A stretch of DNA of 62,497 bases, from the NCBI GenBank assembly GCA_000739535.1, contig DF820464.1:933184-995680 (forward strand). The letters run 5' to 3'. This DNA is from Candidatus Vecturithrix granuli (GTDB lineage: Bacteria > Moduliflexota > Moduliflexia > Moduliflexales > Moduliflexaceae). Below are positions 1 through 62,497 of the stretch, in pieces. Below the pieces are notes generated by a model. The model did no database searches and was not told the origin of the DNA. It worked only from the letters and a program-made list of their open reading frames with translations. The first letter of the stretch is position 1; every line of letters begins with the position of its first letter. A program made the translations under genes and the position numbers.

Positions 1-108
1 TTTTACGCTCTTTTGTGAACTTCCCCCCGTTTACGGGGGGATTGAGGGGGGTATTGCGTAAGTCCTGGATCAGTAAACAGTAATCAGTAACCATCTGACC
101 ACTGAAAC

Positions 109-1159
109 ATGTTCGATTTTGATAAATGGCAGGAAATATTGACAACGCTTCGGCGGCATAAACTTCGGACCGTCTTGACGGCTTTCGGGGTGTTCTGGGG
201 AATTTTTATGCTGGTGCTCTTGCTGGGAGTGGGGCGAATCTGTCATCAATTATAAAAATAGAAGTGGTTCATTCACCGTCTTAGGCGATCTGCCGGACTT
301 ACTCGCGATTGAACCGCGCGAGATTCTGCAAGGACGATTCATTAACAGTCCCGATGTTCAGTCAAAACGGAAAACAGCGGTGATCGGACGACGAATTAAA
401 GAGCTTTTATTTGCGGAAGAAAATCCGGTTGGCCGGTATATCACGATTAATGGTGTGTCCTTTCAAGTTGTTGGGGTGTTTAATTTGAGAAAAGTCGGCG
501 ATCAAGGGCGCGACCCGACTGAACTGATCCATGTCCCTTTACTGACATTCCAACAAGTGTTTGATTATGGTGAGAATATCGGGTGGTTGGGGATTTGTGT
601 GAAAAAACACGTGTCTGCTTCAGAAGTAGAAATTCGCTTCAAAAATCTCCTGAAGAGGCGTCATAAAGTCGCTCCGGAAGATGAACGGGGTATTGGCTCG
701 TGGAATGCGGAAAAATTGTTTCAGAAGATTCAGGGGCTTTTTTACATGCTGGCCTTCTTTATCTGGCTCGTTGGCACCGGAACGATTATTGCCGGAATTG
801 TGGGCGTCAGCAATATTATGCTCATTATTGTGAAAGAGCGCACCTGTGAAATTGGGGTTCGTAAAGCGCTCGGGGCAACTCCGTTTTCGATTGTGAGCTT
901 AATTCTTCAGGAGGCTGTATTTATTACGGCGGTTTCCGGGTACATGGGCTTAGTGGCAGGTGTTGGGGCGATTGAAGGAATAGGGTATATCATGGATAGA
1001 TTTCACTTGCAAAACGAGGTTTTTACGAATCCTGAAATAGACTTCCAGATGGCGATTACAGCAGCAATCCTCTTAGTGATTACCGGCGCATTCGCAGGCT
1101 TAATCCCCGCCCGGAGCGCCGCAAAGATTAATCCCATTGAAGCGTTAAGGAGTGAATGA
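109..1159 (+). pseudogene. MacB/FtsX-type ABC transporter permease, internally deleted
   Basis: The family forms the permease of efflux or lipoprotein-type ABC systems in the inner membrane. An ATG at 109 opens a 46-codon frame ([10 protein letters not shown]..., then [14 protein letters not shown]) typical of the N-terminus and first membrane helix of MacB-like permeases; it stops at TAA about 252. A second frame picks up immediately ([13 protein letters not shown]..., about 240 onward) and runs to 1159 with the rest of the periplasmic domain and the three C-terminal FtsX helices (GIVGVSNIMLI, ERTCEIGVRKALGATP). The expected 50-70 residues between the first helix and YKNRSG are missing and the frame changes, so this is a deletion-bearing pseudogene. 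The longest open part starts at GTG 380, which lies inside the conserved domain and is not a credible native start. The truncated adaptor gene follows directly. Confidence 0.8.
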
Positions 1160-1163
1160 CATT

Positions 1164-1355
1164 ATGATAAAAAAAATATTTTACATACTTTTCGGAATAT
1201 TGATCATGACATTATTTGTTGGCACAACCGGGTATTTGTACTCTAAATCCCAGGCACCGCCAGTGATTTTTGAGACCGAATCTCCTGTCATTGCGGATAT
1301 CCAGAACTTTACAATAGCCAGTGGGATGATTATCCCCCGCAAATTTGTATTATGA
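1164..1355 (+). pseudogene. MacA/HlyD-type efflux adaptor, N-terminal fragment
   Basis: ATG 1164 has an AAGGAG site ending 11 bases upstream and overlaps the junction with the MacB-like gene. The 63 codons give one N-terminal signal-anchor helix (about residues 4-24) followed by VIFETESPVIADIQNF and ASGMIIPRK, which matches the start of periplasmic adaptor proteins, where 'G.v.P...v.v.pqv.G' normally follows. The frame then ends at TGA exactly where a palindromic repeat (1356-1404) begins, so more than 300 residues of the usual adaptor are absent. With the upstream permease also broken, the whole efflux operon is non-functional here. Inference: deletion with the repeat at the breakpoint. Confidence 0.7.
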
Positions 1356-1404
1356 CACTTCGACTCCGCTCAGTGTCCGGGCGGTTGTCGAGCGAAGTCG
1401 AGAC
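1356..1404. repeat. Palindromic intergenic repeat, family G (copy 1)
   Basis: The arms TTCGACTCCGCTC and GAGCGAAGTCGA form an imperfect inverted repeat. The same family occurs at 5162-5212. It begins directly after the stop codon of the truncated adaptor gene. Confidence 0.7.
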
Positions 1405-1436
1405 ACAAATCATTAAAACACTTTTACAAAAGAAGC

Positions 1437-2345
1437 ATGAAGAGACAATCACACATGAAACGCTGGCTGAAGGCCTCGCGCTTACCATCACAGGCTTATA
1501 TTTTTTTCCCGCTGCTTTTGGGACAAATTCTTGCATACGCTCATGCTGCGACATGGGATTGGCCGATTGCGCTGCTCGTTCATGCTTTTGGCCTGTTCAT
1601 CCAACTCTATATTGTGTATGCCAATGATTACGCCGATTATCAGGTTGATACCCTGAATGATACCTATACGATTTTCTCCGGCGGTTCGCGGGTGCTGGTC
1701 GATGGCGACATCACGCCGGAGGCCCTGAAAAAAGCGGCGTTTTTGATGGTTGGAGGTTCCCTGGGAACGGCGCTGCTATTGATGATGCTCTATCGAAGAC
1801 CATGGGCATTATTATTGGCGACAATTGCTTTGCTGCTCCTGTATGCCTACAGTTACCCGCCATTCAGACTTTCTTATCGCGGTGGCGGGGAATTTCTACA
1901 AATGATTGGGGTGGGAGGTGTTCTACCTTTATTTGGCTATTACGCCCAGGCAGGGGATTTCATCCATTTTCCGTGCTCGCTATTCTTGATTCTGCTGCCA
2001 ACCAATCTGGCATGTGCTATAGCGACCAGCTTGCCGGATGAACCCTCAGACCGGCGAGGGCAAAAACATACGATCAGTGTGGTATTTGGCAATCAACGCG
2101 CCCGACAGATTATCCTTTGTCTGAATTTCCTGACGATCACTCAATTTCTGTTCCTCCTCGTCGAGAACATTGACGGAATCTGTCTGATGGGAGGAATTGC
2201 GGTCATGACGCTCACATTTTGTTTGAGTATCCTGTTTTGCAGGTCAGCCGTTCCGGGAACGCGCAGTCTGATGTATTTTGTATTCTCGAACATTTTGATA
2301 ACACTCCTGACGACGACCGGACTTGCATTGATGTTTTCTGCATGA
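1437..2345 (+). CDS. UbiA-family prenyltransferase
   Basis: Integral membrane prenyltransferase of the UbiA/MenA superfamily, which joins an isoprenyl diphosphate to an aromatic or other acceptor at the cytoplasmic membrane. It is 302 residues long, with about eight or nine hydrophobic segments. The first Asp-rich Mg-diphosphate motif is NDYADYQVD (residues 63-71); the second is DEPSDRRGQKHT (about residue 200), and YSYPPFRLSYRGGGE lies between them. The acceptor cannot be told from sequence; MenA-like quinone synthesis is one option, but no other quinone gene is nearby. ATG 1455 is an equally good start. The downstream permease gene begins within 50 bases on the same strand, so co-transcription is possible but not proven. 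Confidence 0.85.
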   Translation: MKRQSHMKRWLKASRLPSQAYIFFPLLLGQILAYAHAATWDWPIALLVHAFGLFIQLYIVYANDYADYQVDTLNDTYTIFSGGSRVLVDGDITPEALKKAAFLMVGGSLGTALLLMMLYRRPWALLLATIALLLLYAYSYPPFRLSYRGGGEFLQMIGVGGVLPLFGYYAQAGDFIHFPCSLFLILLPTNLACAIATSLPDEPSDRRGQKHTISVVFGNQRARQIILCLNFLTITQFLFLLVENIDGICLMGGIAVMTLTFCLSILFCRSAVPGTRSLMYFVFSNILITLLTTTGLALMFSA

Positions 2346-2392
2346 AAAATTTTATTTGACAAGTTTCTGTTGTTTGAATAGTGTTTGCCCTC

Positions 2393-3166
2393 ATGAAAAC
2401 TCTTGCGCTGTTCATCAGGAAGCACTATACCAGGCTGTTGACGCTCATCGCTGTGCTTGCGCTGTGGCAAATCGGAGTGATGGTGTTTGAAATTAAAGAG
2501 TTTATCCTGCCTGCGCCGCTCACAATTCTGGCTCAACTATTTCTTCCCCGTTACGCTTCGCAGCATCGGTGGCTCACGCATATCAGCACGACTCTGAGTG
2601 AAATCCTGCTCAGCTTCTGTGTGACCGCTGTTGTAGGGATTGCCGCGGCAATTCTCATGACCTGGTCGCGTATCCTGCGCCAGATTATCAGCCCGATCAT
2701 CATCCTGTTTAATTCACTCCCCAAAATCGCGCTGGCGCCCCTGTTTCTCCTGTGGTTCGGCTATGGAATCGTTCCGAACGTGATGATCGCCTTTCTGGTC
2801 GCCTTTTTCCCGATTGTCATTAATACCTTTACCGGCTTAAATGCGGTGGATGAGGATTTGCTCGATCTGGTGCGCTATTTGCACGCCAGCAAGTGGCAGA
2901 TTTTTGTCAAAATCCAATTGCCCAATTCCCTGCCCTATATTTTCTCCGGTTTCAAAATTAGTACGACCCTTTGCGTGGTGGGGGCGATTGTAGGGGAATT
3001 TATCGCTTCGACCAGGGGACTTGGCTTTTTGATGAAAAGCGCGCAGGGCTACATGAATACAGCTCTGATGTTTGCCAGTTTACTGTTAATTTCGATGCTG
3101 GGCGTGGGGTTTTTCAGTTGTATTGCGCTTTTGGAACGCTGGTTGATGCCCTGGGAGGAGTCGTGA
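2393..3166 (+). CDS. ABC transporter permease, SsuC/TauC type (first of pair)
   Basis: Inner-membrane permease of a nitrate/sulfonate/taurine/pyrimidine-precursor type importer (binding-protein-dependent transport family). Six hydrophobic segments are visible. The cytoplasmic EAA-like loop reads DLVRYLHASKWQIFVKIQLP, which contacts the ATPase. ATG 2393 is chosen because MKTLALF leads straight into the first helix; a GTG at 2381 would add four residues. It is a close paralogue of the next gene along its whole length, so the two probably form a heterodimeric channel. The ATPase and binding protein lie downstream in the same orientation. Confidence 0.88.
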   Translation: MKTLALFIRKHYTRLLTLIAVLALWQIGVMVFEIKEFILPAPLTILAQLFLPRYASQHRWLTHISTTLSEILLSFCVTAVVGIAAAILMTWSRILRQIISPIIILFNSLPKIALAPLFLLWFGYGIVPNVMIAFLVAFFPIVINTFTGLNAVDEDLLDLVRYLHASKWQIFVKIQLPNSLPYIFSGFKISTTLCVVGAIVGEFIASTRGLGFLMKSAQGYMNTALMFASLLLISMLGVGFFSCIALLERWLMPWEES

Positions 3167-3169
3167 GAG

Positions 3170-3955
3170 ATGCAAAAAATCGTTGATGCCATCAAACGCC
3201 ATTATCAAACAGTACTTGTCATCCTGGGGTTTTTTCTGGTATGGCAATTTTCCGTAATGATCTTCCAGGTGCGCGAGTTTATACTGCCCTCTCCGCTTGT
3301 AGCGCTCGAACATCTTTTCCTGCCTCAGCCTGACGCAAATTACAATTGGCCGGTTCATATTAACACGACCCTGTATGAAGTCCTGATCAGTTTTGCTTTT
3401 ACCAGTCTGGCGGGCGTGGCGATAGCGATCACCATGGCCTGGTCTAAACTGATCAACGATCTCATATTGCCGGTCTTTATTTTTCTCAATTCCCTGCCGA
3501 TTATCGCGATTGCGCCGATTATTCTGCTCTGGTTTGGTTATGGTATTTTAACGAATGTGCTGATTGCGTTTCTGGTCTCTTTCTTTCCGGTCGTGATTAA
3601 TACAGCCGCTGGCCTCAACGCGGTCGAAGAAGATTTACTCGATTTAGTGCGTTATCTGCACGCCTCAAAGTGGCAGATTTTTATGAAAATCCAGATTCCG
3701 AATTCCCTGCCCTATCTGTTTACCGGATTAAAAATTTGTTCGACCATGTGCGTGGTCGGCGCGATTGTCGGTGAGTTTATCGCCTCAGACCGGGGATTGG
3801 GATACATCATTATCAATTCCCAATATACGATGGACACGCCGCCGATTTTTGCCGCGCTGATTCTGGTGTCAGTCATCGGTACAGCGCTTTTTGAACTTGT
3901 GGCTCTGGGTGAAAAACTGTTGATGCCCTGGCATCAAACGGAAACGGAAATCTAA
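3170..3955 (+). CDS. ABC transporter permease, SsuC/TauC type (second of pair)
   Basis: A 261-residue paralogue of the preceding permease with the same helices and the same EAA loop (DLVRYLHASKWQIFMKIQIP). It starts three bases after the upstream stop, with GGGAGGAG inside the end of the upstream gene as ribosome binding site, so the two are translationally linked. Most transporters of this family use a homodimeric permease; tandem paralogues suggest a recent duplication kept as a heterodimer. Confidence 0.88.
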   Translation: MQKIVDAIKRHYQTVLVILGFFLVWQFSVMIFQVREFILPSPLVALEHLFLPQPDANYNWPVHINTTLYEVLISFAFTSLAGVAIAITMAWSKLINDLILPVFIFLNSLPIIAIAPIILLWFGYGILTNVLIAFLVSFFPVVINTAAGLNAVEEDLLDLVRYLHASKWQIFMKIQIPNSLPYLFTGLKICSTMCVVGAIVGEFIASDRGLGYIIINSQYTMDTPPIFAALILVSVIGTALFELVALGEKLLMPWHQTETEI

Positions 3956-4007
3956 AGGGGGTGATGGGTGGGAGTGAATTTTATAGTTAATTTTGATAGG
4001 ATGAACT

Positions 4008-4056
4008 GGAGTGTCAAAGCTCTGCTTTGACAGCGAAAGCAGAGCTTTCGCACTCC
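4008..4056. repeat. GGAGTGCGAAAG palindrome, family A (copy 1)
   Basis: A hairpin with arms GGAGTG...AAAGCTCTGCTTT and GAAAGCAGAGCTTTCGCACTCC, lying between the permease and binding-protein genes. Other members are at 8078-8153, 10341-10397, 15826-15874, 16996-17070 and 31300-31348; spacer length between the arms varies. Confidence 0.8.
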
Positions 4057-4089
4057 TAAACCGCATCATCGTTTCAAAAGGGGAAAATT

Positions 4090-5091
4090 ATGAAAACAAA
4101 AGTTCTGACATATTGTTTGATAGGAATTGTGCTGTTGTGTCTGTCTGTTAGCAATACAGAAGCCTTAACAAAAGTCAATTTTCAGTTGAATTGGAAGATC
4201 ACGGCGGATCACGCGCCTTATTATGTGGCTTTAAAGAATGGCTGGTTTAAAGAAGAAGGGTTGGATGTGAATATCATTATCGGGCAAGGCTCCGGCTACA
4301 CCGTGCAGGTGCTTGATTCCGGCAAAGCGGAAATTGGGATTTCCGACGCGCCTGTGCCGATCAAAGGGATTGCTCAGGGGGCAAAAATCAAAATTGTCGG
4401 GATCATCTTTGATAAACATCCGAACTGCATGTATTTTTGGAAAGACAGCGGAATTACCAAACCGCAGGATATTGTCGGGAAAACCGTGGCTGTTCCGGCC
4501 GCCGACGGGCATTACGTGATGTGGCCGGCCTTTGCCAAACAGATCGGGATTGAGCCTGATTCCGTCACCTTCGTCAATATTGAGCCGTCAGCCAAAGTGG
4601 CCGCTCTGGCGACCAAAAAGGCGGATGTGGTTTTTGAATTATACACCGGTAAACCCTTTATGGAAAAAGCGATTCCACCGGATCAATTAGGGACGATTCT
4701 GTGGTCTGATTATGGCTTCAATGCGTATGCCCATTCCTTAATCGCCCGCAATGACGTGATCGAAAAGAATCCGGAAATCGTAAAAGGCTTTCTGAAAGCG
4801 GCCTATCGCGGTTGGGATTTTGTGCTGAAAAATCCAGAGGAAGGGGTCAAAATCCTGTCAGAATACCATCCGATCAATCAAACCGACTATCTGGCCAATC
4901 TGATGATCGTGATGGAATTCTTTAAAACCGACCGCTATAAAAATTACGGCATCGGTTATATTGATCCGCAAAGAATGAATGATACGATTGAGCTGGTCGG
5001 GAAATATATGGGGATTGACATCAACTTCAAACCTGAAGATGCCTATACTTCTGAATTTTTGCCGGATCCGCCGTACAAATTTGAATTCTAA
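4090..5091 (+). CDS. ABC transporter substrate-binding protein, NMT1/SsuA-like
   Basis: Periplasmic receptor of the importer encoded around it. Signal peptide of about 25 residues (MKTKVLTYC...SNTEA). The mature domain has the NMT1/THI5-like fold signature: NFQLNWKITADHAPYYVALKNGWFKEEGLDV, then GSGYTVQVLDSGKAEIGISDA and the hinge region GKTVAVPAADGHYVMWPAF. Length (333) fits the family. Thiamin-pyrimidine-like, riboflavin, sulfonate or similar small molecules are bound by relatives; the ligand is not predictable here. AAAAGGGGAAAATT precedes the start, just after a family A palindrome. Confidence 0.88.
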   Translation: MKTKVLTYCLIGIVLLCLSVSNTEALTKVNFQLNWKITADHAPYYVALKNGWFKEEGLDVNIIIGQGSGYTVQVLDSGKAEIGISDAPVPIKGIAQGAKIKIVGIIFDKHPNCMYFWKDSGITKPQDIVGKTVAVPAADGHYVMWPAFAKQIGIEPDSVTFVNIEPSAKVAALATKKADVVFELYTGKPFMEKAIPPDQLGTILWSDYGFNAYAHSLIARNDVIEKNPEIVKGFLKAAYRGWDFVLKNPEEGVKILSEYHPINQTDYLANLMIVMEFFKTDRYKNYGIGYIDPQRMNDTIELVGKYMGIDINFKPEDAYTSEFLPDPPYKFEF

Positions 5092-5161
5092 CGCCCTGTT
5101 TCTGTGAAATGGCCGCCGCCTCTGGCAGGCCAGGGCTGTTAAGTTCTGCGCCTACTTTTCA

Positions 5162-5212
5162 TCTCGACTTCGCTCGATGACCGGAAAACCGGACGTCGAG
5201 CGGAGTCGAGAC
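5162..5212. repeat. Palindromic intergenic repeat, family G (copy 2)
   Basis: CTCGACTTCGCTCGA pairs with the TCGAGCGGAGTCGAG arm around a GACCGGAAAACCGGAC inner hairpin. It sits in the 189-base space between the binding-protein and ATPase genes. Flanking sequence (CTGTTAA...TTAACAG) extends the symmetry to roughly 5127-5244. Confidence 0.75.
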
Positions 5213-5280
5213 GGCATTCAGGCGAGAATTTAACAGTCCTGCCCTTTGCAGACGGCGTCCATCGCGTCTCTCTACTTTTT

Positions 5281-6045
5281 ATGGCTGAACGAAAACCGTT
5301 GCTCTCAATTCGGAATGTCAAAAAAATCTTCAAAACGCGAGATGGCGAATTGGAAGCCCTGGGGGATGTCAGTTTCGATGTCTATCCCGGGGAATTTGTC
5401 TCAATCGTGGGGCCATCCGGCTGCGGAAAAACGACCTTGCTCAAAATCCTGGCCGGACTCCTTCTGAAAAGTGGAGGAGCAATTGAGGTTGATCAGGCCA
5501 ATTTTGATCCGGCGCGAGAGGTGGGCTTTGTGTTTCAGAAAGCCCTGCTGCTCTATTGGCGGAAAATTCTGGATAATGTGCTGCTGCCCGTTGAAATCCT
5601 CAAAATGGATCGGGCGCCTATGAAAGAGAGAGCCAGAGATTTGCTGAAACTTGTCGGCTTGCAGGGCTTTGAGCAGAGTTATCCCAAAGAACTTTCAGGA
5701 GGAATGCAGCAGCGCGTCTCAATTGCCCGCGCCCTGATTCATGATCCAAAACTGCTGCTGATGGATGAACCTTTTGGCGCGTTAGATGCGATTACCAGGG
5801 AACGCATGAATCTGGAACTGTTACGCATCTGGGAAGAAGCCAAAAAAACGATCCTGTTTGTCACCCATGGCATTAACGAAGCGGTGTTTCTTTCAGACCG
5901 GATTATTGTGCTCTCGGCGCGGCCATCACGAATGGTACAGGCGTTGGACATCAACCTGCCGCGACCGCGAACCCTGGAAGTGCGCACCTTGCCGGAATTC
6001 GGGCAATATGCTTTACAAATTTATAATTCTTTAGAGATCAGATAA
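5281..6045 (+). CDS. ABC transporter ATP-binding protein, SsuB/TauB type
   Basis: The cytoplasmic ATPase that powers the permease pair upstream. Walker A GPSGCGKTT is at residues 44-52, the Q-loop FVFQK follows, the signature LSGGMQQR is at about 139, Walker B LLLMDEPFGALD at about 159 and the switch His in FVTHGINEA. The 254-residue length is normal for this family. A sugar-phosphate isomerase-like gene begins three bases after its stop, implying one transcript: permease, permease, receptor, ATPase, isomerase. Confidence 0.93.
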   Translation: MAERKPLLSIRNVKKIFKTRDGELEALGDVSFDVYPGEFVSIVGPSGCGKTTLLKILAGLLLKSGGAIEVDQANFDPAREVGFVFQKALLLYWRKILDNVLLPVEILKMDRAPMKERARDLLKLVGLQGFEQSYPKELSGGMQQRVSIARALIHDPKLLLMDEPFGALDAITRERMNLELLRIWEEAKKTILFVTHGINEAVFLSDRIIVLSARPSRMVQALDINLPRPRTLEVRTLPEFGQYALQIYNSLEIR

Positions 6046-6048
6046 GCT

Positions 6049-6924
6049 ATGAAATATGCCGTCTGTAATGAACTGTTTGATAAATTGACGTTTGAAAACG
6101 CCTGTCAGAAGATCGCCCAACATGGTTTTGAGGGCGTCGAAATTGCTCCTTTTACGCTCTTTGATGATCCCAAGACTGTAAGCCAGGAACACATTCGTGA
6201 GATTGCGAGAATCTTACAAGCTACCGGCTTGCAATTTGCCGGTTTTCATTGGCTGTTCCTGCGTCCTGAAGGGCTTCATCTCACCAGCGCAGATTCGGGA
6301 ATCAGAGCGCGTTCCTGGGAGCATTTACGCAGACTTATTGACATTGCCGGGGAATTGGGAGGAGGTGATCTGGTGTTAGGATCTCCAAAACAACGGAATG
6401 TCGAGGGGATCTCCATTGAACAAGGAAAAACCTATCTTCAAGAAGGACTTGCGAGCCTTGCAACATACACTGAGGAACGGCATTCGACGATTCTGATCGA
6501 AGCGTTGCCAGCAAAATATACGAATATCATCAATACCTTAGAAGAGGTCAAAACATTGGTGAATGCTGTTGATAAAGTTGGCGTCAGCGGCATGTTTGAT
6601 TTCCATAATAATGCCTCTGAACCTCTGTCGTGGGAAGAATTGCTCGCTGCGTATTACGATGTGATTCAACATATCCATCTCAATGAAATAAACGGGAGCT
6701 ATCCAGGAACCGGAACGTCCGATTTTCTCCCGGCATTTCAAACATTAATACAAAAAGGCTATTCTGGCTGGATGTCTCTGGAAATATTTCATATGCCGGA
6801 AAACCCTGAAATCGTTTTGTCGCACACCCGACAATTTCTGAACACGATGGAGGCGCAATGTACCGCGAAACTCCGGTTTCGCGGGCGCGAAAAGGAATTT
6901 CGCGCTACATATCCAAAGGAGTGA
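6049..6924 (+). CDS. Sugar phosphate isomerase/epimerase (AP-endonuclease-2-like TIM barrel)
   Basis: A cytoplasmic TIM-barrel enzyme of the xylose-isomerase-like family, which usually isomerises or epimerises sugars, inosose or hydroxypyruvate using a divalent metal. Visible features are GFEGVEIAPF in the first barrel turn, metal-ligand-type Glu in LIEALP, FDFHN, HIHLNEINGSYPGTG and WMSLEIF near the end. It is probably the last gene of the ABC importer operon and may process the imported compound. Oddity: the last 23 or so codons (after TMEAQ) read through a family B palindrome (6858-6910), so the C-terminus has been extended or replaced by repeat sequence. Confidence 0.82.
   Translation: MKYAVCNELFDKLTFENACQKIAQHGFEGVEIAPFTLFDDPKTVSQEHIREIARILQATGLQFAGFHWLFLRPEGLHLTSADSGIRARSWEHLRRLIDIAGELGGGDLVLGSPKQRNVEGISIEQGKTYLQEGLASLATYTEERHSTILIEALPAKYTNIINTLEEVKTLVNAVDKVGVSGMFDFHNNASEPLSWEELLAAYYDVIQHIHLNEINGSYPGTGTSDFLPAFQTLIQKGYSGWMSLEIFHMPENPEIVLSHTRQFLNTMEAQCTAKLRFRGREKEFRATYPKE
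6858..6910. repeat. CGCGAAACTCCAGTTTCGCG palindrome, family B (copy 1, inside a gene)
   Basis: A shorter member of the TACCGCGAAACTCC ... AATTTCGCGCTACAT family. It is read in frame as the last residues of the isomerase-like protein. Copy 2 follows less than 60 bases downstream. Confidence 0.75.
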
Positions 6925-6961
6925 ACATGAGCTAACGCTCACCCGACGCAATGAACATACG

Positions 6962-7030
6962 ATGTACCGCGAAACTCCAGTTTCGCGGCGGTCAACGATG
7001 CGCGAAACTGGAGTTTCGCGCTACATTTTC
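6962..7030. repeat. Family B palindrome (copy 2)
   Basis: Two back-to-back hairpins: ATGTACCGCGAAACTCCAG ... TTTCGCGG, then GCGCGAAACTGGAG ... TTTCGCGCTACAT. It ends directly before the AAAGGAGGA ribosome binding site of the TctC gene. Long open frames across it are artefacts of the repeat. Confidence 0.8.
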
Positions 7031-7045
7031 AAAGGAGGACATATC

Positions 7046-8059
7046 ATGATGAAACATTTGTCGTTTTATACGTGCATTCTGCTGCTTGTAGTGGGAGTAT
7101 TATTTGCGATTGGCTCGACTGCATCAGCCGCCTGGAAACCGAAACAAACAATTACGCTGATTGTGCCCTGGGGCGCGGGGGGCGCATCTGATCAAACCGG
7201 TCGAACCCTGGCCAGTGAGATGGAATCGGTGTTAGGAGAAAAAATTGCTGTCATTAATCAACCAGGGGCTTCAGGAGCGACCGGCCAGCAATCTGCGTTC
7301 GACGCTCCGCATGACGGACACACCTGGGCCGGAAATGCGGATGCAAGCGTCGCTACATATCAGGTGCAGGATCTCACACCTGACATTTCCCACCGCGACT
7401 GGCAAGGCTATTTCGCTATTTTTACACCCTGCGTGATTACCGTGAATCCGGACTCTAAAATTACGGATTGGGAGAGTTTAGTCGAAGCGTTCAAGACACG
7501 TGAGGTCGCGGTGGCCTCCGCAGGCATCGGGGCCGGCGGACATATTGCGGCGGAGACCTTTATCAAGTACGTTCCCGGGACAAAATACAAACATGTGCCT
7601 TATAAAGGGGGAAATCCTGCTGTAGTTGCTACAGTCGCAGGAGAAACCGAAGTCGTAATGCAGCTTTCTATGGAAGTGGCAGATATGCTGCGTGCTCAGA
7701 AGTTACGCGCGATTGCAGTGATGGATGATAAACACCTGAATATCAGCGGAATCGATCCGATTCCTCCGGTGACGGACTTTGTTGCAGATTACCCTAGCGT
7801 GGGCTTCTATTTTGGACTATTTATTCCAAAAGATATCCCAGATGACGCCAAAGAAGCCATTAGCCACGCTTTTGATGTTGCCTCACAGAGCGAGGCTATC
7901 AAGAAACTTGCCGACTCAAAAGGCTGTGTTGCAGTGTCAATCCAGGGCGCTGAAGCAGATGCAGTGATGGAAAACGCGGCCTCAATGTTTGGATGGCTGA
8001 TGTATGAAGCCGGAGTCGCGAAAATTTCACCGGAACAGTTTGACATCCCCAAACCATAA
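7046..8059 (+). CDS. Tripartite tricarboxylate transporter receptor, TctC/Bug family
   Basis: Periplasmic solute receptor of a TTT system, which imports carboxylates using an ion gradient. ATG 7046 follows AAAGGAGGACATATC at ideal spacing; the longer frame upstream only reads repeat. Signal peptide of about 28 residues (MMKHLSFYT...STASA). The Bug signature is clear: TITLIVPWGAGGASDQTGRTLA, VINQPGASGATGQQ, KYKHVPYKGGNPAVVATVAGE and an AIAVMDD strand. TctB and TctA homologues follow in the usual order. The substrate is unknown; the flanking isomerase and oxidoreductase genes hint at a sugar acid or related compound. Confidence 0.9.
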   Translation: MMKHLSFYTCILLLVVGVLFAIGSTASAAWKPKQTITLIVPWGAGGASDQTGRTLASEMESVLGEKIAVINQPGASGATGQQSAFDAPHDGHTWAGNADASVATYQVQDLTPDISHRDWQGYFAIFTPCVITVNPDSKITDWESLVEAFKTREVAVASAGIGAGGHIAAETFIKYVPGTKYKHVPYKGGNPAVVATVAGETEVVMQLSMEVADMLRAQKLRAIAVMDDKHLNISGIDPIPPVTDFVADYPSVGFYFGLFIPKDIPDDAKEAISHAFDVASQSEAIKKLADSKGCVAVSIQGAEADAVMENAASMFGWLMYEAGVAKISPEQFDIPKP

Positions 8060-8077
8060 GGATGTTACTGGAGTGCT

Positions 8078-8153
8078 GGAGTGCGAAAGTTCTACTTTCG
8101 CGCGTCAATTTTCCGGCAAACACGCACGCGCGAAAGTAGAACTTTCGCACTCC
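8078..8153. repeat. Family A palindrome (copy 2)
   Basis: GGAGTGCGAAAGTTCTAC ... TTTCGCGCG and CGCGCGAAAGTAGAAC ... TTTCGCACTCC flank a spacer of about 27 bases. It lies between tctC and tctB, leaving no strong ribosome binding site before the tctB ATG. Confidence 0.8.
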
Positions 8154-8161
8154 AAAGATCT

Positions 8162-8638
8162 ATGAACGTTAAGCAGATGGTTAAGGCAGATTTCATTGTT
8201 TCCATCGTGATTATTCTCTTCAGTCTGTTTTTGATATTTGAATCGATTGTGATGCCGAGATACGAAGAATGGGGGTTATATGCTACACCGGGTCTCGCTC
8301 CTCTGGTGTTTTCGCTGCTGTTATTGTTCACGGGTATCATCCTGTTCATCAGAAGTTTGCTTCAACAGGGGTATAAAATCCGACTCAGACGGGAGCATTT
8401 CAGCCGCCTGTTTAATTCAGTCCAGGTTCAACGATTTCTGGCGGTGTTCGGGTTGATTATTCTTTATGCCTTGTTATTAGGAAAGGTTCACTTTGTCATC
8501 CTGAGTACAGTTTATGTCTTATGTACGATCTTCTACTTTCGAAGTACGCGCTGGTGGATCAATCTTCTCATCTCAGTCTCAATGTCAGTGGCGGTATGGG
8601 TGCTGTTCAGCAGGATTTTCCTTGTTCCTTTACCATAA
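8162..8638 (+). CDS. Tripartite tricarboxylate transporter small membrane subunit, TctB
   Basis: A 158-residue protein with four predicted membrane helices (about residues 10-30, 42-62, 85-103, 120-155), the normal size and topology of TctB. It stabilises or assists the large TctA channel. Start at ATG 8162 (MNVKQMVKADF); the open frame upstream only translates a family A repeat. Flanked by tctC and tctA in the classical C-B-A order. Confidence 0.85.
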   Translation: MNVKQMVKADFIVSIVIILFSLFLIFESIVMPRYEEWGLYATPGLAPLVFSLLLLFTGIILFIRSLLQQGYKIRLRREHFSRLFNSVQVQRFLAVFGLIILYALLLGKVHFVILSTVYVLCTIFYFRSTRWWINLLISVSMSVAVWVLFSRIFLVPLP

Positions 8639-8639
8639 G

Positions 8640-8775
8640 CAACTACAAGGATAAGAGTCTTTCTTATATGTGATTCTTGTAGTTACTTAAGCTATCTTAA
8701 CGTGAATTCGGGATAAGAAAAACGCCGTAAAAGTCCCGTTGGGGCTTGAAAGCTTATCCCGACGAACTCACGTTA
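8640..8775. repeat. Two adjacent hairpin repeats between tctB and tctA
   Basis: The first (8640-8686) pairs AACTACAAGGAT with ATTCTTGTAGTT (family F; single arms recur near 25038 and 43030). The second (8698-8775) pairs TAACGTGAATTCGGGATAAG with CTTATCCCGACGAACTCACGTTA around a 35-base loop containing a small inner stem. Either could act in mRNA processing or differential expression within the operon, which is inference. Confidence 0.65.
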
Positions 8776-8794
8776 TCTTACAAAGGGAAATTTT

Positions 8795-10327
8795 ATGGGG
8801 GTTATCTATTTATTTCAGGAAATTGTGAGGCAGTTTAGCATTTCGAATCTGTTCTATGTGTTTTTAGCCACCGAGCTTGGAATTATTATCGGAATGCTGC
8901 CCGGATTAACAGCAACGATGGGGGTCGCCTTATTAACCACACTGACGTTTAAATGGGAAACCGGCAACGCGATCTTAACCCTGATCGCCATTTATGTCGG
9001 CGCTATTTACGGCGGAAGTCGTTCCGCGATCTTGTTGAATATTCCCGGCACCCCTGCAAGCGCCGCAACCTGTCTGGATGGCTATCCTCTTGCCAGAAGC
9101 GGTCAGGGAGCGCAAGCCATCGGTCTGGCAACCACATCGTCTTTTTTAGGTTCTGTGGCCGGTTTAATTGCGTTGGCATTTCTCACGCCGCTATTAGGAG
9201 GGATTGCACTGAAATTCAAATCCTACGAAATTTTCTGGGTCGCCATTTTTGGCGTGGCAATTTGCGGCAATTTAACCGCTGCCAGAGATCCGTTAAAAGG
9301 CTGGATTTCAGGGATTCTCGGTATTCTCTTTTCCTTTGTCGGCATGGAGGCCATTCAGGGACATCCGCGGCTGACCTTCGGCATTCGTGAACTCTATGCG
9401 GGCTTTAGCATTATTCCCGTTCTGGTAGGAACGTACGGATTAGTCGAAATCTTAGATAACCTTACTCAGGGCGACCGGCAAGAGAAAATCACGCAAATTG
9501 AACGCGTCATTCCCCATCTGAAAGATGTCGCGGCAAACTGGTTTAATATCCTTCGCGCCGGACTTGTGGGAGTTTTTACGGGAGTTATTCCCGGGGTGGG
9601 CGAGAATATTGCCGCGTATGTGGCCTACGATTTTGCAAAACGAGGGAGCAAACATCCTGAAAAATTCGGAAAAGGTGCGATTGAAGGACTGATTGCCTCA
9701 GAAACAGCCAATAATGCCTGTGTTGGCGGAGCGCTTGTGCCTGTGCTTTCATTGGCTATTCCGGGCAGTCCTCCGGCGGCGGTACTGTTGGCCGCGCTCT
9801 GGCTGCATGATGTTCGTCCGGGACCGCTTCTCCAGATCGAAGCGCCCAATTACCCCTATGAGTTTTCCGCCATGTTTTTCTGGGCGACCGTTGCCATGTT
9901 CATTCTGGGCTTACTGATTGTGCGTCCGTTGTTAAAAATTCTGGAGATTCGCAATTCCATTCTGATGCCAATCGTGTTTCTGCTTTGCACAGTTGGCACC
10001 TTTGCCATCAATGGAAGATTATTTGATATTTGGGTCATGATCGGCTTTGGCCTTCTGGCGTTTCCGATGCGGAAATTAGGCTATCCCGAAGCCCCATTTG
10101 TGCTTGGTATTATTCTGGGCCCAATGGTGGATGAAAATTTACGTCGGGGGCTGATTTTGAGCAACGGAAGCTTGTTGCCGTTTTTTTCAAGCACCATTTC
10201 GATGATTTTGATTATCTGTACGTTCTTTACGTTATTCGGACGAACGAAACCTGTGAAAGCGGGCTTCAGGATGCTCTTGACCCCGTTCAGCGCCCTCCTG
10301 AAATCGCTGAGGAAATTGTTTCTGTAA
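8795..10327 (+). CDS. Tripartite tricarboxylate transporter large permease, TctA
   Basis: A 510-residue polytopic membrane protein, the channel subunit of the TTT system. TctA hallmarks are visible: GIIIGMLPGLTATMGVALL near residue 30, YGGSRSAILLNIPGTPASAAT near 75, GVIPGVGENIAAYVAYDFAK near 265 and ETANNACVGGALVPVLSLAIPGSPPAAVLLAAL near 305. About 11-12 helices. A weak AAAGGGAAA precedes ATG 8795. It works with the TctC and TctB proteins just upstream. Confidence 0.94.
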   Translation: MGVIYLFQEIVRQFSISNLFYVFLATELGIIIGMLPGLTATMGVALLTTLTFKWETGNAILTLIAIYVGAIYGGSRSAILLNIPGTPASAATCLDGYPLARSGQGAQAIGLATTSSFLGSVAGLIALAFLTPLLGGIALKFKSYEIFWVAIFGVAICGNLTAARDPLKGWISGILGILFSFVGMEAIQGHPRLTFGIRELYAGFSIIPVLVGTYGLVEILDNLTQGDRQEKITQIERVIPHLKDVAANWFNILRAGLVGVFTGVIPGVGENIAAYVAYDFAKRGSKHPEKFGKGAIEGLIASETANNACVGGALVPVLSLAIPGSPPAAVLLAALWLHDVRPGPLLQIEAPNYPYEFSAMFFWATVAMFILGLLIVRPLLKILEIRNSILMPIVFLLCTVGTFAINGRLFDIWVMIGFGLLAFPMRKLGYPEAPFVLGIILGPMVDENLRRGLILSNGSLLPFFSSTISMILIICTFFTLFGRTKPVKAGFRMLLTPFSALLKSLRKLFL

Positions 10328-10340
10328 ATGATTCTGTGCT

Positions 10341-10397
10341 GGAGTGCGAAAGTTCTACTTTCGCGAGTCACGTGCGAAAGTAGAACTTTCGCACTCC
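10341..10397. repeat. Family A palindrome (copy 3)
   Basis: GGAGTGCGAAAGTTCTAC ... and GTGCGAAAGTAGAAC ... TTTCGCACTCC with almost no central spacer, filling most of the gap between tctA and the next gene. Confidence 0.8.
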
Positions 10398-10416
10398 GGA
10401 AGAAACAAAAATTTTT

Positions 10417-11298
10417 ATGAAAACAGGACTATTTTCAGTCAGTTATGCCGGTTTATGGGGGCAGGCGCGACTCGACCTGATCCCATTTATTCAAAAAGCT
10501 GCAGAATTAGGTTTTCAGGGCGTGTTGCTCATGGCAAAACGTCCTCATCTTTCGCCTTTGGATTTCGATGAATCGCAGCTCATCCAAATAAAACAAGCCT
10601 TAGACATGCATAAAATGCAATTAATCGGCCTGGCTTGTTATAACGATTTTCTGCTGCCTGCCGCCTCTGAAATTCCGGTGCAAGATATGCAGATGGCCTA
10701 TATTGACCAATGCTGTCGCATGACCTCATTTTTGGGGGGAGAACTAGTGCGTGTCTTTACCGGATATGCCCGCAACGACCTTCCTTTTCCGAAACAATGG
10801 GAACAGGTTGTCTCTCTCCTTCAGGAATGTGGTGAACGGGCAGCCAGATATGGCATCAAGTTGGCCGTGCAGAATCATCATGATCTGGCGGTCGGAACGG
10901 AAGCCATACACTTATTGTTGGCTGAAGTAGGAAGAGACAATGTGAAAGCCGGGTACGACGCCTGGTCCCCGTTTCTCAGAGGCGAAAATCTTACGGAAGG
11001 CGCGCAAAAGATGGCTTCTCAAACTATCATGACTATTGCAGCCAATTACCTCCGGTTCCCGCGCTATGCGTATCATGCGGAGTCTGTCAATTACACCAGA
11101 GTTGAACCGGATTTTGTCAAAGCCACTTCCATGCAAGCCGGCGCAATTGATTACGCCGGTTTTTTCAAGGCTCTTCAGGCCGGCGGGTTTGACGGATGGT
11201 ATGTCTATGAAATGTGTTCCCCGCTTATCGGCGGCCCGTCGCTGGAAAACCTTGACCGGAAAGCAAGGGAATTTCAGGAATTTATGAAATCGCTCTGA
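10417..11298 (+). CDS. Sugar phosphate isomerase/epimerase (TIM barrel), second copy
   Basis: A 293-residue xylose-isomerase-like TIM-barrel protein, only distantly like the one at 6049. Seen: AAELGFQGVLLMAKRPHLSP in the first turn, metal-type residues in LAVQNHHD and GYDAWSP, and WYVYEMCSPLIGG at the end. Relatives act on inosose, tagaturonate, ketohexoses or similar. It follows the TTT transporter and precedes a Gfo/Idh/MocA oxidoreductase, so it probably handles the imported carbohydrate-like molecule. Confidence 0.83.
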   Translation: MKTGLFSVSYAGLWGQARLDLIPFIQKAAELGFQGVLLMAKRPHLSPLDFDESQLIQIKQALDMHKMQLIGLACYNDFLLPAASEIPVQDMQMAYIDQCCRMTSFLGGELVRVFTGYARNDLPFPKQWEQVVSLLQECGERAARYGIKLAVQNHHDLAVGTEAIHLLLAEVGRDNVKAGYDAWSPFLRGENLTEGAQKMASQTIMTIAANYLRFPRYAYHAESVNYTRVEPDFVKATSMQAGAIDYAGFFKALQAGGFDGWYVYEMCSPLIGGPSLENLDRKAREFQEFMKSL

Positions 11299-11325
11299 AG
11301 TGGATAACTATTTATCAGGCTTTTT

Positions 11326-11474
11326 CGCCGTAGGCGATACAGTATTGTAGCAACGATGAAGCCCTCCTCATCCTCCATTCGTCGTAGGCGATACACAGTG
11401 CAACCGCTACGCGGTAGGCAGAATGACGGGGGGGCGTTGTGGGTACTACAATACTTAAAGCCCTACGGGCTATG
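11326..11474. repeat. CGCCGTAGGCGATAC composite palindrome, family C (copy 1)
   Basis: Begins TTTTTCGCCGTAGGCGATAC AGTATTGTAG and ends with CTACAATACTTAAAGCCCTACGGGC, so the outer arms pair. Inside are a second CGTAGGCGATACA, the hairpin CCGCTACGCGG and a G-run. A similar element is at 32582-32726 and a short inverted one at 20350-20425. It occupies most of the 204 bases between the isomerase and oxidoreductase genes. Confidence 0.75.
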
Positions 11475-11502
11475 ATTGTTGGATAGTTATCAAATTTTTA
11501 TC

Positions 11503-12531
11503 ATGAATACAACAAAATGTTTTGGAGTTGGCATTCGCGGGGCCGGGCAGGTTGCTTATGAACATGCTCGTGCCATCGCAAATAACCCGCATCTGTATCT
11601 GGCTGCGGTGTGCAGCCGTTCTGAAGAGAGTGCGCAAAAGCTGGCGGCGCAATGTGAGCCGCAGGCCAAAATTTATCAACACTATGAAGATTTGCTGACA
11701 GATGCGCATGTGGATATCGTCTCGATCTGTATGCCGAATTATCTCCATGCGCGTGAAGCGATTCAAGCTTTTGCAGCCGGGAAACATCTTATCTTAGAAA
11801 AACCGGCGGCCATCAACTTTGAAGAGCTGCACGAGCTTCGCAAGGCTGCTCAGAAAGCGACAACACGCTCGGTTGTCAGTTTTGTGCTGCGCTGGCATCC
11901 ACTGATCAATAATTTGAAAGCCTTGTTAGCGCAAGGGGCGATTGGAGACATCTATTACACTGAGGCGGATTACTGGCATGGCATTAAACCGACCTTCTCG
12001 AGTTATCACTGGATCAGGCACAAAGAATTTGCCGGAGGTGCAATGATTACCGGCGGATGTCATGCAGCCGACATCATTCGCTATTTGACTGGCAAAGAGG
12101 CGGCTGAAGTTTTTGCCTATCGCTGCAAAAATCGTCAGGATTTTGAGTATGACACTACTCTTGTAGCCTCAGTCAAATTCAGAGACGAAACGGTCGGCAA
12201 GCTCTCGGTCTCGCTGGATGGTTTGTGTTTTCCCTATCAATTTAATATTGATCTGTTAGGCAGCAGTGGCGCGATCCGCGATAACCGCATTTACTCCAAA
12301 ACCCTGTTTCCTGAACAAACGGATTTTGTCACCCTGCCTTGCATCACGCCCAACTCCGGTTCTGTCAGTCATCATCCCTTTCAACAGGAGATTGATAACC
12401 TTGTGAACCATCTCCTGCACGGCAGCCCGATTCTCTCCGACGTGCTTGACGCCTGCCATTCAATGGAAATTGCGCTCGCCATCGAAGAATCAGCCGCAAC
12501 CGGGAAACCCTTGAAAATCAAGGAAACATAG
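11503..12531 (+). CDS. Gfo/Idh/MocA-family oxidoreductase
   Basis: NAD(P)-dependent sugar or polyol dehydrogenase of the glucose-fructose oxidoreductase / inositol dehydrogenase family. The Rossmann region has GIRGAGQVAYEHARAI; the catalytic-lysine motif is EKPAAINFEEL (about residue 97); GGAMITGGCHAADIIRYLTG matches the conserved GGG..D.g.H.iD. ATG 11503 is chosen because the frame upstream is repeat sequence. Probably the last gene of the catabolic block with the TTT transporter and the isomerase. The exact substrate is unknown. Confidence 0.9.
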   Translation: MNTTKCFGVGIRGAGQVAYEHARAIANNPHLYLAAVCSRSEESAQKLAAQCEPQAKIYQHYEDLLTDAHVDIVSICMPNYLHAREAIQAFAAGKHLILEKPAAINFEELHELRKAAQKATTRSVVSFVLRWHPLINNLKALLAQGAIGDIYYTEADYWHGIKPTFSSYHWIRHKEFAGGAMITGGCHAADIIRYLTGKEAAEVFAYRCKNRQDFEYDTTLVASVKFRDETVGKLSVSLDGLCFPYQFNIDLLGSSGAIRDNRIYSKTLFPEQTDFVTLPCITPNSGSVSHHPFQQEIDNLVNHLLHGSPILSDVLDACHSMEIALAIEESAATGKPLKIKET

Positions 12532-12752
12532 GGCGGCTCATTGGATAGGGTGGCCTTGTCGAACAATTCAGACTTATCCGACGATGTCCGACACGTCCTA
12601 TTCGTAAGAATTTCTGTCACAAAGCAGTAGATTGTTTCAGGAAAATCTTGAACACGGATTAAAGACTTGACAGAGTTCCGGTATTATCAGAAAGAAGCAT
12701 CACACGAAAAAAATTTTAGGAAACTCCTATAGCAATCACAATAAAAATAGTT

Positions 12753-13772
12753 ATGACGTCCAATTCTCCTGTAAAAAGTGATGGGGCCAATCCTGGATGC
12801 AAAGCCAGGCCTTTCCTCAAATGGGCTGGCGGTAAAGTGCAATTACTGCCTCAATTTCAGCGGTATTATCCTCAGGAACTCCGGGAAGGGAAGATTGAGA
12901 CGTATTTCGAACCGTTTCTGGGAGGAGGAGCGGTATTTCTGGACATCGCTCAAAATTACCCCATCAGATCGGCATATCTGTGCGACATTAACGCCGAACT
13001 CATTCTCCCTTACCGCGTAATCCAGCGCGATCCCCACCCCTTGCTGGAAATTCTTGAACAACTTTCTCAGCGTTACTATGCCCTCAATGCCGAACAACGT
13101 CACGCTTTGTATTACGAAATTCGCGCGCGTTATAATCATGAACGGCGTCAGATAGATTATGCCTGTTATTCTCCGCTCTGGATTGAACGCGCGGCCTATA
13201 TGATTTTTTTGAATAAAACCTGTTATAATGGCTTGTTTCGCATGAATCGCAACGGAGAATTTAACGTTCCTTACGGAAAATACAAATATCCGAAAATTTT
13301 AGATGTCGAAAATGTGCTGCATGTCTCCCAATTGCTGCAAATCGCAGAAATCGTTAGCGCCGATTTTACCGCATACGAAACGCAGATTACGGATCGATCC
13401 TTTGTCTATTTTGATCCCCCCTATCGCCCGATTAGCAAAACTTCAAGTTTTACATCCTATTCTCAAAGCGTCTTTACCGATGACGATCAAGTAAAACTGG
13501 CAGAGTATTATCGTAAACTTGCCAGACAGACAAATGCCAAATTGATGTTGAGTAATTCGGACCCGACTAATGAGAATCTTGAGGATCGCTTTTTTGACGA
13601 CTTGTATAAGGGATTCCATATTTTCAGAGTGTCCGCAAACCGGATGATCAATTCAAATGCCCAGAAGCGCGGCCCCATTCGAGAATTAGTCATCACCAAT
13701 TATCCCTGCCGTGTAGAAACCGAAGTTCGGAGAGTTCACGGTGGTCAAACAACAGTGTTACACCGTGAATGA
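12753..13772 (+). CDS. DNA adenine methyltransferase, Dam/M.DpnII family
   Basis: An N6-adenine methyltransferase of the D12 class, most of whose members methylate GATC. Motif order is alpha class: FLKWAGGK (about residue 22), SAM-binding FEPFLGGGAVF (about 52), a target-recognition middle containing YMIFLNKTCYNGLFRMNRNGEFNVPYGKY, then catalytic YFDPPYRP (about 220). 339 residues, somewhat longer than Dam. It overlaps the next, decayed gene by 32 bases, as expected for a restriction-modification pair. No good ribosome binding site precedes ATG 12753. The restriction partner appears inactivated, so this is now effectively an orphan methylase. Confidence 0.9.
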   Translation: MTSNSPVKSDGANPGCKARPFLKWAGGKVQLLPQFQRYYPQELREGKIETYFEPFLGGGAVFLDIAQNYPIRSAYLCDINAELILPYRVIQRDPHPLLEILEQLSQRYYALNAEQRHALYYEIRARYNHERRQIDYACYSPLWIERAAYMIFLNKTCYNGLFRMNRNGEFNVPYGKYKYPKILDVENVLHVSQLLQIAEIVSADFTAYETQITDRSFVYFDPPYRPISKTSSFTSYSQSVFTDDDQVKLAEYYRKLARQTNAKLMLSNSDPTNENLEDRFFDDLYKGFHIFRVSANRMINSNAQKRGPIRELVITNYPCRVETEVRRVHGGQTTVLHRE

Positions 13773-14224
13773 ATCGCCTCGCGCAACCATCAATTTTTTA
13801 CGCTTACTCCAGGATGTGCCGGTCGAAACTGAACCAGCGGTTCCTTACCCTCAAGCCAACGATCTTGACAAAGTCGTTGATATTATTCATCTTGTTGCAA
13901 CAGGAATCTCAACCAAATCCGAAATTTCCGAATATTTTGACTTTGACGAACGCCAGGGGGACTATTATCTGAATACTGATTGCACACCTGCTCAAAAAAC
14001 CAACATTTCGAGAAATTTTTCAGCGATTGTATGATCAACCACACCATTTGCGCTTATTTGAAAACTATTGGTCAATTGATGAGCTCGTTAGCTCGGATAT
14101 TGCCAGTATCATTCAAGCACACACCTCATTGAATCGGCAAACGGCTTCCAGAAGAGCGTTAACCGTGCGAAGTTGGGTAAAATGGGTGCTGAAAAATAGC
14201 GAAATTGCCACATCCTGCCCTTGA
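13741..14224 (+). pseudogene. Decayed HTH protein associated with the Dam-type R-M system
   Basis: The first frame (GTG 13741 to TGA 14034) contains DLDKVVDIIHLVATGISTKS and EYFDFDERQGDYY, a winged-helix segment typical of proteins coded beside type II methylases and often annotated as restriction enzymes. From about 13983 the homology continues in another frame, HLLKKPTFREIFQRLYDQP, then RLFENYW, and ends RRALTVRSWVKWVL at 14224. About 40-50 residues between the two parts are missing and the frame is shifted, so the gene carries an internal deletion. It could have been a control protein or the endonuclease itself; the sequence does not decide this. Confidence 0.65.
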
Positions 14225-14411
14225 AATCCCGATATTCAAGAAAAACAAAAGATAACCCTTGACTTCTTAACATGTTTTCCACTATTTTTACACAGAGTGA
14301 ATTCTTACCTAACCCTTGTCCCTCTCAGGAGGGGATATATGGGAATAATTTTCATTTCTGACGCGACCACATACATACTTTTATTCCATCATTCAAAGGG
14401 AGGGTTTTGTC

Positions 14412-15821
14412 ATGTTTGTACAGCAATTTTTTGTGAAAGGGATTGCGCATAGCTCGTATTTGCTTGGAGGAAACAGAAATTGTGCAATTGTCGATCCGCG
14501 CCGCGATATTCAGATTTATCTGGATGCGGCGAAGGAGATGGGCATGCAGATTACGCATATTTTAGAAACCCACCTCCACGCGGACTTCATATCCGGCCAT
14601 CTCGATCTGGCCAAAGTCACAGGTACGAAAATTTACGCCCCGGGCAAGTGCGATTTTGAGTATGTTGAGGTGACAGAAGGAGATACATTTTCCATTGACG
14701 ACCTCGAAATCAAAGTCATTGAAACTCCCGGGCATACGCCTGAACACATTACATACATTGTCACTGACAGGGTGCGCGGTTCGGAGCCAGCGTGCATTTT
14801 CTGCGGCGATACGTTATTCGTCGGCGATGTCGGACGTCCGGATTTGTTTCCGGGCATTGCGGAAAAATTGGCGGAAAAACTTTATCATTCGCTGCATGAG
14901 AAGTTATTGAAACTGCCGGATTTCTGCGAGGTCTATCCGGCTCATGGGGCAGGGTCGCTTTGTGGCCGCGCAATGGGCGCGAAACGCAGCAGCACCATCG
15001 GGTATGAAAAACTGTATAATGCCGCGCTTCAGATCAAAGATGTCAAAGAATTCATCGCCTCACTTACGACGGACATGCCGCCTGCACCGGATCATTTCAG
15101 CCGCTGCAGCGCGATCAATGCTAAAGGTCCTTCGTTAGTGGATGATCTGCCTGTCTTAGTTCCGCTGACGCCGCCGGAATTCAAAGCGCTTTCCGAACAA
15201 GAACACGTCATTGTGCTGGATACCAGGGATTTTGCGTCTTTTGGCGGGTTACACGTCCCCGATTCATATCATGTTGACTTCGGCGGAAATTTTGCGACCT
15301 TTGCGGCCTGGGTGCTTCCGCCGCAAACTGACCTGCTGCTGGTCAGCGAAAGTCCGCAGCAAGCCCATGATGCTGTGACCTGGCTGCGGCGGGTCGGACT
15401 TGACCGGGTAATAGGCTATCTGGAGGGGGGAATTTTTGAATGGGGGAAACACGGCCTGGAAACCGATCATGTTCATCAACTCTCCACCTTTGCCTTACAC
15501 GAGAAAATTTCCAAAGGGGAACAACTGACCCTGGTTGATGCGAGGTCTCCCAAAGAATTCGACGCTCTGCACATTGAAGGCGCAATCAATATTCCCTCGC
15601 CGGATTTGCGCACCCGCTACAAAGAACTGACCCCGAATCTGCCCACTGTCCTGATTTGCGGCACAGGACACCGGTCGAGCCTGGGATGCAGCATTTTGAA
15701 ACAGCACGGTTTCAAAGACGTATATAATGCGGCCGGCGGCATGACTGCCTACAGCGCGTCCGGTTTTTCGCCGGAGTGCCCGATGTGTGTAGGCCCGCAC
15801 GGCCCGGCGTTTTTAGGATAA
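14412..15821 (+). CDS. MBL-fold hydrolase with two rhodanese domains (persulfide dioxygenase-like)
   Basis: A 469-residue cytoplasmic protein. Residues 1-245 are a metallo-beta-lactamase fold of the ETHE1/persulfide dioxygenase kind: THLHADFISGHLDLA supplies metal ligands, followed by ETPGHTPEHITY, FCGDTLFVGDVGRPDL and YPAHGAGS. Residues about 255-355 form a rhodanese domain without an active-site Cys; residues about 365-465 form a second one with the catalytic loop ICGTGHRS. Likely role: oxidation or transfer of glutathione or protein persulfide sulfur. The two YeeE-like genes that follow suggest a thiosulfate/sulfane-sulfur module. AAGGGAGGG precedes the start at good spacing. Confidence 0.9.
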   Translation: MFVQQFFVKGIAHSSYLLGGNRNCAIVDPRRDIQIYLDAAKEMGMQITHILETHLHADFISGHLDLAKVTGTKIYAPGKCDFEYVEVTEGDTFSIDDLEIKVIETPGHTPEHITYIVTDRVRGSEPACIFCGDTLFVGDVGRPDLFPGIAEKLAEKLYHSLHEKLLKLPDFCEVYPAHGAGSLCGRAMGAKRSSTIGYEKLYNAALQIKDVKEFIASLTTDMPPAPDHFSRCSAINAKGPSLVDDLPVLVPLTPPEFKALSEQEHVIVLDTRDFASFGGLHVPDSYHVDFGGNFATFAAWVLPPQTDLLLVSESPQQAHDAVTWLRRVGLDRVIGYLEGGIFEWGKHGLETDHVHQLSTFALHEKISKGEQLTLVDARSPKEFDALHIEGAINIPSPDLRTRYKELTPNLPTVLICGTGHRSSLGCSILKQHGFKDVYNAAGGMTAYSASGFSPECPMCVGPHGPAFLG

Positions 15822-15825
15822 ACCA

Positions 15826-15874
15826 GGAGTGTAAAAGCTCTGCTTTTGCAGCGAAAGCAGAGCTTTCGCACTCC
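15826..15874. repeat. Family A palindrome (copy 4)
   Basis: GGAGTGTAAAAGCTCTGC ... GCGAAAGCAGAGC ... CACTCC, placed between the MBL-rhodanese gene and the first YeeE half, just before that gene's AAAGGAGGA site. Confidence 0.8.
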
Positions 15875-15891
15875 GGAAAGGAGGAACATAT

Positions 15892-16404
15892 ATGAGTTGG
15901 TTCACAATGGAAACCTGGCCGCCCTACGTGGTTGGCATTGGCATTGGGATATTAAGCTGGTTCACATTTTTACTTTCCGACAAGCCGCTCGGATGTTCAA
16001 CCACTTTTGCCCGTCTCAGCGGCATGATTGAAAAATATTTCCGCGGCAGAGAGGTGGAAGAAAAAGCCTATTACAAAGAAATCCCTCCGGTGATTGACTG
16101 GCAATTCATGCTGGTAATTGGGATTGTGATCGGCGCGTTTTTGTCGTCAATTCTCTCTGGGACCTTTCAATTTGTTCTAACTCCCTCACTCTGGGTCGAA
16201 CGTTTTGGACCAGGCTCAGGGTTGAGCCGCTTTATTGTCTCGCTGCTCGGGGGAATTCTGATGGGAATTGGCTCGCGCTGGGCCGATGGTTGCACCAGCG
16301 GGCACGGCGTCAGCGGCACTTTACAGATGGCGATTGGCAGTTGGGTTTCGGTAGCCTGTTTTTTTATCGCCGGAATTGTAACGGCAGTGATTATTTACCC
16401 TTAA
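15892..16404 (+). CDS. YeeE/YedE-family sulfur transporter, N-terminal half protein
   Basis: A 170-residue inner-membrane protein with about five helices. The YeeE/YedE (sulf_transp) family includes thiosulfate channels such as TsuA; in many bacteria the transporter is made of two half-size proteins. The half-motif with a conserved Cys is present twice: LSDKPLGCSTTFARLSG and GSRWADGCTSGHGVSGT, the latter being the typical 'G.r.a.GCtsGh' pore loop. It has a strong AAAGGAGGA site before ATG 15892. The second half follows 25 bases downstream. Confidence 0.9.
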   Translation: MSWFTMETWPPYVVGIGIGILSWFTFLLSDKPLGCSTTFARLSGMIEKYFRGREVEEKAYYKEIPPVIDWQFMLVIGIVIGAFLSSILSGTFQFVLTPSLWVERFGPGSGLSRFIVSLLGGILMGIGSRWADGCTSGHGVSGTLQMAIGSWVSVACFFIAGIVTAVIIYP

Positions 16405-16429
16405 ACTTGAAACACAGGAGGTGGTCATC

Positions 16430-16987
16430 ATGCTCAAAAACCTTCACGGCAACAAACGCTTACAATTAAAGTTCGGTCTGGCGATGGGCATTATTTTTGG
16501 GTTCTTACTCCAAAAAGGCGGCGTCACCAACTACGATGTCATTCTAAAACAATTACTCCTGAAAGATTGGACAGTGGTCAAAATCATGTTGTCAGCCATT
16601 ATCACCGGTACGCTCGGCGTACACTGGCTTAAAAGCGTGGACTACGCCAAACTACACCCTAAAGCCGGAGGAATTGGAGTCAATGTGATCGGTGGCCTGA
16701 TTTTCGGCGTGGGCTTTGCCACCCTGGGCTATTGCCCCGGCATCGTCGCCGGTGCAATCGGGCACGGGGCCTTAGATGCCCTGTTCGGCGGATTGATCGG
16801 AATTACGCTCGGTTCCGGCATCTTTGCCGCCTTGTATCCGAAATTGAACCAGAGCATTTTAAACCACAAAACTTTTACCCATCAAACGCTGCCGGAATTA
16901 TTCAATGTTGACCCCTGGGTGGTCGTCATTCCGGTCGTGATGGCGCTGACCTTCATTTTGTGGTTACTGGAATATCTGGGATTGTGA
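16430..16987 (+). CDS. YeeE/YedE-family sulfur transporter, C-terminal half protein
   Basis: A 185-residue membrane protein forming the other half of the split YeeE/YedE transporter. Contains KFGLAMGIIFGFLLQKGGVTNYDVI and the pore-loop Cys in GVGFATLGYCPGIVAGAIGHGALDA. ATG 16430 follows AGGAGG at 9-base spacing; the GTG at 16421 lies within that site and is rejected. It probably works with the preceding protein to import thiosulfate or a related sulfur compound for the MBL-rhodanese enzyme upstream. Confidence 0.9.
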   Translation: MLKNLHGNKRLQLKFGLAMGIIFGFLLQKGGVTNYDVILKQLLLKDWTVVKIMLSAIITGTLGVHWLKSVDYAKLHPKAGGIGVNVIGGLIFGVGFATLGYCPGIVAGAIGHGALDALFGGLIGITLGSGIFAALYPKLNQSILNHKTFTHQTLPELFNVDPWVVVIPVVMALTFILWLLEYLGL

Positions 16988-16995
16988 TATACGCA

Positions 16996-17070
16996 GGAGT
17001 ACGAAAGCTCTGCTTTCGCTGTCAGTTTTCCAGCACCTACTCACGTATAAAAGTAGAACTTTTGCACTCC
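16996..17070. repeat. Family A palindrome (copy 5, degenerate)
   Basis: GGAGTACGAAAGCTCTGC ... and AAAAGTAGAACTTTTGCACTCC. The two arms have drifted more than in other copies. It marks the end of the sulfur gene group. Confidence 0.7.
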
Positions 17071-17150
17071 AGCACAACAACAAAAAATTTATAAATTTTT
17101 CTTTACATTTTTGTCCATCTGCTGTTACTAAGGTTAATAGTGCAAGAAAA

Positions 17151-17177
17151 CACCGGGTTTCTTGAAGAAACCCGGTG
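17151..17177. repeat. CACCGGGTTTCTTGAAGAAACCCGGTG hairpin, family D (copy 1)
   Basis: A perfect palindrome with 12-base arms (CACCGGGTTTCT / AGAAACCCGGTG) followed by TTTAAAT. It belongs to the AAACCGGGTTT hairpin family that recurs from 34 to 47 kb; here it could terminate transcription coming from the sulfur genes. Confidence 0.7.
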
Positions 17178-17224
17178 TTTAAATGTTGCTGCAAGATTTC
17201 TTCAACTGATTGTTCGCGTAAAAC

Positions 17225-17417
17225 ATAGAAGGAGCCGCGGAGTGAGAAACTAAGCATACGAAACCGGAATATCGCATAGACTGAAATGAACCCTGGCAGG
17301 GTTCGTACACTGATATTGCGTCGGATGTCGGGTTTCGTATGGGTATTTTCCCCGCGGCTCGACGTCTAACGTTTATTTTGCGAAAGAAGCCGCGGATATT
17401 TTCCGCGGCTTTTGTTT
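17225..17417 (+). promoter_or_regulatory. Structured 5' leader of the ABC-F gene (putative attenuator or riboregulator)
   Basis: Nested perfect helices are visible. P1: GAGCCGCGG (17232-17240) with CCGCGGCTC (17352-17360). P2: CATACGAAACC (17255-17265) with GGTTTCGTATG (17331-17341). P3: AATATC (17268-17273) with GATATT (17312-17317). P4: GAACCCT (17288-17294) with AGGGTTC (17298-17304). The terminator's 5' arm AAGCCGCGG (17387-17395) could instead pair with the 3' strand of P1, so P1, an antiterminator and the terminator are mutually exclusive. A minimal upstream frame, AAGGAG then GTG AGA AAC TAA (17242-17253), sits in the 5' side. I recognise no known riboswitch class. Function as an attenuator is inference from structure and position. 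Confidence 0.6.
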
Positions 17418-17420
17418 TTT
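17387..17420 (+). terminator. Intrinsic terminator in the ABC-F leader
   Basis: AAGCCGCGG, loop ATATTTT, CCGCGGCTT, then TTGTTTTTTC. It lies only about 15 bases before the start codon and just ahead of the AAGGAGAA ribosome binding site, which is where an attenuator terminator is expected rather than an end-of-operon one. Confidence 0.8.
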
Positions 17421-17435
17421 CAGAAGGAGAATTCT

Positions 17436-18965
17436 ATGGGACAGCCATACATCAGATTTCAAAATGTCACCTTTCGCTATGAAGCAGCGACAACCACGCT
17501 TTTTCAGGATATTTCCCTGCACGTTCCTCGCGGTTGGTTGGGGATTGTGGGTGCCAATGGGGCCGGGAAAACTACGCTCTTACGCCTGGCGACCGGCCTC
17601 TTAGAACCGGACAGCGGCTCTATCGATCGACCTCCGTTAACAGTCTATTGTCCGCAGCGTACAGATGACCGCCCCGAATATTTTCAGGATTTTCTGGTTT
17701 CGACGACCAAAAACGCCTACATTATCAGGGATCGGTTACATATACAGGAAGATTGGAACGAACGCTGGCAAACCTTATCTCATGGTGAGCGCAAACGCGC
17801 GCAAATTGGAACCGCGCTCTGGCGAGAGCCGGAAGTGCTGGCGATTGACGAACCGACCAATCATATTGATAGTGAAGCGCGCGCGTTAATTGCGGCCGCG
17901 TTACATACCTTTCGCGGCGTCGGTTTGCTGGTGAGCCATGATCGCGATCTGCTGGACTCACTCTGCCAGCAATGTCTGTTTGTCGAACCTCCCACCGTGA
18001 TTACCAGACCCGGCGGCGTAACCAAAGGGCTACAGATCGACCGCGAAGAGCAACAGTCTTTACAAAGGCAACAACTCATAAAAAAACGAGAATATACACG
18101 ACTGCACCGTGAAGCCGTCAAACGTCGGGAACTTGCGCAGCAGGCCGATAAACGTGTTTCCAAACGCGGCATTGCTAAAAAAGATCATGACGCCAAAGCC
18201 AAAATCAATCAGGCGCGCGTGACCGGCAAAGATGCGGTCGGCGGGAAATTACTGCACCAACTCGATGGACGTTTGCAGCAGGCACGGCAGCAAGTTGAAA
18301 ATATTCGGTTCAAAAAAGAATATACGCTGGGTATCTGGCTTCCGGCCGCGCGGTCGTCCCGCGACGTGCTTTTGCACCTTCCGGCCGGATCGCTTGCCTT
18401 AGGCGGGCAAAAACAGATCAGGTTCCCTGAATTGTTTGTGACCCCCACCGACCGCATTGCGTTGATTGGTCCCAACGGAACGGGCAAAAGCACGCTTATC
18501 CGGCATCTGGTACCACAAATCAATGCGCCGCAAAAACATATTACCTACGTACCGCAGGAAATAGAGGCGCAGCAGTCTCGCGAAATCTTAGCGCAAGTAC
18601 AGCGTTTGCCACACGAACAACTCGGGTTTTTGATGACCGTTATCAGCCGCTTAGGCTCACGCCCGCAACGACTCTTAGAAAGCAGCATCCCCAGCCCGGG
18701 GGAAACTCGTAAACTCTTGCTGGCCCTGGGTATGACCCGCGCACCGCATATCATCATCATGGATGAACCGACCAATCATATTGATCTGCCATCCATCGAA
18801 TGCCTGGAACAGGCCTTGGCCGAATGTCCCTGCTGTTTGCTGCTGGTCAGCCATGACCGCCGTTTTTTACAGGCTCTTACTCAAAAAACCTGGGAGATCA
18901 GAAAAGGGACAGGTGCAGAGCAGGACTGCGTCCTGCAAATTCGGTTAGGACAACAAATTTTGTAA
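17436..18965 (+). CDS. ABC-F family ATPase
   Basis: A soluble protein of 509 residues with two ABC domains and no membrane segment; ABC-F proteins act on the ribosome, some giving resistance to ribosome-targeting antibiotics, others being translation factors. First domain: Walker A GANGAGKTT, signature LSHGERKRAQIG, Walker B EVLAIDEPTNHID. Basic linker rich in K/R (about residues 195-290). Second domain: GPNGTGKST, degenerate signature SPGETRKLLLALG, IIMDEPTNHID. It is shorter and more divergent than EttA or Uup. ATG 17436 follows AAGGAGAATTCT. Regulation by the leader immediately upstream is likely, which favours an antibiotic-responsive role. Confidence 0.9.
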   Translation: MGQPYIRFQNVTFRYEAATTTLFQDISLHVPRGWLGIVGANGAGKTTLLRLATGLLEPDSGSIDRPPLTVYCPQRTDDRPEYFQDFLVSTTKNAYIIRDRLHIQEDWNERWQTLSHGERKRAQIGTALWREPEVLAIDEPTNHIDSEARALIAAALHTFRGVGLLVSHDRDLLDSLCQQCLFVEPPTVITRPGGVTKGLQIDREEQQSLQRQQLIKKREYTRLHREAVKRRELAQQADKRVSKRGIAKKDHDAKAKINQARVTGKDAVGGKLLHQLDGRLQQARQQVENIRFKKEYTLGIWLPAARSSRDVLLHLPAGSLALGGQKQIRFPELFVTPTDRIALIGPNGTGKSTLIRHLVPQINAPQKHITYVPQEIEAQQSREILAQVQRLPHEQLGFLMTVISRLGSRPQRLLESSIPSPGETRKLLLALGMTRAPHIIIMDEPTNHIDLPSIECLEQALAECPCCLLLVSHDRRFLQALTQKTWEIRKGTGAEQDCVLQIRLGQQIL

Positions 18966-19131
18966 AATTCACCCTCTCTGATTGGAAAAATTCCTGTGAC
19001 AATCGTCTTCCTTATAGGATGCAGGAAAATCATATTTTCTTGTATTTTTCTCTTTTCATACAGCAAGATGTCATGAACACTCATCTCTGAGAGATGCAAG
19101 GCATGAACATCAATTCCCGGAAGAGGTGAGT

Positions 19132-19440
19132 ATGACAGTGGATGTTTCAGACAAAGAGGAATGGCAGGAGGAATTGAGCCGTGCGCTGAACGGCGACCGG
19201 GAAGCGTTGGGAAGACTGTGTGAAGGGTATATCAGATCAAAAACCTACGCTTACACGCTGAATATTTTGAAAAATGCGCAGGATGCCGAAGATATTGTGC
19301 AGAGCATCTTTGCCTGGCTTGTCGAACATCATGGCAGAATCGCAAGCATTCTCTGTAGTCATTTTTTGATTTTGTTTGGTGACTACATGTCGTTACCAAA
19401 CAGATGTATCATGCTTCGTTATATTGGGTCTCGTTCCTGA
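19132..19440 (+). pseudogene. ECF-type RNA polymerase sigma factor, truncated after region 2
   Basis: ATG 19132 with GGAAGAGGTGAG upstream. Residues 1-69 match sigma-70 region 2 of ECF factors (EELSRALNGDREALGRLCEGY; KNAQDAEDIVQSIFAWLVEHH). From about 19338 the sequence loses all similarity and ends at TGA 19440 without region 4, which would be needed to bind the -35 element. The unrelated tail contains a GTTTGGTGACTAC / GTCGTTACCAAAC inverted repeat, suggesting an insertion or deletion joint. An ECF sigma normally starts gene clusters like the lipid cluster 1 kb downstream, so its loss may have uncoupled that regulation. Confidence 0.7.
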
Positions 19441-19676
19441 TCGTTCCGCTCTGCCACAATCCGATCCGTCAGTCCCAGCGCGACGATCTCTTTGTAAGCC
19501 AACTTCCACATCTTCTGTTGAGGATGCCCTTCTCCTCTGATAGCTCGAACGGCTTTGCTGGTTTCGACTTCTCGGCTGATTTTGAGACATTTCCAGGCAG
19601 CATTCCCTGTCAGATGAGGGGAAGGTGTTTGTTTTTTGATGAAATGTATATCAACCGGATGTGACCAAAGTGTCAA
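19419..19676 (-). other. Unidentified remnant frame, possibly a transposase fragment
   Basis: An 85-codon minus-strand frame with motif-like stretches RAIRGEGHPQQKMWKLAYKE and IVALGLTDRIV, which look like real protein rather than shadow sequence but lack a partner domain. It lies between two truncated regulators, in the stretch 19,340-19,735 that otherwise has no gene. I do not recognise a family with certainty; a transposase piece would explain the adjacent truncations. Confidence 0.3.
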
Positions 19677-19734
19677 GAAAAATTTTTCCCTTTGTCGGGA
19701 ATCCCCTTATTCTTCATTCCCCAAAACGTTGAGG

Positions 19735-20349
19735 CTATCTGGTGCGTACCCAGGGCTTGGTGATGCCGAGTTTTTGGATGCGCGAGCGCAGGGTGCTGGG
19801 ATTCATTGCCAGAATCTCGGCTGCACCTCCGGCGCCTGCAATTTTCCAGCCTGTTTTTTGAAGGGTGTGTAGAATATGCTCACGCTCGAGTTCTTCGAGG
19901 GGTTTATTGTACTCATCAAGCGTTAACAGCGCTGTTCCAGGTAATTCAACGCGCAGCAGATTGTCTTGTGCATTAATAATCGCCCGTTCAATCGTATTTT
20001 CCAATTCGCGGATGTTTCCGGGCCAGGCGTAGTGCTGTAAGCTCTCCATCGTTTTTTCGGGAATCCTGTCAATCCGCTTTCCTAATTTTTTGTTGAACTT
20101 ATGGGCAAGGGCCTGTACCAGCAGGGGAATATCTTCTTTGCGTTCGCGCAGCGGCGGTAAAGTAATGGTATAGACGCTCAGACGATAATACAAATCTTGA
20201 CGGAACCGACCGTTCCGGACTTCGTGCTCCGGATTGCGATTAGTCGCCGCAAGCACACGCACATCAACCTTGAACGTGCGGGGATTGCCTAATCGTTCAA
20301 TCTCGCCTTCTTGCAGCACGTGCAGCAGCTTTGCCTGAAGTTCCAGTGT
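19735..20349 (-). pseudogene. Sigma-54-dependent transcriptional activator, C-terminal half only
   Basis: The minus-strand frame begins at the conserved LQAKLLHVLQEGEIERLG of the AAA+ domain, continues through VRVLAATN, FRQDLYYRLSVYTITLPPLRERKEDI and the YAWPGNIRELEN motif, and ends with a Fis-type HTH (GGAAEILAMNPSTLRSRIQKLGI). Walker A, Walker B and the GAFTGA loop that contacts sigma-54 are all missing. Homology stops at about 20349, exactly where a family C repeat starts, with no start codon in a suitable place except Met within the fragment. It is a 5'-truncated pseudogene. Confidence 0.8.
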
Positions 20350-20425
20350 ATCGCCTACGGCGAATTCAGGATGACCATGGCATTTTTACTACAATACTGT
20401 ATCGCCTACGGCGAAAAAGCCTGGC
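20350..20425. repeat. Family C palindrome, short inverted copy (copy 2)
   Basis: Two copies of TATCGCCTACGGCGAA flank ACTACAATACTG. Read on the minus strand it matches the left part of the 11326 element (CGCCGTAGGCGATACAGTATTGTAG). It separates the truncated activator from the Cfa-type gene and lies at the breakpoint. Confidence 0.75.
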
Positions 20426-20443
20426 AGCTTACCATAATTTACT

Positions 20444-21739
20444 CTATCTTTCCGTTTTCAGTGCAGGCAAAATCGGATTGCGGCGGCAGAGGGGTTTGGT
20501 GAAGATAAGCTGTACATCCCCCAGATAGCGTTCCATGAATCCGGCTTCGCAATAACAGAGATAAAATTCCCACATTCGGAGAAATGGGTCGGGAAATCCT
20601 GATTTCCGAACCTGCTCAATATTCGCCAAAAATCGTTCACGCCAGGTGCGTAAGGTCGTGGCGTAATGCGGCGTTATATCTTCCAGATGAACAAGGCGTA
20701 AATCCGTCACTTTTGCCATAGATGTTAATAAGGCGGTCACAGAGGGGATGCAACTTCCGGGGAAAATATAGCGTTTAATAAAATCTACCGAGCGTTTGTG
20801 GCGGTCGAAGACGTGATCGGGAATCGTGATGGCCTGGATCAGCATCATGCCGTTTTCTTTTAACAGATTGTTGCAACAGCGTAAAAAGGTGTCGTAATAT
20901 TGATGACCGACCGCTTCGATCATTTCAATAGACACGAGCTTATCATATTGTCCCCTGAGGTCGCGATAATCTTGCATAAGCAATTCAATCCGATCCGTGA
21001 GACCGGCCCGCGTAATACGTTCTTTGGCAAAAGCATGTTGTTTGCGCGAAATCGTGGTCGTCGTTATCCGGCAGCCATATTTCTGCGCCGCATGAAGCGC
21101 GAAACCACCCCAGCCTGTTCCGATTTCCAGCACGCGATCCTCAGGGCCGAGTTGCAGTTTTTGGCAGATACGGTCGTATTTGGCAATTGAGGCGTCTTTC
21201 AGCGTGCTCTCTGGCGTTTCAAAGATTCCGCAGGAATAGGTCATGGTCTCGTCCAGAAATAGTTCGTAAAACTCATTGCCCAGGTCATAATGGGCAAGGA
21301 TATTGCTCTGGCTGCCCTCGCGGGTGTTTTTATTGAGGAGATGGAAGACTTTGTACAATGGCGTCATCAGCCAGGTTGACCAGCCCTGATCCATGCTCAC
21401 CATGACATCCTGATTCAAAATGATCATTCGAACCACTGCGGTCAGATCCTCGGTCGTCCACGAGCCTTCAATGTAGGCCCGCCCTGCGCCGACGCTGCCG
21501 CCAAACACGATCTGACTGTAACAACGCGGATGCTGAATACGGATAACGGCGCGTAATGGGAAATCATCACTGCATTCTCCGAAAGTGAATTGTTCTCCGC
21601 CATCTTCAAGCACAAGCTGCCCACGCTTCAATTTTCGCAGCAGCGAGAAGAGCATCTCCCGCGCGAGTTTATCGAGATAGCCGAGCTTCTCTGCTGCGAC
21701 AACTCTTGTTGTTTTCGGAATAATTGTTTTTGTCGTCAT
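20444..21739 (-). CDS. Cyclopropane-fatty-acyl-phospholipid synthase family methyltransferase
   Basis: A SAM-dependent methyltransferase of the Cfa family acting on unsaturated acyl chains of membrane phospholipids. 431 residues from ATG 21739 (MTTKTIIPK), which overlaps the DUF1365 stop as ATGA, so translation is coupled; the longer frame is rejected. N-terminal domain of about 120 residues, then HYDLGNEFYELFLDETMTYSCG, SAM-binding VLEIGTGWGGFALHAA, VSIEMIEAVGHQYYDTFL and RYIFPGSCIPS. Clusters of FAD protein-DUF1365-Cfa-like genes with desaturase are linked in alpha-proteobacteria to ChrR-regulated furan or branched fatty acid synthesis, so a product other than a cyclopropane ring is possible. 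Confidence 0.9.
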   Translation of the reverse strand: MTTKTIIPKTTRVVAAEKLGYLDKLAREMLFSLLRKLKRGQLVLEDGGEQFTFGECSDDFPLRAVIRIQHPRCYSQIVFGGSVGAGRAYIEGSWTTEDLTAVVRMIILNQDVMVSMDQGWSTWLMTPLYKVFHLLNKNTREGSQSNILAHYDLGNEFYELFLDETMTYSCGIFETPESTLKDASIAKYDRICQKLQLGPEDRVLEIGTGWGGFALHAAQKYGCRITTTTISRKQHAFAKERITRAGLTDRIELLMQDYRDLRGQYDKLVSIEMIEAVGHQYYDTFLRCCNNLLKENGMMLIQAITIPDHVFDRHKRSVDFIKRYIFPGSCIPSVTALLTSMAKVTDLRLVHLEDITPHYATTLRTWRERFLANIEQVRKSGFPDPFLRMWEFYLCYCEAGFMERYLGDVQLIFTKPLCRRNPILPALKTER

Positions 21740-22503
21740 GATTTTTCCCTTTTGCCTGGATGAGTGTAAAATGTTGCCCCCTTCCACCACAAGCGCAGGG
21801 CTTGCCAGTGAATCAGGGTGATGACCTTGATGGTCATGAGTGGATACGCTATCAATACCCTGTTTAACGACTGACTATTGATTTCTCGGCGTTGTAAGGT
21901 CAAGGTAGCGTCAAAAATCTTTTTTCCGTGCTCCAGGTCGTTAAGATGAACGTTCAACGTGTGTCCGGGCACGCGAAATTTCCAGTCGTACCAGATGTCC
22001 ATATCAATAAAAGGCGATACATGGAAATTCTTTGCAAATTGATACCGCCGCCATTCGGGATCAGGATGTTCATTTAACGCCTTGCTCAGCACGTAGGGAT
22101 GAGTTTCTCCCCAGGGCGTATTATGCACTTCAGCCACGATGGTTTCCAACTCTTGGCCGGCCTGGTCGTAGCAATAATAAAAGCAGACCGGATTAAAACA
22201 ATAACCAAAATATTGCAGATGGGTCAACATACGGATCGGCCCTGCCGGGCGTGCGCCGGTCTGTTGAGCAACTACATCACGAATCGTTGTGTCAAGCGGG
22301 ATTTCAGGATTCCCAAGATGATGTTTGCGGTAAAAGCTGGCGACATTCGCTTTCTGATATGACCAGAATCGGTACGGATCAAACAGGGTTGGGAGTTCCG
22401 TCAGGTCGAGATAAAGCAGGAATAACCTGTAATGAAAAACGTTTCCCACCGGCGAAAATCGCCGATGTCGAACAGATCCCTCATAAATACAACTGTGCAT
22501 CAT
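21736..22503 (-). CDS. DUF1365 family protein
   Basis: A protein of about 255 residues of the DUF1365 family, always found beside a FAD-dependent oxidoreductase and a Cfa-like methyltransferase. Family features: SCIYEGSVRHRRFSPVGNVFHYRLFLLYLDLTEL at the start, FGYCFNPVCFYYCYD and VHNTPWGETHPY in the middle, FHVSPFIDMDIWYDWKF later. Start ATG 22503 (MMHSC); the longer frame upstream translates an inverted-repeat element. Biochemical role unknown; probably assists lipid modification. Its stop overlaps the start of the methyltransferase gene. Confidence 0.88.
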   Translation of the reverse strand: MMHSCIYEGSVRHRRFSPVGNVFHYRLFLLYLDLTELPTLFDPYRFWSYQKANVASFYRKHHLGNPEIPLDTTIRDVVAQQTGARPAGPIRMLTHLQYFGYCFNPVCFYYCYDQAGQELETIVAEVHNTPWGETHPYVLSKALNEHPDPEWRRYQFAKNFHVSPFIDMDIWYDWKFRVPGHTLNVHLNDLEHGKKIFDATLTLQRREINSQSLNRVLIAYPLMTIKVITLIHWQALRLWWKGATFYTHPGKREKS

Positions 22504-22507
22504 TTCA

Positions 22508-22755
22508 GCCCACGAAACACACGGAACACACGAAAAGAAAGAAAACAATGATTCATAAGTAAGTATGAATCAATTTGTTTGATTTCTCTCGCAAAGCCCG
22601 CAAAGACGCAAAGCCTTTGAATATCAATTCTTTGCGAGCTTGGCGGTCTTTGCGAGAAACTCAAAAACTTATTGATAATTACTTATGAAGGCCAGCCTAA
22701 AGGCGGACTCCAACAAGCTGTCATGTTTTCGTGTCTTTCCGTGTGTTTCGTGGGC
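22508..22755. repeat. Nested inverted-repeat element (MITE-like)
   Basis: Outer arms CCCACGAAACACACGGAA (from 22508) and TTCCGTGTGTTTCGTGGG (to 22755); further inward CACGAAAA pairs with TTTTCGTG. Inner arms TCTCGCAAAGCCCGCAAAGA (about 22585) and TCTTTGCGAGA lie around ATTCTTTGCGAGCTTGGCGG. About 248 bases, no coding potential, lodged between the FAD gene and DUF1365. Mobility is inferred only from structure. Confidence 0.6.
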
Positions 22756-22765
22756 AATAAAATCT

Positions 22766-24010
22766 TTACAAGGTTTTTCCGAAATGTTGACACACCGCCA
22801 GCGCGCTGTCGACGCCGTCTTCGTGAAACCCGTACCCCCAATAGGCTCCGCAGAAATAGGTGCGATTGACGCCATTAATAGCGTCGCGCTGCTCGCGTTT
22901 GTGTAAACTCTGCGGGGTATAGACTGGATGATGATACTGGAACGTTTGGATCACCTGCTCAGGGGCGATCAAATCAGCGCGATTGAGAGTCACGCAGAAA
23001 GTGACCGGCGCGTCGAGACTTTGCAGTTTGTTCATATTATAGGTCACAGCGACTCCTTCAGTCTCTTTGCGCGGAATATGATAATTCCAACTGGCCCAGG
23101 CAATTTTGCGACGCGGTAAAATCGAACTGTCCGTATGCAAAATGGTCAGATTCGGCTGATAGGCCATAACCTCAAGAATGTCACGTTCGGCCTCGCTCGG
23201 ATCGGCCAGCATGGCTAAGGCCTGATCGCTATGCGCAGCGATAATCACCTGATCAAACCGAGCTTTTTCGCCATTGCGGGTCTTAACCTCCACGCGGTCA
23301 GGGAAGCGCTGCACGGATTCCACCGGATGATTCAAGCGAATTTGATTACGATAGGATTTCGTCAGCGGATCAATATATTGACTCGATCCTCCCTTAATCA
23401 CCAACCATTGGGGTTGATTGCGCACGTTCAAAAAGCCGTGATTCCTGAAAAATTCCACAAAATAGCGCGCCGGAAACTCAGAAAACTTTTTCGGATCCGT
23501 CGACCAGATCGCCGCTCCCATCGGGATGATAAAATCCTGAATAAACGACTCGGAATAGCGATTTGCCTTCAGATATTCTGTCAGTGTCGTCTGGTATGAA
23601 TCCTGAGAGAGTAAGGCTTCAGATTCACGCCGAAAACGAAAGGCATCGAGCAGCATGCGATAAAATGACGGACGGACCAGGTTGCGTCGCTGCGCAAAAA
23701 GAGAATTCAGCGAGGTCGGACAAAATTCCAGTCCGGTTTTTTCATTGATGACACTAAAACTCATGTTCGAATTTTGCCAGGCTACGCCTAAACGCTGCAT
23801 GAGAGTGAGGAAGTGAGGATAGGTCTTTGTATTAAACACAATGAACCCGGTATCCACCGGATAGATCACCTCATTGTGCGTGACATCGATCGTGTGCGTG
23901 TGACCGCCGATATAGTCATTTGCTTCGAAGACCACCACGTTATGATCTTCATGTAACAAATAGGCTGCAACCATGCCCGAAATACCGGCCCCAATAATCG
24001 CTATTCGCAT
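22766..24010 (-). CDS. FAD-dependent amine-oxidase-like oxidoreductase
   Basis: A flavoprotein of 414 residues with the N-terminal dinucleotide fold IAIIGAGISGMVAAYLLHEDHNVVVFEAN and GGHTHTIDV, and the C-terminal CGAYWGYGFHEDGVDSALAVCQ. This family accompanies DUF1365 and Cfa-like genes, and an alpha-proteobacterial homologue is required in unsaturated/furan fatty acid metabolism. It probably oxidises a modified acyl chain. The spacing to DUF1365 (263 bases) is unusually large because a palindromic element sits there; in relatives these genes are adjacent. Confidence 0.87.
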   Translation of the reverse strand: MRIAIIGAGISGMVAAYLLHEDHNVVVFEANDYIGGHTHTIDVTHNEVIYPVDTGFIVFNTKTYPHFLTLMQRLGVAWQNSNMSFSVINEKTGLEFCPTSLNSLFAQRRNLVRPSFYRMLLDAFRFRRESEALLSQDSYQTTLTEYLKANRYSESFIQDFIIPMGAAIWSTDPKKFSEFPARYFVEFFRNHGFLNVRNQPQWLVIKGGSSQYIDPLTKSYRNQIRLNHPVESVQRFPDRVEVKTRNGEKARFDQVIIAAHSDQALAMLADPSEAERDILEVMAYQPNLTILHTDSSILPRRKIAWASWNYHIPRKETEGVAVTYNMNKLQSLDAPVTFCVTLNRADLIAPEQVIQTFQYHHPVYTPQSLHKREQRDAINGVNRTYFCGAYWGYGFHEDGVDSALAVCQHFGKTL

Positions 24011-24073
24011 AATATGTATGCATATCTGAACCCTGTCAAAGTTTCAAACTCAGGCAGGGTTGGCCATGCTCCG

Positions 24074-25039
24074 TTATGTCTGGTGTTTTCCATGCCCATA
24101 TTTGATATAATCAGGAAGGGGATGCAAATCCCAGATCATTCCTAACCCCGAAAGAACGCGCAATAGATAATAGGTGATGTCAATTTCCCACCAGAAAAAC
24201 CCCTGGCGAGCCGAAACCGCATAATGGTGATGATTGTTGTGCCATCCTTCCCCAAGCGTGATCAGTGCCAGCAGTAGATTATTGCGGCTGGTATCCGGCG
24301 TGTCATAGCGTCGTGAACCAAAAAGATGATCGAGCGAGTTGATGGTCGCTGTTCCGTGAAAAAGCGCGGTCGTTGAAATAAAAAAGCCCCAGATCAACAT
24401 TTGAGGTCCGTTTGTGCCGAGTTGGGGAGCAGTCGCGGCGAGCAGACTGCCAAAAGCGTATAACAGTCCAGCCAGCGCAATCGGAACTATCGTATCAAAG
24501 CGGTTGAGCCAGACAAGTTCGGGGTATTTCACCCAGTCGCCTACATACTTTTTCTGGGTCCTGAAATTCTTCTGAGAGGTCAGCCAGCCGATATGACTCC
24601 ACCAAAAACCGTGTTGTGCCGGAGAATGAATATCTTCTTTTTGATCGGCAAAGCGATGATGATGGCGATGATGCGCTGCCCACCAGAGCGGCCCGCGCTG
24701 GGCTGATGAATTTCCTAACACGGCAAACACAAACTGCCAGAAGCGATTTGTCCTAAAGGCTTTATGGGAAAAATAACGATGATAAAACCCGGTAATCGCA
24801 AACATGCGTACTACATACAAAAATACCGCCGTTGCAACAGCGATCCAACTCCATCCCACCCAGAACATACCGAGACACATCACATGCAAAATTATAAACG
24901 GCAGAATCCTGGGCCAATCAACGCCAGGCTTTTCTTTCCCTGCTAATTCTTGCAAACCCGCTTCCGAATCGATCCAACGGATAATAGATGTAACAAGGAA
25001 GGAATGTTGCATTTTGTGAAAAAGAGAATGGGTTTTCAT
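24074..25039 (-). CDS. Acyl-CoA (stearoyl-CoA type) fatty acid desaturase
   Basis: A membrane diiron desaturase of 321 residues introducing a double bond, usually delta-9, into acyl-CoA or acyl-lipid chains. The three His boxes are present: HRYFSH (about residue 88), HRHHHRF (about 125) and HNNHHHY (about 265), with hydrophobic pairs between them. First gene of the leftward lipid cluster; its product would be the unsaturated substrate for the Cfa-like methyltransferase. The start lies next to a TAACTACAAGGAT repeat arm, with no clear ribosome binding site. Confidence 0.93.
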   Translation of the reverse strand: MKTHSLFHKMQHSFLVTSIIRWIDSEAGLQELAGKEKPGVDWPRILPFIILHVMCLGMFWVGWSWIAVATAVFLYVVRMFAITGFYHRYFSHKAFRTNRFWQFVFAVLGNSSAQRGPLWWAAHHRHHHRFADQKEDIHSPAQHGFWWSHIGWLTSQKNFRTQKKYVGDWVKYPELVWLNRFDTIVPIALAGLLYAFGSLLAATAPQLGTNGPQMLIWGFFISTTALFHGTATINSLDHLFGSRRYDTPDTSRNNLLLALITLGEGWHNNHHHYAVSARQGFFWWEIDITYYLLRVLSGLGMIWDLHPLPDYIKYGHGKHQT

Positions 25040-25365
25040 AAGTAACTACAAGGATTTCTCCCAAGAAAAGGATTTACACGTCGATTAAAGCTTCACGGAA
25101 AAATTGACTTCTGAATTATCTATTAGGGATGTTTTTCAAAGTGTCAACAGCCAAAACCCTGAAATTTTTATTTTGATGCCATATTTTTGCGATATTTCGT
25201 ATTTCTGCGACATATCACACGCTTATTTTTCTCATGAAATACGGCACTCCGAAGACTCCGTGCCTGACTACAAGCCTGAGTAGTTACTATAATCTTCTTT
25301 ATCGAACACTTTATATGATGATAAATTCTCTGGCATAGAACTTGAATTTTCAATGAAAGGGAGGT
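25040..25365. other. Divergent intergenic region between lipid cluster halves
   Basis: 326 bases with no gene. It holds a family F arm (TAACTACAAGGATTT, 25042 on), a TACGGCACTCCGAAGACTCCGTGCCTGA hairpin near 25238, a GTAGTTACTATAA arm and an AT-rich stretch before AAAGGGAGG. It must carry the promoters for the leftward desaturase group and the rightward MFS group; no convincing -35/-10 pair stands out. Confidence 0.4.
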
Positions 25366-26781
25366 ATGATTCAATTTATGAAAGCATTCGTTGAAAACCG
25401 GATTTCTATGAGCAAAAAATTGGCCTATGCTGCGCCGGCTTTTGCGCTGGCGGTCGTGGGGATACCGATCTACGTCTATCTTCCGAAATTCTATTCGGAT
25501 GTTGTTGGAGTGAATATCGCCATAATCGGTTCTGTCTTACTCGGCGTGCGAATTTTCGACGCGATAACCGATCCGCTGCTTGGCTTTTTGTCGGACAAAA
25601 CCCATAGCAGATTCGGACGCCGCCGGCCATATATCGCAATCGGTTCGATCTTCCTGGCGATTGCGATTTACTTGCTTTTTAATCCGCCGGATGCCTCGAC
25701 ATTAATCGTCACAGTCTGGTTTACAGCAGGAATTTTCAGCCTGTTTCTTTTTTGGACTATCGTTGTCGTGCCTTACGAGTCTCTCGGCCCGGAAATCTCG
25801 ATGGATTATCATGAACGTACGACGCTTTTCGGATTGCGAGATGGTTTGTTAATTGCCGGAACTCTGGCCGCCGCCAGTTCTCCGGCGATCATTGCAGTGG
25901 TCTTCAAGCTTGCAAGCGATCCTGCGGGCGAACGAGCCAAATTTTTCTGGATTTCCGTGCTATATGCTCCGCTTGTGATTGTGGGTTCCTGGTGGTGCGT
26001 CGCCGCCATTCAGGAAAGGCCGCGCACTGAAGTCACGTCCGGAGACGGTCTGTTGACAGGATTACGGCATGTCATCCGCAACAAGCCTTTTATGATTTTG
26101 CTGATCTCCTACACCATCAGCGCGGTTGGCAATAATCTGCCAGCCACGCTGATTCTCTATTACGTGGAGTACGTGCTTCAGTCGAGCCGCGCTGATTTTT
26201 TCCTGCTGCTCTATTTTGTCACAGGCATTCTGTTTCTGCCGGGCTGGATCACGCTTTCGCGCCATGTCGGGAAAAAAATGGCCTGGCTCAGTTCGATGGC
26301 GCTGAATACCGGGGCGTTTATCGGCGTGTTTTTTCTTGGTCCCGGGGATGCAGCCATGTACGGCGTACTGGTGTTTCTTTCAGGCATAGGATTTGGGGCG
26401 ACCGTGGCCATCCCTTCTGCCATTCAGGCCGATGTGATTGATTACGATGAATTGCTTAGCGGAGAGCGGCGCGAGGGGCAATACATCGGACTGTGGTCAA
26501 TTTCCAAAAAAATTGCGGCCGCCCTGGGAGTTGGAATCGCCTTATCCATTCTGGGCCTTGTCGGGTACGCGCCTAACGTCGAACAAACCTCGCAGGTGCA
26601 ATTGACCTTACGCATATTATACAGCCTGGCGCCATCGCTTTGTAACATGATCGCTTTTTTCATTGCGTTGAAGTACCCGATTACTGGTAAAATTCATGAA
26701 AACATCCGTTTAGCGATCCGCGAACGACAGGCCGGACGTCCGGTTGTCGATCCACTGCATCCTGAACGGATGGTCACATAA
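25366..26781 (+). CDS. MFS transporter, GPH (MelB-like) family
   Basis: A 12-helix membrane protein of about 470 residues of the glycoside-pentoside-hexuronide:cation symporter group. Seen: GVRIFDAITDPLLGFLSDKTHSRFGRRRPYIAIGS, the diagnostic cytoplasmic loop after helix 2, and SAIQADVIDYDELLSGERREGQYIGLWS near the C-terminal part. Members of this subgroup recur in ChrR/Cfa-like lipid clusters, so the cargo may be a lipid precursor rather than a sugar. AAAGGGAGG lies one base before ATG 25366 and 13 before ATG 25378; either could start. Confidence 0.88.
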   Translation: MIQFMKAFVENRISMSKKLAYAAPAFALAVVGIPIYVYLPKFYSDVVGVNIAIIGSVLLGVRIFDAITDPLLGFLSDKTHSRFGRRRPYIAIGSIFLAIAIYLLFNPPDASTLIVTVWFTAGIFSLFLFWTIVVVPYESLGPEISMDYHERTTLFGLRDGLLIAGTLAAASSPAIIAVVFKLASDPAGERAKFFWISVLYAPLVIVGSWWCVAAIQERPRTEVTSGDGLLTGLRHVIRNKPFMILLISYTISAVGNNLPATLILYYVEYVLQSSRADFFLLLYFVTGILFLPGWITLSRHVGKKMAWLSSMALNTGAFIGVFFLGPGDAAMYGVLVFLSGIGFGATVAIPSAIQADVIDYDELLSGERREGQYIGLWSISKKIAAALGVGIALSILGLVGYAPNVEQTSQVQLTLRILYSLAPSLCNMIAFFIALKYPITGKIHENIRLAIRERQAGRPVVDPLHPERMVT

Positions 26782-26791
26782 CTGGAGGAAG

Positions 26792-27127
26792 ATGATGCAA
26801 ATTGCGAAATTTCTGACGTTTTTAGGTATGCTCTGCATGGCAGGGGCTATTCTCTACGCTTCCCTCTATGGCAATTTCCGTCAGGAGGGCAGCCTCTTAC
26901 TCTCAATCCCCTGGGGGATTGTGTCGCTCGTTGATCTTTATGTTGGATTCATGCTGTTTTCAGGCTGGATTCTCTACCGGGAACGCTCATTGTTCCGGGC
27001 TGGGATCTGGATTCTCGGCATGATGCTGTTAGGTTTTTTTACCGGGTGTTTATACACCTTTATCGCCCTGCAACGCAGCCAGGGAGACTGGAAACGCTTC
27101 TGGCTCGGAAAACATTGGAAGGAATAA
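26792..27127 (+). CDS. DUF1475 family membrane protein
   Basis: A 111-residue protein with three hydrophobic segments. ATG 26792 follows GGAGGAA, ten bases after the MFS stop, so it is in the same operon. LLSIPWGIVSLVDLYVGFMLFSGWILYRE is the conserved core of DUF1475-type proteins found in the same lipid-modification clusters. Function unknown. The stop TAA is the first element of a family B repeat. Confidence 0.75.
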   Translation: MMQIAKFLTFLGMLCMAGAILYASLYGNFRQEGSLLLSIPWGIVSLVDLYVGFMLFSGWILYRERSLFRAGIWILGMMLLGFFTGCLYTFIALQRSQGDWKRFWLGKHWKE

Positions 27128-27195
27128 TGTACCGCGAAACTCCTTTTCGAGGCTGTCAACTATGCGCGAAACCGGAGTTTCGCGCTACATTTTCA
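27127..27195. repeat. Family B palindrome (copy 3)
   Basis: ATGTACCGCGAAACTCC ... then GCGCGAAACCGGAG ... TTTCGCGCTACATTTTC, immediately followed by the AGGGGAGG ribosome binding site of the next gene, the same arrangement as copy 2 before tctC. Confidence 0.8.
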
Positions 27196-27209
27196 GGGGA
27201 GGAAAAGAT

Positions 27210-28001
27210 ATGCTATCAATTTTTGTGATTAATTTTATTGCTGTAATGCTGTTTATGATAGGGGTCTGGATCATCAGTCTGCTCAAAAAGGACGCGAGTA
27301 TTGTTGACGGATTCTGGGGTTTAGGTTTTGTTGTGGTCGCCTGGATCACTTTTTTTCTCTCAGAAGGCTATCCGGGGCGAAAAATCCTGATTACAGGGCT
27401 GACAACGATCTGGGGACTGCGCTTAGCGCTGCATATTTTCTGGCGCGGTTGGGGCAAGGAAGAAGATAAACGCTATCAAAAATGGCGCGCCGATTACGGC
27501 AAAAAATTTTGGATAGTGAGCCTCTTCACGGTATTTGGTCTTCAGGGAGTTATCTTGTGGAGCATTTCGCTGGTAGTGCAAACCGGACAACTTTCTCCGA
27601 TGCCAAGCAATCTGACCTGGTTTGATGTAATGGGAACGGTCGTCTGGCTGCTGGGGTTTCTCTTTGAATCTGTCGGCGACTGGCAATTACTGCGCTTTAA
27701 GGCCAAACCTGAGAATTCAGGGAACGTCATGGATCAAGGGCTGTGGGCTTATACCCGTCATCCCAATTATTTCGGAGAGACCGTCCTCTGGTGGGGCATG
27801 TTTCTGATCACGCTGGCGACTCCTGGAAGTTTCTGGACCATCGTCAGTCCGCTGCTTATCACGGGTCTGCTCTTAAAAGTGTCTGGTGTGACCCTGTTAG
27901 AACGCACGATGCTTGCAACACGCCCCCAGTATCAGGACTATGTGGAGCAGACATCGGCCTTTTTGCCCTGGTTTCCGAAAAAGAGATCAAAATCCAGTTG
28001 A
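27210..28001 (+). CDS. DUF1295 family protein (steroid 5-alpha-reductase/ICMT-like)
   Basis: A 263-residue integral membrane protein with about seven helices. ATG 27210 follows AGGGGAGG; the longer frame upstream is repeat. DUF1295 hallmarks: KKDASIVDGFWGLGFV near the start, GRKILITGLTTIWGLRLALHIFWRGWGKEEDKRYQKWR, GLWAYTRHPNYFGETVLWWGMFL and LLERTMLATRPQYQDYVEQTSAFLPW. The RHPNYFGE segment is the cofactor-binding signature shared with NADPH sterol reductases and isoprenylcysteine methyltransferases. Third gene of the MFS-DUF1475-DUF1295 operon. Confidence 0.92.
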   Translation: MLSIFVINFIAVMLFMIGVWIISLLKKDASIVDGFWGLGFVVVAWITFFLSEGYPGRKILITGLTTIWGLRLALHIFWRGWGKEEDKRYQKWRADYGKKFWIVSLFTVFGLQGVILWSISLVVQTGQLSPMPSNLTWFDVMGTVVWLLGFLFESVGDWQLLRFKAKPENSGNVMDQGLWAYTRHPNYFGETVLWWGMFLITLATPGSFWTIVSPLLITGLLLKVSGVTLLERTMLATRPQYQDYVEQTSAFLPWFPKKRSKSS

Positions 28002-28033
28002 CAGCATATTATTGCCTTGCTATGAATCCTATC

Positions 28034-28067
28034 AGGACTGTCACCTCTGGTTTGACAGTCCTTTTTC
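28034..28067 (+). terminator. Intrinsic terminator after the MFS-DUF1295 operon
   Basis: Perfect 10-base stem AGGACTGTCA (28034-28043) / TGACAGTCCT (28053-28062) with a 9-base loop, then TTTTCC. It lies 33 bases after the DUF1295 stop and unlike the family repeats appears unique in the window. Confidence 0.85.
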
Positions 28068-28163
28068 CCTTCAATGTGAAATTCACCTGGACAGATCGCA
28101 CGTATGAGCGCCGACTATTCAGGATAGTTGTAAGTTGTGACATACATATCCATGAGGAGAGCG

Positions 28164-29195
28164 ATGAACACTCAGATTTCAATTTTAATTATCTATACCG
28201 GCGGTACGATTGGGATGTTTCAGGAGAAAAAAAACAAGCCTTTGCAGTTGTTAAATTTCGATAATATTTACGATCAGCTCCCGATTCTGCGCCAGTTCGA
28301 GTGTGACATTGATACCTATGCGTTCGACCCTGTGATTGACTCCTCCAATATGAATCCGGCCTTCTGGATCAGGATTGCGGAGGTCATCGAGCAAACATAC
28401 GAGCACTATGACGGCTTTGTGGTGCTGCACGGCACGGATACGATGGCGTTTACGGCATCGGCCCTGAGTTTTTTGTTAGAACATCTGAACAAACCGGTCG
28501 TGTTTACCGGGTCGCAGCTTCCGCTAGGTATCATTCGCACCGACGGCCGAGAAAATTTGATCACCGCAATTGAAATTGCGGCGGCGCGTGAGGATGATAC
28601 GCCCATTGTGCCGGAAGTGAGCCTCTATTTTGAAAGCAAACTCTATCGCGGCAATCGCACCACCAAATTTAATGCTGAGAATTTCGACGCTTTCTTATCA
28701 GGCAATTATCCGGTGCTGGCTGAGGCCGGTATTCATATCACCTATCATCACCATGAGATATTGAAACCGAGGTTTAAGCGTTTAAAGGTGCACAAACAGC
28801 TTGACCCCAATATCGCCATCCTCAAGTTATTTCCAGGCATCACCAGGGCTGTTGTGGCAGGGATGCTGAGCATTGAAGGTCTCAAAGCCGTGATTCTCGA
28901 AACCTATGGTACTGGAAACGCTCCAACGGAGGCGTGGTTTCTCGACGCCCTTGCCGAAGCCAGTCAGCGCGGCGTGATGCTGTGCAATGTGACCCAGTGC
29001 AAACGCGGGTCAGTTGAAATGGGACGCTATGAAACCAGCGTTGAACTGAATAAGCTTGGCGTGGTGAGCGCGTATGACATGACAACTGAAGCGGCGGCGA
29101 CCAAACTGATGTATCTGTTAGGCCGTTATGACTCCCGCGAACAGGTTGAACACTGGTTTCAAACTCCTCTGCGCGGAGAAATGAGTGTCAAGTAA
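28164..29195 (+). CDS. Type I (cytoplasmic) L-asparaginase
   Basis: Hydrolyses L-asparagine to aspartate and ammonia. 343 residues from ATG 28164 (MNTQISILIIYTGGTIGM), preceded by GAGGAG; the extra N-terminal codons from 28137 are unlikely. Active-site motifs: the first catalytic Thr in YTGGTIGM (residue about 14) and the second in VVLHGTDTMAFTASALSF, with GSQLPLG and RTDGRENLITAIEIA following. No signal peptide, which separates it from the secreted type II enzymes. It seems to be a single-gene unit. Confidence 0.93.
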   Translation: MNTQISILIIYTGGTIGMFQEKKNKPLQLLNFDNIYDQLPILRQFECDIDTYAFDPVIDSSNMNPAFWIRIAEVIEQTYEHYDGFVVLHGTDTMAFTASALSFLLEHLNKPVVFTGSQLPLGIIRTDGRENLITAIEIAAAREDDTPIVPEVSLYFESKLYRGNRTTKFNAENFDAFLSGNYPVLAEAGIHITYHHHEILKPRFKRLKVHKQLDPNIAILKLFPGITRAVVAGMLSIEGLKAVILETYGTGNAPTEAWFLDALAEASQRGVMLCNVTQCKRGSVEMGRYETSVELNKLGVVSAYDMTTEAAATKLMYLLGRYDSREQVEHWFQTPLRGEMSVK

Positions 29196-29234
29196 TACTG
29201 TGTCAAACTCTGCCTGACGGATTCATAGGTGCGA

Positions 29235-29287
29235 CTTCAGACGGAAGAACTCGCTAAAACAAGAACTACAAACCTGCTCTGGCGGTA
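29235..29287. repeat. Family E repeat (degenerate copy)
   Basis: AAGAACTCGCTAAAACAAGAACTACAAACCTG resembles the right arm ACTCGTTAAAACGAGAACTACGAAC seen at 46914-46965. It lies between the convergent asparaginase and porin genes. Confidence 0.45.
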
Positions 29288-29295
29288 AAAGTAAC

Positions 29296-30504
29296 TTAAA
29301 AACTGTACGTGATTTTCAGCGCCAATAACGAGGAATGTCGTTCCAACCCATCAGGATTATCCTGGAAATAAAAGCTGGTGGCTCCATCCACAAGATGCCC
29401 CTCAATTTTGACAATCCAATGTTCGTTGAGATCAAAACGGGCGGTGAGGGTCAAATCTTTTTGCCAGGCCAGATAATCAGGATACCCGGCGGCTTCCCAT
29501 TGCTTGCCTTCGCGATCATGAATATCCGCATAAAATACGGCGTAATACGTGCCAAGTTCGAGCCATTCATTGACGCGATAAGAGACGCCGCCATAATACC
29601 CTTCGTTCCTTCCGTCTTCATCCGAACCAGTAGAATATTCGGCCGCAAACACCCAATTCCCGCGCATATATTCCAGCGAAAGAATTGTCAGGTCGCTATC
29701 TTCATCGGTCAGGCGTAAAAATATCCGATCACTATCAATGCCCAGACCTTCCAAAAATTCTCTATCATCAATATCCAGATCGAACACCATATCCGTCTGA
29801 CCATACCAGCCCTTCAGGCGTAATCCGGGAAGCGGCGTTTCCCATTCCAGTCCTGCGGCCATCATGTGTTTTAACTGGATGCTTTTCAAGAATTGCCACA
29901 CTTCCTGATTAGGGTCCTCCTGTAAATCTTTGACCATGCCGCTGTCGGTGGTAACATCTTTTCCCCCGTATTGCGCCTGATAGGAGAGATAACCCCAGGA
30001 ACTCAGATCAAGATACCCATACACTTCTACGCCATACGCAGAATTGAACAGATCGCGCTGCGCTTCCGTGTAAATACTCTGGGGGAGAAAAATACTGGTT
30101 CGGACGGCGTCAATATCGCGGGTCTCGTTATATAAACCGTAAGAAACTTTGAGCTTCCCGGCGCGAATACCGAAGGCGTCATTCCAGCGATAATCGCCGT
30201 AGGCCCAATCGAAGAGGAGCTTATCATTACTAATATCACCCAGATCGCGTGCAAAGAGCTGCATTCCAACATGCAAGCGGTCAGACACATTGGTTAAGAA
30301 ATTGACGCCCATCTCATGAAATTGAAACGTGCCATCTTCCGTATCCGTGTAAAAATTGTTCGCGTCGCTTTTGAGAAACCCCTGGGAGATAAAGCCATGC
30401 ACATCGGAATTCTTCCACAAAGATTCATTGTTCAATTCGGCATATAAAGGGGTGGTCAAAGAGGTAACGCTGAATATACCCAAGATAACAAGATATTTTT
30501 TCAC
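29296..30504 (-). CDS. Outer-membrane beta-barrel porin-like protein
   Basis: 402 residues with a 22-residue signal peptide (MKKYLVILG...TPLYA) and then alternating strands ending in Phe (LLALKITYSF at the C-terminus), as recognised by the BAM machinery. Strand-like repeats include HVGMQLFARDLGD, WVFAAEYSTGSDEDGRNEGYYGGVSYRVNEW and IVKIEGHLVDGATSFYF. Similar barrels are commonly encoded next to small PstS-like periplasmic proteins, exactly as here (upstream gene at 30521). Probable outer-membrane pore, perhaps for anions; specificity is not predictable. Confidence 0.85.
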   Translation of the reverse strand: MKKYLVILGIFSVTSLTTPLYAELNNESLWKNSDVHGFISQGFLKSDANNFYTDTEDGTFQFHEMGVNFLTNVSDRLHVGMQLFARDLGDISNDKLLFDWAYGDYRWNDAFGIRAGKLKVSYGLYNETRDIDAVRTSIFLPQSIYTEAQRDLFNSAYGVEVYGYLDLSSWGYLSYQAQYGGKDVTTDSGMVKDLQEDPNQEVWQFLKSIQLKHMMAAGLEWETPLPGLRLKGWYGQTDMVFDLDIDDREFLEGLGIDSDRIFLRLTDEDSDLTILSLEYMRGNWVFAAEYSTGSDEDGRNEGYYGGVSYRVNEWLELGTYYAVFYADIHDREGKQWEAAGYPDYLAWQKDLTLTARFDLNEHWIVKIEGHLVDGATSFYFQDNPDGLERHSSLLALKITYSF

Positions 30505-30520
30505 TCTCTTTCTCCTTTCA

Positions 30521-30961
30521 TTACGGGATGACAGGAATCACTTTGACCATGTTTGAGGTTGTCACATCCTGCGCCCTGGCAAAACTGATCGCTCCTTCCG
30601 TGTTGGCGAGAAACGCCATCAATTCTTGCGGATCATTGAACATTTTGGGCATTCTGCCTTTGCCTGTAAACACTTGTTTTTTCCAATAGTTCAAATACTG
30701 GGAATACGTTTTTTGAACATATTGTTTCAAAAACGTCTTATACGCGTCTTCCTGATTGAAAATGACAAAGATAATTGTGGAATTGTCTTTCCATCGGGTT
30801 TTCTTACCGAGGAAGATTTGTTGGATTTCCTCTTGCGTCAGGGGTTCTTCGATCCGTTCGTGGCCAACGAGCACAATCTCTGCTTCCGCAGCAGAAGAAG
30901 ATGAGACAACTCCCCCGGCTAACAGCACCAGGACGACCCCGAACATCAATATCTTCTTCAT
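30521..30961 (-). CDS. Small periplasmic PstS-like (PBP-like domain) protein
   Basis: 146 residues. Signal peptide (MKKILMFGVVLVLLAGGVVSSSSAAEA) then a compact phosphate-binding-protein-like domain: LTQEEIQQIFLGKKTRWKDN, FKRF-type region replaced by DAYKTFLKQYVQKT, and GAISFARA near the end. It is about half the size of PstS. ATG 30961 follows AAAGGAG; a TTG further up is rejected. It precedes and probably is co-transcribed with the porin gene (16 bases apart), suggesting a pair that binds and passes an oxyanion or acts in a signalling role. Confidence 0.85.
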   Translation of the reverse strand: MKKILMFGVVLVLLAGGVVSSSSAAEAEIVLVGHERIEEPLTQEEIQQIFLGKKTRWKDNSTIIFVIFNQEDAYKTFLKQYVQKTYSQYLNYWKKQVFTGKGRMPKMFNDPQELMAFLANTEGAISFARAQDVTTSNMVKVIPVIP

Positions 30962-31357
30962 TATGTTCAACTCCTTTATCTGTAAGAATGATATGTCATT
31001 TTGATGTTCTACACCTTTCAGGCAATAAATACGATGAGAATTTTTTCGCTCTCAGCCTCCTTTGCTCACATTGTTTTCATCGGTTTCAGGAATTTGAATC
31101 ACAAAGATTATTTACTGGATTGCTGTTCAAATTTCCAGGGACTTCTGGAATATTTGGGTACTGCAAGAATCATTCCCGCGCGGGTTTCTCCTTTGCGCAA
31201 TCGCCCTTCACGCAGGATGGATGCTCTGCATCAGGATTTTCAGAAAAAGAACTTTCATTTCCGAAAGAACCACTCGCAAAGAATTTAGATTTCTCTTCCG
31301 GAGTGTCAAAGCTCTGCTTTGACTGCGAAAGCAGAGCTTTCGCACTCCGGAGCTTTC
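30962..31357. other. Intergenic region with a family A repeat
   Basis: About 396 bases between two leftward genes. Open frames here (for example 31001-31288) have no recognisable motif and run into repeat sequence, so I do not call them. The only structure is the family A palindrome at 31300-31348 (GGAGTGTCAAAGCTCTGC / GCAGAGCTTTCGCACTCC). Confidence 0.5.
31300..31348. repeat. Family A palindrome (copy 6)
   Basis: GGAGTGTCAAAGCTCTGCTT and GCGAAAGCAGAGC ... CGCACTCC. Nearly identical to copies 1 and 4 although 16-27 kb away from them. It ends ten bases before the stop of the PLP-enzyme gene. Confidence 0.8.
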
Positions 31358-32476
31358 TCACGAAAGATTCGCCAGTTCAAGCACTTCGCCTTCAAGTGTC
31401 ACATATTTTCGCAGCAGATGTGCAGTCAGACACGAATGCACCGGGATCACCATGAGCAGATCACCGACGTTGATACGGTCGAAGTCTTCCTGAAGGACTT
31501 TAACAACTCCATGTTCCTGGGAAATTCCGGCGACATAGGCATTTGAGAGAATCGGCCCCCATCCGCTGCCCTCGGGCAGAGCAATCGCCCCATAGGTCGG
31601 TTTTTCGCCCCAGGGTTCAAAGGATTGCACCAGCACATCCTTTGACAAATGCACCGCTCCGCCGTAAATAATGAGTTCCTGACGTTCCTGGTGTTTGGCG
31701 ACCACCGGACAGGCGACGGCAACCGCGATCTGTCCTACCAAACAGGAACCAATGGCAAGTTGTGTGGCATCGTAAAACACGAAATTGCCCGGGCGAATTT
31801 CATCCACGCCGCTGAAATTCTCAACAATGCTGCACGATGGGGTATCGCCAATTGAAATCTCAACACCCGTAAAACCTGCCTGCCTTAAGCCCTCGCGCGT
31901 TGCTTGCATTTTGGCGATTGTATCCGCATAAATTTCCCGCACCTGCTGTTGTGAACGCGCCCTATAACTATGCCCGGAATGGGTTAATAATCCTTGAAAA
32001 GTCAGACGTTTCTCCTGCGCAATAGTTCCGGCCAGCGCCGCAATTTTTTCACCGTGATCCCAACTCAAACCCGTGCGGTGGTAGCCGGTATCAATTTTGA
32101 TCCACAGTTTCGCCGGGTGCATCAGGCGCGAACCTAAAAAATGCACGCTTTCCTCTGATTCTGCCAGTAGATTCAACGTGATAGTTTTCGCCAGCGCATT
32201 GATTTTGTCAATTTCACGCACGTTCACCGGAAACGCAATCGTGATGTCCTGCCAGCCGTGGTTGGCAAAATAGCGCGCCATATCAACGGAAGAGACCGTA
32301 ATCGCCGCAACCCCGCGTTCCTGAAACCAGTCCCCAATCGCGGCTGATTGGTGGGTTTTAAAATGCGGTCTGAAACGCACCCCGCTTCTGGCCGCCTTGC
32401 TGATCATAGTTTCGATATTATGGATAGCGCGCGCTTTATTCAGCAGCAACGTCGGTTTGACAATATTGTTCAGCAT
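31358..32476 (-). CDS. D-threonine aldolase / D-serine dehydratase-like PLP enzyme (alanine racemase fold)
   Basis: A 372-residue fold-type III PLP enzyme. ATG 32476 (MLNNIVKPTLLL) follows GGGAGGG and gives the family's normal length. The PLP lysine is in RPHFKTHQS near residue 43; GIEISIGDTPS-type phosphate-binding region appears as VEISIGDTPSCS; the C-terminal metal-site motif PVHSCL (His and Cys) is typical of D-threonine aldolases and eukaryotic-type D-serine dehydratases. It therefore probably cleaves or dehydrates a D-beta-hydroxy amino acid. Neighbouring peptidoglycan-related genes make a D-amino acid salvage role plausible (inference). Confidence 0.87.
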   Translation of the reverse strand: MLNNIVKPTLLLNKARAIHNIETMISKAARSGVRFRPHFKTHQSAAIGDWFQERGVAAITVSSVDMARYFANHGWQDITIAFPVNVREIDKINALAKTITLNLLAESEESVHFLGSRLMHPAKLWIKIDTGYHRTGLSWDHGEKIAALAGTIAQEKRLTFQGLLTHSGHSYRARSQQQVREIYADTIAKMQATREGLRQAGFTGVEISIGDTPSCSIVENFSGVDEIRPGNFVFYDATQLAIGSCLVGQIAVAVACPVVAKHQERQELIIYGGAVHLSKDVLVQSFEPWGEKPTYGAIALPEGSGWGPILSNAYVAGISQEHGVVKVLQEDFDRINVGDLLMVIPVHSCLTAHLLRKYVTLEGEVLELANLS

Positions 32477-32581
32477 AAAAATACCCAACCCTCCCAAATG
32501 TTGCATAGCTATCGGAATAGCCTGCAAAATATACAAAATACGTGGAAAATTGTGACGAGGCAGATCATCTCTTGCTCTTTT

Positions 32582-32726
32582 CGCCGTAAGCGATAAAGTA
32601 TTGTAGTAACAGAGAGGTCTCGCCCTCTCCTCTTCTTCTTCGCCGGAGGCGATCTATAACCGCTACGCGGTAAGATAAGGGGGCTGGTAAGTCCTTCCTA
32701 CAATACTTGAAGCACTACGTGCTAAC
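32582..32726. repeat. Family C composite palindrome (copy 3)
   Basis: CGCCGTAAGCGATAAAGTATTGTAGTAAC at the left, CCTACAATACTTGAAGCACTACGTGC at the right, with an inner CGCCGGAGGCGAT and CCGCTACGCGG. Same architecture and internal hairpin as 11326-11474. It fills the divergent gap upstream of murA. Confidence 0.75.
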
Positions 32727-32801
32727 TAGTTACCTGATCACAATACAAAACGCCTGCTGTTTTGTAAAGTGAAATTTGAAGGAGAGGAACTTCAAAAAAG
32801 C

Positions 32802-32830
32802 TTGACAGAAACCGTGCCTCTTTATCTTAA
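32802..32830 (+). promoter_or_regulatory. Possible sigma-70 promoter of murA
   Basis: TTGACA (32802-32807), then 17 bases, then TCTTAA (32825-32830), about 58 bases before the murA start. The -35 box is perfect and the -10 box weak, so this is a moderate candidate only. Confidence 0.35.
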
Positions 32831-32888
32831 CCTCATAGATTCTTATGTTTCTTGCGCCAGGGCGATCATTCCAACAAAAAGGACGATT

Positions 32889-34196
32889 ATGGCAAAACAA
32901 CATCTCTTTGTCATTCAAGGCGATGCGCAGCTCCAGGGAGAATTGTGCGTTGATGGCAATAAAAACGCGGCCCTGCCGCTGATTGCCGCTTCGGTGCTGT
33001 TTCCACACAAGGTCGTGTTGAAGCGCATTCCGCAGATTCTCGACGTCAAACGGATGTGCGAGATTCTGGCCTGCATGAAGGCCGATGTTTCAACGCCTGA
33101 AGCCGATACGCTCGAAATCAATACCGCAAATCTGGATCCGACTCGCATCCATTCCAAAGCCTGGGAGACCGTGCGGGCGGCAATTCTGTTTGTTGGGCCA
33201 ATCGCGGCTCGTTTTGGGAAAATTGCCTTTCCGACCCCCGGCGGCGATGTGATCGGCCGGCGGCGGCTGGATACGCACTTTCTGGCTATGCAGGAGATGG
33301 GCGCGTCAATTCAAGCGCAGAGCGGTCGCTTTGTCGTCGAAGCCCCGGCAGCAGGATTGCGACCTGCGTTTATATTTTTAGATGAGGCCAGCGTGACGGC
33401 GACCGAAAATATCTTGCTTTGCGCCGCCGCTGCTCCGGGAACGACAATTATCGAAAATGCGGCCTGCGAACCCCATGTGCAAGATTTAACCGACTTTTTG
33501 TGCCAGTGCGGCGCGAGCATTGAAGGCCGAGGTTCGAACCGTTTGATCGTTCATGGAATCACAGACCTGAAAGCCGCATCTCCTTTTACCATCGGAGCGG
33601 ATTATATTCAGACCGGCGCGTTTATCGGCATTGCCCTCTGTACGAATTCTGCGCTGCGTATTCGCAGGGCTGGCGCAAAATATTTGAAACCAATCGAAAT
33701 CGGCTTAAAAAAATACGGTGCACGTTTTACGATTGACGGCGACGATGTCATTGTACCTGCCAATCAGGAATTGAACATTGTGGAAGATGTGGGCGCGAGC
33801 GTGGCGAAAATTGACAGCCAGCCCTGGCCTGGTTTCCCCTCTGATATGACCAGTACCGCCGTTGTGCTGGCCACTCAGGCGGAAGGCGCGCTGCTGATTC
33901 ATGAAAAATTATACGAAAGCCGTTTGTTTTTTGTGGATAAATTAGTGCGCATGGGCGCGCGCATCACCTTGTGCGATCCGCACCGGGCCATGGTAATCGG
34001 ACGCACGAAATTGTTTGGCACGAACATTGAAAGCCCTGACATCCGCGCTGGAATCGCGTTATTAACAGCGGCGCTTTGCGCTTCTGGCGAAACGAAAATC
34101 AGCCATGCTCATCAAATTGACCGGGGCTTTTTTGAAATTGAAAAGAAACTTGGCGCGGTCGGCGCCAGAATCGAACGTATTGCTGTGGCTGAGTAA
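32889..34196 (+). CDS. murA: UDP-N-acetylglucosamine 1-carboxyvinyltransferase (MurA) with Asp at the catalytic Cys position
   Basis: The cytoplasmic enzyme that transfers enolpyruvate from PEP to UDP-GlcNAc, the first committed step of peptidoglycan synthesis. 435 residues from ATG 32889 after AAAAAGGAC; the 40-codon upstream extension is rejected. EPSP-synthase-like fold: GNKNAALPLIAAS (substrate Lys), WETVRAAILFVGPIAARFG, PSDMTSTAVVLATQAEG and SPDIRAGIALLTAA. The active-site loop reads TPGGDVIGRRRLD where most MurA have PGGCAIG; Asp at this place (residue 120) is known from Mycobacterium and Chlamydia and gives fosfomycin insensitivity. A family D hairpin follows the stop. Confidence 0.9.
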   Translation: MAKQHLFVIQGDAQLQGELCVDGNKNAALPLIAASVLFPHKVVLKRIPQILDVKRMCEILACMKADVSTPEADTLEINTANLDPTRIHSKAWETVRAAILFVGPIAARFGKIAFPTPGGDVIGRRRLDTHFLAMQEMGASIQAQSGRFVVEAPAAGLRPAFIFLDEASVTATENILLCAAAAPGTTIIENAACEPHVQDLTDFLCQCGASIEGRGSNRLIVHGITDLKAASPFTIGADYIQTGAFIGIALCTNSALRIRRAGAKYLKPIEIGLKKYGARFTIDGDDVIVPANQELNIVEDVGASVAKIDSQPWPGFPSDMTSTAVVLATQAEGALLIHEKLYESRLFFVDKLVRMGARITLCDPHRAMVIGRTKLFGTNIESPDIRAGIALLTAALCASGETKISHAHQIDRGFFEIEKKLGAVGARIERIAVAE

Positions 34197-34200
34197 CAAC

Positions 34201-34236
34201 AAAAAAACCGAGTTTTTTCAAAAAACTCGGTTTTTG
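34201..34236 (+). terminator. Family D hairpin, terminator-like (copy 2)
   Basis: AAAAAAACCGAGTTTTTT / AAAAAACTCGGTTTTT with a short C-A loop, directly after murA and 20 bases before the next start. The T-tail makes it terminator-like in both directions, but the repetition of this motif between co-directional genes suggests it may also serve in mRNA processing. Confidence 0.65.
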
Positions 34237-34256
34237 GATTTTTAGAAAGATACTTC

Positions 34257-35693
34257 ATGAAAACACAAACTGAACAACAGTTAATCAATTTATGTGAAGA
34301 TTGGACGCGAGAACAGGTTAAGCAGATTGCCCAACTCCCGCCATCCGGGTCTTACCGCGAATATTATCGTATGCGCGGCGACAGGACAACGGTAATAGGG
34401 GCCTTTAATCCGGATCGAAAAGAAAATATCGCCTTCCTCGATTTTTCCCGCCATTTTCATCGCAAAGGACTGAATGTACCGCAGATTTATCTTGAAAATC
34501 TCGATCAACATATATACTTACTCGAGGATCTGGGCGATACCACCTTATTTTCCTATCTCATGGATACGCGCAAAAATGGAATTTTCCCGCACAAAGTACT
34601 CGACGTTTATAAAAGAGTGCTCGAGGAACTGCCGCGGTTCCAGGTTGAGGCCGGAGAAGATTTGAATTACCAGGTCTGTTATCCGCGCGACCGCTTTGAT
34701 AAACAGTCCATGCTCTGGGATCTGAATTATTTTAAATATTATTTCCTCAAGCTGGCAAAAGTGGCCTTTGACGAGCAGGAGTTAGAAGACGATTTTCAAA
34801 CCTTTACCGACTATTTGCTGCAAACCGATTGTCACTATTTTTTGTATCGCGATTTCCAATCCCGCAACATCATGCTCTACCAGAATCAGCCGTATTTTAT
34901 TGATTATCAGGGCGGACGCCGTGGCGCGCTGCAATATGATGTCGCCTCGCTGCTATACGACGCCAAAGCCGATTTGCCGCAGCAAGTGCGACGTGAATTG
35001 CTCGATCATTATATCGGCGCGCTCAGCGCGTTTATCCTGCTCGATGAAAAATCCTTTCTCGCCTATTATTACGGTTATGCGCTGATTCGGCTGATGCAGG
35101 CCATGGGTTCTTTCGGTTTTCGAGGCTTTTATGAGAAAAAAGAACATTTTCTGCAAAGCATCCCGTATGCAGTGAAAAATCTGGAATGGCTGCTGGAAAC
35201 GGTGCGCCTTCCAATCAAAGTGCCCATGCTGATTAATGCGCTCAATCAGGTTGTGGATTCGGAGGCATTGAAGAACATTGGTCGGGCAGCTTCCATGTTA
35301 ACCGTGAGAATCAACAGTTTCTCATATCGGCGGGGGATTCCGATTGATGAAATGGGCAATGGCGGAGGATATGTGTTCGACTGCCGTGCTCTGCAAAATC
35401 CGGGACGTTATGCTGAATACAAAGACTTGAGCGGTCAGGACGCGGCTGTAATCGAATTTTTCCAACGAGAACCTGACGTCGAAAACTTTCTGCACAGTAT
35501 CTACACGTTGGTTGATCAGACTATTGAAAATTACCAACAGCGCAGTTTTTTGAACTGCATGATCAGCTTCGGATGTACCAGTGGACAGCACCGCTCGGTC
35601 TATTGTGCCGAGCAATTAGCGCAGCACCTTCGTCAAAAATTTGACGTGAAGGTTGTGGTGCGGCATTTTGAACAAGAAATGAAGACTGCCTGA
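34257..35693 (+). CDS. APH-family sugar kinase fused to a RapZ C-terminal domain
   Basis: A 478-residue cytoplasmic fusion. Residues 1-330 are an aminoglycoside-phosphotransferase/AmgK-like kinase: catalytic loop YRDFQSRNIM (about residue 200), metal-binding FIDYQGGRRG (about 216) and a YDVASLLYDAKADLP segment. Residues about 345-478 match the C-terminal half of RapZ: MGNGGGYVFDCRALQNPGR, LSGQDAAVIEFF and ISFGCTSGQHRSVYCAEQL. In gamma-proteobacteria that domain binds RNA and glucosamine-6-phosphate to control GlmS; AmgK-type kinases phosphorylate MurNAc or GlcNAc for cell-wall recycling. Adjacent murA and the MurQ-like gene support a role in amino-sugar metabolism. The RapZ Walker domain is absent. 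Confidence 0.85.
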   Translation: MKTQTEQQLINLCEDWTREQVKQIAQLPPSGSYREYYRMRGDRTTVIGAFNPDRKENIAFLDFSRHFHRKGLNVPQIYLENLDQHIYLLEDLGDTTLFSYLMDTRKNGIFPHKVLDVYKRVLEELPRFQVEAGEDLNYQVCYPRDRFDKQSMLWDLNYFKYYFLKLAKVAFDEQELEDDFQTFTDYLLQTDCHYFLYRDFQSRNIMLYQNQPYFIDYQGGRRGALQYDVASLLYDAKADLPQQVRRELLDHYIGALSAFILLDEKSFLAYYYGYALIRLMQAMGSFGFRGFYEKKEHFLQSIPYAVKNLEWLLETVRLPIKVPMLINALNQVVDSEALKNIGRAASMLTVRINSFSYRRGIPIDEMGNGGGYVFDCRALQNPGRYAEYKDLSGQDAAVIEFFQREPDVENFLHSIYTLVDQTIENYQQRSFLNCMISFGCTSGQHRSVYCAEQLAQHLRQKFDVKVVVRHFEQEMKTA

Positions 35694-35707
35694 TTGGAGA
35701 ACCAGAG

Positions 35708-35741
35708 AAACCAGGTTTTTTCGAAAAACCCGGTTTCTTTT
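35708..35741 (+). terminator. Family D hairpin, terminator-like (copy 3)
   Basis: AAACCAGGTTTTTTC / GAAAAACCCGGTTTCTTTT, 15 bases after the kinase-RapZ stop. One mismatch in the stem. Likely end of the murA transcript. Confidence 0.65.
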
Positions 35742-35769
35742 GCTTTCTCAAAGCAGCTTGAAAATTTTC

Positions 35770-35797
35770 TTGACTTTCAGATTTCCTGTTATGTTAG
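35770..35797 (+). promoter_or_regulatory. Possible promoter of the sugar ABC transporter genes
   Basis: TTGACT (35770-35775) with TGTTAG (35792-35797) at 16-base spacing inside an AT-rich stretch directly after the terminator-like hairpin. Weak match; kept because a promoter is expected here. Confidence 0.3.
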
Positions 35798-35853
35798 CTC
35801 AATATTGTTAGACTCATCTTTCAATGACAACTTTTCTAAGGAGGAAACAATTC

Positions 35854-37065
35854 ATGAAAAAAATCGTTATGCTTGTGAGTATGGTGATCTTGTGTAGTGT
35901 TGTATTCACGCTGAACGTTTCCGCAGCCGACAAATTGCTCTATATGGCCACACCCTGGGGCACGCCGTCGCAGGAATTGCTCGACAAATTTGCGGCTGAA
36001 ACCGGAATTACGGTTGAAGTCACGAGTATGGAGCAAACCGCCTTACGCGATAAAGTGTTGAGCGCGGCGGCCGGAAAAGTTAACCCGGCCGACATCATTT
36101 ATACCGGCATTGACGACCTGGGCGTATTTGCCAGCGCTGGCATCACGCGTCCGTTGGATGAGATGGTTTCGCAGGAACTTTTAGACGCCCTGTACGGCAG
36201 CACATTTTTTACCGTTGAAGGCAAATTGTACGCGGTGCCGATTTATTCGCAGATGGTCATGATTGATTATGACAAAGCCGCGCTGGAAAAAATCGGCGTG
36301 ACTGAAATTGCGACCTGGGACGAGTTTGAAAAGGTATCCATGACCCTGAAAGAACAAGGGATCAGTGAATATCCGATTTCCTTTGGCGTGCGCTCATGGT
36401 CCTGGTTTTTAATGGCGCTTTCATCCGGTTCGAAGTTATTTGATGAAGACCTCAAGCCGGTGTTCGACGATCCTAACGATCCTGGATTTCAGACCTTTGT
36501 GAAACTGATAGAGTATTATAACAAGGGATTGATCTCTCCGGAGCGCATCACGTCGCCTAACCCGCATCCTGCATTTTGGGCCGGACAAGCCGTTTTCCAT
36601 CAGTCCTGGCAGGGCGGCCTGGCTATCGCTAATGATCCTGAAAAATCCAAAGTCGCGCCCAATGCTGATTATTGGCTGCTGCCAGAGCAGCATTTCACCT
36701 GGAGTCTGCCGGGCGGCATCGGGATTTCAATTTATACAGAGTTGCCGGAAGCAGCTATGAAATTTATCGAATTCATGACGACCGAAGAAGTGCAAATCGC
36801 GACATACGAGACTCACGGCATGTTTCCGGCCAGAAAAGCCACCTTTGAGAAACTTGGCGCTGAGGGCAAAATTGATGGCTTTGAGGTGATGAAAGAACAG
36901 GCGAATTACCTGGTAGCACTGCCCTACGCGACACCCTGGTTCAGCGAGTTCAATACGGAAGCTACTAAGGCCCTTGTGCGCGCCGCACAAGGCGAACAAA
37001 CTGCTGAAGAAGCTGTGAAAGCCCTGGCGCAATTCACACGGGATTTGCAGGAAGAATACGAATGA
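35854..37065 (+). CDS. ABC transporter sugar-binding protein, family 1 (first)
   Basis: A periplasmic extracellular solute-binding protein of 403 residues. ATG 35854 follows AAGGAGGAAACAATTC. Signal peptide to about residue 24 (VSAAD). CUT1-type features: GTPSQELLDKFAAETGITVEV, NPADIIYTGIDDLGVFASAGITRPLDEMV, GKLYAVPIYSQMVMIDYDKAALEKIGV and TWDEFEKVSMTLKEQGI. Sugar specificity is not readable. Two binding proteins and four permeases lie on this strand, suggesting two transport systems or one with alternative receptors; no ATPase is encoded between 31 and 47 kb. Confidence 0.9.
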   Translation: MKKIVMLVSMVILCSVVFTLNVSAADKLLYMATPWGTPSQELLDKFAAETGITVEVTSMEQTALRDKVLSAAAGKVNPADIIYTGIDDLGVFASAGITRPLDEMVSQELLDALYGSTFFTVEGKLYAVPIYSQMVMIDYDKAALEKIGVTEIATWDEFEKVSMTLKEQGISEYPISFGVRSWSWFLMALSSGSKLFDEDLKPVFDDPNDPGFQTFVKLIEYYNKGLISPERITSPNPHPAFWAGQAVFHQSWQGGLAIANDPEKSKVAPNADYWLLPEQHFTWSLPGGIGISIYTELPEAAMKFIEFMTTEEVQIATYETHGMFPARKATFEKLGAEGKIDGFEVMKEQANYLVALPYATPWFSEFNTEATKALVRAAQGEQTAEEAVKALAQFTRDLQEEYE

Positions 37066-37086
37066 GCCTGGCAGAATGAAAATGAG

Positions 37087-37158
37087 ATGCAGCGCGAAAC
37101 TCCAGTTTCGCGGACGGATTAATGGTGCGCGAAACTGGAGTTTCGCGCTACATTTTCA
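37087..37158. repeat. Family B palindrome (copy 4)
   Basis: ATGCAGCGCGAAACTCCAG ... TTTCGCGG, spacer, GCGCGAAACTGGAG ... TTTCGCGCTACATTTTC, then AGAGGAAGGAGG. No start codon uses that Shine-Dalgarno-like tail here; the next gene starts 100 bases on. A GCTCCTGAAGCAGGAG hairpin follows near 37188. Confidence 0.8.
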
Positions 37159-37259
37159 GAGGAAGGAGGCGCGGTAAATACTAGGAAAGCTCCTGAAGCA
37201 GGAGATACAGATTTCATTGTCACAACAAAAACTCAACTATTTTCAAGGAGGGAATATTT

Positions 37260-38507
37260 ATGAAACGAATGTTGCAAGGTATTCTACTGTTTACGCTGAT
37301 TTGTCTTAGTGTGACGACGATCGCGTTTGCTCAGGTCAAATTAACCATGGGAAGCTGGCGTACGGAGGACCGCGAATTTTATGAAAAAGTGATCGAAGCG
37401 TTCCGAAAAACGCACCCTGACATTGAAATTTCTTACGAACCGACGAAAAACACAGAGTATAACACGACCCTGAATATTGCCCTGCAAACTGGCACCGGAC
37501 CCGATATTATCCATCTGCGTCCTTATACACCGGGCATCCAACTGGCTGAAGCCGGATACCTTGAACCATTAGACGGGAATATTGCCGGGTTAGAGCAATA
37601 CGCCGATTCTACCTTAATCGCCTCGCGCGCGCCTGACGGCAGAATTTATGGGGTCCCGGCCAAATTCAGTTCAATCCAGATTTTCTACAACAAAAAGCTG
37701 TTTGCGCAATATAACCTGCAAGAGCCGCAAACCTGGGACGAACTGATTCAGATCGCCGAAACCCTGAAGCAAAACAATGTCACCCCCTTTGCGTTTGGTT
37801 CGAAAGATGGCTGGATTCTTGCGCTGACTCATGCAGCTTTTGGCCCAACCTTTTACGGCGGTAATGAGTTTGTCGAAAAGATTCTCAAAGGAGAAACGAA
37901 TTTTACCAGCCCGGAGTTTGTAAAATCCGTGCAGATCATGAAAGACCTGGCCGCCTATTTTCCGAAATTTTACACAGGGTTAGGCGTGGAAGAAATGCGC
38001 ACTCTGTTTACAACGGAACAAGCCGCCATGTTCGTTGAGGGTGATTGGGAAATCGCGGTACTGCGCAAAGAAAATCCCAATTTAGACTTTGATTGCTTCC
38101 CGATCCCTTCAGCGACCGGCGGCAAACCGACGGTCTCGACCTGGGTTGACGCCTCGTATGCAGTCAATGCTCATTCAAAAAATAAAGAAGCCGCGTTGAA
38201 ATTTGTCGAATTTCTGGCAACCAAAGAATTCGGAACGATGGTTTCAGAAGATTTGCACAGCATTCCGACCATTCCGGGGATTGAAGCGTCTGATCCGTTG
38301 ATTGCCAAAATTCTCAAATACGCGACGGATCCGGAGACCTCCACGCCGTATATGATCGTAGTGTATTTCAACCAGGGCAACCCTTCGACCAAAACCGAAT
38401 TCCAGAATCTGGTGCAAGGCATGTACCTGGATCAATTGACGCCGGAGCAGGTGGCTGAAGGCACCCAGAAAAGCGCAGATACCTGGTTTAAGCCAGCCGC
38501 TCAATAA
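37260..38507 (+). CDS. ABC transporter sugar-binding protein, family 1 (second)
   Basis: A 415-residue periplasmic binding protein, only distantly like the one upstream. Signal peptide MKRMLQGILLFTLICLSVTT... ending near AFAQ. Features: LTMGSWRTEDREFYEKVIEAFRKTHPDIEISYE, GTGPDIIHLRPYTPGIQLAEAGYLEPLDG, DGRIYGVPAKFSSIQIFYNKKLFAQYNL, and EGDWEIAVLRKENP. AAGGAGGGAATATTT precedes the ATG. It is closest to the two permeases at 38565 and 39553, and probably serves them. Confidence 0.92.
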   Translation: MKRMLQGILLFTLICLSVTTIAFAQVKLTMGSWRTEDREFYEKVIEAFRKTHPDIEISYEPTKNTEYNTTLNIALQTGTGPDIIHLRPYTPGIQLAEAGYLEPLDGNIAGLEQYADSTLIASRAPDGRIYGVPAKFSSIQIFYNKKLFAQYNLQEPQTWDELIQIAETLKQNNVTPFAFGSKDGWILALTHAAFGPTFYGGNEFVEKILKGETNFTSPEFVKSVQIMKDLAAYFPKFYTGLGVEEMRTLFTTEQAAMFVEGDWEIAVLRKENPNLDFDCFPIPSATGGKPTVSTWVDASYAVNAHSKNKEAALKFVEFLATKEFGTMVSEDLHSIPTIPGIEASDPLIAKILKYATDPETSTPYMIVVYFNQGNPSTKTEFQNLVQGMYLDQLTPEQVAEGTQKSADTWFKPAAQ

Positions 38508-38517
38508 GTTCTGCGAG

Positions 38518-38550
38518 AAAAACCGGGTTTTTTCAAAAAACCCGGTTTTT
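38518..38550 (+). terminator. Family D hairpin, terminator-like (copy 4)
   Basis: AAACCGGGTTTTTTC / AAAAAACCCGGTTTTT, between the second binding protein and the first permease. If it terminates fully the permeases would need their own promoter; partial termination could set a receptor excess over permease, a common pattern (inference). Confidence 0.65.
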
Positions 38551-38564
38551 AGATATGCTTTTTT

Positions 38565-39476
38565 ATGAAACACACTGATTGGAAAAGACACACGGTTCAC
38601 TTATTTCCTGTACCGGCGCTGCTGGTGTATGGTCTTTTTATGATTTACCCCATTGTCGCGGCGTTTACGTATAGCGTTTTTGAGTGGAAAGGTTTACAAA
38701 AAATCGCGTTTAACGGGATTGCCAATTTTGTGCGCCTGTTTACGACGCCGCCGTATAATGAGTTATTTTGGAATGCCTTTGGGCATAATGTCTATTATTT
38801 CATCCTGGAAATGCTCGTCCAAAACGGCATTGCCTTTTTGCTGGCCTATATTATTTATTTAAAAATTCAAGGTTCAGGCTTTTTTAAAATCGCCTTTTTT
38901 CTGCCACGTTTACTTTCGGTGATTGTCGTCGGGTTTCTGTGGAAATTGATTTTAAATCCGTACAATGGCGTTTTGAATGTATTGCTTGGGAAAATCGGTC
39001 TTGAAGCCTGGCAGCAGCCCTGGCTTGGCGACCCGAAACTGGCGTTAACGGTGGTTATTCTGGTAAATTGTTGGTTTGGCCTGGGTTTTGCCATGTTAAT
39101 TTTTCTGGCCGGTTTGCAGTCCATTCCGCTGGAGCTCATTGAAGCGGCCAAAATTGACGGCGCGCGCGGCGTACGCATGATTCGCTCGATTGTATTGCCG
39201 CTGATGCGCCAGTCTTTAATTATTATTGCAGTGTTTACTTTTATTCATGCGTTTGAGGCCTTTGAATTAGTGTATGCCATGGAAGGCTCGGAAGGCGAAC
39301 CTTTCCGTTCAACTGATACGCTGGCCGTATATTTTTACCGCATGGCTTTCGGCGCTTCCGGCGATACCGTTCAAATCGGATTAGGTTCCGCCTTAGCTGT
39401 GATTCTGTTTTCCATTATTGCCTGTGTCTCCGCGCTCTTTTTATACGTGGTGCGCAAAAGTGAAGTCGAATATTAA
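38565..39476 (+). CDS. ABC sugar transporter permease, UgpA/MalF type
   Basis: 303 residues with six helices. VHLFPVPALLVYGLFMIYPIVAAFTYSVFEWKGL opens the protein as in CUT1 permeases; the ATPase-contacting EAA loop is LELIEAAKIDGARGVRMIRSIVLPLM. It pairs with the MalG-type permease just downstream. No clear Shine-Dalgarno is seen between the family D hairpin and ATG 38565. Confidence 0.92.
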   Translation: MKHTDWKRHTVHLFPVPALLVYGLFMIYPIVAAFTYSVFEWKGLQKIAFNGIANFVRLFTTPPYNELFWNAFGHNVYYFILEMLVQNGIAFLLAYIIYLKIQGSGFFKIAFFLPRLLSVIVVGFLWKLILNPYNGVLNVLLGKIGLEAWQQPWLGDPKLALTVVILVNCWFGLGFAMLIFLAGLQSIPLELIEAAKIDGARGVRMIRSIVLPLMRQSLIIIAVFTFIHAFEAFELVYAMEGSEGEPFRSTDTLAVYFYRMAFGASGDTVQIGLGSALAVILFSIIACVSALFLYVVRKSEVEY

Positions 39477-39504
39477 TCCGCTGTTTTTAGCTGCGTCGTA
39501 AGCC

Positions 39505-39538
39505 CAAAAACCGGATTTCTTCAAGAAACCCGGTTTTT
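39505..39538 (+). terminator. Family D hairpin, terminator-like (copy 5)
   Basis: AAAAACCGGATTTCTTC / AAGAAACCCGGTTTTT, between two co-directional permease genes that must be expressed together, which argues that this family does not act only as a full stop. Confidence 0.6.
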
Positions 39539-39552
39539 AGAAATTCAAAAAT

Positions 39553-40374
39553 ATGATGAGACATTTTTCACGCTGGATTCTTTTAATTATCGCCTGTATT
39601 TTTACCGTGATCTGCCTGTATCCGGTGCTTTTGATGCTCATCTCCTCATTAAAAAGTAACGCGGAAATCTTTGCCAGACCTCTGGGGCTGCCCACTTCAC
39701 CGACGCTGAAATCATACCGCCAGTTATTGCAGCAGCTTCCCTATTTTGGCTATATCAAAAACAGCATTATTGTCAGCGCGGCGGCCGTCTTTCTGACGCT
39801 GCTCTTTGGGGCCATGGCCTCATTTTATCTGGCGCGCTTCGATTTTCCATGGAATCCGGCCTTATTTTTCTTTTTTCTCATGGGTATGATGATCCCTATT
39901 AAACTCGGCATTATCCCCTTGTTTTTATTTATGCGCAGTTTGCGTGTGCTGGATACGCTCTGGTCTCTGATCCTGATTTATACAGCCATCGGGATCCCGA
40001 TGGCCGTGTTGATTTTAAGCCGCTTTTTTCGAACCATGCCCAAAGAGTTAGAAGAAGCGGCGCGTATTGACGGCTGTTCCAATGTGAAAATTTTTTTACA
40101 CATTTTGCTGCCCCTGATGCGGCCGGCTCTGGGCACAGTTATGATTATTCACTTTATCACGGTCTGGAATGATTTTTTCTTTCCGCTTGTGTTTATCCAT
40201 AATGAAGCCAAAAAAACCATTCCGGTCGGCATGTTAACGCTGTTTAGCGAATATTCTACGGATTGGAGCGTCTTGTTTGCGGGTCTGACGCTTTCATCCT
40301 TACCGATGTTAGTCCTCTTTTTTGTCGCCTCAAAACAATTTATGGAAGGAATCACTGCTGGGGCTGTAAAATAG
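39553..40374 (+). CDS. ABC sugar transporter permease, UgpE/MalG type
   Basis: 273 residues, six helices. CUT1 second-permease features: LYPVLLMLISSLKSNAEIFARPLGLP in the periplasmic N-terminal region, EAA loop KELEEAARIDGCSNVKIFLHILLPLMRPAL and the C-terminal KQFMEGITAGAVK. Partner of the 38565 permease. Confidence 0.93.
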   Translation: MMRHFSRWILLIIACIFTVICLYPVLLMLISSLKSNAEIFARPLGLPTSPTLKSYRQLLQQLPYFGYIKNSIIVSAAAVFLTLLFGAMASFYLARFDFPWNPALFFFFLMGMMIPIKLGIIPLFLFMRSLRVLDTLWSLILIYTAIGIPMAVLILSRFFRTMPKELEEAARIDGCSNVKIFLHILLPLMRPALGTVMIIHFITVWNDFFFPLVFIHNEAKKTIPVGMLTLFSEYSTDWSVLFAGLTLSSLPMLVLFFVASKQFMEGITAGAVK

Positions 40375-40395
40375 CACTCAACCACTTAAACACTT

Positions 40396-41976
40396 ATGTA
40401 CCAAAAAAAAGCTCAGGAGTTTTTACAGATTGCTCCTCAATTCAATTTAGGCAAATTACTGACTGAAGCCCAACACCCTAAAACGCTCAATCTTTCCGTC
40501 TTAGCGCAGCAGGACCTGTTGCAGGCTCTGGACATTTTACACGAAATCGATCTGGATACGCTGGCGATTTTGCGCAAAAAACTGAATGAAGTGCTGGTCA
40601 TGGCGCAAGACATCAAGGAAACCCTTGAACAGGGTGGACGGATCTTCCTGGATGGCTGCGGAGCGACCGGTCGTTTATCACTGGCCCTGGAAACCCTCTG
40701 GCGTGAATTACATCCGGAACCTGAACTGCACGAACGGGTGATTGCGTTCATGGCCGGCGGCGATATTGCGTTGATTAAGGCGGTTGAGGAATTCGAAGAC
40801 CTGCCAGAGTATGGCGCACGGCAATTGATGGAACTTGGTTTCAGTACAAATGACTTGCTCATCAGCACGACCGAAGGCGGCGAGACTCCGTTTGTGATTG
40901 GCGCAACCGAGAAAGCCGCCGAAATCTCGGTGCGTGCACCCTATTTTCTCTACTGCAACCCTGATGAGATTTTAGCGGAGTGCGTCGAACGTTCCCGACG
41001 GGTGATTGACAATGAGCGCATTCGCAAACTGAATCTGACGGTTGGCCCTATGGCGATTTCCGGGTCAACCCGAATGCAGGCCACCACGATTCTGATGTTG
41101 GCCGTAGGACTTGCGTTGTTCCATTATGAAGAAGGGCAGAAGACCACGCCGACAGAATGGCGCAGCGGCGAGCATACGTCCCTGGCGAAAGAATTAAATG
41201 CGTTGTATCGCTTTTATGAACAATTGGATATTGCTTTTCTGCAAGCGTTTATCGAACGAGAAAGCGCGGTATATCAGCGCAAAGGCTATGTCTTTTACGA
41301 AGCAGATGAAGACTTTGCGATCAGCATTTTGACCGATACGACTGAACGCGCGCCAACGTTCAGTCTGTATCCCTTTGAAAATCTTCAGGATCGCGGCAAA
41401 GCCGTGTTCGCTCCGGCCTTGTGTTATCTTGTGCTTCCGAAAGCTCATACGGCTCAAGAAGCCTGGCGTGTATTGTTAGGCCGCGAACCTCGCGCCTTGA
41501 ACTGGAAAGGTCTGGAAAAGCGCGTCGGGGTGCAGCGCTTGTACGGTCACGATTTCAGCCGCAAGATTCTTGATTATCGCCGCGAATATCTGCCGCAGGC
41601 GGAACATGTCAGCTTTAAGATTCATAAAACCGGACAGGAGCTCACGCTCCAATGCGACGGAGTTTCGCACACCCTCCCATTGAATGGCCTGAGCCGCTTA
41701 GGGGAGCACATTGTGTTGAAAATGCTGTTGAATACCCATTCTACGCTGGTTATGGGACGCTTAGGCCGTTACGAAGGCAATTTAATGACCTATGTGAAAC
41801 CGAGCAACAACAAATTGATTGACCGCACGATTCGGTATGTGGATTTATTGTTGCAGCAGCGCGGGATCGAAAAATCCTATCAGGAGATTGCCTATGCCTG
41901 TTTTCAGGAAATGGAAACTATTCAACCGGACGAACCGATTGTTTTGCACACGTTAAACCGGCTGCTGCGGAAATGA
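40396..41976 (+). CDS. MurQ-like SIS-domain protein (N-acetylmuramic acid 6-phosphate etherase family), long form
   Basis: 526 residues, against about 300 for MurQ. The N-terminal half carries the SIS fold with GRIFLDGCGATGRLSLALETLWRE, FMAGGDIALIKAVEEFEDLPEYGARQL, STTEGGETPFVIGATEKA and GPMAISGSTRMQATTILMLAVGLAL; these correspond to the MurQ/GCKR signatures around the catalytic Glu and phosphate site. The C-terminal half (about 300-526) looks like a second, degenerate SIS unit as in GCKR-type tandem proteins. MurQ cleaves the lactyl ether of MurNAc-6-P. The context of sugar importers, kinase-RapZ and murA supports amino-sugar salvage. Start ATG 40396 lacks an obvious ribosome binding site. 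Confidence 0.8.
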   Translation: MYQKKAQEFLQIAPQFNLGKLLTEAQHPKTLNLSVLAQQDLLQALDILHEIDLDTLAILRKKLNEVLVMAQDIKETLEQGGRIFLDGCGATGRLSLALETLWRELHPEPELHERVIAFMAGGDIALIKAVEEFEDLPEYGARQLMELGFSTNDLLISTTEGGETPFVIGATEKAAEISVRAPYFLYCNPDEILAECVERSRRVIDNERIRKLNLTVGPMAISGSTRMQATTILMLAVGLALFHYEEGQKTTPTEWRSGEHTSLAKELNALYRFYEQLDIAFLQAFIERESAVYQRKGYVFYEADEDFAISILTDTTERAPTFSLYPFENLQDRGKAVFAPALCYLVLPKAHTAQEAWRVLLGREPRALNWKGLEKRVGVQRLYGHDFSRKILDYRREYLPQAEHVSFKIHKTGQELTLQCDGVSHTLPLNGLSRLGEHIVLKMLLNTHSTLVMGRLGRYEGNLMTYVKPSNNKLIDRTIRYVDLLLQQRGIEKSYQEIAYACFQEMETIQPDEPIVLHTLNRLLRK

Positions 41977-42050
41977 GACAACAACGGATTGAAGGAATCA
42001 ACGGATGGATGCCTTTCCTAATCCGTTGTTTCCTTTAATCCGTTGTTGTC
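41974..42050. repeat. Long imperfect palindrome
   Basis: GACAACAACGGATTGAAGGAA and TTCCTTTAATCCGTTGTTGTC arms, with an inner TCAACGGAT / ATCCGTTG pair. It begins in the stop codon of the MurQ-like gene. No other copy was noticed in the window. Confidence 0.7.
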
Positions 42051-42058
42051 TGCCCCCC

Positions 42059-42093
42059 AAAAAAACCGGGTTTCTTCAAGAAACCCGGTTTTT
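42059..42093 (+). terminator. Family D hairpin, terminator-like (copy 6)
   Basis: AAAAAAACCGGGTTTCTTC / AAGAAACCCGGTTTTT, perfectly paired and directly upstream of the third permease gene. Confidence 0.65.
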
Positions 42094-42105
42094 AGAGAGC
42101 ATGTT

Positions 42106-43008
42106 ATGAAAAATCGCGTCTCACGGTGGTTAAATAACGAGCAACACCTGGCATACAGCATTTTGATTCCAGGGTGCGCGCTGGTGCTGGTCTTTGCCTA
42201 TCTGCCGGCCATTCAATCTTTGCGCTTCAGTTTTCTGCGCTATAATATCAAAATGCCCGGGGCAGTCAAATTCATCGGCCTGGAGAATTATCAAAAAATT
42301 CTGGCAGACGCGGTTTTCTGGCAGACTGTCGGCCGCGTTATCTATTTTATGACTGTTGGCGGATTACTGGTCATGCTGCTGGCCTTAGGCATGGCTTTGG
42401 TGCTCAATCAAGAGTTTCCGGGACGCGCGCTGCTGCGAACGCTGGTCATTCTGCCCTGGGCGATTCCGCCGGTTGTGAACGGTTTTTTGTGGAAATGGAT
42501 TTTAAACGGTGATTATGGTGCGTTAAACGGCCTGTTGTATCAGCTTGGTCTTATTCAAGAGTATCAATTCTGGATGGCAAACGCCCTGGCCGCCCTGAGT
42601 TTTGCGGTCATGACCTTTGTGTGGCGCTATACGCCCTTTATCACAATCTTATTTCTGGGCGTGCTGCAATCCATTCCCGGCGAGCTGTATGAACAGGCAA
42701 CTGTGGATGGCGCGGGCGCGCTGCGGCGTTTCTGGTACATCACGCTGCCCATGCTCTCCAACGTGGGCGCGATAGCCATTATTCTTACGCTCATCGCCGC
42801 GTTTACCGTGTTTGACGATATTGTCACCCTGACCGGCTCGTACCCGACGTTTTACGACGCCACCAAAACTCCTATGATTTACAATTATGAAATGACCTTC
42901 GGCATGGGGCGTTTCGGTCGCGGCTCAGCCATGGCCTATTTAATCGGCTTACTGCTTTTTGCATTGACATTTTTCTATATTCGCATGAGTTTAAAAAAAG
43001 AGGATTAA
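42106..43008 (+). CDS. ABC sugar transporter permease, MalF/UgpA type (second system)
   Basis: 300 residues; ATG 42106 (MKNRVSRWLNNEQ) is chosen because the longer frame translates the family D hairpin. Six helices; SILIPGCALVLVFAYLPAIQSLRFSFLRYN at the start and the EAA loop GELYEQATVDGAGALRRFWYITLPMLSNV. With the permease at 43616 it would form a second CUT1 channel, probably used with the binding protein at 35854. The two permease genes are separated by a toxin-antitoxin pair. Confidence 0.92.
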   Translation: MKNRVSRWLNNEQHLAYSILIPGCALVLVFAYLPAIQSLRFSFLRYNIKMPGAVKFIGLENYQKILADAVFWQTVGRVIYFMTVGGLLVMLLALGMALVLNQEFPGRALLRTLVILPWAIPPVVNGFLWKWILNGDYGALNGLLYQLGLIQEYQFWMANALAALSFAVMTFVWRYTPFITILFLGVLQSIPGELYEQATVDGAGALRRFWYITLPMLSNVGAIAIILTLIAAFTVFDDIVTLTGSYPTFYDATKTPMIYNYEMTFGMGRFGRGSAMAYLIGLLLFALTFFYIRMSLKKED

Positions 43009-43131
43009 TTTCTGTTTGGAGGTTTTGAGTAACTACAAGGATTTTTTATAAGCAAGGATTTCCTGACTTTTGCCTGATAGTCGCGCTTTTTTTCAAACAA
43101 AAGTTCAAGAAATTTATTTGCACTTACTTGA

Positions 43132-43398
43132 ATGAAAAAAGCATTACCACTGACTGCTGTGATTGAGCGAGAAGGCGATGGATATGTGGCAACCTGCCAG
43201 GAGCTTGATGTCGTCAGCCAGGGAGAGACTATTGAAGAGGCTCGCATGAATTTAGTCGAAGCTGTCGAAGGTTTTTTAGAAGTGGCCTCTCCCTCAGAGA
43301 TTAAACGCCGATTAAAAAAGCAGATTTACATTATGCCCATTATGCCAGTGATGCCAGATCGTAAACATCTCCACAAGGCAGAGGTATCGCATGCCTAA
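43132..43398 (+). CDS. hicB: HicB-type antitoxin
   Basis: 88 residues with the partial RNase-H-like HicB fold: LTAVIEREGDGYVATCQELDVVSQGETIEEARMNLVEAVEGFLE. No DNA-binding C-terminal domain of the usual HTH or RHH kind is evident; instead there is a short basic tail. It neutralises HicA, encoded immediately downstream with an 8-base overlap. The hicB-hicA order is the reverse of the classical one but is common in small HicB families. The pair interrupts a sugar permease operon. No clear ribosome binding site. Confidence 0.88.
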   Translation: MKKALPLTAVIEREGDGYVATCQELDVVSQGETIEEARMNLVEAVEGFLEVASPSEIKRRLKKQIYIMPIMPVMPDRKHLHKAEVSHA

Positions 43399-43615
43399 AC
43401 TACGACGATTATCAGGGAAAGAGGTGTGCCAGATTTTGGCGACCCAGGGATTTGTGAAGGTCCGTCAAAAGGGTAGCCACATCATGATGCAAAAATCTGA
43501 AAAAGGTACAACCATTACTGTTCCGGTTCCCGACCACAACGAATTAAAAATAGGCACATTAAACGGAATTATTCGACAATCAGGCGTTTCACGTTCATTG
43601 TTTGAAACATTGTAA
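43391..43615 (+). CDS. hicA: HicA-type mRNA interferase toxin
   Basis: 74 residues with the dsRBD-like HicA fold: LSGKEVCQILATQGFVKVRQKGSHIMMQK holds the catalytic His (GSHIMM), then TITVPVPDHNELKIGTLNGIIRQSGVS. HicA cleaves mRNA and is held inactive by HicB. The start overlaps hicB; the stop TAA abuts the ATG of the permease at 43616 without a gap, so translation of the permease may be coupled to the toxin. Confidence 0.92.
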   Translation: MPKLRRLSGKEVCQILATQGFVKVRQKGSHIMMQKSEKGTTITVPVPDHNELKIGTLNGIIRQSGVSRSLFETL

Positions 43616-44488
43616 ATGAAAATAACAAAACTCAGTTACAAAGTCTTGTTTGGAGTTGCAGTATTGCTGATAGTGATTTGGACTCTTGTGCCGTTTTATT
43701 GGGTGTTGATTTCCGCCATCTCGCCGCGCGTGGAATTGTACGCCAAACCGCCGCATTGGATTCCTGAAAACCCAACTTTGAAGCCATTCTATACGGTGCT
43801 CGTGACCGGCGAAGGCTTTCGCGGCGGGGGCGGCGTGAGCGCGGCTGAACTGATTCGCAAGGGGTTGTATAATTCGCTGGTGATCGCAATCGTTACGACA
43901 ACGATGGTCATGGTGTTCAGTCCCATGCTGGGGTATGCCTTTTCGCGTTTACGTTTTCCGGGGCGCAATTTGTGGTTTATGCTGTTTATCGGAATTATCG
44001 CGCTGCCTTCCTGGCCGGTGCTGATCGGCTTATTCTCGCAATTCAGCTATCTGCGTTTGCTCGATACCAAAATCGGCCTGATTCTGCTCTCCTTCACCTT
44101 CCGCATCCCCTTTGAGACCTGGTTTATGAAAGGCTATTTTGAGGCTGTACCGCGCGAAGTCGAGGACGCCGCCTTAATTGACGGCTGCACGCATCTCGGC
44201 ACGCTGTTCCGCGTCAGCATCCCGATGGTCATGCCCGGCTTGATTGCGGTTTCGATTATCTCCTTTTTGTTCACCTGGAACATGTTCTCCGCACCGCTGG
44301 TGCTGACTTATACCCTCAAATCCAAACCCCTGACCGTCGCCATCACCGAATTTATCGGCCAATACTTTGTCCACTGGGATTTAATGTCAGCCGCCGCGAT
44401 CATCGCCATTATTCCGCCTGTGGTCGTTGTCCTGGTTTTTCAAAAATTTATCGTCAAGGGGCTTTCGGCCGGGGCTGTCAAGGCATAA
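43616..44488 (+). CDS. ABC sugar transporter permease, MalG/UgpE type (second system)
   Basis: 290 residues, six helices. LVPFYWVLISAISPRVELYAKPPHWIP is the typical region after helix 1, and the EAA loop reads REVEDAALIDGCTHLGTLFRVSIPMVMPGL; the C-terminus is KFIVKGLSAGAVKA. Partner of the permease at 42106. Its start codon directly follows the hicA stop; the original intergenic region was presumably displaced when hicBA inserted. Confidence 0.92.
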   Translation: MKITKLSYKVLFGVAVLLIVIWTLVPFYWVLISAISPRVELYAKPPHWIPENPTLKPFYTVLVTGEGFRGGGGVSAAELIRKGLYNSLVIAIVTTTMVMVFSPMLGYAFSRLRFPGRNLWFMLFIGIIALPSWPVLIGLFSQFSYLRLLDTKIGLILLSFTFRIPFETWFMKGYFEAVPREVEDAALIDGCTHLGTLFRVSIPMVMPGLIAVSIISFLFTWNMFSAPLVLTYTLKSKPLTVAITEFIGQYFVHWDLMSAAAIIAIIPPVVVVLVFQKFIVKGLSAGAVKA

Positions 44489-44501
44489 AGGAGGGAAACG
44501 T

Positions 44502-44648
44502 ATGACAAAAACACAAAAAGGGGTCGTCATGTTCGTAATGCTGCTTTCAAGCAGCCCGCTAAAGCAGGAACTACGAACACACGCGCCTCATGAAAATGTT
44601 ATTTACATGGGAGGAACTTATGGAACAACAAGGCAATTACAAAGCTGA
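44502..44648 (+). other. Short frame after the permease, disrupted by a family E repeat
   Basis: ATG 44502 has a strong AAGGAGGGAAACGT site 14 bases after the permease stop, as if a further operon gene began here (MTKTQKGVVM). From 44531 the frame reads the repeat GTTCGTAATGCTGC ... GGAACTACGAAC (44531-44578) and then runs out of frame into the aroE start. It looks like the first codons of a gene lost by repeat insertion or deletion; a chance small ORF cannot be excluded. Confidence 0.35.
44531..44578. repeat. Family E palindrome GTTCGTA...TACGAAC
   Basis: GTTCGTAATGCTGCTTTCAAG ... CTAAAGCAGGAACTACGAAC; outer arms GTTCGTA / TACGAAC and an inner GCTGCTTTCAAGCAGC hairpin. Related elements are at 46914-46965 and, degenerate, 29235-29287. 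Confidence 0.65.
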
Positions 44649-45480
44649 ACTGGTGGGCGTGTTTGGGTATCCGGTAGCTGAAAATCCGACAATTGTAATG
44701 CAAGAGGCTGCGTTTCAGGCCTGTCAGTTAAATTGGCGGTATCTGACGATTGAAGTGCTGCCAGAGGACTTAGAGGATGCAATGAAAGGATTGCGGGCGA
44801 TGAATATGCGCGGCATCAATTTGACGATTCCGCATAAAGTGGCGGTGCTCAAATATCTTGATCAGGTTGCTCCCGATGCGGCGCTGATGGGGGCGGTGAA
44901 TACGGTGCGGCGCGACGGAAAGCTCTTGATTGGAGAAAATACCGACGGCAAAGGGTTTTTGCGTTCACTGCGCGAAGATGCGCACGTCGATCCGGCCGGA
45001 AAACATGTGGTTGTGCTTGGGGCTGGCGGAGCCGCCCGGGCGATTACGGTAGAACTTGCTCTGGCCGGAGCCGGACAGATTACGGTTGTCAATCGGACGC
45101 GCGCCCGTGGTCAGGAATTAGTGGCTTTGTTAAACGACCGTACAGAAACAAACGCCCTATTTGTTGAATGGGATGTTGCCTATTGTATCCCTGAACATAC
45201 CGATATTCTCGTGAATGCAACCTCGATCGGGTTATTTCCGAATGTCGAAGCGAAACCGGAGATAGTGTATGAAAGCATCACAAAAGACATGATTGTGTGC
45301 GATGTGATTCCGAACCCTCCACACACGCCATTTTTGCAGGAGGCCGAGGCTCGCGGCGCAAGAGTGCTGGATGGATTGGGAATGCTGGTTTATCAGGGCG
45401 CGATCGGGTTTACGATGTGGACAGGCAGGGAAGCCCCTGTGGACGTGATGTATCAGGCTTTACAAAACGTGTTTAGTTAA
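44620..45480 (+). CDS. aroE: Shikimate dehydrogenase family protein
   Basis: An NADP-dependent dehydrogenase of the AroE family, 286 residues from ATG 44620, which follows GGGAGGAACTT; the ATG at 44590 is poorer. Substrate domain: LVGVFGYPVAENPTIVMQEAAF (GxPxxhSxSPxxHN region, with N-P-T in place of the usual S-P-x), MRGINLTIPHKVAVL with catalytic Lys, GAVNTV and IGENTDGKGFL. Cofactor loop: VLGAGGAARAITVELA and NRTRARG. The relaxed first motif means quinate/shikimate-like alternative substrates are possible. It lies at the end of the sugar transporter genes. Confidence 0.87.
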   Translation: MEQQGNYKAELVGVFGYPVAENPTIVMQEAAFQACQLNWRYLTIEVLPEDLEDAMKGLRAMNMRGINLTIPHKVAVLKYLDQVAPDAALMGAVNTVRRDGKLLIGENTDGKGFLRSLREDAHVDPAGKHVVVLGAGGAARAITVELALAGAGQITVVNRTRARGQELVALLNDRTETNALFVEWDVAYCIPEHTDILVNATSIGLFPNVEAKPEIVYESITKDMIVCDVIPNPPHTPFLQEAEARGARVLDGLGMLVYQGAIGFTMWTGREAPVDVMYQALQNVFS

Positions 45481-45534
45481 TATATCGTTAATATATCTAT
45501 GAGGATGAGAGGCATTTCAGAAATCTATCTGTCT

Positions 45535-45569
45535 CAAAAACCGAGTTTTTTGAAAAGACTCGGTTTTTC
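45535..45569 (+). terminator. Family D hairpin, terminator-like (copy 7)
   Basis: CAAAAACCGAGTTTTTTG / AAAAGACTCGGTTTTTCG, about 55 bases after the aroE stop. Confidence 0.65.
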
Positions 45570-45609
45570 GTCTGCACACGAATTTTTCTGAAATGATGAG
45601 AAAAAAATT

Positions 45610-46608
45610 ATGGATCCAGTTACACATCTTGCCGTAGGCGCTTTAGGCGGCCAGGCGTTACGTAAGCCGCTTCGCCGCGATAAGCACGTGCTGGTCTTTT
45701 GTCTGCTCGCAGCCTGGCTGCCGGATATTGATAATTTCATCGGGATTCTCGGACCGGAGTTTTATCTTATTCATCATCGTGGCTTAACCCATTCATTCTT
45801 GGGCGCAATATTGCTGGCCGCGCTCTTTGTGTGGATTTTTCGCTGGTTTGTCCCGTCTTTTTCGTTTATACGGGGATTTGTGCTTGTTTATCTTTTGATC
45901 GCACTCCATATTTTTCTTGATCTGATTACCTCCTATGGCACGCAAATCTTTTTTCCGTTCACTAACGCTCGTTATGCTGTCACAAGCGTGTTTATCATTG
46001 ACCCAATTTATACGCTCGTGATGCTCTTTTGCATGTACCGGTCGGCAAAATATCTAAAAACGCGCAAAACACTCGCGTTACTTGGTCTGGCCTGGGTGTT
46101 TATCTATCCGGCTTTTAATCTCGGGGTGCGCTATGGCCTGGAATATTATCTTGAACAGCGTTTCGTCCGGGAAGGCGTGGCTTTCAATGCATTCGATGTT
46201 TCGACGGACGTACTCTCGCCATTTTTCTGGAAAGTCATTGTTGACCAGGGCGATGCCTATCAACTGGGTGGAGTCAATGTGTTCAAATTACGCCAACCAT
46301 TGACGTTTACTCGCTATGAAAAAGCGGATAATAACCTGTTCCGAGAATTCGGACAAATTTCGTCGTTGTTTGCCACCTATCACTGGTTTTTTGATTTTCC
46401 GATCATGCGCACGGAACAGATTGAGAAGGAAACGCTGATTACCTTCGGCGATTTGCGTTTTGCCACTGCCGCGCCTTTTCTCCAACATCAGCGCAATAAC
46501 GATCAGCTTCCCTTTACGTTGACGATGGTGCTAGATGAACAGCAGAAGCCGGTGCGTTATCAATATCAGAGACGAGGCCGGGAGCAGGTTGTGCTGTTAA
46601 TTGAATAG
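45610..46608 (+). CDS. Membrane-bound metal-dependent hydrolase (YdjM/DUF457 family)
   Basis: 332 residues. N-terminal MDPVTHLAVGALGGQA and AAWLPDIDNF, then HHRGLTHSFLGAILLAALF, carry the His/Asp pattern of the YdjM (LexA-regulated) family of predicted membrane hydrolases. Four to five helices in residues 1-190, followed by a soluble C-terminal part (about 190-332) with FATYHWFFDFPIMRTEQ. Catalytic activity of the family is unproven; phospholipid hydrolysis has been suggested for relatives. Flanked on both sides by family D hairpins, so probably a single-gene unit. Confidence 0.85.
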   Translation: MDPVTHLAVGALGGQALRKPLRRDKHVLVFCLLAAWLPDIDNFIGILGPEFYLIHHRGLTHSFLGAILLAALFVWIFRWFVPSFSFIRGFVLVYLLIALHIFLDLITSYGTQIFFPFTNARYAVTSVFIIDPIYTLVMLFCMYRSAKYLKTRKTLALLGLAWVFIYPAFNLGVRYGLEYYLEQRFVREGVAFNAFDVSTDVLSPFFWKVIVDQGDAYQLGGVNVFKLRQPLTFTRYEKADNNLFREFGQISSLFATYHWFFDFPIMRTEQIEKETLITFGDLRFATAAPFLQHQRNNDQLPFTLTMVLDEQQKPVRYQYQRRGREQVVLLIE

Positions 46609-46617
46609 ATGGAATGC

Positions 46618-46650
46618 AAAACCGGGTTTTTTCAAAAGACTCGGTTTTTC
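46618..46650 (+). terminator. Family D hairpin, terminator-like (copy 8)
   Basis: AAACCGGGTTTTTTC / AAAAGACTCGGTTTTTC, ten bases after the hydrolase stop; two mismatches in the stem. Confidence 0.65.
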
Positions 46651-46732
46651 ATTATTGAGGACATTTTCCATCTATTTCAACTCTCTGATAATCTCTGATG
46701 AGAAAGATTTGACGAAATCCTGGTAATTTAAT

Positions 46733-46987
46733 ATGTTGTCTCATATTGTCAACGAACATTTCAAACAGATGAACAACTTGCATTCATGGTCAGCGATTCC
46801 CGCAAGTTTCGCATGTACCTGTGTTTGGTTGCTTGATGATCTTGAGAAATACACACAGATCGGGAAACAGGCGCAGCAGTTTATCGAATCGTACGCCGGC
46901 GCTGCTGATTACGGGTTCGTAGTCCCAGCTTCAGGAGGGAAACTCGTTAAAACGAGAACTACGAACTTGTCATTTGAATTTTGGTAG
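46733..46987 (+). other. Small hypothetical frame ending in a family E repeat
   Basis: 84 codons without recognisable motifs. The first 60 (MLSHIVNEHFKQMNNLHSW... DLEKYTQIGKQAQQFIESYAG) look protein-like and amphipathic; the rest translates the repeat at 46914-46965. It could be the 5' remnant of a gene cut by the repeat or a chance ORF. Confidence 0.3.
46914..46965. repeat. Family E palindrome (copy 2)
   Basis: GTTCGTAGTCCCAGCTTC ... ACTCGTTAAAACGAGAACTACGAAC; outer GTTCGTAGT / ACTACGAAC arms with an inner CTCGTTAAAACGAG hairpin. Confidence 0.65.
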
Positions 46988-47004
46988 AGCAATAGGTGGG
47001 AAAT

Positions 47005-49371
47005 ATGTGTGCAGAAACCTATAAAACGCCTCAACCCGATGAATATCTCTTCCAACTCAAGCAAGCTGTTGAAATCATGCAGTTGGGATTGACAATTTCG
47101 GATTTGGACGGGAGAATTGTCTATGCGAATTTTGCCGATGCCGCCATGCACGGCTATCAGCAAGATGAATTGATCGGAAAAAATGTTGGCATCTATGCTC
47201 CGCCGGAATTGCGAAAACCGCCGACTCTGGATCAACTCAAACAATGGAAGGGCCTGATACGGGAAAGCGTGAACCTGCGCAAAGACGGAACGGTTTTTCC
47301 GGTCTGGCTGATGTCTGAAATCGTCAAAAATTCCGATGGAGAGCCTTGTGCGATTGTTACCAGTTGCGAAGACATCACGGAGCGCAAACAAAGTGCGGAA
47401 ACTTTGCGCCGCCAGGCAAAACTGTTGCGCGGAGCAGCGGAAGCCATGAATTGCCTGCTGGCAAACATGGACTTTCAGACTGCGATCTCTGAAGCCCTCG
47501 GAAAACTTGGACTCGCGGCCGATATGGATCGGGTGTATCTCTTTGAAAATCATGTTGAGACAGACTCTGGCCGCATCCTGATGAGCCAGCGTTATGAATG
47601 GGTTTCAGCGGCAGTGTCTCCCCAAATAGAGAATCTTGACCTGCAAAATGTGCCTTATGAATCCGCGTGCCCCCGCTGGTATGCGCTACTCAGCCAGAAT
47701 CTTCCGGTGCGAGGGGTAGTGCGGGATTTTCCTGCCAAAGAACGCGAAACCCTGGAAGCTCAGGGGATTCGTTCGCTCCTGGTCGTTCCGATTATGATTC
47801 GCGACGAGTTTTGGGGATTTATCGGGTTTGATTCCTGTCAAAGCGAACGGGAATGGCGTGATGAAGAAGAAGCGATCTTACTTGCAGTCGCAGGGAGTAT
47901 TGGCGACGCGCTTGCCCGCAAACAGGCTGAAGAAGAACTAAGAATCCAGCGAGAGGCCAAAATTCTGGCGGAGGCGGCCAGCGAATCCAAAAGTGAATTT
48001 CTGAGGAATATGAGCCATGAACTGCGCACTCCGTTGAACGGTATTTTGGGCTATACTCAAATCCTGAAAGCCGATGCCACCTTGTCGGACCAGCAGCGCA
48101 ATGCCATCGAAATCATCCACCGCAGCGGCGAACATTTACTCTTGATGATTAACGAAATTTTAGATCTCTCAAAAATAGAATCCCGCGAAATGTCCCTGGA
48201 ACCTTGCGACTTCAAACTTCCTGACATGTTGGCGATGCTTGTTGACATGATGCGCATCCGGGCCGAACAAAAAGGTCTTGAGTTTGTCGCGCAGATTGAT
48301 CATACCCTCCCGGCCATCGTCTATGGCGATGAAAAACGCTTACGCCAGATTTTGCTCAATCTGTTGGGCAATGCCGTAAAGTTTACCGATCATGGGAAGG
48401 TTGCGTTTCATGTCAACAGAACGGCACAAGGGCAATATCCGATCTGCAAGGTGCAATTTTCAATTGAAGATACCGGGATCGGGATTGCGCCAGAACACCT
48501 TGAACATATTTTTTCCGCTTTTTACCAGGTTCACGATGCTCGCCGGAGCAATGAAGGCACTGGTTTAGGATTAGCCATCAGCCAGCGATTAGCCGGGATG
48601 ATGGGTACGGAATTACACGCCGAAAGTCTAGTCGGAAAAGGCAGCCGCTTCTGGTTTGAGATTGACTTGCCAGCGAGTCAGCTCTTGTTGCTGCAAACGG
48701 AGAATCGGCTCGAAGACCAGCGGATTATCGGCTTCAATGCGCCAACTTCTTTTACCATTCTGATTGCGGATGATAATCAAACGAATCGTTCTCTGCTCAG
48801 AGATGTCTTAAGCCCCTTAGGGTTCAAGATTGTCGAAGCCGAAAACGGGGCCGAGACCATCAGTAAAATGCGGGCACATGCTCCGGATCTACTCTTGCTG
48901 GATTTGGTCATGCCGGTGTTTGATGGCCTTGAAGCCACCCGTCAAATCCGGCAGATGCCGGAGTTTCAACAGACACCCATTATTGCCATCTCAGCCAGCG
49001 TCTCAACGCAGCGCCAGCAAGAATGTTTCGAAGTCGGGTGTTGGGCCTTTCTGCCCAAACCATTTTCGATTCAGACCTTGTTAGAATTGCTGCGGACATA
49101 TTTGCCCTTGGAATGGCGCTATGCCTCTGAGGAAGAATGTGATCAGCAAGAACCGTTGGATAGACTGCCAGCCCGGGAAGAATTGCATGCCTTATATCAA
49201 CTCGCACTCGGAGGCCAACTTACGCGACTTCGAAAACGTCTTCAGGAAATACAAACCAGCGATTCCAGAATTACGCCTTTTGCCCAAAAAATATGTCAAT
49301 ATCTACAGGAATTTCAAGTCAAAAAGATTCAAGCATGTATCCGGGAATATATGGAGGATTCGCATGAATGA
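47005..49371 (+). CDS. Hybrid sensor histidine kinase (PAS-GAF-HisKA-HATPase-REC)
   Basis: 788 residues, no membrane helix, so a cytoplasmic sensor. PAS domain about 15-125 (LGLTISDLDGRIVYANFADA), PAC EDITERKQ; GAF domain about 145-305 (LLVVPIMIRDEFWGFIGFDS); coiled coil; HisKA with H-box SEFLRNMSHELRTPLNGILGY (His about 337); HATPase with N-box LLNLLGNAVKFTDHG, G1 EDTGIGIAPE and G2 GTGLGLAI; REC about 585-705 with acceptor Asp in LLLLDLVMP and conserved Lys in FLPKPF. A tail of about 80 residues follows the REC; it is short and HPT-like, but no histidine could be confirmed as acceptor. Overlaps the next gene by 8 bases. GTG 46996 is an alternative start. Confidence 0.92.
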   Translation: MCAETYKTPQPDEYLFQLKQAVEIMQLGLTISDLDGRIVYANFADAAMHGYQQDELIGKNVGIYAPPELRKPPTLDQLKQWKGLIRESVNLRKDGTVFPVWLMSEIVKNSDGEPCAIVTSCEDITERKQSAETLRRQAKLLRGAAEAMNCLLANMDFQTAISEALGKLGLAADMDRVYLFENHVETDSGRILMSQRYEWVSAAVSPQIENLDLQNVPYESACPRWYALLSQNLPVRGVVRDFPAKERETLEAQGIRSLLVVPIMIRDEFWGFIGFDSCQSEREWRDEEEAILLAVAGSIGDALARKQAEEELRIQREAKILAEAASESKSEFLRNMSHELRTPLNGILGYTQILKADATLSDQQRNAIEIIHRSGEHLLLMINEILDLSKIESREMSLEPCDFKLPDMLAMLVDMMRIRAEQKGLEFVAQIDHTLPAIVYGDEKRLRQILLNLLGNAVKFTDHGKVAFHVNRTAQGQYPICKVQFSIEDTGIGIAPEHLEHIFSAFYQVHDARRSNEGTGLGLAISQRLAGMMGTELHAESLVGKGSRFWFEIDLPASQLLLLQTENRLEDQRIIGFNAPTSFTILIADDNQTNRSLLRDVLSPLGFKIVEAENGAETISKMRAHAPDLLLLDLVMPVFDGLEATRQIRQMPEFQQTPIIAISASVSTQRQQECFEVGCWAFLPKPFSIQTLLELLRTYLPLEWRYASEEECDQQEPLDRLPAREELHALYQLALGGQLTRLRKRLQEIQTSDSRITPFAQKICQYLQEFQVKKIQACIREYMEDSHE

Positions 49372-50491
49372 CACGCCTATTATTTTGATTGTTGATGACA
49401 ATCCGACAAATTTGAGCGTCTTATTTGAATACCTGGAAGAATCGGGCTATGAACTTGCTGTGGCGCAAAGCGGCGAAGAGACGCTGCAGCAGCTTGAGCA
49501 CGTTCAGCCGGATTTGATTCTGTTAGATGTGCTGCTCCCTGGCATTGACGGATTTGAACTTTGCCGACAGTTGAAAGAGCATCCGGCAACCGCGAAAATC
49601 CCTATCGTATTTATGACAGCCCTGGCCAATGACATTGATAAGGTCAAAGGTTTTCTGGCGGGCGGGGTTGACTATATCACCAAACCCCTGCATCATGAAG
49701 AAGTGCTTGTCCGCATTAATTCCCACTTACAAATTCAACGGCTTCAACGCGAGCTTAAAGAGTATCAACAGCAACTCAATGTACAAAATACGCTTCTCGC
49801 CCAGAAAGACGAACGTATCCGGGAGTTGCAGGCTTCGAAAGGCGCATTATATCTCTGTGTATCGGAAAAACTTCAGCAGCCGCTCGACGCCCTGATTGGG
49901 TATGCTCGGTTGATTGATGACAATATTGAAGAGTATGGCAGGGATGAAATCCGGAATACTGTCCGACGCTTACGCCATACGGCCGAAAAGTTATCGGCCT
50001 TATACGATAATTTACTCTTCTGGTCAAAAATACAACAGAATACCATAGAATACAGCCCTGAAACAATCGCACTGGATGAAATTGCCGTTTACAATATCCT
50101 GCTGAATACTCCGACGGCTGAACAAAAACGCATCAGATTAAATAGCACGATTCCCGAAAAAACGCTGGCTCATGCTGATGATATGATGGTGAATGTCATC
50201 TTGCGCAATTTACTCGCAAATGCTCTGGCTTTTACCGAGCCTGGAGGCGAGATCACTGTATCTGTGGAGGAACAACATGACCTACTTGAAGTTGCGGTGA
50301 CGGATACGGGCATTGGCATGGAGAATGAGCAGTTACACCGTTTGTTTCATACACCTGATGCCGAAGAAAAAACGGGAATCGGTCTGCCTTTGTGTCAAGC
50401 CCTGATCGCAAAACAGGGTGGAACCATCCGGGCAGAAAGTGAACGCGGACAGGGTACAACAATCCGCTTCACCCTACCGAAAGCTCTGTGA
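49364..50491 (+). CDS. REC-HATPase protein with a degenerate H-box (response regulator/pseudo-kinase)
   Basis: 375 residues from ATG 49364 (MNDTPIILIVDDN), GGAGG upstream, overlapping the kinase gene. REC about 1-125 with acceptor Asp in ILLDVLLPG and Lys in YITKPL; coiled coil (about 125-165); dimerisation region reading VSEKLQQPLDALIGYARLI where the usual H-box is SHELR.PL, so the His is replaced by Glu; HATPase about 260-372 with ILRNLLANALAFTEPGG, TDTGIGMENE and TGIGLPLCQAL. It may be phosphorylated by the upstream hybrid kinase and lacks autophosphorylation of the normal kind. The 49121 start of a longer frame is inside the kinase gene and is rejected. Confidence 0.88.
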   Translation: MNDTPIILIVDDNPTNLSVLFEYLEESGYELAVAQSGEETLQQLEHVQPDLILLDVLLPGIDGFELCRQLKEHPATAKIPIVFMTALANDIDKVKGFLAGGVDYITKPLHHEEVLVRINSHLQIQRLQRELKEYQQQLNVQNTLLAQKDERIRELQASKGALYLCVSEKLQQPLDALIGYARLIDDNIEEYGRDEIRNTVRRLRHTAEKLSALYDNLLFWSKIQQNTIEYSPETIALDEIAVYNILLNTPTAEQKRIRLNSTIPEKTLAHADDMMVNVILRNLLANALAFTEPGGEITVSVEEQHDLLEVAVTDTGIGMENEQLHRLFHTPDAEEKTGIGLPLCQALIAKQGGTIRAESERGQGTTIRFTLPKAL

Positions 50492-50567
50492 TTCGTTGAA
50501 TACATTGTGAGTCATTCTCGCAGGAAATATCTCCATAAAAATATTGATAGGGAGGCAGAAATTTTTA

Positions 50568-51922
50568 GGCTCTTCCGTAAAGTTTGTGGGAACGATTTTT
50601 GCATACATACTTGACACAAAACAAGGTGACAGAGAGTGTGTTGTCTTGTCAACTATTCTCAAAAAGAATCCTGAAAATATGGCGATACGACCACAGGAAC
50701 AAGGAAGATGATGGATGTTTTACATGATATTTTAGGAATTCCTCAGGTGACTATCGAGCGAGTAGAGCTGCAAGAGACAGAAATTCACCTGTCTGTCAAA
50801 CCATGGGCAGAGAGTGCTATTTGCCCCCTCTGTCACAGAGCAAGCCGGGAACTTCATCAGCATAACTCGGTGCGGGTGATCCGGGATTTGCCCCTGAGCG
50901 GAAAACCTGGCTATCTGCATCTGAGTCGTCGCCGGTTTTGGTGCCCCCAGTGTAGCCTGCCTTTTAACGAGCCGCTCGATTTTGTTGAGCCGTACCGGAA
51001 CTCCACCAGGCGCTATGAGTCGCACATTTATGAGTTAGTTCGGCAAAACAACATCCGTTATGTGGAAGTGTTAGAAGGCCTGAGTTATGAAATTGTGGAA
51101 CGGATCTTTTTGCGTGAAGCCACCCGCCGGATTCCTGCTGAGCCGTTTAAGGGCCTTCGGAAATTGGGGCTTGATGAGATCGCGGAACGGAAGGGACGCA
51201 AGGCCTATGATGTGATTTTCTATAATTTGGAAACCGGGAAGCCGGTGGAAGTGCTTCAAGGACGGACAAAGCAGCAACTGCTTGAGTATCTCAAGGCGCT
51301 TGCGGAGGAGGTGAAAGCGAGCATTGAGGAAGTCTGTATTGATATGTGGCGTCCTTACGCTCAAGTCGTCTTCGAGGTGCTGCCTCACGCTGTCTTAGTG
51401 GCTGATCGCTTTCATGTGATGCGGTCCGTCAATACGGATCTGAAGGACCTGAAACACAGCAGGAAAAAAGATGTGCCTGAGAAGGCCAAAGCTTGTCACT
51501 ATCCGTTGCTCAAGAATCAAGAGGATCTCACAGAGCAGCAGCAAGAGACATTAGATGCCGTTTACGAAGTCGATCCTGGGCTCAAACGAGCCCATCAGCT
51601 CAAAGAAGAATTTCGGACGATCTTTGAGACGATACAAACCGTTGAGAATGCTCGTAAACAGGTGCAGAGATGGATCAGTAACGCGTATAAACACCATCTC
51701 GTTCCAACTGTCATCACGACGATGAAGACATGGTTGAGTGCGATCCTGAACTATTTTCATCATCGTACCACGAATAGCCCGTCAGAAGGGATCAATAACA
51801 AGATCAAACTCGTGAAGCGGCGGGGGGATGGTTTCAGAAATTTTGACAACTTTCGACTGAGAATTTTAACGGCTTTCTGAGGAACATGCAATTTTTGTTC
51901 CCACAACTTTCACGGAAGAGCC
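50568..51922 (+). mobile_element. ISL3-family insertion sequence
   Basis: 1355 bases. Terminal inverted repeats of 26 bases, 23 matching: left GGCTCTTCCGTAAAGTTTGT (50568 on), right end complement GGCTCTTCCGTGAAAGTTGT (to 51922). A single full-length transposase is inside. Flanking octamers AATTTTTA (left) and CTTTTATT (right) are not a duplication, so the copy has no 8-base target repeat and one flank was probably deleted or rearranged after insertion. The right end lies inside a methyltransferase gene. Confidence 0.88.
50708..51880 (+). CDS. ISL3-family transposase
   Basis: 390 residues, complete. N-terminal zinc-finger-like Cys pairs (AICPLCHRAS; FWCPQCSLPF), then the ISL3 DDE region: LGLDEIAERKGRKAYDVIFYN (first Asp), ICIDMW-type EVCIDMWRPYAQVVFEVLPHAVLVADRFHVM (second Asp) and NSPSEGINNKIKLVKRRGDGFRNFDNFRLRIL with the catalytic Glu. 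Sole gene of the IS. ATG 50711 is equally possible. Confidence 0.93.
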   Translation: MMDVLHDILGIPQVTIERVELQETEIHLSVKPWAESAICPLCHRASRELHQHNSVRVIRDLPLSGKPGYLHLSRRRFWCPQCSLPFNEPLDFVEPYRNSTRRYESHIYELVRQNNIRYVEVLEGLSYEIVERIFLREATRRIPAEPFKGLRKLGLDEIAERKGRKAYDVIFYNLETGKPVEVLQGRTKQQLLEYLKALAEEVKASIEEVCIDMWRPYAQVVFEVLPHAVLVADRFHVMRSVNTDLKDLKHSRKKDVPEKAKACHYPLLKNQEDLTEQQQETLDAVYEVDPGLKRAHQLKEEFRTIFETIQTVENARKQVQRWISNAYKHHLVPTVITTMKTWLSAILNYFHHRTTNSPSEGINNKIKLVKRRGDGFRNFDNFRLRILTAF

Positions 51923-52328
51923 CTTTTATTTTATGCCAGATTACGCTATTTCGCAAAATCCAACCCTGTTTATCAGTCATTTCAAAGACAATACGCCAGG
52001 GAATTCCTAACAACCTTTTGTGATGATAAGAATCGTCGATATTCAGCCAAAAAGATCCCGTAGGTTTTAAGACTCGATAGAGTTCTTGAATGATATGACA
52101 TAAGTTCTGAATATAATCCGTATAGTCTATTTCTAAACCGATGCCACCATGAGAGTATTGACGCTTCTGCCAATATGGAGGGCTTGTCATGGCCATATCA
52201 ATTGATTGATCAGGCAATTCCTTTAAGATGAAAGAGGCATCTCCATGAAGAAGAAGTGGCTGAGTGGTTGAGCGATGTAAATACGATAATACCTCTTCTC
52301 GTATGTTACTCGTTATTATGATATTCAT
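51923..52328 (-). pseudogene. DNA methyltransferase (N4-cytosine/N6-adenine, beta class), C-terminal part lost to the IS
   Basis: The minus-strand frame starts at ATG 52328 (MNIIITSNIREEVLSYL). HGDASFILKELPDQSIDMAMTSPPYWQKRQY carries the catalytic TSPPY, typical of N4-cytosine methylases; YRVLKPTGSFWLNIDDSYH and GWILRNSVIWHK follow. At the IS boundary (51922/51923) the frame passes into transposon sequence and stops at 51834. The target-recognition domain and the SAM-binding motif are gone and are not found on the other side of the IS. It lies downstream of attC-like site A in cassette polarity, so it may be the remnant of a further cassette. Confidence 0.82.
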
Positions 52329-52465
52329 AGCATGTCCTTCCGCTTTGACGATTCTACCCCAATAAGTATCTCCTTTTACAAATCATCTTTACAGGAAGGG
52401 GATGTTCTGGTCAATGGAGAAATTCAGAATTTTAATGAACAATCTACGCGATTATTGAGGATAGC

Positions 52466-52576
52466 GGCGAACGATCCGCTTCACAGGCGCACAACAGCGG
52501 GCGCTACAACACCTGATAGAACACCAACCAATTTTCCCGCCCGCTGTTGTGCGTCCGGTGCAAGCGATTGTTGGGC
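52466..52576 (-). other. attC-like integron recombination site A
   Basis: 111 bases bounded by GGCGAAC (R''-like) and GTTGGGC, an exact GTTRRRY. Inner arms: GATCCGCTTCACAGGCGCACAAC... and ...GTTGTGCGTCCGGTGCAAGCG, with CAGCGGGCG / CGCCCGCTG closing the stem, and a central AT-rich loop. Right half closely parallels sites B and C (TTTCCCGCCCGCTG...GCGTCCGG...GTT). It lies 15 bases downstream of the stop of the endonuclease-like gene, as expected for a cassette read on the minus strand. Confidence 0.7.
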
Positions 52577-52591
52577 ATATTTCATCCTTTT

Positions 52592-53680
52592 TCAATGTGA
52601 GATAAGAATCATATCAGCAGTTGTTGTATAGACTTCTCCGTCCCACTCAAAATCAATATTGTAACCAGGAAATTCTGTTATACGATCTAAATATCTGTGA
52701 ATTTCTTGGTCTAATAATGGTTTCGCTCTCTTTAATTTCCAAGAACCAAAAAAGTCGTTTTCGTCAACTAATACCAGAAACAGCCTATTTGACGCATCAA
52801 ACCGTCGTACTCCCTGGTTTTCATAGAGCCAACGGATAAGTGTCTCAGGATTATCTCGTACTGATTGTAAAATTTGCAATCGTGTATGCTTCAGTTGGGT
52901 TATCAACTCTCTTGCAACCTCAGAGGGGTGATCTTCTACTTTTGACCATAAGTCTTCAAGTAAACGAGCTTCAGCCAAATCTTGAGAAAAATAAAGATTC
53001 TGCTTTCGACAAAATTGTTTCAAAAGGGTTAATTCTGGCCGTAAATGATGCTCTTTTCGATATTCTTTGATGAAACCCTCCGGTAAATAAGTCACTTTCA
53101 GATCAAATGGCACGTTCTGGATAAAGAAATCAACCTTCTTGATCAAGCCAACAGCGGGTAAAACGTGAGGATGATCTTTAAAGATGTCTTCAATGATAAT
53201 TGATGTCCAATGATTATACCACGAACAAAGAATGTATGCTTTCATACTCGGATAAAGCCTATTATCAATGTTTTCACATAATTCATCATACGATTTGATC
53301 CTTTTCACATAATTGTCAACAATGGTCTTTTCTAAACTGTTTTGGTGGAGACCGCCCCAATCAAAGCTTGCGACTCGATACAATTCACTGACCAGTTGAG
53401 ATTCACTTGCTCGTCTTACCTCACGTTCTTCTTCATAGATGTTCCGAATGGTTTGCTCAATCTGTTGCTCATGCAAAGGACTCTCATACAAAAATTGAAA
53501 GCTTCTCTGCCCTGATATGTCAGGAATTGTGAGATGATGGTCATGTATAAGCCTGTCCATCAATGTATTTCGAGAAAGTGAACGTAGTTTTAAAAATCGT
53601 CTTCCATCAGGATCTAAACTTAATTCTCGGATGTGATCGTTTTTGAAAGCATGTAGAGCTTCTTGGAAGGTATAGGACAT
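52592..53680 (-). CDS. Putative type II restriction endonuclease (PD-(D/E)XK-like)
   Basis: 362 residues, no membrane or signal sequence. I do not recognise a named family, but residues about 170-205 read EDIFKDHPHVLPAVG, IKKVDFFIQNVPFDLKVTYL: an acidic helix, a strand ending in D, then D-L-K-V, the pattern of a PD-(D/E)XK nuclease core. It starts nine bases after the stop of a DNA methyltransferase gene on the same strand, the standard arrangement of a restriction-modification pair, and ends just before attC-like site A. Lower GC than the chromosomal genes to the left, in keeping with a mobile cassette. Confidence 0.65.
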   Translation of the reverse strand: MSYTFQEALHAFKNDHIRELSLDPDGRRFLKLRSLSRNTLMDRLIHDHHLTIPDISGQRSFQFLYESPLHEQQIEQTIRNIYEEEREVRRASESQLVSELYRVASFDWGGLHQNSLEKTIVDNYVKRIKSYDELCENIDNRLYPSMKAYILCSWYNHWTSIIIEDIFKDHPHVLPAVGLIKKVDFFIQNVPFDLKVTYLPEGFIKEYRKEHHLRPELTLLKQFCRKQNLYFSQDLAEARLLEDLWSKVEDHPSEVARELITQLKHTRLQILQSVRDNPETLIRWLYENQGVRRFDASNRLFLVLVDENDFFGSWKLKRAKPLLDQEIHRYLDRITEFPGYNIDFEWDGEVYTTTADMILISH

Positions 53681-53689
53681 GATTTTACC

Positions 53690-55186
53690 TCAATGTTTAG
53701 GAAATTCGCTTCTCCATCCTGGAATAGATTCGAGGGTGTTATATAGTTTCTCATCACTACTCATATCAGAAATTTTTTGATAGATCAAAATGAAGTCATG
53801 TCTTAATGCGCCTTTTCGATTATCCTGTACAACAGAATGCGCAGAATACTGCATTGGAAAACAACCCCGATAGTGTAATTGAGGCACATTGTGTTGAATG
53901 GTCTTCAGATATTCCCAACTCAAGAGATCTCGTGCATTAAAGATGATTGCTAGGAATCCTCCGACTTTCAGGACATGATACGCATTCTGCATAAAACGCA
54001 ACATATCATCAACATAAGTTTTTTTATTCTTATGGCGTTCCTTTGCATTTGAGACGACAATCTCTTCCTCAAAACACGGGGTATGCTGCAAGATAGTATT
54101 CCACAATTCACTTAACTCTAAATAGGGAATGCGATCACTATGAGGAGGATCAGTAATGATAAGCTGTATTTGACCTTTTTCGATCTGCTCTAATACCGTA
54201 TTACAATTACCAATGACTAATGAAATTGGAGATAGATTGTTGATGACTTCATGAGGATTGTTCGTGATAGGAATATATTTTTCGGGTTCAGGAAGTTCAC
54301 GTAATGCTTTTAAGAGTTTTTTGACCCGCAAGTCAAAACAATTCCAGACATTAATTTCAAAATGACGCTCTGGACGCCAATATCCAATAATCCAACTTCC
54401 AACTTCGATATGTTCATGTATCGTGGTATTCTCTTGTGTTTTATGACGTTGAGAGATCGCAAAGACCATTTTTGACATCTGCCCAATAGATGATGTTAAT
54501 GTCAATAATAATGGCTTTTGAAGGGTTACCGGGCATTTCATGATCGTTTCAAGAAGAAGGTCAATATTTCGTAATGCGCGATCAGTAAAAAGATGATGAA
54601 GTGTCAATTCCTTTGTTGAATTCACTCTGGAATTATTAAAAAATATTGGTTTTCTAATGTGATGGGGAGTATATTGAGAAAATTGTTGTATGAGTGTTCT
54701 ATCATGAGGTGTCGGAATAAGTTCTATTCTTTCCCGCTCTTTTCCATTTTTTGTCCACACCGAAGATAATGTTTCCTTTTCCCAGAGATAATGGGTCGCT
54801 ATTCGTCCATCATATAATTGATAACTTTCATATATTGACGGTTTTATTTCTTGTTCGATATATCGAAAGGCTTCAGAGAACTCTTTGACCAGTGGAAGAT
54901 TCACAAAAAACGTTGCTAAGTCAATAGATACAGGATTAATGTCTATGCCTATAAATCGCCGTTGTAATTCAAGACTTTCCTTTGCAACTAATCCAGACCC
55001 AAGAAATGGATCAAGAACAATATCATGTTTTGAAGAGAGTTTTTGTATCAGGAATGTGAGACATTCAAGAGGTTTCTTCCCCCAGTATTTATGAAAAGCA
55101 GCTAATCCTTTGTATCCAGAAGGAGATAACACCGCCTGGATATTCACTTCGAGATCAGATTTCTTAAAAAGTTCTTGCTGAGACAT
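53690..55186 (-). CDS. DNA methyltransferase of a cassette-borne restriction-modification system
   Basis: 498 residues. SAM-binding motif I near residue 57: DIVLDPFLGSGLVAKESLELQRRFIGIDINP. The catalytic motif comes late (about 340): LIITDPPHSDRIPYLELSELW, that is DPPH instead of DPPY. Motif I before DPP(Y/H) with a long middle domain is the alpha-class order. AFHKYWGKKP at the N-terminus is typical of a group of DNA methylases with DPPHSD. The likely partner is the nuclease-like gene nine bases downstream. Upstream 120 bases separate it from attC-like site B. Confidence 0.85.
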   Translation of the reverse strand: MSQQELFKKSDLEVNIQAVLSPSGYKGLAAFHKYWGKKPLECLTFLIQKLSSKHDIVLDPFLGSGLVAKESLELQRRFIGIDINPVSIDLATFFVNLPLVKEFSEAFRYIEQEIKPSIYESYQLYDGRIATHYLWEKETLSSVWTKNGKERERIELIPTPHDRTLIQQFSQYTPHHIRKPIFFNNSRVNSTKELTLHHLFTDRALRNIDLLLETIMKCPVTLQKPLLLTLTSSIGQMSKMVFAISQRHKTQENTTIHEHIEVGSWIIGYWRPERHFEINVWNCFDLRVKKLLKALRELPEPEKYIPITNNPHEVINNLSPISLVIGNCNTVLEQIEKGQIQLIITDPPHSDRIPYLELSELWNTILQHTPCFEEEIVVSNAKERHKNKKTYVDDMLRFMQNAYHVLKVGGFLAIIFNARDLLSWEYLKTIQHNVPQLHYRGCFPMQYSAHSVVQDNRKGALRHDFILIYQKISDMSSDEKLYNTLESIPGWRSEFPKH

Positions 55187-55306
55187 TGGATATTCCCCAA
55201 TTCCTTGACCGTTCTATACGAATATGTTTTATCATGCATTATTGGGACAAGTTTATATGAATTGGAATATTTGTCAACTTTAAAGGGTCAGCTCGGCATT
55301 GAGAAT

Positions 55307-55391
55307 GCCCAACGCACCGTTTCAGGGGCACAAAAGGGCGGGCGCAACCACCCTTGACATTTGGCAATCAATTTTTCCGCCCGCCCTTTGG
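55307..55391 (-). other. attC-like site B, left part (split by intron and IS)
   Basis: GCCCAAC (an exact RYYYAAC) then GCACCGTTTCAGGGGCACAA, AGGGCGGGCG, loop, CGCCCGCCCTTTGG. The complementary continuation CGTCCCCTGCAAGCAGCTC GTTAGAT is at 59653-59678. Rejoining them gives an attC of about 111 bases, the same size as sites A (111) and C (113), with the TTTnnGCGTCC block aligned among all three. Confidence 0.7.
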
Positions 55392-55392
55392 G

Positions 55393-57162
55393 CAATGTCA
55401 TAAATTTAAGAACGTGTTCCTGTTTTCAGGTATTCGCCGAAGAACTTTTTTTGAATTCTCTGCTGTAAAAACAGGGACGATTTTCTCATATATGCCTCAT
55501 TCGATGAAGACGATGATGTTGAATGGTGCTCACCAAACAGACCTCCAGCCTTGTGGTGTGGAATTCTTCTCCTCATGGTGCTCACCAAACAGACTCCGAC
55601 CTTCATATCATCGGGTTCTTCTCCTGGGGTATTCGTCTTCGCTCACCGTCATTGCCTCTGCCCGGCTCATCAGGACAGCGAATCAAGGGCGATTTACAGC
55701 GCCCGTCTTTTCGTCATCGTATATTTCTGCCGATTTTTGCGGGTTCGAGGAAATTGACGACCTGGGCGAATGGGGATCATGTTCCGTTTCATCTCGCGTT
55801 TCAGATCAGCGTAAAATTCCTGCAAATTCCCCTGGTCCAACAGCAAGGTGACGATGCGATCTTTGAGACGACCAATGGAGAGATTTTTATTCAGTTGATA
55901 CGCATACATGCGCGTGGAATTCTGATTCTCCTGTGCAACCTCATCCTGAAGCTCCCAATGAATCAGTCCCCGAATATTATTGGTCAAGACGGTGGCATAA
56001 AAATCTTGCCGCACTGTCAGTGGCGACGTTCCGGTAAAATTTTCGATCTCAAGAATATTTTTCAAGACATCATAATGGGTTTCACTCCCCCATCGTTTGG
56101 CGTACAATCCTTGAAAATCAGTGTATGGAAAGCGGTCGGCATCCAGAAGGGTGGTCAACAGAATCTCTCGGACGCCATTCTCAAGCGTCAATTGAATGAC
56201 CCGAATGGACAAGACCATCTCTGGATCAATCTCTGGCAGATGCGCTGACAACTTGGGAGGCAGCGGACGATCCGGAGTGTGAAGGGGAATCGAGGTGACC
56301 TGATCGTCCCGGTGGACTGGATGGCCTCCTGGACTTCTTTTAAAAACGTGTCTGATGTGCGGATCACAAACTCTTTGCCCTGGAGGATCATGAGCGCCAT
56401 GAAGTACAAGGCGGGATCCCCCATATCAAACAGCAACAGATCGCCTTGATGCCCTCGCCGCCCGGCCGTCCGCCGATCAAACGCCGCCACCGCCTCAAGG
56501 TGACGAAGGGCTAACTGTCGTTCCTCGCTGGTATATCGGTCAAGCACCGCATGCACACTGATCTCATTTTCCACATCAAACATGACAGAAATCCGTCCCA
56601 TGCTCATGATCACACCATGCTGATTCGTCACCCCTCCAAATTCCTGAAAGATGGCGTCACTCCAAGGTAATTGAACCGTTGACCCATCAATCCCCAACAC
56701 GCGAAAGCCTTTCCACGTGGTAGAGGTATTCTCCGTATAAAACTCCTGCACCAGACATTCATCTAACCGGATAAACGCCTGCTCTGAAAATTTGGGGCGT
56801 GCCTGACAAAATGCGTGTTTGGTGACAGCGCTTGGGCTGCTCTCCCCCTTCAGCACTTTGAGAAACTTGTCTAATTCAATCTGTAAGGTCTTCGTCAGCA
56901 TATTGAGTAAACATCCTATCAGAATGGGAAACATGAGCACTCGTTTCCGAGTAAAATATCTCGGGTCTTTCCGACAGTCTTCCTTCAATTGTTCAGAGAA
57001 TAAGACCGTTTTGAGGGACTCAATGATCTCTCATCCAGTTGTTTTTCATCTTGACTCCTTTCGGCTCTGGGTGATCTGTGAACTTTTGATATTGAGAAAT
57101 ACTTCAATATTGCCCATGTCTTGAAATGTTTCAAGTCATTTTCCCTTAAATTTATGACATTG
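55393..57162 (-). mobile_element. IS4-like insertion sequence with perfect TIRs and 10-bp target duplication
   Basis: 1770 bases. The left end CAATGTCATAAATTTAAG (55393-55410) and the right end CTTAAATTTATGACATTG (57145-57162) are perfect 18-base inverted repeats. GCCCTTTGGG flanks it on both sides (55383-55392 and 57163-57172), a clean 10-base target duplication. The transposase frame is broken by one base. About 300 non-coding bases lie between the transposase stop and the left end and contain a direct repeat of GGTGCTCACCAAACAGAC (about 55526 and 55580). Inserted exactly where the group II intron meets the attC remnant. Confidence 0.88.
55694..56988 (-). pseudogene. IS4-family transposase, frameshifted
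   Basis: The first frame (56988 down to 56188) carries the N-terminal region and the DDE residues FRVLGIDGSTVQLPWSDA (Asp) and LLLFDMGDPALY (Asp). The second (56251 to 55694) carries FQGLYAKRWGSETHYDVLKN, the Y-(2)-R-(3)-E-(6)-K signature with the catalytic Glu. Joining needs one extra base in the run CCTCCCAAG near 56256: IVRCLP continues into KLSAHLPEIDPEMVLSIRVIQL. Recent single-base loss, since all else is intact; the element probably cannot move by itself. Confidence 0.85.
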
Positions 57163-57232
57163 GCCCTTTGGGTAGGGTAGCAAGCTAGCGAGTTACTTAT
57201 ATTTATAAGCACTTTTCCAACAAGCCCCCTCC

Positions 57233-57266
57233 GAACCGGACGTGCAAGTTTCCAAGCATCCGGCTC
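57233..57266 (-). ncRNA. Group II intron domain V
   Basis: 34 nucleotides: GAGCCGGATGC / GCACGTCCGGTTC stem with the TGGAAACT-type tetraloop region and a two-base bulge. It is the catalytic heart of the ribozyme and fixes intron orientation. Confidence 0.9.
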
Positions 57267-57276
57267 TCCAGTGAGA

Positions 57277-59101
57277 TTACGTAAGTTTCTCTCCGTCATA
57301 TGTGCCAGTATGTATCTTTTTATGACACTCATCACATACAAAGAGTGTTTTCCGTCTCATGGCAATCATTGTTTCGACCCATTTAGGCGGTTCTCCCTTG
57401 CCTCTGTATTTCTTTTTGAGGTCGTTGAGCTGCCTGATGTGATGTCCGACGATTCGTACCCCTTCTGCCTTACAGAGTTCACACCGTTCTCCCAACATTC
57501 TTGTGAGCAGTTCATTTCGTGTCCATTTGGCACGAGGTAGTTCATCGTGTATTTCAACGGTATTTTTATAGTGAATTGGCTTCTTTCCGAATATTGCTCT
57601 CAACGGTTCTTTTCCATCTCTTGGGATTACTATCGTGATGACTTTTCGACCATCCGTTGTGTATTGCGTATATTTCCGGAGTATCTGGGTTGCTCCTATT
57701 TTGTGCTTCCTTGCTAAGGTCTTTACCAGTGATGTTTTAAAGAGGTCTCGTAGTTTGTACATCTCTTTGCTCACATTCAGGGCTAATGTATAATAATTTA
57801 TTAACCCTTGTAACTGAGTCTCATAGTGACCGATGATGTCGTAGTCACTATGATTTATTAACTCTGTCCGGTGCATCACTCTTTTATCCTTAGTGACTTT
57901 TTCTTTCCACTTTCGAGTGACATCTCTGGGGGCGAAGAATTTAATTGTACCCTTCATCGTTCTTCTGCGTGTTCTTAGCCCTTCAACGACTACGTTTGCT
58001 TTCTTTACATCGTCTTTGACGACCGTGATTTCATAATTGAGAAAACGGGCTCTTCCATCAGAAGCATGGGTTATGAGTGTCTTTAGTTCTGACAATTCTA
58101 ACTTTAGCTCCTTTTTCAGAAAGACTTTTATTTCCTCGTTTATCTCTTCGGCGTCATGTTTTGTTCCAAGTACTCCAAACAATGTATCGTCGGCGTACCG
58201 TATATACTTCACGCTCTTATAGTTGTCATCTTCGTAACATTGGGAGGGGAGTTTGCTATAACACCTTATATAATTCTTTGGCTTTAACAACGTCTCCTTT
58301 CTTTCTCCAATATGTTGCTTGAACTCGCAGTCTCTGGTTTTCTCGGTTCACTTCTCGTTGCTTGCCTCTTGTGTATTTCTGAGTTATCGTTTCTTCCACG
58401 TATGTATCTAACTCATTCAGGACAATGTTGGCCAATAGTGGACTGACTATTCCTCCCTGTGGCGTCCCCGAATACGTGTGATGATATTTCCAGTCTTCCA
58501 GGTATCCGGCTTTCAACATGTCCCGTAGAAGCATGAGAAAAGTTTCATCTTTGATGTGTCTTCTCAGAATTCCAATTGTCACTTCATGGTCAATGTTATC
58601 GAAGCATCCTTTAATGTCTCCTTCTATAAACCAGTTTACTCCTTTCCAGGTTCGTTTGATTTCCCATAATGCGGTATGACATCCCAACGTGGGTCTGAAA
58701 CCATGGGAACATGTCTTGAATTGCAGCTCGTAGTATGCATTCAGAAGCAATCGAATCACTTCTTGAAGGAGTTTATCTTCCCATCCCGGCATACCTACCG
58801 GACGCTTGCTTCTTCCCTCTCTTTTTAAGATGTAGGGACGTCTTGTCGGTTTCCACTGATATTCTCTCCTTTTGAGCTGATCCAGAATGTGCCCGATTCT
58901 CTCCAATGACATCCCATCTGCCGTATCTTCAGGGGCTGTTCCGGGTGTAAGCGCGCCTTTATTTGCATAGAGGTTCGCGTATGCCACAAGGTAAAGTTCC
59001 TGATTTGTGGCAAGGTTGTAATACACCCTTTTGAGTTCGGGTCCTGCCTCTCCTCTCTTTCTTACCACGTCTAAATACTTTTGAGCTTCAATCAGTAGCA
59101 T
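57277..59101 (-). pseudogene. Group II intron reverse transcriptase/maturase with HNH domain, frameshifted
   Basis: First frame (59101 to 58256, 281 codons): RT domains 0-4, with RRPYILKREGRSKRPVGMP, KTCSHGFRPTLGCHTALWEI, GDIKGCFDNIDH and YSGTPQGGIVSPLLANIVL. Second frame (from about 58290 to 57277): RT domain 5 VKYIRYADDTLFGV, maturase domain X (HYETQLQGLINYYTLALN) and an HNH nuclease CELCKAEG..., VGHHI, CDECHKKIH. They should be one protein of about 600 residues; the joint near 58260-58266 (AAGGTGTTATAGC) needs removal of a single base to read KVYSKLPSQ. The YADD catalytic motif is intact. Confidence 0.88.
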
Positions 59102-59652
59102 TCCGACTTACCTCACTCAGGGTATTTAGCGTTTTCTCACCTGTTCCCCTTCCCCGTGTAACCGGCTTTCCCGGCCGCTGAGTACTATGGGAACTCCGTC
59201 ACCTTGCGGGTCGCCCCGTGTAGGTCATCCCGTTTTCCGCACACAGTAAACGTCCTAGACCGTCTGAGGTCTTCCATTCATATCCTTGCCTCTCCTTCGG
59301 AGAATATCTCTGGCAGCTATCCAGTTACTCACTTGACCCGTTTGAGCAACCTCTTCGGGATGTTGGAACGCATGACATCCTTACTTTCCAGAGCATCGGT
59401 ATTCAATAGGCTTTCCGATGGGGCTTGCATTGTACTATTGGATATTGGAATTCAACCAATCCAGGTTTGACCATCACGATCAGTTCTTGCCCTGTCGTCT
59501 TGCCTACGCCTATTTCGGCTCAACGGGCTTTCTCAGGATGCTGTGTTCACCGTTGGGTTTCCCCATTGGCTACCCTGAGTGAACTCAAGGGGTTCTGATA
59601 GCTTCCCTTGACCCTCTGTGAGGGTAATTTACTCTGCCGTTAAACGGCGCAC

Positions 59653-59678
59653 CGTCCCCTGCAAGCAGCTCGTTAGAT
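59653..59678 (-). other. attC-like site B, right part
   Basis: CGTCCCCTGCAAGCAGCTC then GTTAGAT, an exact GTTRRRY. Complementary to the 5' arm at 55307. It lies 60 bases downstream of the TPR gene stop (59738), as expected for the attC of that cassette. Confidence 0.65.
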
Positions 59679-59737
59679 CCATTTCTTTCTCATATTATGA
59701 GATATTTGAGTCATATTTATATTTTCTGATGTTCCGT

Positions 59738-60637
59738 TCAATATTTCTTAAACCTCTCTATGAGGTGTACAGCCTCCTTTTCTAAGCGTTTTAATCCGAA
59801 CTCTTCAAATGTCTTTTTCGCTTCTGTGATCATATTCATCGCGTGTTCGTGATCGTTAGATTCATCATAAAGCATCTGAGCCTCTACAAGTTTCGCTTCG
59901 GTGGCGTGGTGGGGTTGTTGTTGGCGCGTGAAGATAGTCTTGGCGGCGGCGAGGCAGTTGTGGGTGGCGGGGAAATCGCGCAGGGCGAGGTGGCTTTTGG
60001 CTTCGGAGAGGATGGCTTCGCCGCAACGATAATATTCGATCTCTGTAAAGATTTTCCGGGCGGCGGAGGCGGCTTCGAGCGCGGCGTCCGGCTGATTTTG
60101 CGCGAGGCGGAGCGCGGCGAGGGTCAAGTCCGCTTCGCCGAGGCGGAAAGAGCGCATCTGCTGAAAGAGGGCAATCGCTTCGTTGAGGCTGATTTCCGCT
60201 TTGTCAAGTTCGCCTTGCGCCAAATAAGCCTGCGCGTAGGCGTCTTTGAGCATGGCAATCGCCTCTAGCCTGATGTGTTTTTTGAAATATGCATCTATGA
60301 TGTATAGTCTTTCTAAAGCTTTTTCTAGCTCATTAAAAGCAAGATAAAGCCCTACCGAATTGAGTAGATGAATAGGGGTGTCACCAACAAACACATCTCT
60401 TTTTATCCCATCCTCTAACTCTTTTTCTAAAATAATATAAGCTTCCTTATGATGTTCAATCCCTATGAAGATTTGACTATAGCGCATGGTTAAAAGAATT
60501 GAAATATGCTTTGAATCAAGTGTTTTATTATCCAATATGGCATGATTGATAAGAGAATTCGCCTCTACAATATCTCCTAACGCCCGGCGTAACCGGCGCA
60601 AAAAGGCGGCGGTCACCGAACCCCAAACAAACAACAA
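59738..60637 (-). CDS. TPR-repeat protein fragment or cassette gene reading out of attC
   Basis: A helical repeat protein: LKDAYAQAYLAQGELDKAEISLNEAIALFQQM, LAALRLAQNQPDAALEAASAARKIF and LSEAKSHLALRDFPATHNCLAAAKTIF are tetratricopeptide-like pairs; tail ends KTFEEFGLKRLEKEAVHLIERFKKY. Similar tails occur in LuxR/MalT- or cyclase-linked TPR regions, so it may be a fragment of a larger signalling protein. Oddity: the first 21 codons (MLFVWGSVTAAFLRRLRRALG) are attC-like site C itself, and there is no Met between the attC edge and residue 50. Either translation starts in the attC stem or at Met about 50, or the gene is 5'-truncated. The central part is GC-richer than its edges. Confidence 0.55.
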   Translation of the reverse strand: MLFVWGSVTAAFLRRLRRALGDIVEANSLINHAILDNKTLDSKHISILLTMRYSQIFIGIEHHKEAYIILEKELEDGIKRDVFVGDTPIHLLNSVGLYLAFNELEKALERLYIIDAYFKKHIRLEAIAMLKDAYAQAYLAQGELDKAEISLNEAIALFQQMRSFRLGEADLTLAALRLAQNQPDAALEAASAARKIFTEIEYYRCGEAILSEAKSHLALRDFPATHNCLAAAKTIFTRQQQPHHATEAKLVEAQMLYDESNDHEHAMNMITEAKKTFEEFGLKRLEKEAVHLIERFKKY

Positions 60638-60687
60638 CCCAATTTTCCCCGCCGCCTTTTTGCGTCCGGTTCACGCCATCGTTAGGG
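60575..60687 (-). other. attC-like integron recombination site C
   Basis: 113 bases, TCCTAAC to GTTAGGG (one position off the RYYYAAC/GTTRRRY consensus at each end). CGCCCGGCGTAACCGGCGCAA and TTGCGTCCGGTTCACGCCATC arms with AAAAGGCGGCGG / CCGCCGCCTTTTT closing the hairpin around an AT-rich loop. The most complete of the sites. The dprA-like stop (60671) falls inside it, so the last codons (LQPLTMA) are attC-derived. Confidence 0.75.
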
Positions 60688-61684
60688 GCTGTAAGGTTCT
60701 ATCATGAAATAGCTCTGTCTGTAAAAGTAGTTCATTATGGTTCTCAACTATCGGAGTAGGGTTTATTCGCGAAATCTGTTTGATAATTGTATTAGCTCCA
60801 TTAATTGGATCGATTTTTATTCCTCCATATCTGATCAAATCGTAATTACCTTTGGGAGAATTTTTAAAGTATGAGGGATCCATAACAAATAAAGGGAGCT
60901 TCATTTCAATGGCTGTTTTACCAGCAGCAAAAGTTCCACTCATTTTCCCAGTATCATCTTTCTCTAATCCTGCTTCAATCACTACAATTCCTTTTGATAA
61001 AGCACAAACCAATTTGTTCCTAGCCATTGCGTTCCTGGCTATCCACTTGGTATTAGGTTCAAATTGTGAGACGATAAGCATATTTTGATCCCAGGCATAG
61101 TTTTTAAAATCATTCTTCTTCCGAAATTCTTTAATTCCATAACTCAGGACTATCGTGGTAGTACCCTCAGCTTGTAGCGCTCCAATGTGAGCATTTGAGT
61201 CTACGCCTTTAGCATATCCAGAAATAACGTTTAGTCCTGATTTAGCTATCTCTGAGGCGATCTGTTGAGCAAATTGTTCTCCTTCTTCTGAAACATTTCT
61301 TGAACCAACAATCGCTATCCCATCACTACAGAAAAGAGGGAGGTATCCTTTACAGAATAAAACAGGTGAGATATTATATCTTTCTGAATACCACAAAAAT
61401 TTTAAGGGATAATATGGATGCCCAGGATAAAGAATTTCTATGCCTTCAGCCCGCAACTCTTCATATTCTTGATATATTCTCTCTCTATCATCAAACTGAA
61501 TTTTATCTACAAGAATCTTTGCTAACTCTGGATAGTTTGTGGTGAGTTCACGTTTATTCATCGGAATGTCATTAGGAGTAAGATTATTCCGTTCAAATAT
61601 TTTGGTAATATTGATAAGACTCTTAGGACCAATTCCTCGAGTCTCAAAAAGCCTAAACCAAAAATAGGCTGAATCCATTCTCAT
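60671..61684 (-). CDS. DprA/Smf-like protein (SLOG/Rossmann-type nucleotide- or ssDNA-binding)
   Basis: 337 residues. The SMF core is present: DGIAIVGSRNVSEEGEQFAQQIASEIAKSGLNVISGYAKGVDSNAHIGAL (GSR and GxAxGVD motifs), then QFEPNTKWIARNAMARNKLVCALSKGIVVIEAG and GTFAAGKTAIEMKLPLFVMD. Cellular DprA loads RecA onto transforming DNA; mobile SMF/SLOG proteins have been proposed to sense or bind nucleotides in defence systems. The start overlaps the stop of a phosphoribosyltransferase gene by four bases (ATGA), so the two are co-translated. The pair occupies one cassette between attC-like sites D and C. Confidence 0.85.
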   Translation of the reverse strand: MRMDSAYFWFRLFETRGIGPKSLINITKIFERNNLTPNDIPMNKRELTTNYPELAKILVDKIQFDDRERIYQEYEELRAEGIEILYPGHPYYPLKFLWYSERYNISPVLFCKGYLPLFCSDGIAIVGSRNVSEEGEQFAQQIASEIAKSGLNVISGYAKGVDSNAHIGALQAEGTTTIVLSYGIKEFRKKNDFKNYAWDQNMLIVSQFEPNTKWIARNAMARNKLVCALSKGIVVIEAGLEKDDTGKMSGTFAAGKTAIEMKLPLFVMDPSYFKNSPKGNYDLIRYGGIKIDPINGANTIIKQISRINPTPIVENHNELLLQTELFHDRTLQPLTMA

Positions 61685-62262
61685 CGCTTAGTCCTCGTTT
61701 TAGTTAACGTTACTACAAATACTCTTGCTACTTTACCCTCCTTGTATAAGGCGTCAGTAGCAGCCATTAAAGTTTCTCCTGAGCGATATAGATCATCAAA
61801 AAGAAGAACATATTTTTCTTTGAAACGTTGATCTTTGACATGAAATGCTCCTTCAAGCTGTTCTCTCCTACTCTCATGATCCTCAATGCCTTTCAAAGGG
61901 ATCGTTTGTTTTTGCTTTATCAAATAATCTAAAGGAACTGGAAGACTAATAATTCGACCTATTTCAAGAGCAATTTCTAAAACCGGTTGAAAGGGACGTT
62001 CTAAATTTGAAGGAGGAATGGGTATAATTGCTCCAAGAAACTTATATACCAACAGACTCTTAATGAATTCTGCTGCTGTTTCGGCGATTACAGCGATTTT
62101 CTTTTTGTCATAACGATATTTTAGCTGATATAGCACTTCTCCTATCTCTGTTCGAACTGTATCAAAACCACCGTCTGGTCGAGGTGAACTTGAAACAGTG
62201 TGGATATCTAAAGCCCATCCTGCTCTCCAATTTCCTTTCAAGGGTATTTTTCGTAGTGTCAT
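61681..62262 (-). CDS. ComF-like phosphoribosyltransferase
   Basis: 193 residues. The PRPP-binding loop is clear: KYVLLFDDLYRSGETLMAATDALYKEG (DD.xxSGxT), preceded by YQLKYRYDKK (the YKY element of ComF) and AIIPIPPSNLERPFQPVLEIA. No N-terminal zinc finger, unlike ComF. ComF and DprA both belong to competence, but here they are fused into one mobile cassette with overlapping genes, a combination also seen in predicted nucleotide-based defence islands. ATG 62262 has no strong ribosome binding site. Confidence 0.85.
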   Translation of the reverse strand: MTLRKIPLKGNWRAGWALDIHTVSSSPRPDGGFDTVRTEIGEVLYQLKYRYDKKKIAVIAETAAEFIKSLLVYKFLGAIIPIPPSNLERPFQPVLEIALEIGRIISLPVPLDYLIKQKQTIPLKGIEDHESRREQLEGAFHVKDQRFKEKYVLLFDDLYRSGETLMAATDALYKEGKVARVFVVTLTKTRTKR

Positions 62263-62426
62263 CTTAGATTTTTTACGTCACTTCTTCTAAATCAATCGAT
62301 AGATTAACTTACCAAATCTCCAAGAGTCCCTCTTCTCATCATCGTTATTCAATAAAATATTGGAAGAATTTTGGCAAGCATTTTATGAGAAATTTTAGCA
62401 TCAACTTGTCAAAAACTGAGGAAAGC

Positions 62427-62497
62427 CCCTAACGTCCTGTTTAAGCTGTTTCGTTTGGCTCTTTTTCGTTACCTTATGATTTTTTATACCGAACGAA
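62427..62497 (-). other. Possible attC-like site D (incomplete at window edge)
   Basis: CCCTAACGTCCTGTTTAAGCTGTTTCGTTTGG resembles the R''-L'' side of sites A-C (TAACG followed by a degenerate arm). The partner arm would lie beyond 62497. It would be the upstream boundary of the dprA/phosphoribosyltransferase cassette. Confidence 0.4.

Follow-up and report, generated by a model that had tools for sequence, protein, structure and literature searches.

A probable ribosome-mediated transcription attenuator upstream of an ABC-F gene of Candidatus Vecturithrix granuli, and the Met-basic-x upstream reading frames of its clade

The window analysed here is a 62,497-nucleotide stretch of Candidatus Vecturithrix granuli DNA (contig DF820464.1, assembly GCA_000739535.1). 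It contains an ABC-F ATPase gene preceded by a structured leader (17225-17435). Farther upstream are a metallo-beta-lactamase/rhodanese gene (14412-15821) and two adjacent half-length sulphur-transport (YeeE/TsuA-like) genes (15892-16987). A perfect 16-bp hairpin (17148-17180) separates the leader from the sulphur-transport genes and is probably the terminator of these genes. Over 8 nt, its arms, CGGGTTTC and GAAACCCG, match or complement 17329-17336, the region of the P2 3' arm listed below; on complementarity, this hairpin could base-pair with the leader, provided that one transcript carries both. No sigma-70-like promoter was found within 16960-17460. Downstream of the ABC-F gene, a frame at 19126-19440 matches sigma factors in their N-terminal part alone and is perhaps a broken gene. 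The features of the leader and the gene are as follows.

17229-17234, plus strand: Shine-Dalgarno (SD) AAGGAG of the upstream ORF (uORF), as read from the sequence; overlaps the P1 5' arm
17232-17240/17352-17360, plus strand: helix P1, 9 bp, perfect
17232-17240, plus strand: arm 1, the P1 5' arm GAGCCGCGG, 5' arm of the anti-antiterminator
17242-17253, plus strand: uORF GTG AGA AAC TAA (Met-Arg-Asn-stop)
17255-17265/17331-17341, plus strand: helix P2, 11 bp, perfect
17255-17265, plus strand: P2 5' arm CATACGAAACC
17273-17276/17317-17320: weak inner helix
17286-17294/17298-17306, plus strand: inner hairpin, 9 bp
17331-17341, plus strand: P2 3' arm
17352-17360, plus strand: arm 2, the P1 3' arm CCGCGGCTC; 17352-17359 doubles as the antiterminator 5' arm
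17387-17396, plus strand: arm 3, the terminator 5' arm; 17388-17395 is the antiterminator 3' arm
17387-17396/17402-17411: intrinsic terminator, extending to 17385-17413
17402-17411, plus strand: arm 4, the terminator 3' arm
17410-17420, plus strand: T-rich tail of the terminator, TTTTGTTTTTT
17424-17429, plus strand: SD AAGGAG of the ABC-F gene, as read from the sequence
17436-18965, plus strand: ABC-F ATPase, 509 aa, ATG at 17436; separate clade, fold closest to the ARE-ABCFs

The initial annotation had described most of this layout, and its description was confirmed for the two perfect helices, the two inner helices, the SD-preceded frame between P1 and P2, the terminator directly upstream of the ribosome-binding site (RBS), and the repetition of the P1 5' arm in the terminator 5' arm. 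This repetition is a 13-nt direct repeat (92%) between 17229-17241 (uORF SD and P1 5' arm) and 17384-17396 (terminator 5' arm). A 14-nt repeat (86%) is shared by the stretch running into the P1 3' arm and the terminator loop with its 3' arm; over the repeat regions (17341-17360 and 17394-17411), the terminator looks much like both P1 arms copied and joined together. The two repeats suggest that the attenuator might have originated by short duplication. Arms 1 to 4 carry an 8-nt core word, its complement, the word again and its complement, in that order. Among 3000 shuffles, none had the four-arm order with a word of 7 or 8 nt and 4 had it with a word of 6 nt, and the minimum free energy of the leader has a z-score of -6.4 (against 200 shuffles); the anatomy is thus beyond chance. 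At 17373-17378, in the interval separating arm 2 from arm 3, TTATTT conforms to the vmlR motif for NusG pausing (TTNTTT); so short a motif is unsurprising in a T-rich stretch.

The ABC-F protein belongs to a clade of its own. A scan of the genome contigs identified 80 loci, the first 22 of which (L012-L033; L032 partial, L018 without a usable start) were taken as the clade. These loci show 33-57% identity over the best segment; the others are nearly all other ABC-Fs with 24-30% identity, L052 being a short fragment with 55%. A maximum-likelihood tree built from 45 proteins gives the clade its own branch of 23 rows with a support of 100/100, apart from MsrE, MsrG, LsaE and the other ABC-F of the same genome. 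The protein scored below every curated cut-off among the 25 NCBIfam families listed (best 298.9, with 380 needed, NF000355); its CplR score is 148 bits against a cut-off of 780, so it is not a CplR. By NCBIfam scores and the tree, it was placed in none of the named ARE-ABCF subfamilies (Msr, Vga, Lsa, CplR, Sal and others). The 2019 ABCF survey, in the part available, counts 30 bacterial subfamilies (PMC6723617), and the clade could be matched to no single one of these. With whole-genome thresholds of E <= 1e-80 (1e-60 for the window's own phylum), 162 of the 297 genomes from the Coriobacteriales, the order of L026, carried the clade, as did 46 of the 241 from the order to which L018 belongs (Treponema). 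In Hydrogenedentota, the phylum of L012, the figure was 1 of 68, and in the window's phylum it was 1 of 4, this one being the window's own genome.

The AlphaFold model of the protein (mean pLDDT 88.4) has two ABC domains and a long helical linker, and ribosome-bound ARE-ABCFs are among its closest folds. The PDB matches include VmlR2 (first by E-value), VgaL, VgaA-LC, VmlR and LsaA (TM 0.74/0.76). EttA, YbiT and other housekeeping ABC-Fs are also matched, and the fold does not separate the two kinds. The gene is a probable ribosome-protection gene of the antibiotic-resistance type. PADLOC matches of the protein were taken as ATPase cross-matches.

Folding analysis located the switch differently from the initial annotation, which had held P1 and the terminator to be mutually exclusive. 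The pairings 1:2 (P1) and 3:4 (terminator) coexist in the lowest-energy fold of the full RNA; it is the antiterminator 2:3 that is incompatible with both. A ribosome at the uORF start codon was modelled by holding its footprint, 17227-17257, single-stranded. For the transcript to 17401, which does not yet include arm 4, the probability of P1 is 1.00 in the free RNA and 0.00 with this block, and that of 2:3 is 0.00 and 0.93, respectively. Control blocks of the same size at 17262-17292 or 17300-17330 gave 0.98-1.00 for P1 and 0.00 for 2:3. With a modelled stall at codon 2 or 3 (-15/+15 footprint), 2:3 reached only 0.18-0.19; the start codon is therefore the best stall site in this simple model, which would suit drugs that arrest initiation. 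In transcripts ending at 17260-17330, before arm 2, the uORF SD is unpaired with a probability of 0.56-0.98, varying with the assumed 5' end, and the start codon with only 0.30-0.34. In the full-length leader, the terminator stands at 0.99-1.00 at equilibrium with or without the ribosome block. Since it dominates at equilibrium despite the ribosome, the switch would have to work kinetically, like attenuators in general, with 2:3 forming ahead of the terminator and then persisting.

The uORF was then compared across the leaders of the clade. The family comprises 94 loci, six of which were dropped as partial or without a usable start (L018, L032, L099, L137, L142, L154); 16 of the remaining 88 are second copies from the same genomes. 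Another 52 upstream stretches, all plus-strand matches, were added from the 162 and 46 genomes with hits. The upstream set, including the window, contained 125 leaders, or 115 after removal of near copies. An SD-preceded uORF of the form Met-Arg/Lys-x(-x)-stop was found in 64 of these 115 non-redundant leaders, window included. In 200 rounds of dinucleotide shuffling, the count per 115 averaged 2.0 and never exceeded 7. Before other ABC-Fs (58 loci, 7 dropped for want of a start codon), the pattern was found in 3 of 51 (Fisher p 1.5e-10). By group, it is present in 51 of 67 leaders of the Coriobacteriales and kin, 10 of 37 of the Treponema group, and 3 of 11 of all others; 6 of these last 11 have some SD-preceded three-codon uORF.

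The most frequent peptides are MRIR (17), MKN (7), MRL (5), MRIC (4) and MRN (3), followed by others. Met-Arg-Asn, the peptide of the window, is also found in L017 and L193; the uORF of L013 reads MTR. In the Coriobacteriales leaders L109-L137 and L174-L213, the four-codon GTG CGC ATT/ATC CGC TAG (MRIR) recurs in one set, and other sets have the three-codon MKN, MRF and MKF. Seven codons are used at position 2 (CGC 25, AAG 17, AGA 7, AGG 6, CGG 5, CGT 2, AAA 2), and 63 of the 64 uORFs end in TAG or TAA; together, these observations point to selection on the peptide. Genome-wide, the uORF pattern had a second match (L227), beside permease genes of the other strand; this was taken as chance, because the reversed control pattern gave three matches against two.

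A layout of this kind has been described before. The initial annotation had assigned it to no known class; it matches the three-codon uORF attenuators of vmlR and cplR as these are described in the available parts of PMC9226507 and PMC10201436. The window has an SD-preceded uORF of about three codons (17229-17253) and an intrinsic terminator with a T-rich tail between uORF and gene (17385-17413). By prediction, the uORF region pairs with a downstream partner that can also pair with the terminator 5' arm. The window attenuator thus fits this known kind rather than a new class.

In the vmlR leader of Bacillus subtilis, a uORF Met-Ile-Asn lies in SL-1, the anti-antiterminator, followed by an antiterminator and an intrinsic terminator; the switch depends on arrest during initiation, and induction was tested (PMC9226507, available part). 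The window has the same three-codon uORF in the anti-antiterminator region, an antiterminator excluding the terminator, and an ABC-F gene downstream, and arrest at initiation is proposed here as the signal as well. However, the uORF SD of vmlR precedes SL-1, whereas that of the window is partly inside P1. The vmlR leader, as far as described there, also has an extra RBS-hiding hairpin and NusG-dependent pausing; no separate RBS-hiding hairpin was seen in the window. The two leaders share no sequence visible to Rfam or DNA searches, and their ABC-Fs belong to different clades.

The cplR leader of Clostridioides difficile has a uORF MRI (consensus MR[I/M]), and its induction was tested; the uORFs of VmlR2 (MK[L/Q]) and LsaA (MAGN) are given in the same available text (PMC10201436). 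Like the window, cplR has a Met-Arg-x uORF, a hairpin over the uORF, and a terminator before the gene. The terminator stem of cplR additionally covers the main SD, and attenuation of translation is sufficient there; in the window, the terminator stops short of the RBS. According to the sections available of PMC9226507 and PMC10201436, the hidden main RBS is a second layer in vmlR and cplR, unneeded for transcription attenuation. A short uORF also controls the ABC-F gene in are5sc of Streptomyces coelicolor (uORF MLV and a predicted MRS; induction tested) and in tiaA. In these systems, lincosamide, streptogramin A or pleuromutilin arrests the ribosome at the start codon, and the uORF RBS overlaps the antiterminator. 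They differ from the window in encoding ARE5 proteins of actinomycetes, and the tiaA uORF has nine residues (PMC12421871, as far as available).

Three lines of evidence support attenuation: the uORF peptide is conserved across the clade, the switch is predicted to follow ribosome occupancy, and the layout is that of vmlR. The leader is very probably a ribosome-mediated transcription attenuator of the ABC-F gene, and the ribosome-dependent control proposed at the outset is well supported. From this arrangement we infer the following course of events. With no inhibitor present, a ribosome would translate the three-codon uORF and depart; arm 1 would then pair with arm 2, P1 serving as the anti-antiterminator, and arm 3 would be left free for arm 4. 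Formation of 3:4 would end transcription at about 17413-17420. An inhibitor arresting ribosomes at the first codon, most likely of the lincosamide, pleuromutilin or streptogramin A type, would keep the ribosome on the GTG and mask arm 1. Arm 2 could then pair with the newly made arm 3, and the terminator would come too late to form. The ABC-F gene would be transcribed by read-through and translated from its own nearby RBS; its product would protect the ribosome, and the switch would close again. Attenuators of the Erm/MsrD type have longer leader peptides, sensed in the exit tunnel together with macrolides. They also switch the RNA by ribosome stalling on a leader ORF; exit-tunnel sensing was rejected for the window, since three codons are too short.

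The basic second residue might instead be the sensor itself, with the uORF reporting general translation failure or arginine/lysine charging. Among 73 leaders, 26 of the 51 SD-preceded ORFs of 2-4 codons start with Met-Arg and 6 with Met-Lys, in keeping with such a sensor. However, the basic codons are mixed, a lone basic codon would sense starvation poorly, and the regulated gene is an ABC-F, probably of the ribosome-protection kind. The uORFs of the same form in cplR and vmlR2 belong to drug-resistance genes, according to the available part of PMC10201436. Sensing of this sort is very unlikely.

It was also considered that there is no switch at all: P1-P2 would be a stable 5' hairpin, the terminator would dampen expression constitutively, and the mini-ORF would be there by chance. 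The equilibrium dominance of the terminator, whatever the ribosome state, is in line with this. So are the nearest relatives, which do not reproduce the layout and count as evidence against attenuation: the closest, L012, is without an SD-preceded mini-ORF, and L013 has a terminator at the same place, yet gave a negative result in the same switch test (0.97 free, 1.00 blocked). Chance is contradicted by the shuffled four-arm order and by the family-wide excess of the uORF, and this explanation has a slim probability.

The window leader is a single copy in its own genome. In 59 related genomes, no leader-wide DNA match was found, and two weak matches cover the terminator part only; across these and its own genome, no alignable homologue was found. 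The inner domain is not common to the relatives' leaders, many of which share the mini-ORF. A ligand-sensing riboswitch, with P1, P2 and the inner helices as aptamer and 2:3 as its antiterminator, would account for the multi-helix domain enclosed by P1, the long P2 and the inner hairpin, but is very unlikely given the single copy, the Rfam search, in which no family reached its gathering score and the matches below threshold were mostly terminator-like, and relatives that share the mini-ORF rather than the domain.

Ribosome-mediated control appears to be read out in different ways within the clade. Consensus folding of the largest Coriobacteriales leader group (MRIx, 30 sequences) gave 0 pairs, probably because these leaders are too diverged to align. 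Double-sided changes were found in 8 of 14 pairs of the MKN group (14 sequences), 5 of 28 of TrepL (6), 3 of 32 of MR3 (4), and 0 of 26 of MRF (3). Across 39 leaders, a block on the uORF raised the accessibility of the main RBS by a mean of 0.139, against 0.026 for blocks elsewhere. The rise was at least 0.10 in 23 of the 39 by printed values, and direct pairing between the uORF region and the main RBS was significant (p<0.05) in only 9 of 39, mostly short ones. In L025-L027, TGCATCGA at the RBS has TCGATGCA, directly behind the uORF stop, as its pairing partner; the partners in L023 and L133 are AGACATCC and GGATGTCT. Leaders of the MRL group, all from the Treponema order except L209 (Coriobacteriales), pair the end of the uORF with a segment farther downstream; judged by eye from the alignment, this segment can also pair with a third one that otherwise covers the gene's GGAGG.

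In the window leader, the main RBS accessibility is 0.31 free and 0.39 with the uORF blocked, a small rise of 0.08; the uORF region shows no significant direct pairing to the main RBS (p 0.38), and no stable separate hairpin hiding the RBS was found in the centroid. A terminator-like hairpin is present in 5 of the 39 leaders, and the switch is predicted in three of these (L015, L159 and the window), but not in L013 and L124. The readout thus differs, being a terminator in the window and RBS hiding in many relatives. On these models, the window leader represents the transcription-type readout within its clade, where control through translation seems to be common.

The clade with the Met-basic-x uORF spans Coriobacteriales, relatives of Treponema, Planctomycetota, the window's phylum and others, and is otherwise uncharacterised. 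No report on the uORFs of this ABC-F clade was found in searches of the open PMC literature. The uORFs of cplR and vmlR2 have the same residue pattern, but belong to other ABC-F subfamilies. A tentative generalisation, which we do not yet favour, is that Met-Arg/Lys-x might be a minimal drug-responsive stall peptide, of which the clade keeps the basic second residue and swaps codons and readout. If this is true, drug arrest at or just after initiation would have a sequence preference that has been used repeatedly by evolution. On the attenuator reading itself, ribosome-mediated ABC-F control, described in the papers cited for Firmicutes and actinomycetes, would extend to a separate clade in several other phyla. 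Gut bacteria are among the carriers (the 162 of 297 sampled Coriobacteriales genomes), and inducible intrinsic resistance would be predicted in them. A tripeptide conserved across unrelated readouts may serve as a natural experiment on lincosamide or pleuromutilin arrest versus the second codon, and the dependence of arrest on this codon is a question called for in the available text of PMC10201436. The wider pattern, with one clade in several phyla, a Met-basic-x uORF and two readouts, is more interesting than the window attenuator alone.

Elsewhere in the window, a group II intron domain (Rfam RF00029, 63.4 bits) lies on the minus strand at 57172-57268.
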